Both the position numbers and the translations under genes were made by a program. The notes beneath the pieces were generated by a model. The model had not been told where the DNA came from. It made no database searches and saw nothing but the letters and a program-made list of their open reading frames with translations. From assembly GCA_038030265.1 (NCBI GenBank), contig CM075938.1, positions 57,405,189 through 57,469,188 on the forward strand: a DNA stretch of 64,000 bases, given 5' to 3'. This document shows positions 1 to 64,000 of the stretch, piece after piece (position 1 is the stretch's first letter; the number at the start of each line of letters is the position of its first letter). The stretch is from Corythucha ciliata (taxonomy: Eukaryota; Arthropoda; Insecta; Hemiptera; Tingidae).

Positions 1-1199
1 CTATCTACTTTTATTTAGCAATTTCTGCCAAATAATTGCTAATTTACTGAAATTAGTGGTAATGAAATGCACTCTATTCGACAGCGACGACAGCCAGATG
101 CCGGAGCGATATCTTTTGATGCTTTGGTGAGCGTTCATATTCAGTTCCATTCCAAGGACCGCTTCAGATGAGGTTTTAATGGTTTTTAGCATGCTGAAAT
201 TCGCAAGGATTGTTTGTATTTATAGGTAAAAAACAAGCGATTTTGAATAGAAGAATCACTAATTTTAAAAAAATTGTCATTTATGTCGAAAAATCGCCAA
301 TTAATTGAACGAACGCTCATGAGTAATTTTGAAATTGACACGTTGAAGAAGTTTTTCTGATCCATGGGAAGTCGATAAGCGTAGATTTAGCATGGACAAG
401 TGAGGGTTGACTTTTATTGAAAAATTAATAATTTCCGTTTCGCACAACGTGGAGAAGCTCCCGAGGACACAAAAAATAGTTATTTTTTGACGAAAATAGA
501 GAGGCCTGACAGAAAACAGTGTGCTCCTCCCGAATCCATCGTCAAAAGTTGCAGAAAGTCAGATGGGAAGCGAGTTACTCGCATTTAGTCAAGGAAAATT
601 ATGTTTTTGGATTGGACACAGCTATTGACGCCGAGACGTCTTAGTTTTGGTAATACACACGTGCTAGTACTTTTATGGTCCTGGACTCCAGTAAAATGAC
701 GATGCGATGCAGGATGCAGCAGCATGAACACCGAATACACGGCCCGCCTGTGGGTATCGTTGAGGAGGGGGCTGTAGTCTATTCAGACTCTCGAGTGAAA
801 CGGTATAATCATGACCAGAGTCTCCTTTTGAGGATTTCGAGGAAAATGCAAAGTTCCCGAGAAAAAGCAACCGAAAGTTTATTGGTGGGGGGGGGGGCTT
901 CAATTGAAATATTGGAAGGCGCTCAAACCGATGAACTACGCTCGCAGTGGCGGATCCAAGGGAGGGGCCACAGGGAGTCGCGAGTTCACTTCCGCAAAAA
1001 CATCATCGAAACCACCTCCCAAACACTAACAAGGGATTGTCACCTTCTCAAATTTTAAGGTCGAAGGCCCCTTAGAAATGAATGTTTCACGTGTCACGTC
1101 GTGGTCGTTGGTATCAGCCGGTTTTATCGACTCCAGTACGAGCGGTTGGTAACAAAAAACGGTGTGGTTGCCACGGCGTCTTAAACAACGCCCTTCGAT
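1..1199. other. Unassigned intergenic DNA
   Basis: I see no supported gene here. The open frames are short, overlap on both strands, and show no protein family signature or splice structure. A run of G sits near 888-897. Confidence 0.5.
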
Positions 1200-1416
1200 C
1201 CTTTAAGGCCTATCCACACACATCAGTGCCGTAAACGGGACGTGCCACGTCCGGCAAGTAAAATATTATTCTCATATGGGGATTGAGAGGCTCATTCACA
1301 CGTATCCGGCTCGAGTCAGGGACGTGACCCTTCAATTTCCATTGAGATAATATTTTATTTGCCGGAGGGGGCACGCCCCGTTCACGGCACTGATGTGTGT
1401 GAATCGACCTTTAAGC
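1200..1416. mobile_element. MITE-like inverted-repeat element
   Basis: About 70 bp at 1200-1270 is repeated as an imperfect reverse complement at 1346-1416. Both arms contain CACACACATCAGTGCCGT and a CCGGCAA-TAAAATATT block. The spacer is about 75 bp with no coding capacity. The shape is that of a non-autonomous DNA transposon or foldback element. No clear target duplication was found, so the superfamily is not assigned. Confidence 0.7.
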
Positions 1417-1544
1417 GGCCTTTTGCCGAGCCCCTGAGGCCAACAAGCATCGAGATTCTTCCTTAGCCTTCAGGCCTGTCCGCGGGAAAGTTCAGGTGCG
1501 CAGGAAGTTACAGCCAGTGGGGTCACTGTAGCAAAAACGGACTC

Positions 1545-2440
1545 CAAGCATCCTAAAAATGGCTAGCCTGACGATTCTTGCAGCCCTGAAAATGACCAAA
1601 CTGACAATTCGTGTTCCAAAACTGGGCAATACTGACCATTCCCGCCTTTGGGGCTCGACGGAGCATATTTGTGTTCTAAATAAAACGGTTAAACTGACTA
1701 TTCGCGCCCTCAAATGCCTTAACAGATGTTTTCTGCTCTGAAAAGTGCAAAATCAACCATTCGCGTGCAAAGAATGGCCAAACTGACCACTCAGTCCTTT
1801 GACTTCACAAGCCTATTTGCCCTAAAAATGGAAAAACTGACGATTCACGCCTTGAAAATGCCTGAAAGCTGACTAGCGATTTGCGCTCCAAACATGGTAA
1901 GCCTGACTTTAGTGCCACTTAAAATAGCCAAAACTGACCATTCGTGCTTAGAAAGTTACTAAAAATGCAATGCCTGCTGTAAAAATGGCCAAAGTGGCAA
2001 AACATACCATTCGGGCCCTAAAACGCCAAAACTGATGATTTTCGCTTCGAAAATATAGCTGAGGCTAATATTCAGTCCTTATTTACGTAAATGACCTGAC
2101 AATTTGCACCTTGGAAATGGCAAACTGACCATTCGCAACCTACAAATGGTATGGCGGACTATTTGTACCATAAAAATGGCAAAACTGAGTGTTAATGTCC
2201 ACAAAATGGTTAAATGAACGATTCAGCCCTTGATAATCGCTAAAAAGAGTTTGTAGTCTAGACTGAAAAGACGGATTTGTGCGCCCTGAAAATATCACAC
2301 TGACTATTCTTGCTTCATAAATGACCAAATGCTGAGCCTCCACGCCATTAAAATGTCTGTACTGTTTTCGCCATGTACACGGCTTAACTGACGCGACTCG
2401 AGCCATGCGAACGGCCAAATTAAAGTCCTTTCGCGCCGTA
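1545..2440. repeat. Degenerate ~30-36 bp minisatellite (family A)
   Basis: An imperfect tandem unit of roughly 30-36 bp recurs across this stretch, built around AAAATGGCCAAACTGACCATTCG. Copies diverge by several bases and vary in length. Open frames on both strands here are by-products of the repeat. Confidence 0.75.
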
Positions 2441-3929
2441 AAAGATTAAGTGACTCAATCAATGACCCAGTCGTCCCCCCCCTCCACCTCACCAAATACG
2501 ACCGTCTCCACATTACCCACTGAACTCAAGGAGGAGGCTCAAGCCCTCTGAGCCCTGCCTGCCAAGGTTGAAGCTTTACCGTGTTCCGTGACTTGGAGCT
2601 CCACTGTAATTCAAACAGCTGTCGATTGTGTGGATAGCATGTTCAACTTTACTGTCCACAACCTTATGCGAACGTGAGCAATAAGTGGTCAAAAACGGTG
2701 GCATCACAGTGAGAACCACTTCAACCGCTCATTTGATCGAAAATTCGTCTCGATTTTCGTACTCTCTGTGTAGAAAAACCTCTAAATTCATGGTTTAGCC
2801 ATTTTTTTTTTTAATTTGATCATTTTGTCTATTCAAAGTGTTTCTATTTAACCGGGCGTGGTTTATGAGCCCCTTGGACAATGCCCAATTGCTCCTAGAA
2901 AACGAGTCGAAAAGAGGTCAAAAGGTAAGGCTGGGGAGAGGTTAAACGCGCAGATTATTGTGTTTGCCGAGTCCAAAACTCAGAAGTTCCAGCGGCGGGG
3001 CATGAGAGGCCATGCCTCCCCCCCTTCCACCCATAGGTTGAGTTCACTTCATTCGGGACCAGGAATATTTTGGCCAAACAGTTACAGCGTTTCATGGGGT
3101 CATGGCCCCCTCCTTGAGCCGACTCTGGATCCGCGTCTGTACGCTCGGGGGCGTGCTTTATTATATTACACAATAAGGGCCAGCCAGTTTGTGAATTCGA
3201 AGAGCAAAAAGACGGGTATGGGGCTGAATTGAGAAAGCGGACAAATTCACCTCGTCTTGTCTTGGGTGTACGAACTAGGCTGGCAGACTGACTAACAAGC
3301 CCCTGAAGAACCAATTTGTATGTGCATTCCAAGTACATGTAACGTGAAAAGAGCAGGATTCTTGCTTCTTTCCTTCGATCCAGAAAGTTTTAATAAAATC
3401 AAAAGAAAACAAAATTACAACAAAATCTTCAAAAATTTAATTAGTCCAGTAAAATAAGAACTAAAAAGGGGGGAGGGGGGTCTGGTTGCAATAATTAGGG
3501 TAGATGATATTTTTTTATGTTGTCTGGGATGGTGCAGGTATGACGTGTTCAAATTGTTGACCTCGAAAGACATCGGGATCATCCTGGAATTCTCGGAAAA
3601 CCACAAAAATATGGGACTTTTTGGGGGTTTTGGTACTTTCACGCTAAACTAGCAATTTTTCGGTTGTGGCTTCGAAGTAACTTTTCAAAGTAGAGAAAAT
3701 TTCTGAGAAAACCAGCCTGAAGCGGGTTCTAAATGTATTATCGTTTCCAAGATACAGCTCAAATTTAGGCAAATTTGTCAACAGACCGAAATGTTGTCTA
3801 TGGTTCTTCGTTTTCGTTAGCTGTGACATTGTAGAAACCTTTAATGATCATGATAGTACTAATTATTTTGCTAGAATAGACTGAATCTTCAAAAATGAGG
3901 CCAAACGACTTGTTATCCCCAATGTTTGA
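2441..3929. other. Unassigned intergenic DNA
   Basis: Overlapping open frames at 2858-3232 (+) and 2955-3338 (-) have no recognisable domain and are probably chance frames in GC-richer repeat-derived sequence. No tRNA, transposon core or splice-consistent gene was seen. Confidence 0.45.
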
Positions 3930-4975
3930 TAGTGGTTCTCAACCAATGGGTGGCGGGCTTTTTCTGCGGCTGAATCTCCGTCCGTTATCCTCACAGACCC
4001 ATAATTTTGTCCTAAAGGGCCTCGTGCCCTCCCCACTATTTTATGTTTTGCTACCGTTACTTTCTTTATTCACCTTAGGCTGCATAGTTCAAGTTTATTA
4101 TTTCATTCACCCATTTAAAATTTTAGAGAGAGCGTGAAACAGTGTTCTCGTCAGGCAAAAAGTCAAATCGAGACGGGAAAGTCAATCCGAAAATCCCCAG
4201 GTATACCCTGCTTTCGAACATGTAATTTGGTCCGAGGGACTAGTGTGTCATATAATCGTGAGATACATATAATACAGAATTTGTGGCGTATATCTTAATA
4301 AAACGGCAAGGCTCGACGCGACGCCTTCTGTGGAGCCTGCCACATGCTGAAAGATTTGCAGCATATTTGTATGCACTGCTCACGATACGCCTCCGATGCG
4401 GATTTTCGATCATCTGAGTGAGAGAGATCATGCTGGATCAATTACAATTATAGCGATTTCCATTCAACACACTACACAAGTGTAGTGCCGCGTCCTCTCC
4501 ATAAACATTATGTTCCAATTCAGAGAGGACGGGTGGGAAACCTTGTACCACACTATTGTATTGCATTGAATGGAAAACGCCATTAGTGGTCACTGATTGA
4601 AAGCCCAGTAAATTCCACACAGCGTTCAAGTGTCGCCCATAAGTTGAATATCCAAATAGTGCCTGTTGATTTCCGCGTATACCCATAATATTTGTATTGA
4701 TAGATGATGCAAAAATAACATCCACCGCTGAAAGCCCAAATTTCCCCGGCTTTCGACAGCTATAATTTTCTCTGCTATGGTGAATGTGGCAGTCACCGTT
4801 GAGTTTGGGCTTTCGGTGTAGGATTCGGGCTTTCACAGTAACGTGTATAGTCACTAAAAGACCAAATGCCCCCCCCCCTCCACACCTAAATAGTATATTA
4901 TGCACATGGGTCGCGAAGAAATTAATTATAGCCGAATTTAGAGGGTAGTGAGCCGCAAAAGGTTGAAAACCACTG
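3930..4975. mobile_element. Non-autonomous hAT-like element
   Basis: The left end reads AGTGGTTCTCAACC (3931-3944). The right end is its near-perfect reverse complement, GGTTGAAAACCACT (4961-4974). This CAGTGGTTCTCAACC-type terminus is characteristic of many hAT transposons. The interior, about 1 kb, has a 155-codon minus-strand frame (4438-4905) with no transposase similarity I can recognise, so the copy is non-autonomous or decayed. I found no convincing 8-bp target duplication. Confidence 0.55.
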
Positions 4976-5033
4976 CTTTATAGGGCGAAATACGTATAGC
5001 AAAATACTCCCGTGATGGGGTCTGTTGAATACT

Positions 5034-7073
5034 AGATTTTGATCTTTTCATCACATCCAGGGCGTTCCAGGGGTTCGCAACTTTTTAGACGATTTAATCG
5101 TAACTGGGCGCACTAGAGACGAACATTTTTCCAACTTAAGAATGGTTCTGCAACGTCTGAGTGAAGCGGGTTTCCGGCTAAATTTTAAGAAGTGTGAATT
5201 TTTCAAAAAAGAAATCGCGTATTTGGGCCACAAAATTACTAGGGAGGGCATTTCAAAGGACGAAACGAAAACTGAGGCAGTCCGTACAATGCCAAGGCCT
5301 AAAAATGTTAGTGAGGTTCGAGCTTTCACGGGATTTGTTAACTTCTACGGAAGATTTGTGAGAAATTTGTCCGATATTTTGCAACCTTTGTACTGCTTAC
5401 TTCAAAATGGTGTGAAATTCGACTGGTCCGATAAATGTGAAAAGGCGTTTAACAAAGCAAAAGAAGAAGTGCTAAGCCACCAAGTTTTAGTGCATTTCGA
5501 TCCAAAAAAACCGGTCAAGTTAATTTGCGATGCATCAAAAACTGGTTTAGGAGCTGTGTTAATGCATGAAATGGAAGACGGCTCAAATAGGCCAATATGC
5601 TTTGCTTCTCGTAGTTTGAACAGTGCGGAGAGGAAATATTCGGTCATTCATAAAGAAGCATTGGCGTTATTTTGGGGAGTAAAAAAATTCTATCACTACT
5701 TGATCGATAGAAAATTCATACTTTTTTCGGATCACAAGCCCTTGTTGGCTCTTTTTGGGGAGAACAAAGGCGTTCCTGAAATGGCAGCTGGCAGGCTACA
5801 GCGATGGGCGCTGTTTATTTCTGGATTTGATTACGAGTTGAAGTACTTGAAGAGCTTGAATAACGCAGCTGATGGACTTTCTTGGCTGCCGAATACTAAG
5901 GAAGATGACTTTGAAAATGAAGACGGCTCTGATTTGAATTTACTAGACGATGTATTGGCTATTGATTTAAAAGAAATATCAAAGGCAACCAGGAAAGATA
6001 GCGAATCAAGTAAAGTTTTTCTTTTTGTAAGGGACGGTTGGCCTGAACAGGTTGACAAACGCATCGAGCCCTACTTCAGAAGAAGGTCGGAATTAAATAT
6101 TGAAAAAGGGGTGCTCATGTGGGGGTACCGGATATTGATGCCGGGTATTTTTCGAGAAAGACTTTTAAAGGAACTTCATCTCGCTCATCAAGGTGTGATG
6201 AAGATGAAGAACAAGGCAAGGTCGTATTTCTGGTGGCTGTCACTAGATGAAGCAATTGAGAAGTATGTTAAGAGTTGTCCGATTTGCATGGAGCAACGGG
6301 CAGAGCCAGCAAAAGCCGTGCCAAAACCCTGGTCGAGTGCTACGGTTCCTTTTGAACGGGTGCACGTGGACTATCTCGGACCACTAAATGGGAAGATGTT
6401 CTTAATTATCACAGATGCTTTCAGCAAATGGGTGGAAGTGTACAATATGAATAAGAGAACAGACACATCGGCCACGCTAAATAAACTGAGAGATGTATTT
6501 TTGCGGTTCGGACTTCCAAAGGTTGTGGTTTCGGACAACGGACCGCAGTTTTCTTCAGCGAAATTCGCTGAATTTTGTAAATCGAATGCTGTTCATCTTG
6601 TGCGAGTTCCTCCTTTTCATCCGGCAAGTAATGGCGCCGCAGAAAACAGTGTTAAAAGTTTCAAAAACGGAATTAAAAAAATTTTGCGAGATTCGAATTG
6701 TGAGGCGAGTAGATATTTGTTTCATTACAGGACGTCGATGCACTGTACGACGGGGGAATCGCTGGCAAAACTCATGTTCGGAAGAGAATTGAGGACCAGG
6801 CTAGACATTTTGCGGAGAGATTTTAAGGAAGAAAAACTCAAGGGGGAAGATGGCGCTAATAAACGGAAAGGTCGAATGGTGCATTTCGAAAAGGGCGAGA
6901 CGGTCTATGTACGAGACTACCGAGAGAATGCGGACAAACGGAAATGGGTCAAGGCCGAAGTAGAAGAAGTTCTTGGCGACTATACGTATTTGGTGAAGCC
7001 GTTGGGGTTCGCTAAACCGTGGAAGAGACACCTCGACCAAATAATAAAAGATTTTGATCTTTTCATCACATGA
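5034..7073 (+). mobile_element. Ty3/Gypsy pol fragment: 5'-truncated RT, RNase H, integrase
   Basis: An uninterrupted frame runs from 5043 to a TGA at 7071-7073; the first ATG is at 5142 but the frame is open upstream. In order it contains the C-terminal half of the reverse transcriptase including an F-L-D-D catalytic box near 5082-5093, the thumb, an RNase H domain, and an integrase. The integrase has an HHCC zinc finger (H and C residues near 6180-6295) and a D-D-E core (D in V-D-Y-L-G-P near 6368, D-N-G-P-Q-F near 6535, E in A-A-E-N near 6640). Gag, protease, the first half of RT and both LTRs are missing. An exact 23-bp direct repeat lies at each end (5034-5056 and 7049-7071); the right copy overlaps the last codons of pol. 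The copy is coding-intact but cannot be autonomous. Confidence 0.9.
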
Positions 7074-7545
7074 TTTAGGCCAGTCAACAAAAACAATAAA
7101 ATCGCAATTAAACGGCTAGCTCTGATTTTTTAGTATGTTTTCAGGACCAGCACCAGTAGTGCAAATACAAGTTTTCAGCTTCGAAAAACTTGTGCTACTT
7201 TCGTGACACTCGAAAAACCGCGAAATTTTTGCACTTTTTTCGGGGTTTTCACTTTATTTCCTAAAATATGCATTTTAAGATAAAACGTACGAAATAAATT
7301 AAAAAACAAATAAAATTTGCTACAATTTAAGACCTAACGTACCTCTGTATGTCATATAGTAACCATGATACAGCTCCTCGAATTTGGATTGATTTGTCTA
7401 AAAAATTGAAATTTCAAGTTTTGGTCAACTTTCGACCCGAATTTTGGCTAAAATACTCATCCTACTAGAAAAGCCGAGTCGAGAGAATTTGTAAAAATTT
7501 TAATTATGTTCCATTTAAGCACACAACGATGTCTGAAAGACCATA
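7073..7545 (+). repeat. Left arm of a long inverted repeat
   Basis: About 470 bp starting with TTTAGGCCAGTCAA is repeated in reverse complement at 11022-11511, with an estimated high-80s percent identity by eye. It abuts the Gypsy fragment directly. It has no long frame. It is either one terminus of a 4.4 kb element or one of two inverted copies of a dispersed repeat. Confidence 0.75.
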
Positions 7546-7547
7546 TA

Positions 7548-9075
7548 TAGTCTAAGGCACTATAACCCGAGTATGCTTGCCCGCCATATTGAGCTCTAAT
7601 GACTAAGTTATGCTATATCAGATAATAGAATGGAGAAGCTTTTTTATTTCTTTCTTTCAAGATTTAATTGTTTTATGTTGGTTTTATGCTTCCTATATTC
7701 ACATATTAATTGCAATTTATTGATCGGTGATGTCGCTGAGCTTCTTTTTACGTTGCATAATCGTTTTTTCTAGTCACGATTTGTGATTGACTCTGAAAAA
7801 GCTTCTTGCACCAACCATCTGAATTTGATTCCTCAAATAATTCCAAGGCGAAAATAAGTTACTACGCCCTGTGAATGTTACCGACGATAACGATGTTATT
7901 GGCGTCTTATAGCCTGGGAACGAACAGCGTATATTGTCGCTTCAGAGTGAATTGCGTGAGATCAATCGCCTACTAGGAGAGCACGAAGAAATGGTGGTTT
8001 TAAAACTGTCTTGGGCATCTTCGTCTTAAGGGATTATTTAGTTTAATCGACATATCAAGTATTAAAGAGTGACCAGGCAGACCCTTTTTCGACCACCCAG
8101 CCCAGACTGAAGGCCCTTTTCCTTGTTCAAGATTTCTTTCATCAGGCATTGCTCTCGCAAATTGAAAATTGTAAGATTTCAGTGTTCCCAGTGATATGGT
8201 TTTCCACTCGTTCATTCTAAATTAAAATGGTATGTTGATGGTGAAGACTGGTGGAAAATTGAAGTGATAGGTTTTTATTTTTTTGGTGGGGTGGGCATTG
8301 TGGAGAGCTCGTCGTTTCTGGAAATTATTCTCGTGTGAAGACAAACGCAGAGAACAATTCCCCAATAGAAACATTTTGTTTTCAGTACACTAAAACACTA
8401 GAAATTATATTTACCTCACAAAGAACTGAATGAATAGTTGGGACTTGGACCCATTTATCCTGCCTGCAATTTTGAAGCTAGCGCTGTCTTCTTTCATTCT
8501 CTAGGGGTAATCGAAACATTCAAAATCCCTTTTTACGCTATTTGAACAATTAACGGGGCAGCAGCCATCCATTATCTAAAAAAAAGCAGGCATCCAAGTT
8601 ACGTAGTCGAATACGTTCATTAAAAGAATTGCAATTCCAAAGTGTGGAAACTTTAAATGACAAACTGGCGGATTGTTAGAAATAAATCGAGGACGTTAAT
8701 TTTAAACCCGCCAAGAACGTTCAATAAAAGAAATTATTCTTCAAGTTATAAGCGTTTTTAGGAATTGTAAAATGATGAAAAGGCCTCTGGGAGCACTCAG
8801 GAACACAAACACTGGTCTTAAACGAGATAGACGAAAAATCACTTTACACGCGCTTATTCTTTACCTAATTTAATATCATTTGGTGAAATAATGCCTAACT
8901 GTGGCCTCTCAGACGATCAGAAGAACTAATTCCAAATTAATATACAATAAAGTGCTAGTTTACTAGCTAAACAATACCATTAAACGTGAACAGTACACAC
9001 TATCTTTTCTTGACAGAAGAGCACAATATGGCGGCCAAGCATACCTGGTTTAAAGGTTCTCTAATATAGTCCAGT
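7548..9075. mobile_element. 1.5 kb inverted-terminal-repeat element
   Basis: The left end at about 7548-7598 (TATAGTC..., then GTATGCTTGCCCGCCATATTG) matches the reverse complement of 9020-9075 at roughly three quarters of positions. The interior has only short frames and no transposase motif. The element truncates the left arm of the surrounding long inverted repeat, so it is probably a later insertion. Confidence 0.5.
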
Positions 9076-10744
9076 CAAACGGTAGTTCCACGTGGACAAA
9101 AAACTCGTCTTCAATTTTTTCACTTTATTCTATGTTTTTTTGGGTGAGGAACAGGAATCCAAAGAGATCCAACAAAATTTCTTTGTGCGTTTTGAGAAAA
9201 TCGCGAAAACTGCTCATTTTTGGCACTTTTTTTCAGTTTTTTGCTAATAACTCCTTAATGACGCATTCTACGAGAAATGTTACCCTCTCATTTTTTGAAA
9301 AGCATTGAATTCTGCGTCGAATCGTTCTTTCTTTTGTCAAAATTGACCCAGCCCTTTCACCGGTATAGATTTTTTTTTAAATGGTAATTTTTAGCCACTT
9401 TTGGTAAAATTAACAAACATTTCTAAGACAGCAGCAACTTAAAAACGGCTGTTCCAATCGGAAAATGTCATGAAATCATAGTGGTTCAGAATTGAATTTT
9501 ACATAAGTGAAAAGCCTTGAAACCTACAGGAAAAAGCAGTGGCATCAGTTATGCGGCAAAAAAAGCGGAAAAAGGCGGCCCAAAAACCACGTTTTTCTGC
9601 ACATTTTTTCCAGTAGCTCGCAAAGTAGTAGTCCAATTTTTTTCTATGAAAAACGATCTGAAAGCTGATTGAATTTTCTATCAGACCTATTATATGAAAT
9701 TTCATTTGAAGATTAACATAAGACAGGGCCATAACGTCAAACAATTTGAAATTTGCTGAAAAAAACGTTATTTGTCACATTTCGGCCTATAACTCAAAAA
9801 CTATCCATCCGATTAAACTTTAAAGAAACTCATCTGAAAGCTCATTAAATTTCCTATAAGGAGTCATGTATGGCGTTTTTATAAAGACCCGATAAGTGGC
9901 AATAAAACGGAGTGGGAAATTCGTAAAATGAGTAATTTTTCCAAAAACTCCTTTCTTCAGCCGAACGTTTTGGCTTATAACTATCGAACGAAGCCTTCGA
10001 TGAAAATTGCACTATTTTTCAGTGAAAGCTGGTGAAATTTACAGTCAGAAACCATATTTGCCAGATTTTTTAAGGCTTGGAAAATATTCTTTACAGGACG
10101 ATGAAAATAGGTGTTGTTTCAAAAAAAGTGGCTACGCCCACCAACTTTGTCCACAAATGTTGAAACTCAACAGTATTATAGGTAGCGTCAGAGATTACAT
10201 CACTCAACTGAGAGTTGAACTACTTTTATTTCTTCACACAATTTTGCCAAAAGCGACTAGAAATGACCATTTAAAAAAAAACAATACCGGCGAAACGGCT
10301 GGGTCATTGGATTGGGCCCCCCAGACAATCACAAAAATTGTACCTTTGGGTATGGTCCAGAGTTATTCCATGCCCATCAGAGGTCCAAGATTGTGGAGGC
10401 GATGGACCGCCCCTCACCGGAAGCAGAGGTGCTACCCTACAACGATTCACGTCCCTGGCTGTCAACCCGACTTGGAAATCCGAGTCAAGCAAGTACCCGG
10501 CTCGCCAGAACTGGTCTGAACCGTGATGCCGAGACGGGAACTGAAGATTCTTCTGGCGGGGTGGATTTGAAATCACTTAAACCTCATCTGGTGCATACGT
10601 GGGACATCGAAGAACTGTACGGAACTAAGTATATTGGGCTTACAATTTTTGCCTCTTCACTTATTTTTCTTCTCCATTCCCTATGGTCAAGTTTTACTTG
10701 ATATTACACAATTCTTTCAATTTTATGGTATTTTCATTCAGCCT
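9076..10744. other. Unassigned interior of the long inverted repeat
   Basis: AT-rich and non-coding in appearance. The longest frame (10007-10519, +) encodes 170 residues without a recognisable domain. A GC-richer patch at 10290-10580 carries overlapping frames on both strands, which argues against real coding. Confidence 0.4.
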
Positions 10745-10749
10745 TATGC

Positions 10750-10925
10750 TCCGTGTACACGAGCGATACGTTTCGCCCGGTCACTGCGATACATGTCACT
10801 GCGACCATGGAAAAACAATTAGCAACTAGTGGAGCAGTCCATTCACAGAGTGTATAGAGTAGAATGGTCCTGATGATAAGCTTAGCGATGACCATGCTAC
10901 ACTTATCGCTCGTGTGCACTGGGAC
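10750..10925. mobile_element. Short hAT-like MITE
   Basis: The left end near 10751-10770 reads CCGTGTACACGAGCGATA. The right end near 10900-10921 is the reverse complement of CAGTGCACACGAGCGATA. The CAGTG-type end and total length of about 175 bp fit a hAT-derived MITE. No target duplication was verified. Confidence 0.5.
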
Positions 10926-11021
10926 CCGCCCAAACTTAGGGGTGGGAACTCAACAGATTCATTTTTAGAAAAATGTAGTTTCCAAACGTTTTGTTTATTC
11001 GAGGATTTTGATGAAACTATT

Positions 11022-11511
11022 TGGTCTACAGACATCGTTGTGTGCTTAAATGGAACATAATTAAATTTGCTACAACTTCTCTCGACTTGGATTTCCCCGC
11101 AGGATGAGTATTTTGGCAAAAACTTGGGTCGAAAGTTGACCAAAACTTCAAATTTCAATTTTTTTGACAAATAAATCCAAATTCAAGGAGTTGTATCTTG
11201 GTTATTATATGCCCTACAGAGGTACATTAGGTCTCAAATTGTAGCAAATTTTATGTGGTGTTTAACGTATTTCGTACGTTTTATCTTAAAATGCATATTT
11301 TAGGAGATAACGTGAAAAATCCAAAAATAGTGCAAAATTTTCGCGGTTTTTCGAGTGCCACGAAAGTAGCACAAGTCTTTCGAAGCTGAAAACTTGGATT
11401 TACACTACTGGTGCTGATCCTAACAACATACTAAAAAATCAGAACTAGCCGTTTAATTGCGATTTTAGCTATTTTTAATGTTCTTATTGACTGGCCTAAA
11501 ATCCTAAATGG
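11022..11511 (-). repeat. Right arm of the long inverted repeat
   Basis: Reverse complement of 7073-7545, ending at TTGACTGGCCTAAAATC. The two arms enclose about 3.5 kb. Small indels and scattered substitutions distinguish the arms, so this is not a recent perfect palindrome. Confidence 0.75.
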
Positions 11512-12899
11512 TCTCTTTTCAGTTCTGAATTTCTTCATTCGAACGGGTTCCAGAAACACCCACGTTAGCATCTCCCAGGGGGTGAGACGAGCTTGTTATG
11601 TACACTCAAGAGAGCGCAGCACGTACTTGAAAGAATCTACGGTGTCACTGGAACAGTTGAGGGTACTCGGTACTGTCGGTACCCGTACGGTTTATGACTT
11701 TTGTACCATTGTACAAGCTTACTGATAAAAAAGATATCATGCGCGCTGTGTAGTCTGAAAACAGCAAAAGCCGGTAATGTGACGAGACAACTTGTTCATT
11801 AGGTGTTGGGAACAAGCACTACAATACCATCTCGAGCGGCAACCCCTTATCATATCGTTCGGAGGGGGCACCGCGTTATCGACACAACCTCTGCTGCGAA
11901 GGTAAATTGCCTATCCAGCCAAGTGGCAGGGGCAAATTGATTTTTTTTTCGTCTTTCGACTTCCGGGATGGTAATTTTCAGACGTTCCCGCTGTTTTGTG
12001 TTTTTTTAATGATTTTTGTCCTCTTTTGCTCGCATTTTCACGTTTCAGCTCTTCAATTGTTAAACACTCCGACATCTAAATTTTCAATTATTTCAAGGAA
12101 ATTTTATAATTTAAAGGTGGAGCCGGACGTCGATCATTAATCTTGCCAGTAATGACACCCACGAAAAGTTCTGAACAAGACGAGCTTCGATTTTAAACGA
12201 AGATTTTCAATTTTAAAACAGGGAGAACCGAGTCCGCAAGCCGATTGTGCCGTGTGTCCCCGCGCCGCTGTTAAAAGCCGTAGGCAGGCTCGGTTTTTCT
12301 TCAACGTTGACTCGCCGTTTTGCGATTTCTCCGACTATTTTACAGCGGGAATCGAGCATTTCTACAATCCCACGTTGGAAATCAAAACCGAAAATACAAT
12401 AGAATTTAACGCCCTTCGATTTGTTTTAATTAATAATAGGAACTGCTATCGACTTAAGGGCTAATAAAAATACAAAATTATGTAGGCGACGTTTCGACGG
12501 TTGGTTCTCCGTCCTCTTCTGGCCTTCAATGACTCTATTCCTGACCATAGACAGAACATATTAGAGGAGACAATGAATTACAGAACGCACACTAAAGCTA
12601 GTTTCTACAACACACACATACTTTTTCTTAAAAGATCAAAACATGATAAAATTCCGGTGTATGGACAACGCACAGTTCCACCTATGTCGTTCCCTTCAGT
12701 AACATGTAAACAATAAATAAATACACAATTATACAAAATTAACAGTGACTAGAATTATGAAAGACTTACATGTACAGGAACTCGTTGGAAAACTTGTATA
12801 TAGTGGTAACTGTATGGTCCCACCTTTGTCTCAATAACACTCAATGAAACTACTCAATGAAACTAAATAACAGGACGACTAGACCTAGGAAACGAACAA

Positions 12900-13259
12900 T
12901 CACAGATTAGAAGAGGGAGATTGACCCCTCCCACCTCCCCTCTTATTTTTCAAAACGTCCAGTAAGGGCACATAGCTACCATGGAGGTATTGCGTGTCTT
13001 CAATTGCATTGATGGAATTTCCTACCAAGTGTATATGCAACATTTCCGATACTCGTCTCTTATTGAAATTTTCTTCTCTATCCAAAATTTGTACATTTTC
13101 CCAGTCAATTTTATGATTAAGGGTATTACAATGCTTTGCTACCACACGGTCCGCCTTATTTTTTATGTCCCTTTGATGCTCAGTTACACGGTTAAACAGG
13201 GGCCTCTTCGTCTCCCCCACATAGGCAGAAGAGCAATCTCCACAAGGTAAGGTCCACAA
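12900..13259 (-). pseudogene. Inverted 5' copy of the Penelope GIY-YIG domain
   Basis: A minus-strand frame of 119 codons repeats the last part of the main nuclease ORF almost identically, including the S-A-Y-V-G-E-T core and the closing proline- and glycine-rich tail. It begins abruptly inside the domain at the junction with the element body, so it cannot make an independent protein. Near identity to the 3' copy indicates both were made in one insertion event. Confidence 0.85.
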
Positions 13260-13279
13260 GGTAAGGTGGGGAGGGGGAC

Positions 13280-14690
13280 ATGTTGCGTAGATTTTACGAA
13301 ACGCAGGACGAAAAGTTCCGCAATACTACTAGTGTTCTTAACCAGCAATATGGGAATAAATTAATGTGGGCTATTAGTAAGCAAAAAAGAAATTTGGAGG
13401 CTGTGGGTTGTACAGGTGTTTCTAGCAATAATTTAAGAGAAAATTGGTTCAAAAATTTGTCGAATGTAGAAGTTCCCGAGGAAGTGGTGGATGTTGTATC
13501 ACTTGGACCCAAATACAATGTAAACAAAAATTGCACGACGGAGGATGTGATTGAGGTTGTAAAAAATTTAGAAGATTCGTTTAGATTGGTTACCCGCCAA
13601 CAAGAGATGTTGCATAATGGGGAAATGGGTAGTACTGTGATTGGTAACGTTAGAAATAAAGTTTGCTCTGCTCTCGGAAGTGTAATGAAGAATTGTGGTC
13701 ACATTACCTATGAAGGCAGGGTTTTCGCACATAAATTGACGTCAACAAGGTCTTTTTTAAGAAGAAATAGTGATGTTTTTTTCACTGTCGCAGATAAAAG
13801 TAGTACTACGGTGTGCATGAATAAATCTGTGTATAACAGTAAAATGAAGGAACTATTGTCTGATGTTAATACTTACGCAAAAATTGAAAAGGGGGTAGTG
13901 CAATCTTGAGGAGACTGCAGCATGGTACACATAATATCTTAAAAAGTTGGAACGACAAGGGATATTTCGCTAAGACATTTCATAACAATGATTTGACCCA
14001 AACCAGCACTGCTCTGGCGAAATGTTATGGGCTACCCAAATTGCATAAGGTTGGTGTACCACTGAGACCAATAGTTTCTTCGGTGAATAGTCCTACTCAC
14101 GGGTTAGCTAAATTTCTGAATGACCAATTGAAAAGGTGTTTCCGGCCTCCAGATTTTAGCGTAAAAAATGGCTTTGACCTTAAGGAAAAATTAAAAAACG
14201 TGGTCATTCCGGAAGGGTATGTTTTGGTGTCACTCGATGTAGTTTCATTATTTACCAATGTGTCAGTTGAATTGGTAGTGGATAGCTTGAATAGACGAGG
14301 TTTAAATGTGAGCCTTAAGTCTCCGTTCACTATGGACGAGGTAGTGGGTGCAACTGAATTCTTGTTCAATAATACCTACTTTACGTTCGATGGCGTGGTA
14401 TACAGACAAATCTTCGGTACCCCAATGGGCTCTCCCATTTCCCCTCTGTTTTCGGACATTGTAATGGAAGATTTGGAACAATGTTGTCTAAAAAAACTAG
14501 GATTTACACCGCTGTTTTATTACCGTTACGTAGATGATATAATAACATGTATACCGTCCAACCAATTTGATCGCATACTTGAGGTGTTTAATGGATACAA
14601 TGAAAGAATACAGTTTACACATGAACTCGAAAGCAATGGTAAAATAAGTTTTCTCGATGTTCTGCTTACCAATGTTAATGGCACGATTAA
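13280..14690 (+). pseudogene. Penelope N-terminal and reverse-transcriptase domains, frameshifted
   Basis: The first frame (13280-13909) carries the Penelope N-terminal region, ending in the aspartate-lysine and valine-methionine pattern (F-T-V-A-D-K ... V-C-M-N-K) that precedes RT. A -1 shift near 13905 moves to the second frame (from 13906), which holds the RT core: L-P-K-L-H-K, R-P-I-V-S, S-L-D-V-V-S-L-F, G-T-P-M-G-S-P-I-S-P and the catalytic Y-V-D-D (near 14527-14538). RT is interrupted after codon T-I by the element at 14691. The shift is probably a mutation, not programmed recoding. Confidence 0.85.
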
Positions 14691-15084
14691 GGGGGAGTTG
14701 TACATGTGTTTCCTCGACCCCCCTCCAATCATACCTCGTCTACTCCGCGTTACGGAAATTACCGCCGTATTTCTGCATCAATCGTGGACTTCAAGGGCTC
14801 ATTTAAATCTTCAGGAAATTCCGCACAAGTGTACGATCTTGCTTTATTAAATAAGTTGTCGAAAGAGTGTGAATTTTCAAGGTAAAAGTTTGTGTGCGTT
14901 TTACAGTTATTTTAGGGATGAAATATGAAAAGGGGAGATCGTACGCTTGTGCGGAATTTCCTGAAGATTTAAATGAGCCCTTGAAGTCCACGATTGGTGC
15001 AGAAATACGGCGGTAATTTCCGTAACGCGGAGTAGGAGAGGTATGATTGGAGGGGGGTCGAGGAATGACATGTACAACTCCCCC
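14691..15084. mobile_element. 394-bp foldback element inserted at TTAA inside the Penelope RT
   Basis: The insert is flanked by TTAA at 14687-14690 and 15085-15088. It begins GGGGGAGTTGTACATG and ends with the reverse complement. The arms, about 148 bp each, are nearly identical; the spacer is about 95 bp. The Penelope reading frame on the left (A-T-T then A-A-G) resumes precisely on the right once one TTAA and the insert are discounted. TTAA duplication is the hallmark of piggyBac-type transposases, but the usual CCC start is absent, so the family is inferred. Confidence 0.82.
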
Positions 15085-15088
15085 TTAA

Positions 15089-15883
15089 GACCAACTGGTT
15101 CCAAAAGCCTACGTTTTCTGGACGGTTTTTGAATTTTAACTCTAACCACCCGCTTCACCAAAAGATGGTATGTATAATTTGGTAGATAAGGCTATGTTGT
15201 TGTCAGACGTAGAGTTCCATAGGGCGAATTTACGCTTTGTAAAATCGGTACTCGCCATAAATCAATACCCGGTCAAATTTGTAACGAAGTATATTAATAA
15301 GAGGCTACACATTAGAGGGGCTAGGGGTGATACTGGTGTTCGGGAGCCTAGGCCAGCCGGGAATGTGGTGGTGAAGATCCCATTCAAGGAAAGACTGTTT
15401 GGTGGGGTAAAGAGAGCTCTTGTTAACAGTAATTTGACTATTGTACCTGTGGTTAAGGATAAATTATCGTCTGTGATTAAGAAGGGTAAAGATGTAACCA
15501 GCAAGTTGCATTGCTCGAACGTGGTGTATAAGTTACCTTGTGGAGATTGCTCTTCTGCCTATGTGGGGGAGACGAAGAGGCCCCTGTTTAACCGTGTAAC
15601 TGAGCATCAAAGGGACATAAAAAATAAGGCGGACCGTGTGGTAGCAAAGCATTGTAATACCCTTAATCATAAAATTGACTGGGAAAATGTACAAATTTTG
15701 GATAGAGAAGAAAATTTCAATAAGAGACGAGTATCGGAAATGTTGCATATACACTTGGTAGGAAATTCCATCAATGCAATTGAAGACACGCAATACCTCC
15801 ATGGTAGCTATGTGCCCTTACTGGACGTTTTGAAAAATAAGAGGGGAGGTGGGAGGGGTCAATCTCCCTCTTCTAATCTGTGA
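15089..15883 (+). pseudogene. Penelope RT thumb and GIY-YIG endonuclease, frameshifted
   Basis: After the TTAA insert the RT C-terminal region continues (T-N-W-F-Q-K-P-T-F). It loses one base near 15166 and continues in the frame 15170-15883, which ends with TGA. The latter holds the linker and a GIY-YIG-type nuclease (V-Y-K-L-P-C-G-D-C, then A-Y-V-G-E-T-K-R-P-L-F-N-R-V-T-E-H near 15530-15608). The preceding cysteines and downstream H-x-x-x-H-x-x-N pattern match canonical Penelope endonucleases. Part of one ancestral ORF with 13280-14690. Confidence 0.85.
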
Positions 15884-16742
15884 TTGTTCGTTTCCTAGGT
15901 CTAGTCGTCCTGTTATTTAGTTTTATTGAGTAGTTTCATTGAGTGTTATTGAGACAAAGGTGGGACCATACAGTTACCACTATATACAATTTTTCCAACG
16001 AGTTCCTGTACATGTAAGTCTTTCATAATTCTAGTCACTGTTAATTTTGTATAATTGTGTATTTATTTATTGTTTACATGTTACTGAAGGGAACGACATA
16101 GGTGGAACTGTGCGTTGTCCATACACCGGAATTTTATCATGTTTTGATCTTTTAAGAAAAAGTATGTGTGTTTTGTAGAAACTAGCTTTAGTGTGCGTTC
16201 TGTAATTCATTGTCTCCTCTAATATGTTCTGTCTATGGTCAGGAATAGAGTCATTGAAGGCCAGAAGAGGACGGAGAACCAACCGTCGAAACGTCGCCTA
16301 CATAATTTTGTATTTTTATTAGCCCTTAAGTTGATAGCAGTTCCTATTATTAATCAAAACCGAAAATGTTGGGACGACCGATGTGCAACAAGTTTTTAAC
16401 CTCACCCCCCAGGGCCAACACCACTGACATTCAAGTTTGTGTTTTTATGTAGATTTTTAAGCCATTTACTGCAGCGGCTCGTCCTTTGACGTCGTAAGCC
16501 CTTGATGGCGGCTTTTTCAACCACTGGAAATTGGATGAACGTCAACGACAAGCACCTGTGGTGTGGGATGTGCAAGAAATTATCGCAAATGTGACTTCAG
16601 TCGGTTGGCGCTATGACTAACTTTAGCGGTTTTTCCGTGCCAGCTTTGTTGTCGCTTTTCTGTTCAAAAAGGTGGTAAAACATGTTTTTCTTTCATTTTT
16701 ATCTCACTAATCGATTGAAAACACATTTTTTAAGATTTGCAG

Positions 16743-16847
16743 GCGGCCGTCGATGATTCGGCAGGGATGCACAAGGCGACGGTCAATCTCGCTTTTGAGG
16801 GCGGGTGCGATGACTTCAGCGACATCGGGCCATCCTCTCAGTCCTGA
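16743..16847 (+). CDS. Candidate terminal exon of an unidentified gene
   Basis: A good acceptor (TTTTTTAAGATTTGCAG, with a CTAAT branch-like sequence about 30 nt upstream) opens a frame of 34 codons ending in TGA at 16845-16847. The peptide is acidic (D-D-S-A-G-M-H and C-D-D-F-S-D-I-G-P-S-S). An AATAAA at 16888-16893 lies 41 nt downstream. This looks like a genuine 3' end. It could be the last exon of the gene suggested at 11523-16432, but I could not define exons linking them. No homologue is recognised. Confidence 0.4.
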   Translation, partial: AAVDDSAGMHKATVNLAFEGGCDDFSDIGPSSQS

Positions 16848-16899
16848 TGATGAAATATTATTGTTTTTCGAAAAATTTGACATTCTCAATAAAAAAAAA

Positions 16900-18029
16900 A
16901 AACAATCATCTTCCACTAAAATAGTTTTTGTTATCAAAATTTCCCATTCTGATGGGACAGCATTATTATGACAGCATTACTTCGAACAAAATAACCGTTT
17001 TTGACAAGTTCCGGTGGAGTTTAGAAATCAGCGTTATTAGGAGTGACCTATTGGCGGTTCAGATTAACCAAATGCGCTCTGGTGGCGGCCCCACCGAAGT
17101 AAGAAGAGCGGTAGACTTTCCATGGGCTCTTATGAGAAAACGCAGTTTTTGTTCTTTTTTATGAGTTTTTAGGATTTTTAAAGTTCATTTCTTTGAAATA
17201 TTAGTTGGTATTACTACCGACTATTAACAATTAAACTCACCATCGAGAAATAATTGAGATAAAATGAAAGAACTCGCGGTGAGAAAATGATGCCGGTTTC
17301 CATTTGCCGGGAATTTCGCGCTGCGAGAGAGATTTTTCCTCCCGTCCTTGATGAATTATGGAAAAATCCTCCTACCCTATGCAGAATATTGTGCAAATGA
17401 AAAACGCAATAAGTTTTCAAATATCTTTGCGAATTTCCGATTAAGAAGGGTTGTTCAGCCCCAAAAACAGACTGTCCTTAACCAAATATTATGTAATTTT
17501 CCCCAAGAAGGGTATGTTTATCAATGCACTTATTCTACAGACAAAGCTGGGATAAGTCTGGTTGCTATCGGCCTTTTGGTAAACAGTAATGCAAAGTTCT
17601 CTGAGCTATTACGTGAGAAATCCGGTGATTGATAAACCCACCCTGCATGGTGTAAATATCCATCACATGAATTCCCTCCAGTAGGCACAGGAAGGTAATT
17701 AAAGGAGTTATTAATAAAAGATTTTCTGTATGAAATTTTTACTAGTCACATTTGAGACTTTTTGAGACTCAAATGCCTTGTTTGAATTGAACAAGCTGGA
17801 ACAAGCCGGATTATGGATAAGTGGTAGTTTTTTATCCAAGTGGTTAAGTTTTCAAGTAAAATTAGCGCATTAAAAGACGCGATTTCATGAGTTTACCCTA
17901 TTCTGCAAAGAAAGCGAATTTCATCCCAGAAACTGACTGTGCTCACATAAAAAGGGACAATATGTTCCACAAAGAACTTCCACTTTTGCCGGTTAAACGA
18001 TCGGTGTAGCCTTCTAATGGATAAAAGCT
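16900..18029. other. Unassigned intergenic DNA
   Basis: Opposed short frames at 17214-17632 lack any domain signature. No RNA gene or mobile-element termini were seen. Confidence 0.4.
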
Positions 18030-19395
18030 GTCAATTCTTGAATTAACGATTTGTCTCCATTTTAGCCGCGAATTAGCGATTTATCTCCATTTCAGCGATT
18101 TTCCTTGCAAAGAATTTGTGTTTTTTCTGATTTGAGCCGCTAATGAGCCATGTGATTATTACCCGTGAATTAGCGCTAAATTCTCTAATTTTAGCCACGA
18201 AGTTGTCTCAAGAAACCGCGACTTGCCATTTGCTCTATTCAGTCCGGGGAATATAGCAAATATTTTCAATTTAACGCCGTAAACATTCATTTTTTCCTGA
18301 CTTCAGCCGCAAATTAGCGTTTTTCATCAGTCTATCAGCTAATTAGGGATTTTTCTACGTTTCATCAACGAATTAAAAGTTCCCCCAATTTTCCCCGCGA
18401 ACTACCCAACGCTTTTTCTGAAATTTGGCCGCGGATTAGCGATTTTTTTCACTTTCTGGCACGAATTTACGATCAGAAGCTGCGAATTGACGTTTTCTCT
18501 ACTTAATCCACGAATTAGTCAATTTTATTGATAAATTAGCAAGTTCTCCATTTTAGCCGCTAATTAGCAATTTTGGTCATTTCTGCAAGTTTTCGCCCTT
18601 ATTAGCCGTGAATTATAGCGATTTATCTGAATTTTGCAGTGAGTTCGTATTTTTCTTTATTTCAGCCGATAATTAGGGATTTTTCTCAATTGCATCCATG
18701 AATTAGCAACTTTTCTTAATTTCAGCTCCGGCTTAGCGATTTGCTTCGCTTGCTTTTAGCTATGAATTAGCGTTTTTTCGCAGTTTGAGCCACGAACTTG
18801 CCTTCAGAAGCTCAAAATTTTCGTTTCCTTACATCTAGCATCTGGGCGCTTTTATTTATTTATTCGTCACGTTAGCCGTGAATACGTGATTTTGACTGCT
18901 AAAGAGCGATTTCCCACAATTGTATCCGTGAACTAGCACTTTTCTTAATTTTCCCCACGAATTAGCCTTTTTTTTCACTTTTAGCAATGAATTAGCGTTT
19001 TTTTCAGATTGAGCCACGAACTTCCGTTCTGAATAAGCCGAGAATTCATGTTTTCGTAATTTTAGGAGCGAATTAGCGCTTTTTTTCATTGGCGAATTAT
19101 TGATTTTTCACAATTTTATCCGTTAATTAGTGTTTTTCGTAATTTTAAACGCTGATGACTGTAATTTACACTTTATCCGCGATTTTAAAGCTTTTTCTCA
19201 ATTTTTGCTGTGAATTTTTCTTAACTTTATCCGTGATTTAGCACTTGTTCTTATTTATGGCCGAGAATCAGTTTTTTTTTCTCAATAATTTCAGCCGTTA
19301 ATTAGCCATTTATCTCAATTTCAGTCCCCAATTAGCCTTATTTTCCGTTTTGGTCTGGATTAAGCGGGGGATTGGCCGACCACGAAAAGGCGCGA
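18030..19395. repeat. Degenerate ~30 bp minisatellite (family B)
   Basis: Dozens of imperfect copies of a roughly 30-bp unit resembling GCCGCGAATTAGCGATTT followed by TTCTCAATTTTA. Related blocks occur at 25430-25560, 49875-50135 and, in reverse orientation, 51005-51115 and 59200-59460. Non-coding. Confidence 0.85.
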
Positions 19396-20034
19396 ATTGT
19401 AGCGATTTTCATTTCCACAAAAATCCTAGGGGCGCCAAAATCCAACATGAAAGATAATTTTATTTACCACTGTATGCCATGGGCGGGCCATTTAGGAAGG
19501 CTCAGCTGAGTCAGCGGGCCACTTTTTGGCCCGCGACCTCTCGGTTGGGCCCACGGCGGCCTACGCCTTGGCGACCTCTATTTGGCCGCGTATACAATAT
19601 TTGGTGCTTAACTCCACTTCCCCTTTTTTGTAGCTCCTTGATGAGACCGTGCATTTATCAAATTTATATTGATTCACATAGACAACATTGTGAGACAACA
19701 AAAAGAGATAATGACTACGTACTGTTCATTATAGGTACAAACCAAAGGATACTAAATTCACTACGTTCCCGAAATGTAATCCTTTGAAAGCAGGTCGTAG
19801 AAGGTCGATCGAAGAAAGGTCGTAACCTCAAATCCTTTTTCAATCAAGTGTGGCGATAATTAAGATGGAAAACATTGTAAAATCCTTAAAAACTGCAAAA
19901 ACACCATTATTTAGCCCATACGTTGGTGGTAAGAGTAGGGCTCTTTTCCGCCATTGCGCCTCGACGCTAGCGCTACAAGTGATAATCTGAATCGCCAATA
20001 TCATCTCAGCGATGATTTTAACGCTCTATAATCA
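19396..20034. other. Unassigned intergenic DNA
   Basis: A GC-rich patch at 19480-19600 with repeated GGGCC motifs is followed by ordinary AT-rich sequence. No gene is supported. Confidence 0.4.
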
Positions 20035-20860
20035 TGTGGGAATTTTGTGCCCTTTTCATGCCACACCCAACCAATTGAATCAAAAAACTCCTTGGGAGCC
20101 GTGCTCCTAGCACATCATATTCTCCTAATACAAAAGACCGAAAATCTCCTCAAAACACGAGAAAAAAGGGCAAAATCGTCGTCTTTGACAGGTTTTGGTC
20201 GTCCAATGACCAGGATAATAGAATGTGCTGGGAGCTCGACGTCGAAGAAACAAATTCTAACTGAAGCCGAGCTCCTTCCCAATTATATTATCCTAATAGG
20301 AAAAACGGAAAATCCCGACTTTAGTATCACGCTCGGATAATAGGGGCAAAATCGTCGTTTTTGACGAGATTTGGTCCTGAATGACCAGGAGAACAGAGTG
20401 TGCTGGGAGGTCGTCACCTGAGGAATTTTGGCCGTAAAGTGGTCAGACGTGCGGCTACAAATAAACAGTGATTTTGAGCGTTCTATACGGAATAAGAGAG
20501 CGACATTTCGAGGGGTGTCCGATATCACAATCTAGAGCAATTTGGGCCCACTCGGCACTCGGAACGCTTTATAACAACGTGGGAATTTTGTGCCCTTTTC
20601 ATGCCACACCCAACCAATTGAATCAAAAAACTAACTACTTGGGAGCCGTGCTTCTAGCACATCATATTCTCGTCGTCACTCGTCGACGAAGTAAAGTCTA
20701 ACTGAAGCCGAGCTCCTTCCCAATTATATTATCTTAATAGGAAAAACAGAAAATCCCGATCACGCTTGAAAAAAAGGGGCAAAATCGACGTTTTTCACAT
20801 GATTTGGTCCTGAATGACCAGGAGAACAGAATATGCTGGAAGGTCGACACCGGAGGAAAA
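20035..20860. repeat. Imperfect ~540-bp duplication of a two-part block
   Basis: The block starting GGGAATTTTGTGCCCTTTTC at about 20038 recurs at about 20580. The following block starting GAAGCCGAGCTCCTTCCCAA at about 20264 recurs at about 20704. Within each, a TTGGTC...AATGACCAGGA segment also recurs. Together they form two imperfect copies of a composite repeat. No coding function is apparent. Confidence 0.7.
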
Positions 20861-21336
20861 TGTGCTGCCACCGTAATTCCCTCTCCCTCCCATCCAGCCC
20901 TGTAGGCCCATCAAGGCTTAGGCACCTCGCCGATTAGGCCTGGATTTTCACGACCCTTTGGTCGTGCGGGCCATTTTCTACAACCTAACTATTTACTCCT
21001 GAAGCGTCTTCAACTTCAAAAACTTGATTTTATTTTTAAAAACTAGCGTTTTTTTACAATGTTCACAAAGTACAAAAACGCCTATTGGAATTCCGCCCAA
21101 CAACCATCCGCAGTTTGAATACTTTCAAAAGGTTGTAGTCATCGACATTACTTGACCCTTTGGTTTTGGTGGGTGTGTGGGGCGGGTGTTTTCATTGTGT
21201 TTCAAATTATAATTCTTCACGGTTAATTAAGGAAAATCCGTGGCGAACACACATACTCACAAAAAAAAAAAAACGGAAACGCCGTCGCTTAGTATTACAG
21301 TGCAGTTGTCACTGTGGTGAAGGCGAGTGTCAAATA

Positions 21337-22304
21337 ATGGGTTGCGGTCATTCTAAGGATCATCCAAGAAATGTAATAATTAACACCGCTAGTCCATCGT
21401 CTTATTCAAATTTATTTATTTATTTTTTACCCCGCAGGCAGAGCTAGTGAAAATTAAAAAAAAATACGACGCCGAACCGATCAAAAGGGCTAAACTTGTC
21501 AACGTTTGGGTCATCGGTGAGTTATCTTAAAACAGCTTTCCCTCCCCTCCAAACCTTTTGTTGTTTGTTTTTCATTATAAGGTGGTGACAAGGAAAACTC
21601 TTCAAAATTGGCCCAAATGATATCCGAACGTCAAAAATATTTGCTAGTGACTGAAGACTACCTATTGGGAAAAGAAGTTGAAAATGAGACAGTCCGAGGG
21701 AAAATAATAAAAGAAATTTTGGACGACAAGGGGACTATTTGCCCGGTATTTGAATTTTTAGATGTGCACCAAAAATTATTTAAATATTTTATACTTATTT
21801 ATTTAAAGGGAATCGTTTTGGATTTGACCGTCGAACTCATTTTGAGTCGACTTGACGACAACTTGAAGGGAATCGTTTATAACGGTATTCCCAGGGATCG
21901 GGAGCAGGCTTGGCATTTACAGAAAATGGTGAGTTTCAAATTTATTAATTTTATTTATTATGAGTTTATTTAAATCAAATTTAAACGAAACAAACTCGGA
22001 CAGGTGGGACCGGCCAGTCTTGTTATTTACTGCGAGCTTAAAGGGGACGCTCTGAAAAGGGCTCTGGCCAGAGAGGGTGAAGATTTGGAAGTGTTAAGGG
22101 GGAGAGTGGAGCATTTTGAGAAATCCGTGTTCCAGCTGTCGAAGCATAAGACGACGATGAATGTAAAAAACAAAACAAAAAACAAACCAAAAAACGTGGA
22201 AATGCGACAAAAAAAAGTTTAATTTTTAGGTCGACGGAGAAGCTCCGCCGGACGTGGTTCTCAACGCTTGCATTGAAAGACTAAACGAACTTTCCGGGCG
22301 ATAA
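21337..22304 (+). CDS. Adenylate-kinase-like protein lacking P-loop and LID (putative pseudoenzyme)
   Basis: Six exons in consistent phase: 21337-21372, 21438-21516, 21582-21745, 21809-21928, 22004-22162, 22230-22304, giving about 210 aa. The fold order of AK1 is kept: V-W-V-I-G-G at the first beta strand, the NMP-binding region, a N-G-I-P-R motif and a C-terminal helix. The catalytic apparatus is gone. The P-loop G-G-P-G-S-G-K-G-T is replaced by G-G-D-K-E-N-S-S-K. The NMP arginine of G-D-L-L-R is a glycine, and D-G-Y-P-R is N-G-I-P-R. The LID segment is about nine residues shorter and lacks the T-S-G-R-x-D-D-N-E block. The N-terminus M-G-C-G-H-S-K is a plausible N-myristoylation site, as in AK1-beta forms. 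Intron positions match the canonical AK1 gene just downstream, so it is a tandem duplicate. Intact exons and splice sites argue against a dead pseudogene. Confidence 0.85.
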
Positions 22305-22586
22305 AAAAGTTACAATATTAAAACATCCTCCCCCCCCTCATTTATGTATTTAGCGTTAATTTTTAACTCTGGCACGGTCTCCTGACGGAAGAACGGTAAT
22401 TCGATACTTTATTGTCCTTGGACGAGAAATTCACGACGGATTTCATTGTTATTGATTTTGTCATTGTTTCGGACTCCCATGACTATAAAAACAAAATTAT
22501 TGAATTTTTTAAAAGGTCTAATTGTCTCTCTCTACCTCTAAAAAAAAAACAAAAAAACCGTCGACCCTCCCCTTCCCCCTTTCCCG

Positions 22587-22771
22587 TATAAAAATATCAA
22601 TCTCGCTCAGTTTGGCGCCGACGCCGTAGCTTTTCTAATATTATCGACATTGAAGACGCGTGCCATCCCCCCACGCCATCGCCCACGAAAAAAAGTTCAA
22701 AGATCATATTTGCAACGCGCTCGCAGTTGTACTGGTCACTGGTCAGTGTTCCAAAAGTTCTTATACTTCGG
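22587..22771 (+). promoter_or_regulatory. Candidate promoter and 5' UTR exon of the AK1 gene
   Basis: A TATAAAAA box (22587-22594) is followed by a TCAGT initiator at 22607-22611. A sequence with no long frame then ends in a strong donor, G|GTGAGTAA, at 22771/22772. The next plausible exon, with TTGTTGCAG acceptor, is 26287-26332 and contains the AK1 start codon, implying a 3.5 kb first intron. The box-to-initiator distance is a little short, and the link to AK1 is inferred. Confidence 0.5.
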
Positions 22772-24035
22772 GTGAGTAAATATTTACTTTTTTTTGACTG
22801 TTTGTATTGGCGGGGCCTGCGAAGTTGGCGGTGATGGTTGTGTGGTGGGAGGGGGCGGCATTGGTAGTAGTGTCCTTGGAGCTGTGAATAAATGAATAAA
22901 TAAATAAAAACGATTATTTTGCGTTATCGTGTGTGATTTTGGTAGTTTTTGAACTGTTCCTGTACGTGGTTTAGTCGAATAAAAATGTGGAAAACTGTTC
23001 TTTTGCCAAGATCACGTTATATTACTCGTGCTCGTGCCAAGCTCGAGGTCCTACGAAAAGAGGACAGTAAAAGTCACAAAATAAATTCAATCAAACTAGA
23101 ATTTTACCGTACTTTTTATTTTATACTGCCTCCCCCCCATCCCACCCATGCCCATCCCCCCGACGTGGTACATGTGCTGGTCAAACTTTTACCAATAATT
23201 GACATAAAATTCGTGTCCCATAAACTGCCCCCCCCCCTCCAAGGAGGGCAAAAATTTACCCCCCCCCCTCCAACACACCCCATTAATCCATTAATGAAAT
23301 ACCTACGTAGTACGGTGACTGAAAACTGATGACAAAGTTTACAATTTTAATAGAGAGAAATAATCACAAAATTACATCATTCGGAGCTAAAATGTCCTCG
23401 AAATTGTAAGTTTCGGGTTTAATATGCTGCAAATTGCGCATTTATGGTCTCAACCTTCGTACAATTGCAAATTTTAGGGATCTTTTTTTAGAGGCCGTGG
23501 ACCCAGGTGCGATAGCACAATGCCTGAGAAATTATAGCCAAGGGCTTACTGGTCTCCGGGCTAAAAATCTGCAGAATGGCCACAGTTTTGGGCTCCAACC
23601 ATCGGTGAAATCGTCATTTTCCCGTATACTATCGCGAAATGTCTGTTTCCGCGAAATTTCAAGTTTCGAGGGTCTTCCCATGTACAGTGACTGCGGAACT
23701 CGGGCTAGTACCAAGCCGGCCTTGACGGTGCCCAAAATCTTCTTGACGAATAGCCGCATAATTGCTGCATTTTGAAGGTAAATGCCCGTGAAATTGGAAT
23801 TTTCCAGGCTGAATATTCATGATTTTGCAAGTTTCACGTCTTAATTTCAGCGAAACTGCTAGTTGCAGGGTCTTGTGGGCGTGAATCCTGGGCGAACTAG
23901 CCCCGAACTCGCCCTTAACTTTTATTTTTTATTTATTTTTTGTCAATTTAAACTTGAATGAGTTTGCGTGTTTGGGTCATAATTTGAGCAAAATTACAAG
24001 TTCTTTTTTCTTTATGTGTCCCAGCAATTAATTAA

Positions 24036-24349
24036 TTGCAAATTAGACGACCCTTGTCTTAGGACTTTTCAAGGGATTACGTGAGAGGCGTAAGCCTCTC
24101 AGGCTAGCTCAGTGGCAGAGCGCCTGGCGCGAAACTAGGAGGTCGTGGGTTCGAATCCCACCCTGGGAGCAATTTTTTCTCGGAACTCAAAACAAGTAAA
24201 AAATGGTAAGTATTTAGCTTCAATAAAGTTTAATTCTTTATTTTCAGCCTCCCCACTCCCTCGAATTCACTGCAGGGTGACTAGGGTGGTGCGGTGAGGG
24301 GGGAGTAATCCCTTGAAAAGTCCTAAGACAAGGGTCGTCTAATTTGCAA
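24036..24349. mobile_element. TIR element enclosing a tRNA-like Pol III unit
   Basis: Positions 24036-24080 and 24305-24349 are perfect 45-bp reverse complements. Between them lie a tRNA-like sequence with a T-run terminator and about 120 bp of non-coding DNA. The element sits in a family-C minisatellite. Target duplication is hard to define because the target is repetitive; TGCA or TTGCAA are possible. Exact arm identity suggests recent insertion. Confidence 0.8.
24097..24169 (+). tRNA. tRNA-like sequence, probably a pseudogene or SINE-type promoter
   Basis: A 73-nt cloverleaf can be drawn. The 7-bp acceptor stem (one U-G pair) is 24097-24103 with 24162-24168. The D arm is GCTC/GAGC, the anticodon stem CCTGG/CTAGG, and the T arm GTGGG-TTCGAAT-CCCAC. 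A- and B-box promoter elements are well preserved and TTTTTT at 24173-24178 would terminate Pol III. Faults: three bases instead of two separate acceptor and D stems, and the anticodon loop CGCGAAA lacks U33. The formal anticodon CGA (Ser) conflicts with the short variable loop. A 7-bp hairpin (24083-24089/24094-24100) overlaps the acceptor strand. Not trusted as a functional tRNA. Confidence 0.55.
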
Positions 24350-25429
24350 GAAATTACAAGTTTCCTGGCTGAACATACGCGACATTGACCGTTTCGGGTC
24401 CGAATAATTTGAAAATGCAAGTTTCAGGTGTTCATTTAAGCAAAATGGCAAGTTTAAGGGTCGGTTAAATTTGGAGAAATTGGAATTTTCGGTACCAGTT
24501 TGCAATTCTTTTTTTTTTCTTTGTGGCCTCGGACTCCGGCCGAGCCGATCATGACAAACCGCGTTTTAGGCTGACGAGACCTGTACATACGCTGTATCCC
24601 CAACAAAATTGAAGACTTTTGGATGCAAATATCTGCGAGATTGTATGTTTAAAGTCAAAATTTTCGCAAAATTGCTTTCCGGTCCTGATTTCAGCGAAAT
24701 TTCAAGTTTCTGTTTCTGCGTATATATATATATATAAGTAGGCTGGCTAGCTGTCTGACTGCGCCCATACCATGACAAATAGCCGTGCAATTGCAACATT
24801 TAGGCCCGATTTCATCAACTTCTTGAACCATGATCAACAACTAATCATGATTACAATGTAAACACTTATATCAGAATTCCAATGGATCGTTATTGGCTAC
24901 TAATCACGATCAACTTTAAACGAGATCAATTTTGTTGGTGAAAATGGGCCTTAGAGTTGAATATTTGTGAGTTCCCACATTCGGGTCCTAATTTGAGCTC
25001 AATTTTCAAGTTTCGTATGGCTAAATATAAGCGAAATTGACAATTTCGGGGCTCCGGGTCTTGATTCTTGCGGAAATACAAGTTTCTGGTCTTCATTTCA
25101 GCAAAATTACCAGTTGCGAGTCGCTTAATTTCGAAGAAATTGCAAGTTTTGGTGCTAAATATCCATGAAATTGCATGTTTGCATTTTTTTTTCATAAACA
25201 AATAAAATTGCAACATTTTGGAGGCAATACATGCGAAATTAGATCGGCTAGAAGGCCCTGACTGAGCCCATTAGAGCCGGCTTTAGACATTTGGCGCCCC
25301 CGGGCGAATCTTTCACCAGCACCACCATGAAGTCACTGTAGACAATAAAGCTTTTTCGCTTTTTCCAAAATGGCCGCAAAATTACCTCCGGAAACCGTGG
25401 CTTGTCATTTACTCAATTTTCTGTGAATT

Positions 25430-25560
25430 AGCAAATTTCCCCATAATTAGACTTTTTTATTCTACGCGCGAATTATCGTTTTTCCCCATTGTAGCCGCTA
25501 ATTATAGATTTTTCAACTTTTTTACCCACGAATTAGAGTTTTTCCCAATTTGAGCCGCGC
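25430..25560. repeat. Short family-B minisatellite block
   Basis: Four or five degenerate copies of the GCCGCGAATTA...TTTTTC unit seen at 18030-19395, within AK1 intron 1. Confidence 0.6.
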
Positions 25561-25574
25561 ATTACGTAACGCTA

Positions 25575-26245
25575 TTTCAAACAAACAACTCTAACCACAA
25601 AAAGCACTAACCACAAAAAGCTCTAATCACAAAAATCTCCAACTACAAAAAGCTCTAATCACAAAAATAGATCCGACCACAATAGCTCTAATCACAAGCA
25701 ACTCTAACCACAAAAAGCCCTAACCACAAAATTAGCTCCGACCACAATAGCTCTAACCATAAAAAGCGCCAACCACAAAGGTCTAACCAGAAAAAGCTTT
25801 AACCTCAAAAAGCGCTAACCACAAAAAGCATTGACTCTAACAACATTCTCGAAAAAATCCAACCTCAAAAAGCTCTAACCATAAAAAGCTTTGACCACAA
25901 ATAGCTCCAATCACAAAATTAGCGACGACCACAATAACTCAAACCTAAAAACAAATCCAACCCAACAAAAACGACAAGAAAAACACCAACAAAAAGCTTT
26001 GACCACATGAAGCTCAAACCACAAAAATCTCCCAGCTTTTTCCGTCAATATTAGCTCCGACCACGATAGGTCTAACCCCAAAAAGCTCTTATCACGAAAA
26101 GCTCAAGCCACAAAATTAGATCCGCCACAATAGCTCTAATTACAAACAACTCTAACCACAAAAAGCGCCAACCACAAACAACTCCAACCACGAAAAGTTC
26201 TCGTCACAAAAGCTCTAACCGTAAAAAGCTCCCACAAAAACGGAA
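25575..26245. repeat. ~16 bp tandem repeat (family D)
   Basis: Around 35-40 copies of a short unit, CCACAAAAAGCTCTAA, with substitutions and one-base indels. It lies in AK1 intron 1 just upstream of the coding exon. No coding potential. Confidence 0.85.
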
Positions 26246-26320
26246 CCACTCGTAAAACGCCGTTTATGGCTCTTTTTTTGTTGCAGGCTGAAATTCCAGC
26301 GGCCTCTTCTGTAACGCACT

Positions 26321-28054
26321 ATGGCGGACACGGTAAAATTGAGTGGTTTTTTGTTGATATTGGAAAGAGAAGCGATCGGGGGGGGGGGGAGGGTCCGAGA
26401 GGTGATTGGTCCTCATAACAGCATGACAACTAGTCCGAAGTTAAAAATAATTTTTTAATTGGTGAACCATGTGTAACGCTGTTTAAAATGTTACTAGGGA
26501 ATTGCATTGGTTATTGTTACTGTCAAAATTTCTAATAAAAAAAAAATGACCCAATGACGCGAAAAACGAAAGCGCCGAACTTGCAGTCTTCAACTTCTGG
26601 CCAGTCCGAGAGGGGTGGAAACTATGACAGCTTGAAATTTATTTCAGTAAAAAACAAATAAAAATCCAAATCCCCCCCCCCTCTTCACTACACAATTTAG
26701 ACTCTCCATTTCGTTAAAACTCACTTTTGTTCTAAAAATGGGTTTCTTTTTCTCGCCGCGCACTGATTTAATTCTATAAAACTCGTAGGCGGTCAAAAAA
26801 TTCGGCCGGTACGGGTGGGGGGGGGGGGACTTTGGTCTTCGCCCATAATCTTAAAATAAATATTTTGCATTTCGGGAGGAATTCCCTCTTTCCCCTCCCC
26901 CGATGGTACCCGACGATGACCCTTAGGGGAGGGGGAGGAGGAGGGCTAACCGTAACATGATCGAGGTCAGTTCTATTTTGTTTATGAAATCACTCACTCT
27001 CGGTGGTTTTCACTCATTATTTGGCGCTATTTTCTTGTTATATTGTTTCGTTTCGGTGTGTCGCGTGTATCGTCGTTCTAACGGTCAAATACTATTTTTT
27101 CAGGATATTCAAGTCCCAGACACGTCGAGAATACAAAATGCCGGCTTCCCTATAATTTGGGTTTTAGGTATGTTCTCAACTCCCCCCCCCCTCCTCTATC
27201 ACTCCATGACATGACGATTTAAAAGTATTTTTCTGACTTGGACTGGTATGGGTGGCCTGCTGCTGGGGGTTTCGTAAACAGGCGGTCCCGGCTCGGGTAA
27301 GGGTACGCAATGCGACAAAATTGTCGCCAAGTATGGCTTTACACACATATCAACTGGCGACTTGTTGAGAGCTGAAGTGGCGTCGGGAAGCGAGCGAGGC
27401 CAGGCGTTGGATAAAGTGATGAAGGAGGGTCTACTCGTGTCCTCGGTTGGTCGCCTACAATTAACGTTTTAAAACAATTCAGAGAAACTCACTAATTTTT
27501 TTTTTTTGCTGGGGGCGGCGAAAGAAAGTCGTCATGGCTTTACTGGCGGAAAAAATGCTCAAAGAACTGGATTCTACCAAAGGCTACTTGATCGACGGCT
27601 ACCCCAGGGAGTTGACACAGGGACGCGAATTTGAAAGACTCGTAAATTATACAGCCCCCCCCCCCACACACCTCACTGCGTAACTTTTCATTTTGTTTTC
27701 ACCCTCAAAATCAGATTGGAAAGTGTAAATTGGTCCTCTACTTCGAAGCAAAAGATGAAACCCTCGTTGAAAGGCTCCTGTTTCGAGCTAAAACCTCTGG
27801 TCGTCAAGATGACAACGAAGAGACAATAAAGAAAAGACTGAACACTTTTCATTCACACAACGACCCAATTGTTCAAGAGTACGCCTCTGTAACTAAAACG
27901 GTTGGTCTTGTTAACAACCCCCCCCCGTCTCTCTCTCTCACCCTCAAGCAACAACTAAAATTCGATCGATTATTTTGTTTAGATTTCAGCGGAAGACACT
28001 CCAGAGAATATTTTCGTCCAAGTAGAACAATCCATAGACGCTATTTTACACTAA
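26321..28054 (+). CDS. AK1: Adenylate kinase isoenzyme 1
   Basis: Catalyses ATP + AMP to 2 ADP in the cytosol. Exons 26321-26332 (M-A-D-T; non-coding part from 26287), 27104-27167, 27282-27445, 27525-27641, 27715-27900 and 27983-28054 join in phase to about 204 aa, close to the usual AK1 length plus a short extension. All hallmarks are present: P-loop [12 protein letters not shown] site S-T-G-D-L-L-R, D-G-Y-P-R-E, and [14 protein letters not shown]. The first exon is the least certain; an alternative first exon could use the ATG at 26957 with donor GAG|GTCAGT. Introns 2, 4 and 5 are short with a sense-strand C run just after the donor. The paralogue at 21337-22304 shares the intron positions. 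Confidence 0.92.
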
Positions 28055-28880
28055 TAATGCTCGTATGTGTGATTTATAGCCCTCCCCCATCATAACCCAG
28101 AATTCACATTGCCTCAAATTGCAGGAAAACACTCCGATTATGGCTAATTGTTCAATTTTATTGGCGTAGATTTGCTTGTTGCTGAAAATGACAAATTGAA
28201 ACGATAATAAGGGAGGCATATTAGAGAACACCAAAAAATGTTGGCCTTTGTTCGATTAAAAAGAGTATTTTTTTTCTGGTCTTTGTTTTATACCGAGCGC
28301 TAAACGTACAACGAAATTTACTTCATCATGAAAAGAAGTGAGTTTTTTTTTTGTTGAAAAATTGTTAAATTTTGAATAATTACGTAGTTTATTGTTGTTA
28401 AAACGTTGCCTTATTAAGTTGGAGAAACCCAGGTCCATCCCCCTTCCACCATCCATGGATCGGCCGCTGCTCAAAAGCTCAACCCTCAGTATAGGGAGAG
28501 GGACACGATTAAACCAAAATCGTCAATTCAAGAATTTTAAATTTATTTTTTAACAATTAAATAGCACATAAAACCGACGGGAGTGGCAAAATTTGGCACG
28601 ATAATTCGTTTAAAAAAAAACAAACTAACGATTTTATTCGTTTCAGGATGCTGAAAATCAGCCATTAAGTTTTTAAGGAAAGAGATGGGAGGAGGGTTGG
28701 TGTTTTATGCAGGCGAAATGGCTGCTTTCTGCGAGGGGGGAGCGGGGAGATCACAGATAAATAATGGAAGGATGGCGAAATGAGTGGAAGGGAGGGAGGG
28801 GGAACACGGAATGAAACGAAAAAATATTTTTAAATGCATGACTAGTTTGGTAATGTTTAAAATGTAGTTTTTTTTTTGTT
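28055..28880. other. Convergent intergenic region between AK1 and HPS4
   Basis: Holds the 3' UTRs of both genes. TTTATT on the + strand near 28632 and 28541 provides AATAAA signals for the minus-strand HPS4 transcript. No further gene is seen. Confidence 0.5.
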
Positions 28881-31800
28881 TTACAGTAAAACGATGCCGT
28901 GGTCGCGCTCTAGCGTTCTTCGGGCTTTCAATGGAATCAATCCCATGAGATCTGACGGCGTTGGAACGCCGGAATTATTGGGACAATTTTGTTGATAGAA
29001 AATTTGCGTTGAACCGCACTGACTTCCGTAGGAGACTGAATCTTCGCTACTGGATCGTTAAAAAGAGGGAAAACAAAAATGAGGCGACGAAAAGGCCCAA
29101 CGTCCATCATAACACTGCAACCATCCAGCAGAGCCAACCCAAAATAAACACAAAAACAATAGCTCACCGTATTATAATGTCGGTAATGTCGAGCCTTTTA
29201 TTCAGCGTGTAGTGAAGCGTGGTCAACAGTTCAAGCTGATGAGGTTGATACGAGCCGCCTCTTTCAACTGGGCCCCAGGACGGATCGACCAGGGCGAAAC
29301 TGTACTCACCGGTGTTGGGGTCACAGTCGGGTACTTGGTGATCGACCAGGCACTGGTGTAGGCGCTCTTCCATTATTTTAAGCTGGTGGACGCATCTTTC
29401 CCACTGTGTTGCATGGGAGGGGGGAGGGGATAAATTGTGTTTAAAACAACAAAAAATGCTTCATGTTTAATTTCGTTACTCACGAGATCGTGAATACGTT
29501 CAGGATTGACGGCCGTATCTTTTTCCAACAGTAACAAAACAGAGGTGGCGTTGTGACCGAATACGTAGAGCGCCAAGGGGACAAGCTCCTTGGAGCTTGC
29601 AGCGACGCCGTTGCTACCACCCACGGCCGCCTGTTCGGTCGCGATAATCGTTTTATTTTCAAAGATAGTTGTCGACGAAGGAGTTTTAACTCTGTTCACA
29701 AAAGAGGAAGTGGGAGGCTTGGACGTTGCCACCACGGGCGTCTCGAGTTGATTCTCCTCTTGAGCCAAAAGTGTGAGTTTAGCCATAAGAGGCGTCAACG
29801 GTACTCCTTTTCCTGGCGTCGCAGCTGTAAAAAACATGAAAAAAAACCTGAATAAGCCTGACGCTCCAGCATTACCCCTCTGCCAATTGAGGCACAAATC
29901 GCACCTAAGGTACAATACTGCTGGCATTCCAGTTTTAAAATTTCGGGCAATTTATAAAAAAAAAATACTTATCGGTTTATTAAAAGCACCAAACCCCCAC
30001 AAGAGATCCTGCTCCTCCTCGAGCTTCACTGCCTCCCACAACCTGAGGGCACACCAGCCAGAACCATCCGAGGGAAACAGTTAGACACACCGACGTTACA
30101 AGCTCAGCGAGCACCCTCGTGGCTCACATAAAACTTACATCCCCTTCCCCTCCTCTCCTGTCAAATATAACCAGTGAATTATTCTAGAACCGTGAAGTGG
30201 GTGGGGGGTCTCAACCTTTCGGGTACGTAAATTGACAAGTGGCAAACCATCTTGACAATGGGCAAATATCCGCTTTAGGGTTTCTGGTAGGGGGACCCCA
30301 TAGGAACCGGGTGGTGATTGGGTTTTCGGAAGAGCGAAAAAATGTTTTTTTAAAAGACTGGAAATACGAAATATGCACGTGAACCTGACCCGACCCATAA
30401 CGCAAAAAACGACGAAAACGGTCCTATTCGTTTGTTTAGCATTTTTAAACACGATTGTTTAAAAAAAAAACGGTTGGGTGCGGCCAACTTCACGCAAACC
30501 CGACCCATGCACGAAATGGGGTCAAATGGGGTGGTTATCCGTTGACGCCGTGTATTTCATGGCGTCTTTAAAAATACGGCACCATGCATTTTGGTGCAGC
30601 TAGCCACTGACCACCCAACTCCGACCTCCAGCCTTCCCGGCGTCTTTGACGCGCCGTGCTGTGGCATCCGCGGCACGGTTGGCGGCCCTGTTACGGAGAA
30701 TTCTCTTAACAAATGGAGGAGGGGTATGGGCCGTGTAGTGGCGAGGGCACGGTCTTAAAAGAACTCGCTACCAACTCAAGGCGTTATGTGATCCTTGCCG
30801 AAGGGTGCGTGACACAGGGTGAGCTGTGTATTTAACGGAGCCTCAGGGATACCAGGCGACCTCCCTGAGTATTAAGCCTTCCCACGTCATGCGGGGCTCT
30901 GCCGTGGGTGACTTTTATTTCCCTAGCTGCTCGTGGGACCGTTTATGGATCGCGACCGTTTTACATCGACAAACCCAGGGTTCATAACCCTGGAGCAGGT
31001 TGAGGACGAGCTTCTCAGTAGCCCTCAGCCTGCTCAGCCCGGCACCGCGGAGATGACGGGGGAGACCACCTCAATGGAGGTGGTTGAGCCCGAAACCTCC
31101 GGTGGTGTCGCTGAGGGAGTAGTCTCCCTCTCGGGTTCGCCGGTATCCGCCGTACCCGAATTACAAGCGGGTCAGGGAACGGTATCCGAACCCGTCGATC
31201 CCGCAACAGCGGCGCCTGGAGACCAGGAGATCGCTGATTTTGACAAATACGTCTCTGGCCTGAACAGGGATCAGAGGCGACGCTCTTTGTGGCTGGTTCA
31301 GAAGAAGGGGGAGGAACCGGAAGCCGCCAGGGCGGGTGCTCTGCAGATGGTGGAGAAGAGGAAGAAGGGGAGAGCCTCTGCAGAGACGACTCCGAAGGGA
31401 GCCGTGAAAAAGAAGCGAAGGACGACCGTACAGGGTCCTTCGTACACCGGAGCGCTCAAGGGAAGGAAGCTTGGTGTGGTTATAGAGACTACCCAGCAGT
31501 CCTCCTCTTGGACGACCAGCTTGAGGCCCTGGAAAGGAGCATTGAAGCTGCTATTGTTGCGCTGGAACCTAAAGCTGGGGAGGTAGTGCCCCAGTTTGAT
31601 GGTCTGGTGCGAAGGAGGGGATGGCTATCCACCACCTGCGAGGACGACGGGACGGCTGTTTGGTTAAAGTCGCTCGTTGAAAGTATTGTACCCTGGGAGG
31701 GGGCAAGGTTGAAGGTGGTTGAGGGGAGTGACCTGCCCAAGCCCAGGGTGGCGGTTGCATTTCTCCCCAAGTGCGCGGATCTGGGGAATGAGCAAGTCCT

Positions 31801-34800
31801 TCAGTTCCTCGTGCGTCAAAATCGGGGGTTAAATGTGGGACAGTGGAAGGTACTGTCCAGGAGTGTGCCTCAGGACACGCCGGCTTTGATGATGACCCTG
31901 CTCATCGATGAAGAGTCGGCGAAGATCCTGGGAAGGAATAATGTAGTCCTTCCTTCGGAAGGGGGAAGGATCATCCTCCGGCCCCCGGCAGCAGCCGATG
32001 GAGGTGGATCAGGTAGCCGCTGCTGTGCGGGGTCCCATCCCCGCACCGCGGCAGGAAGTGCTATCTGTGGGAACAGCGGTTGGCGCCACGGCATCCGGGC
32101 AGTCAACGCAGGTAGCTCCCTCATATGCTAGGCCATCTACTAGCAAGGCGGGGGAGAGAGGTGATAGTGTCGGACCAGCGGGGGATGAAAGAGTCCCGAA
32201 GGCGGCAGGTCGGGCACGGAAACCCTACCCTACTTCGAGTAAGGCGATGCTGAAGAAGCAATCGCGGAGTGGGATACATAAGGGGAATAAGTGACCGCTA
32301 CGGGGTTGCGCTTCCTCCAGGTGAATCTGCATCGTGCGGCAGCGGCATCGGCCGTCTTGAGCAGGGTGTTCACTGGGGGAAGCTATGACGTCGCCATGGT
32401 TCAGGAGCCATGGGCATGGGAGAGGCAGGTCAAGGGCCTCTCTGCGACAGCAGGTAAGCTGGTTTACTGTAGGGATGAGGAGCGGCCACGAACTGCGCTG
32501 CTTCTAGGTCCCGCAGTGAAATTTTTAACTATGCCAGAATTTCTGTGCGGAGATTTGACAGCAGTCATCCTGGAAGCCAAGGACGAGGACCGGACCCGGA
32601 GGTGTGTGGTAGCTTCCGCGTACTTCCCGGGGGATGCTGAGGTGACGCCGCCGGAGGAGCTTCAGCGTTTGGTCCTGTACTGCAGCGCGAGGAACCTGCA
32701 GCTGATTGGGTTGTGATGCGAATGCTCACCATACCATCTGGGGAAGTACAGATGTCAACGCCAGGGGTGAGTCACTCTTTCAATTTTTGATGACGCATGA
32801 CCTGGTGGTGGTAAATCAGGGCTCGATCCCTACTTTCGTGACAAGTGCGAGGAGTGAGGTCCTGGATGTTACTCTGGCTAGCCAGTTTTTGGCCAATAGT
32901 GTCAGATATTGGAAAGTCATGTCAGAAACATCAATGTCTGACCATAGGCTGATTTCGTTTGAGGTCGAGTTTCCTAGGGTTAGAAGTACAGAGTATCGGA
33001 ATCCCAAGAACGCGGATTGGGAGGTCTTTAAGGGGCATCTTGAACAGGAGTTGTCTGAGATGGACCTGGACATTCAGTGCCAAGCCGACCTCGATAGGGC
33101 GGTGGAGGCGATCAATTCAGCGGTCCTCAGTGCGTATGAGGAAAGCTGTCCTGTTAAGGTGAAGAAGGGGAACAGGGAAGTCCCTTGGTGGAACAATGAG
33201 CTGGAGATGCTCAGAAGAGAAACGAGGAGGCTTTACAATAGGATCAGATCACGTGGGGAGTGGGAGGCTTATAGGCACTCCCTCACGGAGTATAACAAGG
33301 CCCTTCTGGTGGTGGTGGAGGACCTTCTGTGAGGGGATGGAGAATGTGTCCGTTATGGGCAGACTACAGAGGGTCCTGTCCAAAGAGAGCCCGGGCCAAA
33401 TTGGTCTGATCAAAAAGGCAGATGGGGCGTATACCGAGAGCGCTAAAGAGACCCTGGAGGTCCTCCTGCGAAGTCATTTCCCTGATTCCAGGGATGAAGG
33501 GACCTCAGATGTTCAGGGCGAAGTGGTGGCGGACTGCCGGCCAGCAAATACAATTTGGAGCGCATCGGGGAGATTGTTTACGCCCGCGAAAATTAAATGG
33601 GCTATCGGCTCATTTAAGCCCTATAAATCCCCTGGGCCGGACGGGATATTCCCGGTCATGCTACAGCGTGGCCTGGAGGTCCTGGAGCCGCGCCTCAGAA
33701 GGATATTTAGGGCAAGGGTTGGCAAGGGTTGGGTGGTTGGAGGGAGGTCAGGGTTGTGTTCATTCCTAAGTCGGGAGCAAACTCCTCGGCCCAGGCAAAG
33801 GCGTACCGACCCATAAGCCTCATGTCCTTCCACCTTAAAACAATGGAAAAGGTAATTGGCCTGGATATCAAGGACGGTTGCCTTAAAATTAAACCAATCC
33901 AGAGGGGGCAGCATGCCTACCAGGCGGGCAAGTCTACTGAGACCGCCCTAAACGAACTGGTGGGTAAGGTTGAAAAATCTCTGGAGGCGAAAGAAACTGC
34001 GCTGGGCTGCTTCCTGGACATAGGTGGTGCTTTTGATAATTTGATCTATGGAGGCTGCAGTTAGGAGCAGAGGTATTGATCCATCTTCAGTGAAATGGAT
34101 CAAGGGGATGCTGGAATGCCGCGTCGTGACTTCGGAGCTGGGAGGGGAGACTGTTTCCGTGTTGCCCTCAAGGGGGTGTCCCCAGGGGGGTGTGCTCTCT
34201 CCTTTGCTCTGGTTGCTCGTGGTGGACGAGCTTCTCGCTATCCTAAAGGAGCAGGGTTATGAGGTAGTTGGTTACGCGGATGACCTTGCGATTCTAGTTA
34301 GGGGCAAATTTGATGATACCATATCCAGTAGGATGCAGGGTGCCCTTAACATAGTGCAGCGATGGTGCAGCAGGCATGGTCTCAGGGTTAACCCTGAGAA
34401 GACCACCCTTGTTGCGTTTACCAGGCGGAGGAAGCTGGCATTAAAGGTAGTTCGACTGAATGGAGAAGTGTTGAAAAGAAAGGAGAAGAGAGGTGAGGAA
34501 AAGAAGTCAAGTACCTTGGAGTTACCCTGGATCAGGGGCTCAAATGGACCTCGCATATCAAGAGGGTGCTGAATAAGGCCACGTTCGCATTGTGGGCTGG
34601 TCGGAAAATGTTTGGCAAAACATGGGGTCTAAAGCCAAAAATGGTGTTGTGGCTGTATACAGCCGTTGTTAGGCCTATCGTCACCTATGGCTCACTCCTA
34701 TGGTGGCAGAAGACGAAACAAGGGACAGTCCAGGCCTTGCTGAGTAAGTTGCAGCGCCAGGCCTGTCTTGGAGTAACGGGTGCTATGCATTCGTGCCCGA

Positions 34801-37800
34801 CGGCAGCCATGGAGGTGTTACTGGACATGCCTCCCCTGCACTTTCATGTGCAGGCGACCTGGCGATATGGCGGCGGTGAGACTGCTGCGGGTGGAGTACG
34901 TGAAGCGGGGTGTCCAGGTTGGGCACTTGCGTGTTCTGGAGGAAGTTGCATGTAGTGAGGCAGCTGAAGTCGTTACGGATCTCATGCATGTGAGGATGGA
35001 TTTTGAAAAACCCTTTAAGGTCGATATAGGCAACCGCGACCTTTGGGATAAGGGTTTGCCGAGGTTTAAGCCCGGCACGCAAGTAAGGTATACTGATGGA
35101 TCTGTGAAGGATGGGGGTGCTGGCATAGGAGTCTTTGGCCCCAGGCTTCAGCATTGGGAGTCCCTTGGGACGACCGCCACCATCTTTCAGGCGGAGATCT
35201 ATGCTAAAGAAGCCTGTGCGCGGAAGATTAGTGAGAGGGGTCTCCGGAAAGCGAAGATCTTTATCCTGTCTGACAGCCAGGCGGCTCTTAAAGCCCTAGG
35301 CTCAAGTGTCGTGAATTCGAAGCTAGTTTGGGGATGTCTTGAAGCCCTCAGGCCTGTGGCAACGGCAAACAGCCTTACTTTGATGTGGGTGCCGGGTCAC
35401 AAGGGGTTTGAGGGGAATGAAATGGCTGATCAACTCGCGAAGAGAGGATCAGAGATGCCTTACGTGGGCCCGGAGCCAAGTCTCGGGGTCACGAAGTCCT
35501 TCACGAAGAGGCAGGTGCAGGCGTGGTTGGACGAGAGGCATCGTGAACACTGGGTTAGACAACCAGGTCTCAGGCAGGCCAAGCTCTTTGTCACTCCAAA
35601 GGGACGATCGGAGAAGGGCCTGATCTCTCTGAGCCGAGGAGACCTCAGGATCTTGGTGGGACTGCTAACGGGACATTGTGCCCTTCGATATACACTCAGA
35701 CTAATGGAGAAGTCTGACACGGACATTTGCAGATTTTGCGACTTGGCCGTGGAAACAGCAGAGCACGTACTGTGTGAGTGCCAGGCTCTGGGGCGGTTAC
35801 GCTTTCAACATCTTGGAAATGATGTGCTTCAACCGGAGGACATCTCCAGGATGGCTACGGGAAATATCCTCAACTTCGTTAAGGAGTGGTGGTGGAGGAC
35901 GCTTGAAAACTAGCGTCTTTCCTGGCAGGGCAACCTGAGGGGACACAACAATAGATCTTATAGGTCGAGTTTGGTAGAAGATAGTTTCTTCTGGGCTTCC
36001 CTCCCCGTTTTAAAAATACATAAAAAAAAAAAAAAAAAAATGCACGAAATCGTTTGCTTAGCCTCTCAAGCACTTTGAACAAACGATTTTGTTCTTGGGT
36101 CGGGTTACGTAAACAATGCAACAACGTTTACAAATGCTAAACAAACGATTTTACGTTGAGATATGCCGCTAAACAAACGATTTCGTTCGTGGGTCGGGTT
36201 GAGTGAAGTTGGCCGCATCTAACATTTTTTTTTTTTTAAATCGTGTTTCAAAAATGCTAGACAAACCTAAACAAACAAATAGGACAGTTTTCGTCGTTGT
36301 TTCGCCTTATGGGTCGGGTTAGGTTCACGTGGATCTACGAAATTTGGTTTTCGAAGGAGCTAATTTGGTATTTCAAATCAACTAAAACTATAGAAAGACG
36401 CAAAGCCTTAAGATTTGGTTCGTAAAGTGTAAATACACGATATTGGGGTTGATAGGAGGCAAATTCAAGAAATTTGGTTTTGAAAGACCCAAACCAATTT
36501 GATTTTCAACGAGCAAAATCCTTTAAACTTTGACGTGAACGTGATGAATTTAGGAAATTTGGTTTTTAAAAAACGAAATTAGGGTCCTAAATAACGTACA
36601 AATTACGATTTTTCGTCGAGGTTGGCGTTTTTACTTCCATGTTCCCGTAGGGAAGTATGGTAATGGCAAAAAAAAAAAAAATTTAGCTGACACCAGATTC
36701 TTGTCCCTGGACCCCGAAAAGGCCTAAATCTCGATTTTCAGTATGGCGTCTGTCGTCCGTCGTCCACTTTTGCACTATTGATGGTGATGGCTCAAAAGTT
36801 GTGTCACTCTAGATGTACACCGTAAAATTTGAAAACGATTGGTTGAGCGATTTGGAAGATATTATAACAAGTGTGTTCGAATTAAAAATGGTTGGACCCT
36901 TATAACTGAGAATATTATAAAATTTGATGATCTTTCATTCAAAATCGTCATCTAGGTTCCTAGAAATTTGTTGAGCGGTATGGTTGCTACGATTTGGAAT
37001 GAGTTTCAGGTCTTTTTTTGTCCCAAACCTATCTCCTCCCAGGATTTTAGTCCGATTTCCTCTCATGATGGCTTAAAATGATCACAACAAAATTCCCCAA
37101 CGATGAACTGGCCAATTTTTCGAAATTCAATTTGGTTATTTTTAAATTAATTTTTTAAACAAATTGACGATTCGAAGATTCGTTTCTCTTCGATTATTTT
37201 TAGTTTTAGCGCGTGTCTTATTGATCAAATTGTGTCCATTTATTAGGTACTAGTCCTCAACGAGCGCGAAACCAGCTCCTGGCCAGGGAAAAGTGTCGGA
37301 TTCTCTGAGAAGACCGTATGACGGCTGGGACAGAAGGGGCTGGCAGTTCCTCAACCGCATCATCAACAACAGCAAGACTTCCAAACATGCCGCAGGCGGC
37401 AGAGGGATAGGATAGAGACGTTGACCCAAGACCCAGATACAAAAAAGTTATAGGTTTCCAGCGAGAGGAAAACTTTGAAAATGGGTTCCAGACTAGTAAA
37501 AACCGCGGAAATCGGTTTTTAGTGAGCCAGACCCTCGGGAAATTGTTGTTTAGTGAGCAAAATCCGAGAAATTAGTCTTTTATTGAGCCAGAAAGGCGCG
37601 CGATTTTTTTTTTTTTGTTGAAAAAACCCGCGAAAATGTTAGTGTTATTGTTTCTTTAAAAGCTAAAACCAGAGGAATTGGTTCCTTAGCGAGCCAGACC
37701 CAAGGATACTTTTTTGTCGAGCTTTTTTCACTAACCTATAAAATCAATGCTTCTTTCATTAACCTATAAAATAAATTTCGCGAATTTTAAAATTGATTTT

Positions 37801-40714
37801 ATAGGTTAATGAAATCCGAGAAATTGGTTTAGTGACCCAGACTTGCAAAAATGAATTTTCAGTGCGCATAATCAGTGCAATTGGATTTGAATGAGCGAAG
37901 CTCGAGAAACTTGGTTATAATCGACTCCGTAAAACAGAATTTGTAGATAAACAGACCCGCGAAACTGGGTTTTCCAGCGAGCGGAACCCCCCGAAAATGG
38001 GTTTTTAGAGAACCGGACCTGCGAAAATAGTTTTCTTAATTGAGCAAAATCCGTGAAATTGTATTTTGAGTGAGCTAGACTCTCTAAGATGTATTTTCGG
38101 AGAGACACGGAGCGAACGCTTGGGGAAGGAGTACTGGTTAGGTTAGGTTAGGTTAGGTTGATGGTTTCCCTAGGTCAAATCATGCAGTATGACCATATGA
38201 GGCTAAATAATCCGATTCTTAAGGAAACCAAATACACTTTTTAGTCCCTGAGGGGCTTGACGCCTCATTGGCCTCCCCCCTCCCCCAGAACTCATGCGAA
38301 CTCAAGGATTTGGCCTATCAATAAACCGGATTTATATTACTCAACTATTAATCGCATGCAGAACGTAAATAATTAAAAAAAGTTATTAGTCATGCTCTTG
38401 ACATAAAAATTCAACCAAGCACGCTAATAAAATTATTTTGGCATGCTTCAAGGATTCACCTGAGGTAGAATTGAAGGTCAATGAAAACGGCCTTTTGGGT
38501 TTTTGAACCGGTTTGTCGGGCACGTTATTTGAAGCAGTCTCTTCTTTTTTAAAAATAATACTTCGAGGGCGGGCTCCTTCGTAAATACGACAAATTTAGG
38601 CGCTTGATAAAGGGGAGAGGGTGGGAGTTAAAAGTTGAAAATTTACGTTTTTTCTTCGGCGTTGCCTCCGTTGATTTCAGCAGTTCAATGCGGCTGGATA
38701 TTCTTGAACGGTAAAGTGGGTAGGAGGCGGGGAAACCGTCCGATTTAAACAACGGGTAATTGGGATCGCAGATGGTGTTGTAATAGTGACGGGGATGTGA
38801 CCGGGCGTCTCTTCTTTTAACGACGGCGGCTTCGTCGGCGGTGGGTGAGGGCACGTCTGTCCAGTCCGAGTTGATTTTCGGTAGCCCCAGGCTGAAATAT
38901 CTGAAACCGAATCTTTATAACGCGAATAAAAAAATTTCGAGACTTTCCTAAGAATTGCATTCACGAGTTTCGACGGCTCACCTCAGCGGGATGTGATTCG
39001 TCGTTAGTATGTCGTCGGTGGTTTTAAATGTGAACGTCTTTTGAGGTTGATCAGTTATGATGAAGCTGGCAGGGGTGGTCGCTTCGATTCGTGCCAATTG
39101 GCGAGCACGGACGGCATCCTTTACGATGTCAGGAATCCCGGTCGAGTCACCGCCGGTCGCGTCGGATTTTTTATCTTTCTCCTCGCCGACGAGGTCTTCT
39201 TCGACGACGGTGAATATTCGCGAAATGTCTCTTTTCATTCCAGACGTGACGCCCTCTTTGCCTCCTTTTCCAGACTACAAATAAATGTGTAAAGTAAGGA
39301 AACGGGCGTGGGGATGGGGGGGTTCTAAGAGACAAAATTCCAATCACCTTGCTCAAATTCAACGCTTCGCTCTCTTTCCTCCAATTTCGAACGTCATCCA
39401 AAGAAATGGTCAGCTCTTTGATTTCATCCTGAAGGCGCTTCGCCTCGCCGGCATCGATAAAAACTGTTAGCAGTTGAACACCAACAGGCAAACGGAACGA
39501 GGTTGGAATGCTCTGGGCTGGAATCTGTTGCCGGGGTGGGGGATTAAAAACCTGGACCGAACCAAGAAAATAGCCGAAACTTGCCTTTATCCGATAGGGA
39601 TCTGACACGACCAATCGCTTCGTTAGCGTGTATTCTAATTGAGTAGCTACAACCCTGAAAAGTAAAATAATTACATACAAAGCTTAAAACTACGCATAAA
39701 ACAGGGGAAAAACTCACTTATTTTGATACAAAATAACGCCTCCCAGCACCCCTGGGATTTCTTGAAAGCTTTGAAGAGTTTGGAGGGTTTCTAAATAAAC
39801 GGTGCTCGCGCTCTATGGGAAAACGAAAAGGTTAGAAGAACAAACGTGGACGTATGACTGTGTTAAGCGTACTTTTGGGATTTTTAACGTTGGAATATTG
39901 GCGAATGTATTAGTGGCGTACTGAAGAATCGGGAGGTAGACTTGTAAAAGTTGGGAGAATTTGTCAGTCAGTGAGTCATCCTCGTCTGACAGGCTAGCCT
40001 GAAGCGTTTCCACGTCGTAATGGAACAGACGAAGAAGTTCGTACAGGACACTCGATCTCGTTTTAAGCACCATGTCTGGAATGTTGCGATCAGTACCTAC
40101 GCACTTCATAAAAAACGAAGGCAAAACGTGAATACGAAGACGCTGTTTTTATATACAAATATGTATGTATAAAAAGAGGGGGGGGGGAGTGTTACGCACC
40201 AATAAATAGCGTCCCATTTTGGTCAGCGAGAATTTACCACTCTGAAGGGCGATGACTTCGGGCAGGGAGAAGGTGGACGAACAAAATTGAGCGACTCCCA
40301 TGAGTTGACTGCATAGTGCGTGGCGCTGTTCAGAGTTGACCCAAGTGGGGTAGAAGTAGATGATGGCGTCTTGTGGGTCATCATCTTCCTTTTTACAGAG
40401 TTCACTGTCGTAGAGAAATACGATGACCAGCTCCCTGGATGAACGCAAAACAATTTTCATTTTATAATTTTTACAGTGTCCGTGTCGTAGAAACCTCTTA
40501 TACTCCGGATTTTGTGTCCAAAATCGGACCATTCCCCCCCTCCATCCCCAGAAAGTGATACTTTCGGAGCTAAACATGAAACTTTGGTCCCCTGGGACCG
40601 TAGCTGCGGTAATTAAACCCCCCAAACTGGACCTTTACATCGTGCGGGGCGAGGGGGCAGATTGTTTCTCGTCAGGAACACACAGGTCTGAAAAACTGTC
40701 TACCTCTTCATCAT
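28881..40714 (-). CDS. HPS4: HPS4 homologue, BLOC-3 subunit
   Basis: Ten exons in consistent phase on -: 40714-40704, 40434-40200, 40103-39873, 39812-39718, 39654-39348, 39274-38982, 38891-38647, 29824-29484, 29403-29168, 29049-28881. They give about 720 aa; human HPS4 is 708. The N-terminal longin-like part has F-L-Y-D-S-E-L, Y-F-Y-P-T-W-V and G-R-Y-L-L-C-V-G aligned with human HPS4. The next conserved region is P-G-V-L-G-G-V-I-L-Y. The C-terminal domain includes L-A-L-Y-V-F-G-H, E-Y-S-F-A-L-V-D-P-S-W and D-I-T-D-I-I-I-R, ending in a basic tail. HPS4 pairs with HPS1 as BLOC-3, the exchange factor for Rab32/Rab38 on lysosome-related organelles. The 11-nt first coding exon is uncertain. A 60-nt in-frame stretch (39525-39584) may be a GC-AG intron. 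The 8.8 kb intron 29825-38646 contains a retrotransposon. Confidence 0.88.
30933..32131 (+). pseudogene. LINE ORF1 (gag-like), frameshifted
   Basis: The first frame starts at 30933 and is acidic and low-complexity, then basic. A shift near 31480 moves to the frame continuing to 32131. The second half has the W-L ... I-V-P-W-E-G ... L-P-K-P-R-V ... V-L-Q-F-L-V-R-Q-N ... W-K-V-L pattern of the DUF4780-type domain found in arthropod retrotransposon ORF1 proteins. That assignment is from memory of the family pattern. Intact ORF1 would be an RNA-binding chaperone. Confidence 0.65.
32291..35913 (+). pseudogene. LINE ORF2: APE endonuclease, reverse transcriptase, RNase H, with frameshifts
   Basis: Domains in order. 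APE endonuclease: Q-V-N-L-H, M-V-Q-E-P, G-C-D-A-N-A-H-H, S-D-H-R-L-I. RT: K-S-P-G-P-D-G, S-L-M-S-F, G-C-P-Q-G-G-V-L-S-P and catalytic Y-A-D-D near 34272-34283. RNase H: Y-T-D-G-S, A-E-I-Y-A, S-D-S-Q-A-A, G-H-K-G-F-E-G-N-E-M-A-D. A C-terminal C-x-x-C ... H-x-x-x-x-C zinc motif closes it. Frame changes lie near 32711, 33325, 33740, 34056, 34569 and 34870, so this copy is dead in cis. Confidence 0.88.
36350..36560. repeat. Family-E ~30 bp degenerate repeat, short block
   Basis: Copies of a unit resembling GAAATTTGGTTTTCGAAGGAGC in the HPS4 long intron, related to 37450-38110 and 60050-60850. Confidence 0.6.
36561..37449. other. Unassigned part of the HPS4 long intron
   Basis: AT-rich. A GTTCCCGTAGGGAAGTA microhairpin lies near 36642-36660. 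No coding signal, RNA gene or transposon termini were recognised. Confidence 0.4.
37450..38110. repeat. Degenerate ~33 bp minisatellite (family E)
   Basis: Imperfect copies of GCGAAATTGGTTTTTAGTGA followed by GCCAGACC, with variable spacing. Intronic in HPS4. Confidence 0.75.
38136..38159. repeat. Interstitial TTAGG telomere-type tract
   Basis: About 4.8 perfect copies of GGTTA, equivalent to the arthropod telomere repeat TTAGG. Too short to mark a chromosome end; probably a microsatellite or repair scar. Confidence 0.7.
38160..38646. other. Proximal part of the HPS4 long intron
   Basis: AT-rich sequence just downstream of the HPS4 donor at 38646. Nothing recognisable was found. Confidence 0.4.
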
Positions 40715-40739
40715 AGGAAAGGATGCCTTCCCTGAAAAA

Positions 40740-41620
40740 AAATTGAAAGATTTCAAGGACAGAAGGGGCTGGCATTTCCTTCACGAAGCTTAGGGCGCTT
40801 AGAAAAACTATTCGTCAGGCTCCAGACTCTGTTGGAGCCGAATAGCCTGTTGAATCCGCCGCCAAAGGGCTCAAAACTTGCAATTTTTCTCAAACTAAGG
40901 CCTCGAACTGGCAAATTGAGGCCCGAAATTTTCAATTTCGCGAATAGTCAGCCAGGAAATTTGTAATTTTGCAGAAAGGACCCGACATATGGCAAGCTCG
41001 CAAATGTTTATCTCTAGAGGCGGCTTTATACGAGCTTTAAAAAGCTGAGCTGTGGGCTTCAACCAATCAGAGCGCCCCGAGTCCACAGCGCGAAGCGCTC
41101 TGATTGGTTGAAGTCCACAGCTCAGCTTTTTAAAGTTTGCATGTGAAGGCGGCTCAAATGTTGCAATTACACAGCTATTCATCAGAGTATTGGCGCAGTC
41201 GGGGCCCGCCTGCCCGAGGGTCCGCACTTAGGGTTTCCTAAGGCAACATGAAAGTATAAAGGGCCGAAACTCGCAATTTCATTGAAATGAAGATGTGAAA
41301 TTCGCAATATCGGGAATTTTCATCCACTGTTGGAGTCAAATGTTGCAGTTTTGTCAGGAGGGGAAGGGGTACGTTGTCAGCCTAAGATGCCAGCGCCTCC
41401 GTCGTGGCCGACTGGCCCGAGGTCTGAGCCCAAAAAATCAATGGCAAACTTCCAATATCACGGAAATTTAACTCCAAAACTTCTCATTTTGCCGATATCA
41501 GACTCGAAACGTGCATTTTTGCACGAATTGAGACCTAACACTGACAATTTCGCGGATATTTGTAGTTTTGCTATCACGGAAAATTGTGATTTCGCTCAAT
41601 TTAGAAGCTAAACTTGCTGC
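40740..41620. repeat. Family-C minisatellite upstream of HPS4
   Basis: Degenerate copies of AATTTCGC...GAAACTTGCAATTT, about 30-34 bp each, in both registers. The array is interrupted by the palindromic element at 41017-41155. Confidence 0.7.
41017..41155. mobile_element. Palindromic MITE with CCAATCAGAGCG core
   Basis: The left arm 41017-41076 and right arm about 41092-41155 are near-perfect reverse complements, including CTTTAAAAAGCTGAGCTGTG and TTCAACCAATCAGAGCGC. The loop is only about 15 bp. Each arm contains a CCAAT box. Confidence 0.7.
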
Positions 41621-41714
41621 GTGTCAATGCATGGCGCTTTATGTGGCAATAACGCTGCTATTTGTGAGGCTTTTTTGGTGCCCAAAGTCCAAGCTCACTA
41701 ATCAAAAAAGTACC

Positions 41715-41960
41715 TCAGACTTTTGCATTTTCGCTTAAGATGAAACGTGAAACTCGCTTAATAAAAGCCAGCAGCTTAAAAACCAGGAAGCTTCCAATTT
41801 TGCGAATATTAACCGCATTAGAAAATGGTTTATTAAAGCGCAGTATCCGTCGGATTTCTAGAGAACGAAATCTGCTAAATTGGATTTCTGTGAGTTTTTT
41901 TATGTGAGAAAAATCCGCCAATTTGTTTTTATTAAGCGAATTGAGGTTGTTAGTGAGCCA
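41715..41960. repeat. Short family-E repeat block
   Basis: Several degenerate copies resembling AAATTGGATTTCTGTGAG...GCCAGA between HPS4 and the BDP1-like gene. Confidence 0.5.
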
Positions 41961-42254
41961 GAACGGCGAAAATTGTTGTTTGGCGACATTACCCTAGCCT
42001 GATATGGTATTTTGTCACAGAAATATTTGTGGACTAGAATTTTTGAATTAATGGCGTAAATAGCAAAGATAGCTTTGGTTGACATAAAACGTACCTGAAG
42101 GAGGTGATTTTTAGCGTTTCTGAAGTGCTTATGGGTGCATTGCATGCTTAACGGTTTTTTGGGGTCATTTCATGACCAAACATGTCTTTCGTTATTAATG
42201 TCCAACTCTCAAAAGTTGTGACGAATTCGTACAAAGTGTTCCACCCGTTGGTCG

Positions 42255-44102
42255 CTATCCAATTTCATCGCTCACACTCGCCGCCACGTCGTGTTCAACG
42301 GTTACATTAGCGTCCAACGGTTCCTCCATATCGTCAACGTCTAACGTGACCGAGTGCGAGCACTTTGTACCGTCGCCGTTTGCCACCGTGACTTTGAACA
42401 CAATGCCGCCGCCTTTGCTCTGTAGGGAACCCTCGTAAATCGATTCCACCGACGTAGCGCTACCGTCATCAGTGGTGACGGCGGCCTCTTGAATGAGCTC
42501 ATCATCCTTCAACCACGGGAATGACCGCGGCGTAGCCAGCACTTTCTTTCGTCGGATTTTCTTCTTTTTAATCACGGTGGGCAGCGTTTCACAGGGCGGC
42601 CGTTTTCTGTTGGTTTTGACGCCGTTGCTTTTCAATAATTTCACAGGTTCCAGTCTACACGTCGGCGGTGTTCGGGGCGGAGGAAAACCAACAAATTCGT
42701 GTCTCGGTGTCAGCGGTATTCTGGGTGGCGGCAAACAAACGGTGGCCTGTCTAGACGTCTGCGGTAATCTTGGAGGCTGGAAACCAACGGATCCCAGCGA
42801 CTTTTTTGGGACGCTCAACTTGAAAGTTGTCGAAGTGTAAGAGGCGGGCGTCGTGGGAGAATCGTCCTCGTCGGAAGATATTTCTTCGATATCCGGTCGC
42901 AGTTGGTTTTCCAGCCAAGTTAAATCTAAAGAGGAGTAACGGCTTTTTATTACCTTTTCAACGAGGTGCCCGTTATTTAATTGTTCACTCCTCATCTTTG
43001 CTATCAGACTGGATCGACACCTGTCCGGAAATACCGACTCCATCGTACTAAAATCCTCTCCAAGGACGTGAAGAGCGTTGTAAAATTTCACGGTGTCATC
43101 AAAAGTCCATTTTTTATTATCTGTGACATTCATAAAACGAGGACTCAAATAGACCTTATTTGAGACTTCGTGCGTCGTCGCTTTGACTCGATGCACCCCA
43201 TTCAGAGGAGTCGTCGACGTACCGTTGACTTCCCGATAGCAGGGCGTTTTCTTCGCAACGGTATACACCGGTGTGCTCACAGTGCCCGTGGAAGGTAGGA
43301 CCTTTGTTGAGATGGGAGCACCGCTCAATTTCGGTATCATGGGGAGCGTGTTACCGATTCTGACAAGTTTTTTACCATTGAAATTGGAAGTGGACGCCAA
43401 TTTTGTTCCCGATTCAGGAACAACTACTTTGCTCGTTAATTCCTGGGAAGTTGGAGACAAAGGGATGACAAATTCATCCTCGCTGACTCGATTGAGTGTC
43501 ACGTTCTCTTCAAAAACATAATCCAATGATTCAGCATTCGGTTTAATTACCGGCAAATCCTCGTGTCTCGTGTCGGAATTCACTTTCGAGCAAGCTGTGG
43601 GCCTCTGGAATGAAGCCACCGTCTTCACTCCACTCGACGAATAAGTCTTGACCACGTTTTTAGGCCCTAAAATAAATTGCGATGCCTTTTTCACAGAACC
43701 GTTCACGTGAGGTAGCCCCTTCGCCACTTCTTGCGGTTTTAAAAGTACAATTCGTGTGATTTCGTTCGTTTTCTTCTTATTATTCACGGTAGCGACAGTG
43801 CCATTCGCCGCTTTAGCGTCATTGATTGAGCTATCGGACAAAGTGAGTCTAAAACTGTTTTCCGAAACTTTTACCACACTATAGTCATCCAGCGAGTCCG
43901 TCGCCGAAGGGGTCACCACCGCTGCGACCGGTGCCGTCGTTCTGGCGGTGACCGGGACGTCAGGTCGTAGTGTTGAGGGCGTTTTTAAAGTGTCGGGTCT
44001 CACGATTGAATTCGACGACTTGGGTTCCGGCAATTCGAACGAGGGTGGCGGCGAGCGATTGATTGACGATCTACAATAGCGCGAATAGGTGTATTTGCTC
44101 AT
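42255..44102 (-). CDS. BDP1: TFIIIB B''-like (BDP1) protein with SANT domain
   Basis: A single-exon frame of 615 codons starting at 44102. The one clear domain is a Myb/SANT module at about residues 328-390 (K-K-W-T-F-D-D-T-V-K-F-Y-N-A-L, G-E-D-F-S-T-M, F-P-D-R-C-R, K-M-R-S-E). Its F-Y-x-A-L-x-x-x-G-x-D-F-x-x-M pattern is the specific form found in BDP1. BDP1 joins TBP and BRF1 in TFIIIB, recruiting Pol III to tRNA and 5S genes in the nucleus. The rest is serine/threonine/proline-rich and predicted disordered, with a basic K-K-K-K-I-R-R-K-K patch near residue 530. It is much shorter than vertebrate BDP1 and has no introns, unlike its neighbours. Family assignment rests on the SANT domain only. 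Confidence 0.75.
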   Translation of the reverse strand: MSKYTYSRYCRSSINRSPPPSFELPEPKSSNSIVRPDTLKTPSTLRPDVPVTARTTAPVAAVVTPSATDSLDDYSVVKVSENSFRLTLSDSSINDAKAANGTVATVNNKKKTNEITRIVLLKPQEVAKGLPHVNGSVKKASQFILGPKNVVKTYSSSGVKTVASFQRPTACSKVNSDTRHEDLPVIKPNAESLDYVFEENVTLNRVSEDEFVIPLSPTSQELTSKVVVPESGTKLASTSNFNGKKLVRIGNTLPMIPKLSGAPISTKVLPSTGTVSTPVYTVAKKTPCYREVNGTSTTPLNGVHRVKATTHEVSNKVYLSPRFMNVTDNKKWTFDDTVKFYNALHVLGEDFSTMESVFPDRCRSSLIAKMRSEQLNNGHLVEKVIKSRYSSLDLTWLENQLRPDIEEISSDEDDSPTTPASYTSTTFKLSVPKKSLGSVGFQPPRLPQTSRQATVCLPPPRIPLTPRHEFVGFPPPRTPPTCRLEPVKLLKSNGVKTNRKRPPCETLPTVIKKKKIRRKKVLATPRSFPWLKDDELIQEAAVTTDDGSATSVESIYEGSLQSKGGGIVFKVTVANGDGTKCSHSVTLDVDDMEEPLDANVTVEHDVAASVSDEIG

Positions 44103-45332
44103 TTTTCGCGAAAACGCACTGTCCCAAAAAAAGTTTACCTCCGAGCTCTGAATGCTCAGCTAAAAGGCTAAACGGGACTTTTAACTCTGTAAACGACTCC
44201 GAGGCCCGAATGTAAAAGTAAAAGTAAACAAATACGACGAATTATTTAAAAATAGAGAAACACGGTAAGAGGGTAATCAACAACAAGGGGATAAGGGAAT
44301 CTTTCGCGGCAGGTAGTCGAATGGTTCAAGTGCTAGTGGCGCTGGGCGCCAATTTCAGATAACCGCCCGTTTAAAACTAAAAACCTTGAAAATCGCATTT
44401 AACTTAACGATCAACAGGTTTTAATGGGATAATTGTTGATGTTTTTAAGAAACGTTGAGATTGAATGGGAAATTTCGGGTCTCCTTGACACGATGCTTGA
44501 AATGGTGGGGTGGGGGTGGGGGGCTCGTTAGAACCAGGAACAAGAACTTTTTCTATGCCAAAATTCAAAAACCTGGGAAGAGCTAGTTGTTAGGCAAAGG
44601 AAGAAAAGTGAGCTATCCAAGACCCCAGGATGGCCTCGGTATTCCCCGATAGAATCAAGGGGAAGACGGGTGCCCAAACGACGAGCTAAAGGTTAGGGCA
44701 GCTGAAAGAACTGTTGATGACTGGAGTCAGGGCTGTCGAGAGGGGTAGGGCACTGAGTCCGTTATCCCCTCGGCTCGGATTTTTAAAAAACAAAGAAAAG
44801 GAAGAAAAAAGAGTAAAACATTACTCTGACTGAAGCTCTACTGTACTTCGAGCTTTGCAGTGGTTGGGTCTTCTTTGTGTTTGGAGCTTAGCAGAAGTTG
44901 AAACTTTGCTGTGGTTTGATCATTGCTGTGGATGGACATTTGTTGAGGTTGGAGCCTTACTGTGGTTTTGCGGTTTGCTGAATTTCGGCTTTCTTTGTAA
45001 TTTTGGAGTCCCTGGCTGGAGTGAGTGCACCCTCGCTGATGAGGACTGAGCCGAGCTTCCGGAGAATTCCCACGAGGTCCACAGCTCCACAGGTGATCGC
45101 AAAATGGGAAAATTAGGCCGAAGGCAAAGCCGGGCAGGAAGAGCCCTCAGGAGGCGTTTTTGGAGGAGGACGAAGCGCCCCAAAGGACACTGCCTTTTGG
45201 ACCCCCAAGCCCAGTGCTCACAGGCACAGGCTCAATTACTCACTTTTCGAGCGGGCCTACTACGGCGGTCCCACCACAGCTCCTTCGAAAACTGTGCAGC
45301 CCAACCCATTTGGGGACATAGAGAAGCGGAGT
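44103..45332. other. Intergenic region between BDP1-like and PheRS alpha genes, with weak repeats
   Basis: Shared upstream region of two divergent genes. 44820-45010 holds a degenerate repeat of about 40 bp (TTGGAGC...TTTGCTGTGGTT). No gene is supported. Confidence 0.45.
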
Positions 45333-45574
45333 AAGAATTCAAGGAGGAATTATTGAACCCTCAGCCATATGTTCATTTTTTTAAAAAAACGTATGCGCAA
45401 TTCGGAGCGACCCCCGCAGGAGTTGGAGGAGGGGTACTTTACAGGAGTTGTAAAGTGGAGGTCATTTTGTTTATCTGTGCTGATGAGGGAACGGGGGTCG
45501 CTCCGAAATGCGCATACGTTTTAAAAAAAAATGAACATATGCTTGAGGGTTCAATAATTCCTCCTTGAATTCTT
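45333..45574. mobile_element. 242-bp foldback MITE
   Basis: Arms of about 83 bp (45333-45416 and 45491-45574) are near-perfect reverse complements starting AAGAATTCAAGGAGGAATTA. The spacer is about 75 bp. No target duplication is evident. Confidence 0.8.
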
Positions 45575-46383
45575 CGAGCGCAATATCAGCCAACAATTGG
45601 GTCATCGTGAGCGGAATAAGCCCCAAACTGCAGCTGAGGCGGCGTCCATGATCCTGACCCTTCTATTCACACCCAGAAAAGCGTGTAAAGATATGTACAC
45701 CACCTAGCAGACGACGGCAATGACAGTTTTCGTCCCATCTTCCTCCAGCTAACGTCTAACCCGAGCTCCTTTTGAGGATTGCCCAAACTCAGCATTTGAT
45801 GAGCAAATGTTAGAACGAGGAAGAGAAGCAACGACCCTTTAAGCCTCTCGGCATCCGATACGAAGGCAAATAGTACCAGAATCGTCACGATTGTTGGTAT
45901 AACATCAGTTCGGTTTACCCCAATCTGACGCCACCTCGTCCGTCAACATGCTCTAGGGCAGCCAGCGGTACAGAGTGACCCAGGAATGTTACTGGAATAC
46001 ATCGTACGCGCGTTCACGCTTAGCGTAACAGTTCAATTTTCAATTTACAGAAATATATATCAAACAATTTGTTAGAACGATACGAAAATTGACTCACTTG
46101 GACATGGCTCTTCAAGGTATCATCACGCTGATGACTCCGCGCGAAGTAACTGCTTGATCCCTCTCTTCCTAGTAATTTTCTCGTTTTATTTATTTGAAAT
46201 AAGTTAATTGCGTAACAAAAACGCGAGCATTACACTTCACACTTACGTTTTTATCTTTGTTTTGGCAAATGAACAACTTCTGGGTGGAACCTTCCAGCGC
46301 ACTATCAGTCCCAGCTCGCCGTCGCCGTTCAAAGTCCTCCTCCTCGTGCTGTTTCGCAAGTTTTCTCTCTAATTCGTTTCGCC
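45575..46383. other. Upstream region of the PheRS alpha gene
   Basis: A possible initiator TCAGT at 46305-46309 lies 75 nt before the PheRS start. A minus-strand frame (45667-45888) with a hydrophobic stretch is not recognised and probably not real. Confidence 0.4.
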
Positions 46384-47880
46384 ATGGACGAAGACGCGAT
46401 TCTCGTCAAAATTTTGGAAATTTTAAACGAGCGAAACACGGTGAGCACGCTCGACCTTTGCCCCCTGTTGAACGCCACACACAACGCCGTCGTCGGTCAC
46501 GTCAATCGTCTCAAGTCACGGGGCGAGTTGATCGCCCTACAACCGGTGCCAATTTCAAGCTGGGAACTGACTGGCGAGGGGGTTGACATCGTGTCAAATG
46601 GAAGTTACGAGGCGAACGTTTTTAGATACGTGAAAGAGAAAGGTCCGACACCGTTGGCCGAGGTAATGAAAAATGTTCCTAACGCTAAGATCGGTTTTAG
46701 TAAGGCCATGGCCTACAATTGGGTGAAACGAGACGCTGCTGACAATAAAGTGGCACCTGTCGTTGATGAAATCGTAGACGATGTAAGACGTCAACTTGAA
46801 TTGATTCAACTCAAAGAGTTTAGTCAAGTGCCTGACGATAAAAAGGCTGAGTGTAAAAAGAGGAAACTAATCAAAGAATGCTCAATGACCGCCTTCAATG
46901 TAACGAAAGGTCCAAGCTTCACCCTGACCCTTGAAAAGCCTGAAACGGAGCTTACCGCCGAGATGATCGAATCAGGGTCCTGGAAAACGAAACAGTTCAA
47001 GCCGTACAATTTCGACGCTTTAGGGGTGCCTCCTGTGCGTGGCCACCTTCACCCGTTGATGAAGGTTCGCGATGAATTCCGTAAAATTTTCCTCGAAATG
47101 GGCTTCTGTGAAATGAACACTGGCAATTACGTTGAAAGCTCATTTTGGAACTTCGACGCCCTTTTTCAACCGCAGCAGCACCCCGCTCGAGACGCCCACG
47201 ACACTTTCTTCCTTACGAAACCGCAACTCATATCCGAAGCTAAATTTCCTGCTGATTACCTCGAAAGAGTTAAAAAAGTACACAGTCGAGGCGATTACGG
47301 CTCTCAGGGTTACAAGTACGACTGGCAGGTGACTGAAGCCCAAAAAAATCTCCTCCGAACCCATACGACAGCCAACAGCGCCCGGTTCCTCTACCAACGA
47401 GCTCAGACCGGCGACAAATTCGAAGCAGTCAAAGTTTTCAGTATCGACAAAGTGTTCCGAAATGAAACTCTCGACGCCACTCATCTCGCCGAATTTCATC
47501 AAGTCGAAGGCCTGATCGCTGACTACGACCTCACTCTGGGTGACCTCATTGGCGTTCTGTACAGTTTTTTCAACAAGCTCGGCATCACGCAACTTCAATT
47601 CAAACCCGCCTACAATCCGTACACGGAGCCGTCCATGGAGATTTTTTGCCATCACCCCGGTCTGAACAAATGGATCGAGGTGGGCAATTCCGGTATGTTT
47701 CGCCCTGAAATGCTGTTGCCCATGGGTCTGCCCGAGGGTGTGAACGTCATCGCTTGGGGTCTTTCTCTGGAACGCCCCGCCATGATCAAGTACCAGTTGA
47801 ACAACATACGAGATTTGGTAGGACCTAAAGTCCAACTGAGCTACGTTTACGAAAATCCCATATGTCAGTTAGATAAATAA
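46384..47880 (+). CDS. FARSA: Phenylalanine--tRNA ligase alpha subunit, cytosolic
   Basis: An intronless 498-codon frame, the usual length for the eukaryotic alpha subunit. It charges tRNA-Phe as an alpha2-beta2 heterotetramer with FARSB in the cytosol. The N-terminal winged-helix region (residues 1-150) binds tRNA. The class II aminoacyl-tRNA synthetase core occupies the C-terminal half, with [19 protein letters not shown] as motif 2 and G-L-S-L-E-R-P-A-M as motif 3. The start is the first ATG in a TTCGCCATGGA context. The stop codon (47878-47880) overlaps an AATAAA at 47876-47881, so the 3' UTR may be very short. Lack of introns contrasts with the neighbouring genes. Confidence 0.97.
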
Positions 47881-48316
47881 ATAATTTACTTATTTCCGGC
47901 GATGTCTTCATTCCTAACCCAACCACTTTGGGAATGAGGGGGGGGGGAGTTGCTAAAAACTCCTTCAACGAAAATGTTACATCTTAATAGTCAACAATTC
48001 AACAAGATTCTTGATATTCGTAAAAGAAAAAATATTTTCTTTTCATTTCTATTAATTCTAAGGCATAAAATGTTCAATTTGAACATCAATGATGTGCCGT
48101 AAGCGTTTAAGTCTGAATCAAGTGATTAACATACTCCGGCTCATTCAAATCATCAGCCCAGTCTACAACAAGTACGAGTTATCAAATGTTTAAATACAAA
48201 CGAAAACTTTAAATTAACTAGCGATTTATAAATTACACAAAAAAAGCTCTAATTTTTTTTTTCTAAATTTTTGAAAAATTACAAAAGGAAAACAAAAGCG
48301 GTGGGTGGGAAGAATT
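47881..48316. other. Tail-to-tail gap between PheRS alpha and TOM20
   Basis: AT-rich with a G run at 47938-47948. Contains only the short 3' UTRs. Confidence 0.5.
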
Positions 48317-51300
48317 TTATTCGACTTCGTCTTCAACCATGCGCTCGCCCGTTGGATTCTCCGACACTCGCTGCAGTTATTTGTCGTTTAAAAAAAAAAG
48401 GGAATTTAATTGGGAAAAACGTTTAAATTTACCTGGCTGACGAGCGGTAGTCGTTCAATGAGTAGGGCGAACACGTGTGGTGGTAGTGTCTGTTGAAGGA
48501 CTTGCAACAGTTGATTGGGTTGACCGCACACGGCGACGGCATAGCCAAGGCGTTCGACGCCACCTTCAATGTCACCTTGTCCAAGGAGCTCTTCACCCAG
48601 TTGGACCTGTGACGGATATAGGAAGAGTTATTTGAGATGTGAGGGCCGTTACGGAGGTTCAAGGAAGGGATACACAGATTTTAAGCTTGGAATCGTGTTT
48701 CTAGGACCTAGTGGGATCATTTTCTGGAACTCTTGGGTCGTATGGAAGGGGACGAATTTGCGGCTCAAAATCTCTAGAATTTCCGTTTGAAACAGCCAAA
48801 TACTTGATATTGGTTCCCAAAAGTGACCCAAATCAGCGAAATGACGTTTAAAGGAGAGAAATCTGCCAAATTGGAGTTTTAGAGTCAAGTGCTTTTTGGC
48901 CGGAACCGACTGCATTCCGCCATTGAAGATTCTCTCAGGGACCAACAAAACCGCGTCTGGCTCAAATCGAAACACTTGGAAATAATAACCTCAAATCTTT
49001 AAAATTGCCCTACTGAATCAGCTGCCACGAAAAAGCCCTCAAAACTTTCAATTTTGCTTAAATTAACACCCGATGACCCGAAACTTACAATTTAGTGGAT
49101 ATTCAGCCAGGAATCTTGTATTTTTGCTCAAATCTCTAAATATTGCAATTAAATGGCTGTTCATTGGTGTATTGGCGCAGTCGGGGCCAGCCTCCTGGGG
49201 GAGGGGAAGGGAGGGTCCTTGACCTATAAAACAAATTACCCCTGTAACTTGCAATTTCGCTGAAACTTGCATTTCCACGAAAATTGCCCCAGGGAACGTC
49301 CAATTTCGCTGACATTTGCTCCCAAAATGTTGCAATTTACAGGGGGTACAGCGTGAGTCTCGTCAGCTTTACGACGTGGTCCATCGTGGACTCGCCGCTA
49401 GCTCAAGTTCCAAAAAACAATTGCTAACTTGTAATTTCACTGATATTTTAGCACTTAAATTTGCAGTTTATCCGAAAGTAATGCGCCTAACTTGCAATTT
49501 TGCTGAAATGAAAAACAGAAACTTGTATTTTCGCATAAATAAGATCCAATTTTGTAAGTAATCGTCGGGCAATGGCCTGATGCTGGGTTTCAGCCACTAC
49601 AAAAATGGTCGCTAAACAGCAATTTTGCTTTAAGATCCTAAAGATGCAATTTCACAGAAATTAAGACCAGAAACTGACAATTCCACGGAACCTTCTAATT
49701 TCGCTCAAATTAGGGCCTCAACTTCGCGAACTCATTCGATTTAATCTTGCAATCTGTAGGATATTCAGACCCGATATATACAATTTACAGATATTTAGCA
49801 CCAAGTTATGTAATTCAGCGGCTATTTCTGTCTATTTTACCGGCGAATGGCAGGTCAAATTACAAAATAATGTTCCTCAATTTTAGCTGTGATTTAGCGG
49901 TTTTACTCAATTCTATCCGCGAATTAGCGATTTTCACAATTTTAGCACCGAATTGGCAATTTTTGTCTCAATTTTTAGCCATGAATTAGCGTTTTTTAAA
50001 GTTAGCCACGAAATTGCATCCAGAAAGCACAAATTGGCGTTTTCTAAATTTTAGCATACAACGAACGCTTTTCTAAATTTAAGCAGTGAATGAGCGATTT
50101 CACTCAATATTAGCCGCGGATTAGCGTTTTTCTCGATGAAGCGAGTGAAATTTCAAGATATTTTTTTTTTTTTTTAGTGGGAACATGTTCCCCTTCAACC
50201 AGTTTGAAGGGGAAAATTGATGGTTTCCAACTGTAACTGGTTCCAATCAAGGTCGACTTTCAAGTCCCCCTTAACTGCCCACCCTTTCACTCTACTGGCT
50301 CTAGGCCCTTATGGGGAGGGAGAGGCCACGATAATTCTCGCCTAGGAGCCCCGACACGGTCTTTTTCGCAGCTCATATTAGGGAGTTATTGCATAACCGT
50401 CTCACGGTTAACGTTAACGGATATGTGACGTCATGATAAGCGTAAAATTCAAATTTTGAGTTTAAGCGTTTATCACAAAAGTTTAAAAACCATGAGGAGG
50501 TGTTTTATTAATTTATTTGAAGCAATTAAGTGCATCCAAGGTGACTAAACGTTACTATAGGTGCCGCAGATTTCCCCCTGCCCATCGGACAGGAGGGGTG
50601 GAGACTGACGTCACCAGCAGTCCTTTGCTCCCGATTGCTCACCCTAGAGCAGCAGAGCAAGTTAATTTTGAAATTGAAGTTTATGAATTCTCAAAAATCA
50701 CAACCCAATAACAATTAATAATGTACTGGGTCCAGCGCAATGGCGGTTGGGACTGCTCGTGGCGTAGGTGAAGGACAGTGATCTGCGGCACCTATAGAAA
50801 ATTTAGTCACCTTGAAGTGCATCTATACCCTACCATGTGTTCATATTTTAGCGTAACTATTATTTTGCAATAACTCTTTTTCCACCGACACAAACGGCAA
50901 CGCTTATGGTGACGTCACATAACCGTAAGCGTTAAGCGTCAGAAGGTTATGCAATAACTCCCTATTGATAAATAGCGTTAATATGTTTTTTTTTTTTGGC
51001 AAGCCCACGGCTGAAATTGAGTACAATAGCTAGCTTGTAACCTCAAATTGAGAACAAGCGCTAATTCGCAGGTGAAACTGATGAAAAAATGTCAATTCCA
51101 AAAGACCAATAATATGCTGTTCTCGAAGAGCTAAATTAATAGTTCGCGTTATTCAAAAGTTAGTGGGAGGAGGGGGGTAACAGTTGAGATCGAGTAACCA
51201 AACGCCCCCCCCCCTCGATCACGGTAAGTGTGAAAAACACTTCGCTAAACCGCATCTCCACCCCCAGAGCACAATGGGAAAGGGACTTCGCTGAACCACA

Positions 51301-54300
51301 TCTCCACCCCCAGAAAGAGAACCACCCGCAACACACCGGCGCATGAGAGGACCGCCCATGCCCTACTCCCGGGAAACCACGTGAGTGACAGTGGGTGGTA
51401 CCTCCTACGGGCTATATAAGCCGTGCGGAGACCAAGAAAGATTCATCCCGACGGCCGCAGCCAGAGAAGGAAGACCACTGGACCAGCCAAGACCCCGAGG
51501 ACCAACCCGGACGAGGACCAGCCGACACAGCGACCCGCAGATAGCGTCGAGGGACGCTCATAGACGACCCCGAGACCTGGAGCAAGCGCAAGGGCGCTAA
51601 CCGACCGGCTACCCAGGAGGTCTGAAGCAAGCGCAGGGGCGCTAACCGATCATCCGCCCGGAGGACCCGCAGATAGCGTCGAGGGACGCTCATAGACGAC
51701 CCCGAGGACCTGGAGCAAGCGCAAGGGCGCTATTCTACCGGCCACCCAGGGATCTGGAGCAAGCACAAGGGCGCTAATCGAACTTCGGCCCAGAGGACCC
51801 ACAGGCAGCGTCAAGGGACGCTCACTGACGACCCAGAGGACCTGTGGCGAGCGCAAGGCCGCTAACCGGCCACCAAACCCAAGGATCCAGGGCAAGCGTA
51901 AGGGCGCTAATCGAACTTCGGCCCCGAGGACCTGTGGCAAGGGCGCTAATCGGCCGCCTACCCCGAGGACCTGGGACGAGCGCAAGGGCGCTAACCGAAC
52001 TTCGACCTAGAGGGCCTATACTGCCGTCCAAAAGAGAAAAGCCGTAGAAAAATGGAAAATAGAGAAATCTAGTTTTGAGAAAAAAGGTGTGAAAGTTTTT
52101 CGGCCGTAAAACGGTCATTTCTAAACATTTTTGCATGATTTTTTTTTAAATCTGATTAAAAATTTGATCTGCGTTTATTGGGTATGGTGCCATCAGGTTT
52201 TATTGACAATGGCATAATTTTATTCGAGCAACTGTTTTTTTCCGTTGTAATGGCTGTGATAATTTTGCATTTTAAAACAGTAGCTGAATAGCTACCGTTT
52301 TTTTTCGTTGAACGCAAATGCTACGGTCTTTCTCCGTTTTAAGTTCGGTATTCATTCATCATCCCCCCACAACGGAGAAGGGCCGTAGAAACTCTACGGC
52401 CGCTTATTTGAAGCTTTTGGAGCTCTTTACAAAATTGAAAAACAGTACGGTATTCGGAGTAGAAACTAATTGTGAATTCTTTCAACAGCAGACAGCGGTA
52501 CTGTTTACTGACATATGACGTTCAAGTTTCTATACTAACGAATAAGTACCGTAGGTTTTTGAGCCACGGTTTTTTTCCGTTGGAAGAAGTACTACGGCTT
52601 TTCACTGTTGGAAAACCCTTTAAAACTCAAAACACCGTAGGTGTTTTTCCTCAATATCTATTGAGGGAAAATCATTTACGCCCTCCCACCAAAATATTCG
52701 AAAAGTGCTCAAAATTTGGAATCCAACGATACCAAAATCGATGAAATCGTTGAAAACCAACTTCTACGGCTTTTCTCCTTTGGACGGCAGTATAGCAAGC
52801 GCAAGGGCGCTAATCGACCGTCAGCCCACAAGATCTGCGGCAAGCGTATAGGAGCTAATCGGACTTCGGCCGGGAGGAGCTACAACCAACGTCAAGGGAC
52901 GCTAGCAGGACACCCCCCGCGGGCCCTAGACACCGACCGAGGCACGCCTATCCCTGGAGGACCGGCTTAGCATCTTCGGGGCCGACCAACTCGAGGGTGC
53001 TCCGACCGGCGAAACTCTAGCCGAGGACCTCCTAAACCTCGTCAGAGAGAAGGGGATCCTGGACTAGATCCACAGACCCAGGGGGGGCACAATAATCCAC
53101 CTAGGATTCCGTGCCGGGGGGGCAACCCTCCTACCCGTGGGTGTTGTTAAAAAAAAAAAAAAAAAAAATCCCTGGAGGAGCTCGCGTCCGGAAGTACGAC
53201 CGACCTCCCCAGAGCGAACGCCCACTTCAAAGAATGAATATTAATTTTCAACACTGTAAATATTGTAAATACCACAAAATATATTGGGGCCTGTTACCCA
53301 AAAGACAACAACAGGTGGCGACCGTGAACTATTCCTCAAGACCCTCGATCTTCGGACCGCCGCATTAAGCTACACGGCGTCACAGTGATTCATAGGTTAA
53401 TGTGGCTCTCAATGAGTGCAGGAGCGTAGGAACGTCGTGGAAAATGTATTGTTGAAATTATAAATTTTCAGGAGTGTTGAGGCGAATTATGACCCTCCCT
53501 CCAACCTCATCTCTACCATAGGTGCGTTTTGGCCAAGGCTGGGAGTATTTGGCAAATGTTAATCAGCCCGAGGGATTCATAAACGAAATACTTTGAACCT
53601 ACCCGGCCGATTCCTCTGAATGACGTCCGTGTGGCGTAACTTGAAGCGCGTTAGACCAGTAATTCAATGGTTGGGGGTTCAACCCCCACCATTTAGCACG
53701 GGGGGGGGGGCATTCATACTTAGGGACGTTTCAAACCCTGTGGCCCATGGGTCGCGGTCAGTTAAGGCCGTAATTGTGTTTTGGTGGGCGGGGGGGGGAT
53801 CTGTTTCTGAAACTCTGGGGTCGCTTTGAGAACGCGGCTTTTGCTGGAGGGGGGGTCAAAAATAACCCCTGAAGATTGATTTGACCAAATTAACTTTTTC
53901 GTGGTCAAGGGCAACCCATGAGGGCGGAGAGGGGAAACGTGTGGCATACGCTAGCTCAAGACTCCAAGCCAATATTTTGAGTCTGGCAGTGCCATTGCTC
54001 CACATTCGCCTTTGATGCTCATCTTCCGTCTGGCTCTTCTTCTGTCTGATACTGACGCGATATCCTCCTGGGTAATGACACTAATAGTTTGGGGGGGTGG
54101 CCACAATCGTCCAACCTGACAGCACATACTTGAAGTCGTCAACGTCGTGATCAGATTGTGGTGCACACTCCCACGTCTGGTCCAACGGGCCGTCAAGAGA
54201 GGGACCGCTTACGTCCCAAACACGCCGGCGACTCCTGCCACTGAACAAATCGCTGGATTTGAAGAGTTCGTTGCTAGCGTGGGTGAGGGAGCGGCATTCA

Positions 54301-54857
54301 ACCGGACAAATGGCCCACAATGTTTGTGGGGTTGGAACCTCTGCTCAAAAAAATAGGCCACGTACGTTAAAGGAGCCAATACCAATTTAATGGTTTCCTT
54401 TGCTGCTCAAAGTCAAGGTCGTAATATCAAACGTCACCTTGACCCACTAACCCAATTCCACCGCGCCCATCGACCGGGTCGATAAGCAAGCTCAACAACA
54501 AACGTAAGAATCGGCTATCCGACTAATTCTCCACCGATACAGGTGGGGGGGGGGAGCATTACCTGTTTCAAAAAGAACGCTTGAACCGCTTCGTGGTCTC
54601 TCAAATCGGGAACACGAGTCTTGTCCTTCTTGGAGTTTTTCATGTTAGCTTTTCTCCCTGAAAAGAAAACAAAGAATAAACCCCACTGGCCAATACTTTT
54701 AAAGCAAATTCTTCTGTAAAAACTCACGTTCTTTCAGTTTCTTCTTAAAGTCTGGATCCATTCGTCGCTTCCTGTCGAAGTAAAAGCAATAGGCGACAAA
54801 CAGCGTGCCCATAACACCGGCTGTGATCTTAAAGACGGTGGACGATTCCATCGTCAT
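48317..54857 (-). CDS. TOMM20: Mitochondrial import receptor subunit TOM20
   Basis: Four exons on - in consistent phase: 54857-54728, 54657-54563, 48606-48433, 48370-48317, giving about 150 aa (human 145). The N-terminus has the membrane anchor (I-T-A-G-V-M-G-T-L-F-V-A-Y-C-F-Y-F-D) followed by the basic R-K-R-R-x-D-P-x-F-K linker. Next comes P-D-L-R-D-H-E-A-V-Q-A-F-F-L and the TPR-like core Q-L-G-E-E-L-L-G-Q-G-D, A-V-C-G-Q-P-N-Q-L-L-Q-V-L-Q-Q-T-L-P-P. An acidic tail (E-D-E-V-E) ends the protein. It recognises presequences on the outer mitochondrial membrane. Intron 2 (48607-54562) is nearly 6 kb and full of repeats. Its donor is followed at once by a C run. The stop overlaps AATAAA. Confidence 0.95.
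48990..49790. repeat. Family-C minisatellite overlapping the 5' part of TOM20 intron 2
   Basis: Degenerate units of about 32 bp resembling AACTTGCAATTTCGCTGAAA, in the same family as 40740-41620. Confidence 0.7.
49875..50135. repeat. Family-B minisatellite block
   Basis: Seven or eight degenerate copies of the GCCGCGAATTAGCGATTTT unit, inside TOM20 intron 2. Confidence 0.7.
50381..50962. mobile_element. Mariner-like MITE with TA duplication
   Basis: TIRs begin GGGAGTTATTGCATAACC and are flanked by TA on both sides. The arms stay alignable for about 65 bp to a GTGACGTCA motif. An inner pair (about 50525-50570 with 50775-50825, containing AAGGTGACTAAA and CTATAGGTGCCGCAGA) extends the palindrome. 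No transposase. TA target and size of about 582 bp fit a Tc1/mariner-derived MITE. Confidence 0.75.
51005..51115. repeat. Family-B minisatellite fragment, inverted
   Basis: Three or four copies of the family-B unit in reverse complement (GGCTGAAATTGAG..., GCGCTAATTCGC...). Confidence 0.5.
51440..52015. repeat. GC-rich minisatellite (AGCGCAAGGGCGCTAA family)
   Basis: Repeats of GAGGACCTGGAGCAAGCGCA followed by AGGGCGCTAACCG, alternating with an AGCGTCGAGGGACGCTCA variant. Each unit contains a short palindrome (AGCGNNNNGGGCGCT or AGCGTC...GACGCT). The array resumes at 52796-52980 after the inserted element. Confidence 0.8.
52021..52790. mobile_element. TA-flanked MITE inserted in the GC-rich minisatellite
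   Basis: TIR CTGCCGTCCAAAAGAGAAAA with flanking TA on both ends. The right end is its reverse complement with one or two changes. The interior repeats short CTACGG...TTTTTTCCGTTG motifs that resemble the TIR. It splits an otherwise continuous minisatellite, so it is the later event. Confidence 0.75.
52796..52980. repeat. Continuation of the GC-rich minisatellite
   Basis: Resumes with AAGCGCAAGGGCGCTAATCG and further degenerate copies, then passes into unique GC-rich sequence. Confidence 0.7.
53630..53700 (+). other. tRNA-like Pol III promoter remnant
   Basis: A perfect T-arm-type hairpin GGGGGTTCAACCCCC at about 53674-53688 follows a segment resembling GCGCGTTAGACCAGTAAT, as in tRNA-derived SINE heads. 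Acceptor and D stems do not pair convincingly. Confidence 0.3.
53701..54562. other. Unassigned portion of TOM20 intron 2
   Basis: Overlapping minus-strand frames at 53951-54320 have mixed composition and could be a decayed coding repeat, but no domain is recognisable. G runs at 53700-53710 and 53789-53797. Confidence 0.35.
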
Positions 54858-55150
54858 TGTTAGAATTGGGACGTTTCAAGAGATGAAAAGGTGAAACGCG
54901 TTTATTCTCGATGTTCTAATGAGGAAACATGTGTAAAAAATATATATATCGGGGGTTTTCTCTGAAGGGGTCCCAGTCCGGAAAAAAGTTCACATTCAAC
55001 TTGTGTAGAAAAGTTGAGGTTGGAGTTGGGCAGCTACTGATAACGCCCCGGTGTTTCACACTTTTGGCTTCGAAGGACGATTTGAGGTAATTATTTGAAT
55101 TATTAACCGCTTAATTGTAATTAAAATTGAGGGAAAACGTTTGAATTTAG

Positions 55151-55378
55151 ATGGATCCGAAGTATTTTCCCCGAAAAATCAAACAGCAAAGAACAGATGT
55201 TTCCTATAATCTAATGAACGCGCCCAAATTCAAGGAGGTGCCCCTTTTCTGGCCGAGATTCTCCCTTTGCAAATCCCATAATTACGCCCTATTTATTTTT
55301 AATTGCGCAGATTTATTGAATAGCGACGCTGAGTGCCGGAAAATTCCCGTGAAATCGATAAAGTTGGAAAATTAATAA
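55151..55378 (+). CDS. Small hypothetical protein, 74 aa
   Basis: The ATG follows directly after a good acceptor (GAATTTAG). A plausible non-coding first exon ends at a GAG|GTAATT donor near 55086, between the divergent TOM20 and the downstream glucosidase gene. The frame encodes a basic N-terminus (M-D-P-K-Y-F-P-R-K-I-K) and two cysteines. It ends in TAA overlapping AATAAA. No homologue is recognised. Alternatively it is an upstream ORF within a glucosidase II leader. Confidence 0.4.
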
Positions 55379-55573
55379 AAAAATCTTATGGACAGAAAGG
55401 TTACACATCACTACGTTCCATTCATTATCAGAATTGGCCACCGTACCGCAGTCGCTCGAGTGTCTTCAGTGCGTTAAGGGTAAAATATTTGACATAGGAC
55501 GCTTATTTTTGCAGTTTTGTTCGAGCGGTCTTTTAATAGGTTTCACTTTTCACGTCTAGTCAACTTTTACGAG

Positions 55574-58500
55574 ATGAAAAGAAGGAAAATCTCGTAAGTA
55601 AATTTGCCCCCTGTGGACCCCCCCCCCTTTTTGTGTTGGTCATAAGCCGGCTCACGAACATTTCATTTTTGATTTTTATAGGTCCGTCGGAGCAATTCTA
55701 CTGCTGGGTGCTATCATTGTCGGCATCGTGGACTCTGTAGACCACAGCAATTTCAAAACTTGCGATCAGAGCAGCTTTTGCAGGTATTAAAAGTACTGCC
55801 GTGTAGGGTTTTAGCATGTTAAGCGAGAGATTTTATAATTTGGTACGGATTCAAATCTAGAGTTACTGGGGTTCCTACAGTTGGAGCCGTAGGCTTCTCG
55901 GGGACTGTAGCCTACTTTGAGGGCCTCTTTTCGGTGGTCAGGCGAAAATATTTGTACACCCACTAATTTCTCAGCTATACATCGCCAAACGAATACATTT
56001 TTGATATAAGGAAAAAAAGGTTTTTAGGGTCATCATTGTATCATCATGATTCCCAATGGTTCCCCTGTGTCGGGAAGCCTACGTGGCTTATTGTGCTATG
56101 GCTGGAACCGCGAATTGAACGAATCTGCCTGAGACGAATGTCTCGCTCGTCCAAAGAGGTGTGCCCTGATGTTGAGGCAAATTCTTCCAAACTGCCTTAA
56201 GCAAAGTACATCCTAGGACCCCGCTTACGATGCCACGTCATACCTATAACCTCAATGGTAGCCCCATTTCGGCACCTTCAAATGGTGCCATTCCATTGCA
56301 AGAACGGTGAGAGGGGTGGGGGAGATTTGTGTGCCGCTGGCCGAGGCCCAGATGCCATGTAAATGCTTAGATGTCTAGCTGGCTGTTCCGGCCCGTTACC
56401 ACTTGGACCTTTGTTGAACGGTGCCACCACCACCAGGTCCGGATCTTGCTTTTTGCCGCTCTGGGGCTTATTTATTTTTTCCCCCCAACCACCAAGACGG
56501 AATGCTTTCCTTCCGAGATGCAAGTTTGGGTCCGAAATTCAGTGAAATTACAATATTCCTGACTGAATATTCGGTAAATTACAAGTTTCAGAAATTGCAA
56601 TATTCTTACCTCTATTTTCGCAAAATTCGAGTTTTTTGCTCTAATAATTATTCACGAAATTGCTTGTTTTTGGTCTTTATTTTCGCAAAATTGCGAGTTT
56701 CTGGGCTTCTTTCTGGTCTTGCCGCCTACGACACCGCCCAAAGTGTGGCGTTAGTAGCAAAATTGCAACATTGGGAGTTAAATATCCCGGATTGAAAGCT
56801 TTCTGGCTGAACATTCAATTTTAAGTGTTGGCTTTTTTTGCTTTACCCACGATTTTCAGGTCCATTTTCAACAGGATCTTCGGCGCCTCAGAAAATAGCG
56901 CGTTGTCTCTTGTCGTTGGTGATTTTTCTTGACTCGGAGTAGCGTAGTGGTTGCTAACCTGGGGGTCCGCGGAGCCCCAGGTAGTGTTGAATCGATACCA
57001 ACAAAGTATCGATACTTACTCATTTGAAGTATCGAATGGTACTTGGTATCGAATGAAAATTATCGATACTCATATAACTTGTTTACAGTATCGTATAAAA
57101 AGTATCGATATATACTCGGTATCGGTACAGAAGTACCGATACCAAAAGTACTTGGTATTGATTCAAAAGTATCGATACCGTAGTGGTATCGATTCAACAA
57201 GCTTGTAATAAAACCCCTCCACCACCAACCAACAAAAGCCAAAAGCACTACCATCTCTAATGATTTATCGAGTCGTCAATCACTACTCCCTTATACAACT
57301 ACAGATTCATTTTAATTGAAAAACAATGACTACTTAAGCTCGATGCACGCTATGCAACTTTTGAAATAGGATTGCCTACCGGTTTTAAAAAATATCCGGT
57401 CACTACCGGGGACCATATATTTCCTTTTGACCTCCAAATAAATAGCAATCATGCTACGAAAAATGCATAGTGTGCACCGAGCTTAGAACTCTCTTACTTA
57501 ACCGATACTTTTACGAAACCGAATGAATATACCCGATACCGAAAATCTACTCATTTGAAACAATATCCATTCGATACCGAGTAAAAGTACTCATTTGAAA
57601 CGATACCCACTCGATACCGAGTAAAAGTACTCATTTGAAACGATACCCACTCGATACCGAGTATTTACTTGTTTGAATCAATACCCATTCGATACCGAGT
57701 AAAAGTACTCATTTGAAACGATACCCACTCGATACCGAGTATTTACTTGTTTGAATCAATACCCATTCGATACCGAGTAAAAGTACTCATTTGAAACGAT
57801 ACCCATTCGATACTGAGTATTTACTTGTTTGAATCAATACCCATTCGATACCGAGTAAAAGTACTCATTTGAATCAATACCCATTCGATACCGAGTAAAA
57901 GTACTCATTTGAATCAATACCCATTCGATACCGAGTATTTACTTGTTTGAATCAATACCCATTCGATACCGAGTAAAAGTACTCGAATGGGTATTGATTC
58001 AAGCGAGTAAATACTCGGTATCGAATGGGTATCGTTTCAAATGAGTACTTTTACTCGGTATCGAATGGGTATTGATTCGGTATCGTTTCAAATGAGTACT
58101 TTTACTCGGTATCGATTGGGTATTGATTCAAACGAGTAAATACTCGGTATCGAATGGGTATTGATTCAAATGAGTACTTTTACTCGGTATCGAATGGGTA
58201 TTGATTCAAATGAGTACTTTTACTCGGTATCGAATGGGTATTGATTCGGTATCGTTTCAAATGAGTACTTTTACTCGGTATCGAATGGGTATTGATTCAA
58301 ACGAGTAAATACTCGGTATCGAATGGGTATTGATTCAAATGAGTACTTTTACTCGGTATCGAATGGGTATTGATTCAAATGAGTACTTTTACTCGGTATC
58401 GAATGGATATTGATTCAAGCGAGTAAATACTCGGTATCGAATGGGTATTGATTCAGGTATCGATGGGTATTGATCTAGTATCGATACTGTTAATCAATAC

Positions 58501-61500
58501 CCATTCGATACCAATTAAAGTACTCATTTCAAACGGTACGTTTCCGATGCGGGTAGTTCACGTGCTTAAATTAATTTAAAAAATTTAAAATTAAAAAATA
58601 CTCGGTATTGATTAAAAAGTATCGAATCGTACTCAGTATCGAATGATAAGTATCGATTCCTGAAGTACTCATTTCCCTGTATCGAATCAAAGTATCGAAA
58701 TAGTACTTGGTATCGAAAAAAAGTATCGATACCAAAACTACTGGGTATCGATTGAAAAGTATCGATACTTTACTCTATTTACTGGTATCGATTCAACACT
58801 ACCCCCAGGACGCCTTGGGAGTCCGCTAAGAGACCTAGGCGGTCCGCGGAACCACGGAAAGCTCCGGAAAATTCTAGCTTTTTCTAGATAAAATGATAAT
58901 TTTCAAAAAGAAACGCAGTGAAATTGAATTACCAAAGACAAAGTTAAGGGGAAAAAATCATTTTAAATTGTTAATTAGAAAATAACACAAAATTCTAAAA
59001 AAATATTGCTGCCAGTGCAATTATATTTGAAGTTGAGGGTCCGTGGTGGCCCAAAATTAAGCTTTGGGGGTCCGCGGGGTGAAAAAGGTTGACGACCGCT
59101 GGAGTTGCCTAGCAAGGTCTATGTGCACAGTTCTTTTCTGTGAACAAGATTATAGGCAAGTCTACCCTTGAAATTGAGAAAGAAGGCTGATTCCCAGTTT
59201 TTGTACGTCCTTAGGCGGCTAAAAAATTGAGAATGCACGCTAATTTGCTGTTTTTGGGCAATCATGCGGCTAAAAGTTCAAAAAAAAAACTCTAGTATAC
59301 TAGGCTGAAATTGCGGAAAAGCTTTCATTCGTGACTAAAATTGAGATAATGCGTCAATTCGTGGTATCGCCAATATTGAGAAAAATGGCTCGTATGTAGT
59401 TCTTCGGGCAAATTTGCGACTAAAATTAAGATGAGAGCTAATTCCCACTTCCCACACTTTCGAAGTTGGTCATTTCCGCCCCAGGCTCCGCAACAGGTGT
59501 GGGTCCACCACTGATCCCACTATTGCCCAATTCGCTAGAAGGATGCGGCGAGCTGTGACACAGCACCGGCCGAGGAACCCGCTTAGTACGGGCAAGAAAT
59601 GTACAGCTCAATCAGGTTGTGTCGTATGAAAAAAAAAAAAAAATTGTTTCTCTTCAACGTCGTCTCCTTCTCGTTCGATTTGTCTTATCCTTCTCGCCCG
59701 CCACTAACAAATTCTGCCTCCCAGAGCTATGACTCCGGTAGTCCTCCGCCATGATCGGGCCCTGACCACCACCAGCCATGGACGATAGGGCAGAGCTGGG
59801 CCTCGTTACTCGAAACGTTAAATCCGTTACTGAAGAACTTTAACTCCGTTACTCGTTATAATGGTCGTTATCGGTAGTAACTGGAAGTTACTTCACAGCA
59901 GTGTAACTAGGTGAAGGAGCAGCAACCAGGGTGCAACTACACACCCCTTCCTCTAATCATAACCAAATCCACGACATTTGGTTACGAAAAAAAGAGCAAG
60001 AACATGCGTCGTAATTGTGGTTTGAAGAGTCAAACTCTCGAAATTTTGACAAACGAATTTAGTATTTGAAATTAACAAAAATTATAGAAAGAAATAAAGC
60101 CACGAATATTTGGTTTTTCGTATTGCGTAAATCCCCGCAATTTGGGTCTGAAGGAGCCAAATTCAGAATGTGCATGACATCCTTCGGTAATAGAAATTTT
60201 GGTTTTAAAGAGCCAAAGACCTTTGGTTGAAAGAGCTAAACCCACGAAATTTTGCTTTTGAAAGAGCAAAACCTATGAAATTTAAGTTTTTAAAGAGCAA
60301 AACGTCCTAAAATTTGGTTTTTGAAGAAAAAAAATCCGTGAAACTGGGGTTAGGAAGAGTCAAAATAACGAAATTTGGTTTTGAATGAGCCAAATCCGTG
60401 AGTTTGGTTTTGAATGATCCAAATCAGTGAATTTGGGTATTGAATGAGCCAAATCCGTGAATTTGGTTTTTGAATGAGCCAAATCCGTGAATTGGGTTTT
60501 GAATGAGCCAAATCCGTGAATTGGGTTTTTGAATGAGCCAAATCCGTGAATTTTTGAATTGGCCAAACCTGCGATGACGATTTTTTCAATTGCTAAAGCA
60601 AAGAAAATTTGGTTTTCGAAAGAGTGATAATAGGGGCAATTGGCATTTAAAATTGCCAAAATTTTGGAATTGGAATTTGAAATAACCTAATCTTCGACAT
60701 TTGCTCATGAAATGACGAAAATGTGGTTTAAAATGGCCTAAATTACGGAATTTGGTTTGATAACGTGCCAATATAAATAAAATTTGGATTTTAACAAGCC
60801 GAATGCGCAACAATTTGGTTTGAAAGAGCGAAATATATAAGCTCAATTACTCGTAACGCCTATTGTACGAGACTTTTAATGCTCTTAATGGAAGTCTAGT
60901 TAATTTCTGTTTCTCTCCTTATAGACGGTGTAGGAAAATGGAGGCGGGTAAATCAGCCTACGAACTGGACATGGACACGTTTAAAATCAACTCAAGAGGG
61001 TTTCAAGTCCATCTTGTCAACACTGAAAATTCCGTTCGATTCATCTTAAAGGCGACGCCTCTCGTCGACAACACGCTGCGCGTTCAAGTGGAAGAAGAGT
61101 CGCCCTTGCGTCAACGATTCGTTCCACCGTTGGCTCTTGTCAAAGAGCCTGAAGGGAGCACGTGAGTACAAGCCCCGGAAAAGATCGATAGTGAACATGC
61201 TCTAATCTAAAACGTGCCCTTTTGGGTCACTCCCAATCAATCGTCGTTTTAGATGGAGAATGTCGGTCCGAGATGAGAAGTTTATTGAAATTCAATACAT
61301 TAACTTCGCTGTGAAGCTTTACGCGGTGCCATTTAAATTGGAGGTTTGGCGGGGTGATGAGATTAGCGTAGCGATGAATCCGAGGGGTCTGTTCAGATTT
61401 GAGCACACCCGTACAAAACCGTACGTACCCGCGGTTTTTTTTTAATTTTAAATTAGTGATTGCTTCATGCACACCTAAAATTCACTTCAGAGAACAACCG

Positions 61501-63962
61501 GACGAAGGAGAAGATCCAGGATCGTGGGACGAGAATTTTAAATCGCACCACGATTCCAAGCCGCACGGCCCAACGGCCATCGCTTCCGATTTTACTTTCT
61601 ACGGCGCCAAAGCTGCCTATGGGCTTCCCGAACACGCCGATTCTTTTGCTTTAAGGACGACAACGTAAGTAATTTGAACGTTGTTAGAGCGGTGTGACGA
61701 TAATAATGAACGCGTGCCCCCCCTCCCTCCCCGCATCAAACAGGAACGGCGATCCTTACAGATTTTACAATTTGGATGTTTTTGAATACGAAATGGACAG
61801 CACAATGGCGTTATACGCTGCCATTCCTTTCATGATTACCCATAGGTAAACGCTTTAAACTCGTCAAATGCTCAAACGAGCTACCCACCTTGGAAATTTA
61901 ATCATCTCCCCCCCCCTCTCTATTTAAGCGAGTCCTTCACTAACGGCCTCTTCTGGCACAACCCCTCGGAAACTTGGGTCGACGTCGTCGCGGCCTCTGA
62001 AAACGTCGTTTCCTCCATCGTAAATTTCGTCGGAGGTGGTCAAAAACCCCAAGTGGACGTTCATTTCATGTCCGAGAGCGGCAACATTGACGTTTTTCTC
62101 AATCTGGGTCCTACGCCGTACGATGTATTCCGCCAGTACACGCTTCTCACCGGAACTGCTCCGATCCCTCCGGTGCGTTACGATAAAAATTGTGTACTTT
62201 CGGAAATTGCTTAATTGGTTGTTTTTTTTCAGGTTTTTTCTTTGGGCTACCACCAGTCGAGATGGAATTATAACGACGAAGGCGACGTTGACTCTATCAA
62301 CAAAGGTTTTGATGAGCACGATCTTCCAATGGACGTCATCTGGTTGGATATTGAACACACCGATAATAAAAGGTTCGTTTACTTTGTTAATTACATTCAT
62401 ATTGGTTTAATGGCGTTTTAATTTCAGATATTTCACTTGGGATCCTGTAAAATTTGCCAATCCTTTGGAAATGCAACAAAATTTAACTGCGCGAGGCAGA
62501 AAACTTGTCGCTATTGTAGATCCGCACATCAAACGCGATCCTGGATATTTCCTTCACAACGATGCTACTAGCAACGGATACTATGTGAAAAACAAAGACA
62601 ACAATGACTATGAAGGTGATTTTATTTAGTATGATGTCACTGGATCGTTTTTTTTCCTAAACTTGAATTATCGCCAGGTTGGTGTTGGCCGGGTTCGTCC
62701 TCGTATCTGGACTTTATGAATCCCGCGGCCACCGAGTACTACTCGTCTCGTTACAAATTGTCTAACTACGCCGGCTCCACCGAGGATCTTCACTTATGGA
62801 ACGATATGAACGAGCCGTCCGTGTTCAGCGGCCCTGAAGTCACCATGCCCAAGGACAATATTCATTTTGGCGGTTGGGAGCATCGTGAATTGCACAACAT
62901 GTACGGAATATTTCAAGTCGCCGCCACGTACAACGGTCTCATTCGTCGCGATGACAATACCGTCGCTGGCGGTTTGGAGAACACGAAACGTCCGTTCATA
63001 CTGACACGGTCGGGATTTGCGGGTTCGCAAAGGTTTGGCGCCATTTGGACTGGTGACAATGCGGCCGATTGGGCTCATATGCGAGCTTCCGTGCCCATGT
63101 GCTTGTCGCTGGCGGTTGCCGGGTTTTCATTCTGCGGCGCTGATGTTGGCGGATTTTTTGGTAACCCCGACCGTGAAATGTTTGTTAGATGGTATCAGGT
63201 AAGACTATTTTCCTTCACTGTATTGAATTTCCTGGAATTATTACTAGCTTTTGATGTTACGATCGAAGCGGGGTGGAGGGTAAAGTAAGCGACCCCCTCC
63301 CCTTCCTTTTTAGTGCTGTATCGTGTGGTTCTGTACCGAATAAGCTATTTCTAAGGCGGAAATTTCGTTTCTCCATAGACAGGCGCTTTTCTACCATTCT
63401 TTCGAGCTCATTCGCACATCGACACCAAACGACGCGAACCGTGGCTGTTCGACAATGAAGTTATAAGCGCCGTTCGCGACACACTTCGTCTTCGCTACAG
63501 TCTCATTCCACTGTGGTACACGCTCTTCTATGAGCACAATCAAACCGGTAGCCCCGTCATTCGCCCACTCTGGGCGGATTTCCCCTCCGATGCGACCGCC
63601 TTTTCAATCAACGACCAGCTCATGATCGGCTCGTCACTACTGGTCAAACCTGTTATGACGCCTGAAACAACCTCGATAACAGTTTACTTCCCCGGCGGTG
63701 GAGGCGGCGATTCCATTTGGTACGACGTCGACACTTTCAAAGCTTACAACCCCGGTTGGGCCCAAGTGTCTGTGACACTAACAAAGGTTCGTGACTCTTA
63801 AACTTGACGATTTTAAACTCTTGTTTTAATCAATAACTACTCCGCTAGATCCCAGTTTTCTACAGGGGAGGCGCCATTGTCCCCAGAAAAATGAGAGTCA
63901 GACGGTCCGCCACTCTAATGAGGAACGATCCCTACACACTCATCGTTGCTCTCGACCGAAAA
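55574..63962 (+). CDS. GANAB: Neutral alpha-glucosidase AB (glucosidase II alpha), 3' end beyond window
   Basis: Twelve exons in phase: 55574-55593, 55682-55783, 60925-61161, 61253-61420, 61491-61664, 61744-61845, 61929-62172, 62233-62372, 62428-62615, 62678-63198, 63379-63786, 63849-63962 and onward. It removes inner glucose residues from N-glycans in the ER, with a beta subunit that retains it there. The N-terminus has a signal peptide (hydrophobic [13 protein letters not shown]) followed by the family motif H-S-N-F-K-T-C. The GH31 catalytic domain includes [18 protein letters not shown], the nucleophile motif W-N-D-M-N-E-P (62797-62817), W-T-G-D-N carrying the acid/base Asp, and R-A-H-S-H. 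Intron 2 (55784-60924) is 5.1 kb and repeat-filled; the others are short. Confidence 0.96.
55784..56519. other. Start of GANAB intron 2, unassigned
   Basis: No recognisable element. Frames near 56278-56562 overlap on both strands and are not supported. Confidence 0.4.
56520..56800. repeat. Family-C minisatellite block
   Basis: Several degenerate copies of AATTGCAAGTTTCTGG...TATTTTCGCA in GANAB intron 2. Confidence 0.6.
56945..59101. mobile_element. hAT-like element split by a nested palindromic element
   Basis: The left end TAGTGGTTGCTAACC (56945) and right end, reverse complement of CAGCGGTCGTCAACC (to 59101), are hAT-type termini. Each is followed by a GGGGGTCCGCGG motif. Flanks GAGTAGCG (56937-56944) and GAGTTGCC (59102-59109) agree at 6 of 8 positions, a decayed 8-bp target duplication. 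Without the nested 1.8 kb insert the element would be about 330 bp. Confidence 0.65.
56982..58801. mobile_element. Palindromic TCGATACC element with internal satellite arms
   Basis: Termini TAGTGTTGAATCGATACC and its reverse complement, flanked by GCCCCAGG (56974-56981) and CCCCCAGG (58802-58809), an 8-bp hAT-type duplication with one mismatch. From about 57490 to 57985 a unit of about 40 bp (GATACCGAGTAAAAGTACTC, ATTTGAAACGATACCCATTC) repeats. From 57985 to about 58480 the same unit repeats in reverse complement, so the interior is one large inverted repeat of tandem repeats. No coding capacity. Confidence 0.82.
59200..59460. repeat. Family-B minisatellite block, inverted
   Basis: Degenerate copies of the family-B unit in reverse complement (GCGGCTAAAAAATTGAGAA...). 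Confidence 0.55.
59461..60049. other. Unassigned part of GANAB intron 2
   Basis: At 59791 a CAGAGCTGGGCCTCGTTACTCG segment resembles the left terminus of another hAT family, but I found no matching right end. Nothing else supported. Confidence 0.35.
60050..60850. repeat. ~29 bp minisatellite (family E) in GANAB intron 2
   Basis: A degenerate array with a nearly perfect core at 60375-60560. There GAATTTGGTTTTGAATGAGC followed by CAAATCCGT repeats about six times. Minus-strand frames here give a repeated peptide and are artefacts of the unit length. Confidence 0.85.
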
Positions 63963-64000
63963 GTAAGTCTCATTTTTTTTTTTTTTTTTTTTCTGGGCGC

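Follow-up and report, generated by a model that had tools for sequence, protein, structure and literature searches.

The guanylate-kinase (GK) domain of MAGUK proteins (e.g. the Dlg GK) has lost catalysis; its LID has diverged most, its contacts to the GMP phosphate remain, and phosphoproteins are now bound at the GMP site, according to PMC3335814. Among adenylate kinases, the sections of a review used here (PMC2680645) describe AK4 as an inactive member that keeps nucleotide binding and has a partner-binding role, and AK1beta as a membrane-bound, myristoylated splice product of AK1; AK4 is mitochondrial according to the excerpt of PMC4793738. In our literature searches, which cover few subscription journals, the titles and abstract openings of the matches listed hold no description of the gene family reported here and no paper pairing adenylate kinase with pseudoenzyme, while the term pseudoenzymes itself does occur in the literature.

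Here we describe an AK1-like gene of Corythucha ciliata, named AK1L in this work, an old copy of AK1 that is kept in true bugs and probably has a non-enzymatic job. It lies only 4 kb from a canonical AK1 whose exons match its own, and the active enzyme with its dead copy makes a natural before-and-after pair in one of the best-studied enzyme folds.

AK1L and the neighbouring AK1

The window (the whole stretch of 64,000 nucleotides analysed here) lies on a 62.9-Mb contig, and the genome searched comprises 401 Mb in 57 contigs. AK1L occupies 21337-22304 (+) of the window: six exons joined by five GT-AG introns give 633 nt with the stop and 210 a.a., and the joined frame has no internal stop (ATG at 21337; the stop codon ends at 22304). 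The ATG is the first in-frame ATG past a stop at 21136, 67 codons upstream, and an ATTAAA is found at 22317, past the AK1L stop. A search of the 401-Mb genome with the exon-3 peptide gave one match, AK1L itself (the search scores best candidates only). The canonical AK1 is found ~4 kb downstream on the same strand (26321-28054, +; 204 a.a.). Residues below are numbered as in fish AK1 (5ycf), and for the roles of the AK1 sites we assume what is generally known of AK1. The exons of the two genes are as follows.

21337..21372, +: AK1L exon 1; MGCGHSKDHPRN, candidate N-myristoylation/palmitoylation anchor
21438..21516, +: AK1L exon 2; strand beta1 (WVIG) and lysine-rich linker
21582..21745, +: AK1L exon 3; 164 nt as in AK1; ruined P-loop GGDKENSSK, alpha1, NMP domain, R44 lost
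21809..21928, +: AK1L exon 4; CORE; NGIPRDREQ replaces DGYPRELTQ; D93 lost, R97 and Q101 kept
22004..22162, +: AK1L exon 5; LID truncated (131-136 missing), SKHKT motif; 27 nt shorter than the LID-bearing exon 5 of AK1
22230..22304, +: AK1L exon 6; C-terminal strand and helix, stop codon
26321..26332, +: AK1 exon 1; MADT, start exon predicted from reading frame and splice sites; unmatched in the genome search
27104..27167, +: AK1 exon 2
27282..27445, +: AK1 exon 3; P-loop GGPGSGKGT and R44 intact
27525..27641, +: AK1 exon 4; DGYPRELTQ intact
27715..27900, +: AK1 exon 5; LID intact (RAKTSGRQDDNEETIKKR)
27983..28054, +: AK1 exon 6 and stop

The preliminary description of this locus had reported a six-exon gene with sound splice sites and no stops, whose exon phases are those of its active paralogue. 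The coordinates above bear out the gene structure, and the intron phases (0,1,0,0,0) are indeed common to AK1L and AK1. The two proteins are 22% identical over 193 aligned positions (22-28% for the five AK1L family members introduced below against the window's AK1), and AK1 has the canonical residue at every site examined for loss in AK1L. AK1 matches the genome with 81-96% identity at this locus only; the four other matched pieces reach 31-48%. We also considered an alternative MGC first exon for AK1 and rejected it: among seven ATG-GGN sites at 15-28 kb (+), the only one reading MGC is AK1L's own.

Several other features were observed in and around the window. Between AK1L and AK1, a 52-nt inverted repeat (96% complementary) at 24029-24356 surrounds 224 nt that hold a tRNA-Ser(CGA)-like gene (24097-24170); this is perhaps a small terminal-inverted-repeat element carrying a tRNA. 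Degenerate tandem arrays with periods of 16 and 64-65, made of CTCTAACCACAAAAAG-type units, lie just upstream of AK1 exon 1 (25581-26191). About 23 kb to the left of the window, on the minus strand, are the exons of a CG9541-like adenylate kinase gene (about G000:C2:57381169-57385032, locus L019); it is apparently a two-domain gene with the P-loop GGPGSNK (domains and exon joins judged by eye), and it brings the AK1-class genes within about 52 kb to three (CG9541-like, AK1L and AK1). The same locus holds a 372-a.a. open frame on the minus strand with the look of a retroelement integrase, by eye only (G000:C2:57386611-57387726). Neither CG9541 nor Adk was found in a passage search of the main text of a Drosophila enzyme survey (PMC12869072). 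Elsewhere in the genome, G000:C1:451894-452373 (L002) encodes an intact adenylate kinase in one 207-a.a. open frame with no introns over the domain; a retrocopy and a single-exon gene are both conceivable.

Relatives in true bugs and their lost residues

A first protein search (277 candidates) found relatives of AK1L in Apolygus lucorum (59% identity), Nesidiocoris tenuis (59%) and Cimex lectularius (53%), and a partial protein of Halyomorpha halys (48% over 163 aligned residues) came to light in a profile search (6385 candidates, E up to 1e-5). With E up to 10 (7665 candidates) the profile search returned the same four bug proteins and only P0005 (E 0.027), which we do not count as a member: by its sequence it is an ordinary adenylate kinase whose P-loop is intact. 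Canonical bug AK1s are absent from the result lists of both profile searches. The relatives belong to Miridae, Cimicidae and Pentatomidae, all of them Heteroptera (the family placement of Apolygus lucorum is from the excerpt of PMC8660763). In these searches the AK1L family is seen in Heteroptera, though perhaps not restricted to them, since a word-based search can overlook distant members. In the databases, adenylate kinase or adenylate kinase isoenzyme 1 is the name given to two of the four relatives, and the Cimex protein is called adenylate kinase 8-like; an affiliation with AK8 was rejected (31.4 bits for AK8 versus 62.5 for AK1 with the family profile). Our findings suggest correcting the public records of the three relatives that carry an adenylate kinase name.

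We compared the five family members (the window protein, Apolygus, Nesidiocoris, Cimex and the partial Halyomorpha protein) at the sites of AK1 catalysis. The window's AK1L has K21->S, R44->G, D93->N and R128->A, and LID residues 131-136 are missing; the same catalytic losses are found in Apolygus, Nesidiocoris and Cimex, and in Halyomorpha at the sites its partial protein covers. R44 is replaced by G or Q, D93 by N, H or Q, and R128, R132 and the LID stretch 131-136 are lost, each in five out of five members. The preliminary description had listed as lost the P-loop glycines and lysine, the NMP arginine, the aspartate of D-G-Y-P-R and most of the LID, and had suggested seeking the same degenerate P-loop in related species. 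The last three losses hold as described; that of the P-loop holds in part, as K21, G18, G20 and G22 are gone from the window protein, whereas G15 and G16 are kept. In the four proteins covering the P-loop, K21, P17, G18, G20 and G22 are lost in all, G15 is kept in all and G16 in three, so the degenerate P-loop does recur in the relatives. Elsewhere the pattern is mixed: an R at 138 is present only in the window's AK1L (the LID alignment is uncertain here), D140 and D141 survive in Halyomorpha and D141 in Cimex, and position 149 is R in the window protein, K in three members and N in Halyomorpha. At T39 four members have E and one has Q. The preliminary description makes no mention of the AMP-site residues R97 and Q101; these, together with G94 and P96, are kept in all five.

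The set of features that marks an active AK1 (P-loop GGPGSGKGT with K21, R44, D93, R128, R132, R138 and a full LID) is absent as a set from AK1L. The AK1 scaffold, on the other hand, is kept, as had been noted earlier: AK1L scores 34.5 bits with Pfam ADK (PF00406), above the gathering cut-off of 26.8, while its 50.6 bits with NCBIfam AK1 (TIGR01360) fall below the cut-off of 284.1. Predicted structures of AK1L orthologues have an intact AK fold (AF2, n=4 aligned sequences; one out of five models was confident in each run, the others scoring 41-51 and 36-54). Judged by its residues, AK1L is almost certainly without catalysis.

The N-terminus is well conserved. N-myristoylation requires a start of M-G-x-x-x-(S/T) followed by a basic residue, and an adjacent cysteine suits palmitoylation. 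AK1L has such an N-terminus: counted from MGC, all four full-length proteins begin MGC-x-x-(S/T)-(K/R)-DHP and continue into a lysine-rich stretch, with a net charge of +3 to +5 over the N-terminal 33 residues. The M-G-C start pointed out in the preliminary description as a potential N-myristoylation site is thus conserved in four out of four, with the qualification that the Cimex gene model begins 16 residues before MGC. Because the other three proteins begin at MGC, the Cimex start is likely mis-called; if real, the upstream start would block myristoylation. From this motif, AK1L is likely to be tethered to the membrane.

Ancestry and selection

Profile scores place AK1L nearest AK1: 76.6 bits, versus 17.0 for the L002 adenylate kinase and 14.7 for the CG9541-like domain (the four usable rows of eleven; seven wrong-strand translations of minus-strand loci are left aside). 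In an 11-row tree, where the outgroups are long branches meeting, the AK1L family forms a clade (100/100, starred) and groups with AK1, apart from the CG9541-like domain, with a support of 94/96 (just under the level that the tool stars); an AU test does not reject AK1L with the CG9541-like domain (p-AU 0.191). Grouping AK1L with insect AK1 to the exclusion of vertebrate AK1, as a duplication later than the arthropod-vertebrate split would predict, has a support of 62/27, and the alternative of all AK1s together gives p-AU 0.531. Profile scores, tree grouping and equal intron phases all point to AK1L as an AK1-derived paralogue. Derivation from the nearby CG9541-like gene was set aside on the 14.7 versus 76.6 bits, although the AU test (p 0.191) does not reject that grouping. 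The stem of the AK1L clade is long (3.12 changes per column) and the tips are short (0 to 0.71), the pattern of a burst of change after which constraint returned.

Selection was assessed by neutral simulations of substitution scores and stop codons rather than by dN/dS (400 runs per comparison, modelling substitutions but no indels and placing every change on one lineage; the full 210 codons were used for Halyomorpha though its protein is partial). At 59, 53 and 48% protein identity the neutral runs have on average 5.7, 6.4 and 7.1 stop codons, and 3, 0 and 0 of 400 runs are stop-free, a test softened by the database gene models being open frames by construction. The mean BLOSUM62 score of the differing residues lies above all 400 simulated runs in each of the four comparisons. 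The share of positive-scoring substitutions exceeds the simulated range (maximum 0.45) in three comparisons (0.55, 0.49 and 0.54) and is inside it for Halyomorpha (0.36). These scores, and relatives with the same losses, support the earlier view of AK1L as a pseudoenzyme, i.e. a gene that has lost its catalytic residues yet is kept by selection, and not a decaying pseudogene. An assembly error, named at that time as a possible refutation, is spoken against by the same losses in the independent gene models of the relatives.

Constraint has also shifted along the protein. The most conserved parts of the AK1L family are the lysine-rich N-terminus with MGC-x-x-(S/T)-(K/R) (70% identity over the N-terminal 33 residues) and the GIPR-x-x-E-Q motif (83% over the nine-residue region); identity is 41% in the LID, 45% in beta1/P-loop, 46% in the C-terminal core, 47% in alpha1/beta2 and 58-61% in the rest. 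The P-loop and LID, among the least conserved parts here, are among the most conserved in AK1 (12/15 and 18/22 residues identical between the window and fish). There are 30 invariant family residues common to at least one of the two AK1s, and 38 found in neither, 13 of these being in the N-terminal segment (where the fish sequence is not included). Targeted loss of catalytic residues was considered and finds no support: 11 out of 19 catalytic positions are lost, versus 46 out of 83 other AK1-conserved positions (Fisher p = 0.53). As catalytic positions are lost no more often than the others, there is no sign of targeted loss, only of lost constraint; by this count, the catalytic sites of AK1L are now ordinary positions.

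Possible roles and comparison with known systems

We think it reasonably probable that AK1L is a lipid-anchored pseudo-adenylate kinase serving as a non-catalytic binding module, probably through its vestigial AMP pocket. On this reading a duplicate of AK1 would have lost the ability to bind ATP and transfer phosphoryl groups, and Heteroptera would have retained it as an adenylate-kinase-fold protein without catalysis. G2 is probably N-myristoylated and C3 palmitoylated, which with the lysine-rich linker would tether the protein to the membrane. The surface that does the work is probably the vestigial NMP pocket, in which G-I-P-R-x-x-E-Q with R97 and Q101 is invariant and T39 has become E or Q, together with residues new to the family such as KHK. 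AK1L would bind a protein or small ligand there, much as phosphoproteins are bound at the GMP site of the MAGUK GK domain. The retention of R97/Q101 and the shift in conservation incline us to such a binding or scaffold role, which we infer from analogy and the conservation pattern; R97 and Q101 could instead be kept for fold stability alone. The AK1/AK1L pair makes it testable how a nucleotide kinase turns into a binding protein.

Only tentatively do we suggest that AK1L is the AK-fold counterpart of the MAGUK GK domain, a lipid-anchored reader whose AMP pocket (T39->E/Q, R97/Q101) recognises a partner protein, phosphorylated or otherwise, at the membrane. If true, this would add an independent case of a nucleotide kinase turned signalling adaptor.

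It is rather unlikely that AK1L regulates AK1, forming heteromers with the adjacent active enzyme and modulating it or relocating it to the membrane. Against it, identity between the two proteins is only 22% (193 aligned positions), and AK1 crystal structures are usually described as monomers. In its favour, the two genes lie on one strand ~4 kb apart, making co-expression plausible; adenylate kinase isoforms can dimerise, according to the review sections used here (PMC2680645), and in another family a dead paralogue activates its live partner (AdoMetDC/prozyme; excerpt of PMC5201418).

A similarly low probability attaches to AK1L as an AMP/nucleotide sensor, which would hold AMP (or ADP) in the NMP site without converting it and report the energy state at the membrane. 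R97, Q101, G94 and P96, kept in five out of five members, would suit such a sensor. However, R44, the other AMP-phosphate arginine of AK1, is G or Q in all five, and T39 is E or Q in all five, which might repel or fill the phosphate site. That an enzymatically inactive adenylate kinase can retain nucleotide binding is reported for AK4 (PMC2680645, same sections).

Very improbable is an AK1L that is still an enzyme, with other chemistry or another substrate: the fold is intact in the orthologue models and three of the four relatives bear adenylate kinase names, but the protein lacks the P-loop lysine, three glycines of the P-loop, D93, R44, R128, R132 and most of the LID, and the stretches once used for catalysis now rank among the family's least conserved. 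Hardly credible at all is a decaying pseudogene or assembly artefact: the stem of 3.12 and the lost residues fit relaxed constraint during part of its history, but the reading frame and splice sites are intact here, three other species (and a fourth at the covered sites) have the same losses, and the mean substitution scores lie beyond all neutral simulations (with database models pre-selected for open frames).

Compared with known systems, AK1L, our candidate lipid-anchored binding module, is closest to AK1. By sequence and by structure the best matches are AK1 and the related AK5, and the intron phases of the neighbouring AK1 equal those of AK1L; AK1L, however, is without the catalytic lysine, R44, D93, R128, R132 and the full LID. 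AK1beta is a splice form of AK1, whereas AK1L is a separate gene. AK4 is a weak match of the family profile (17.4 bits versus 62.5 for the best AK1). The CG9541-like adenylate kinase is, like AK1L, of the AK class with an altered P-loop (GGPGSNK), but its P-loop lysine and the D in its DGFPR are retained, and it scores 14.7 bits, versus 76.6 for AK1. The MAGUK GK domain is the nearest worked example; the likeness lies in a nucleotide-kinase fold without catalysis, a strongly diverged LID and the kept contacts, whose counterparts in AK1L are R97 and Q101. The MAGUK domain derives from guanylate kinase and sits in multidomain scaffolds, whereas AK1L is a single domain derived from AK1 with a candidate lipid anchor; the resemblance is one of analogy, not of kinship.
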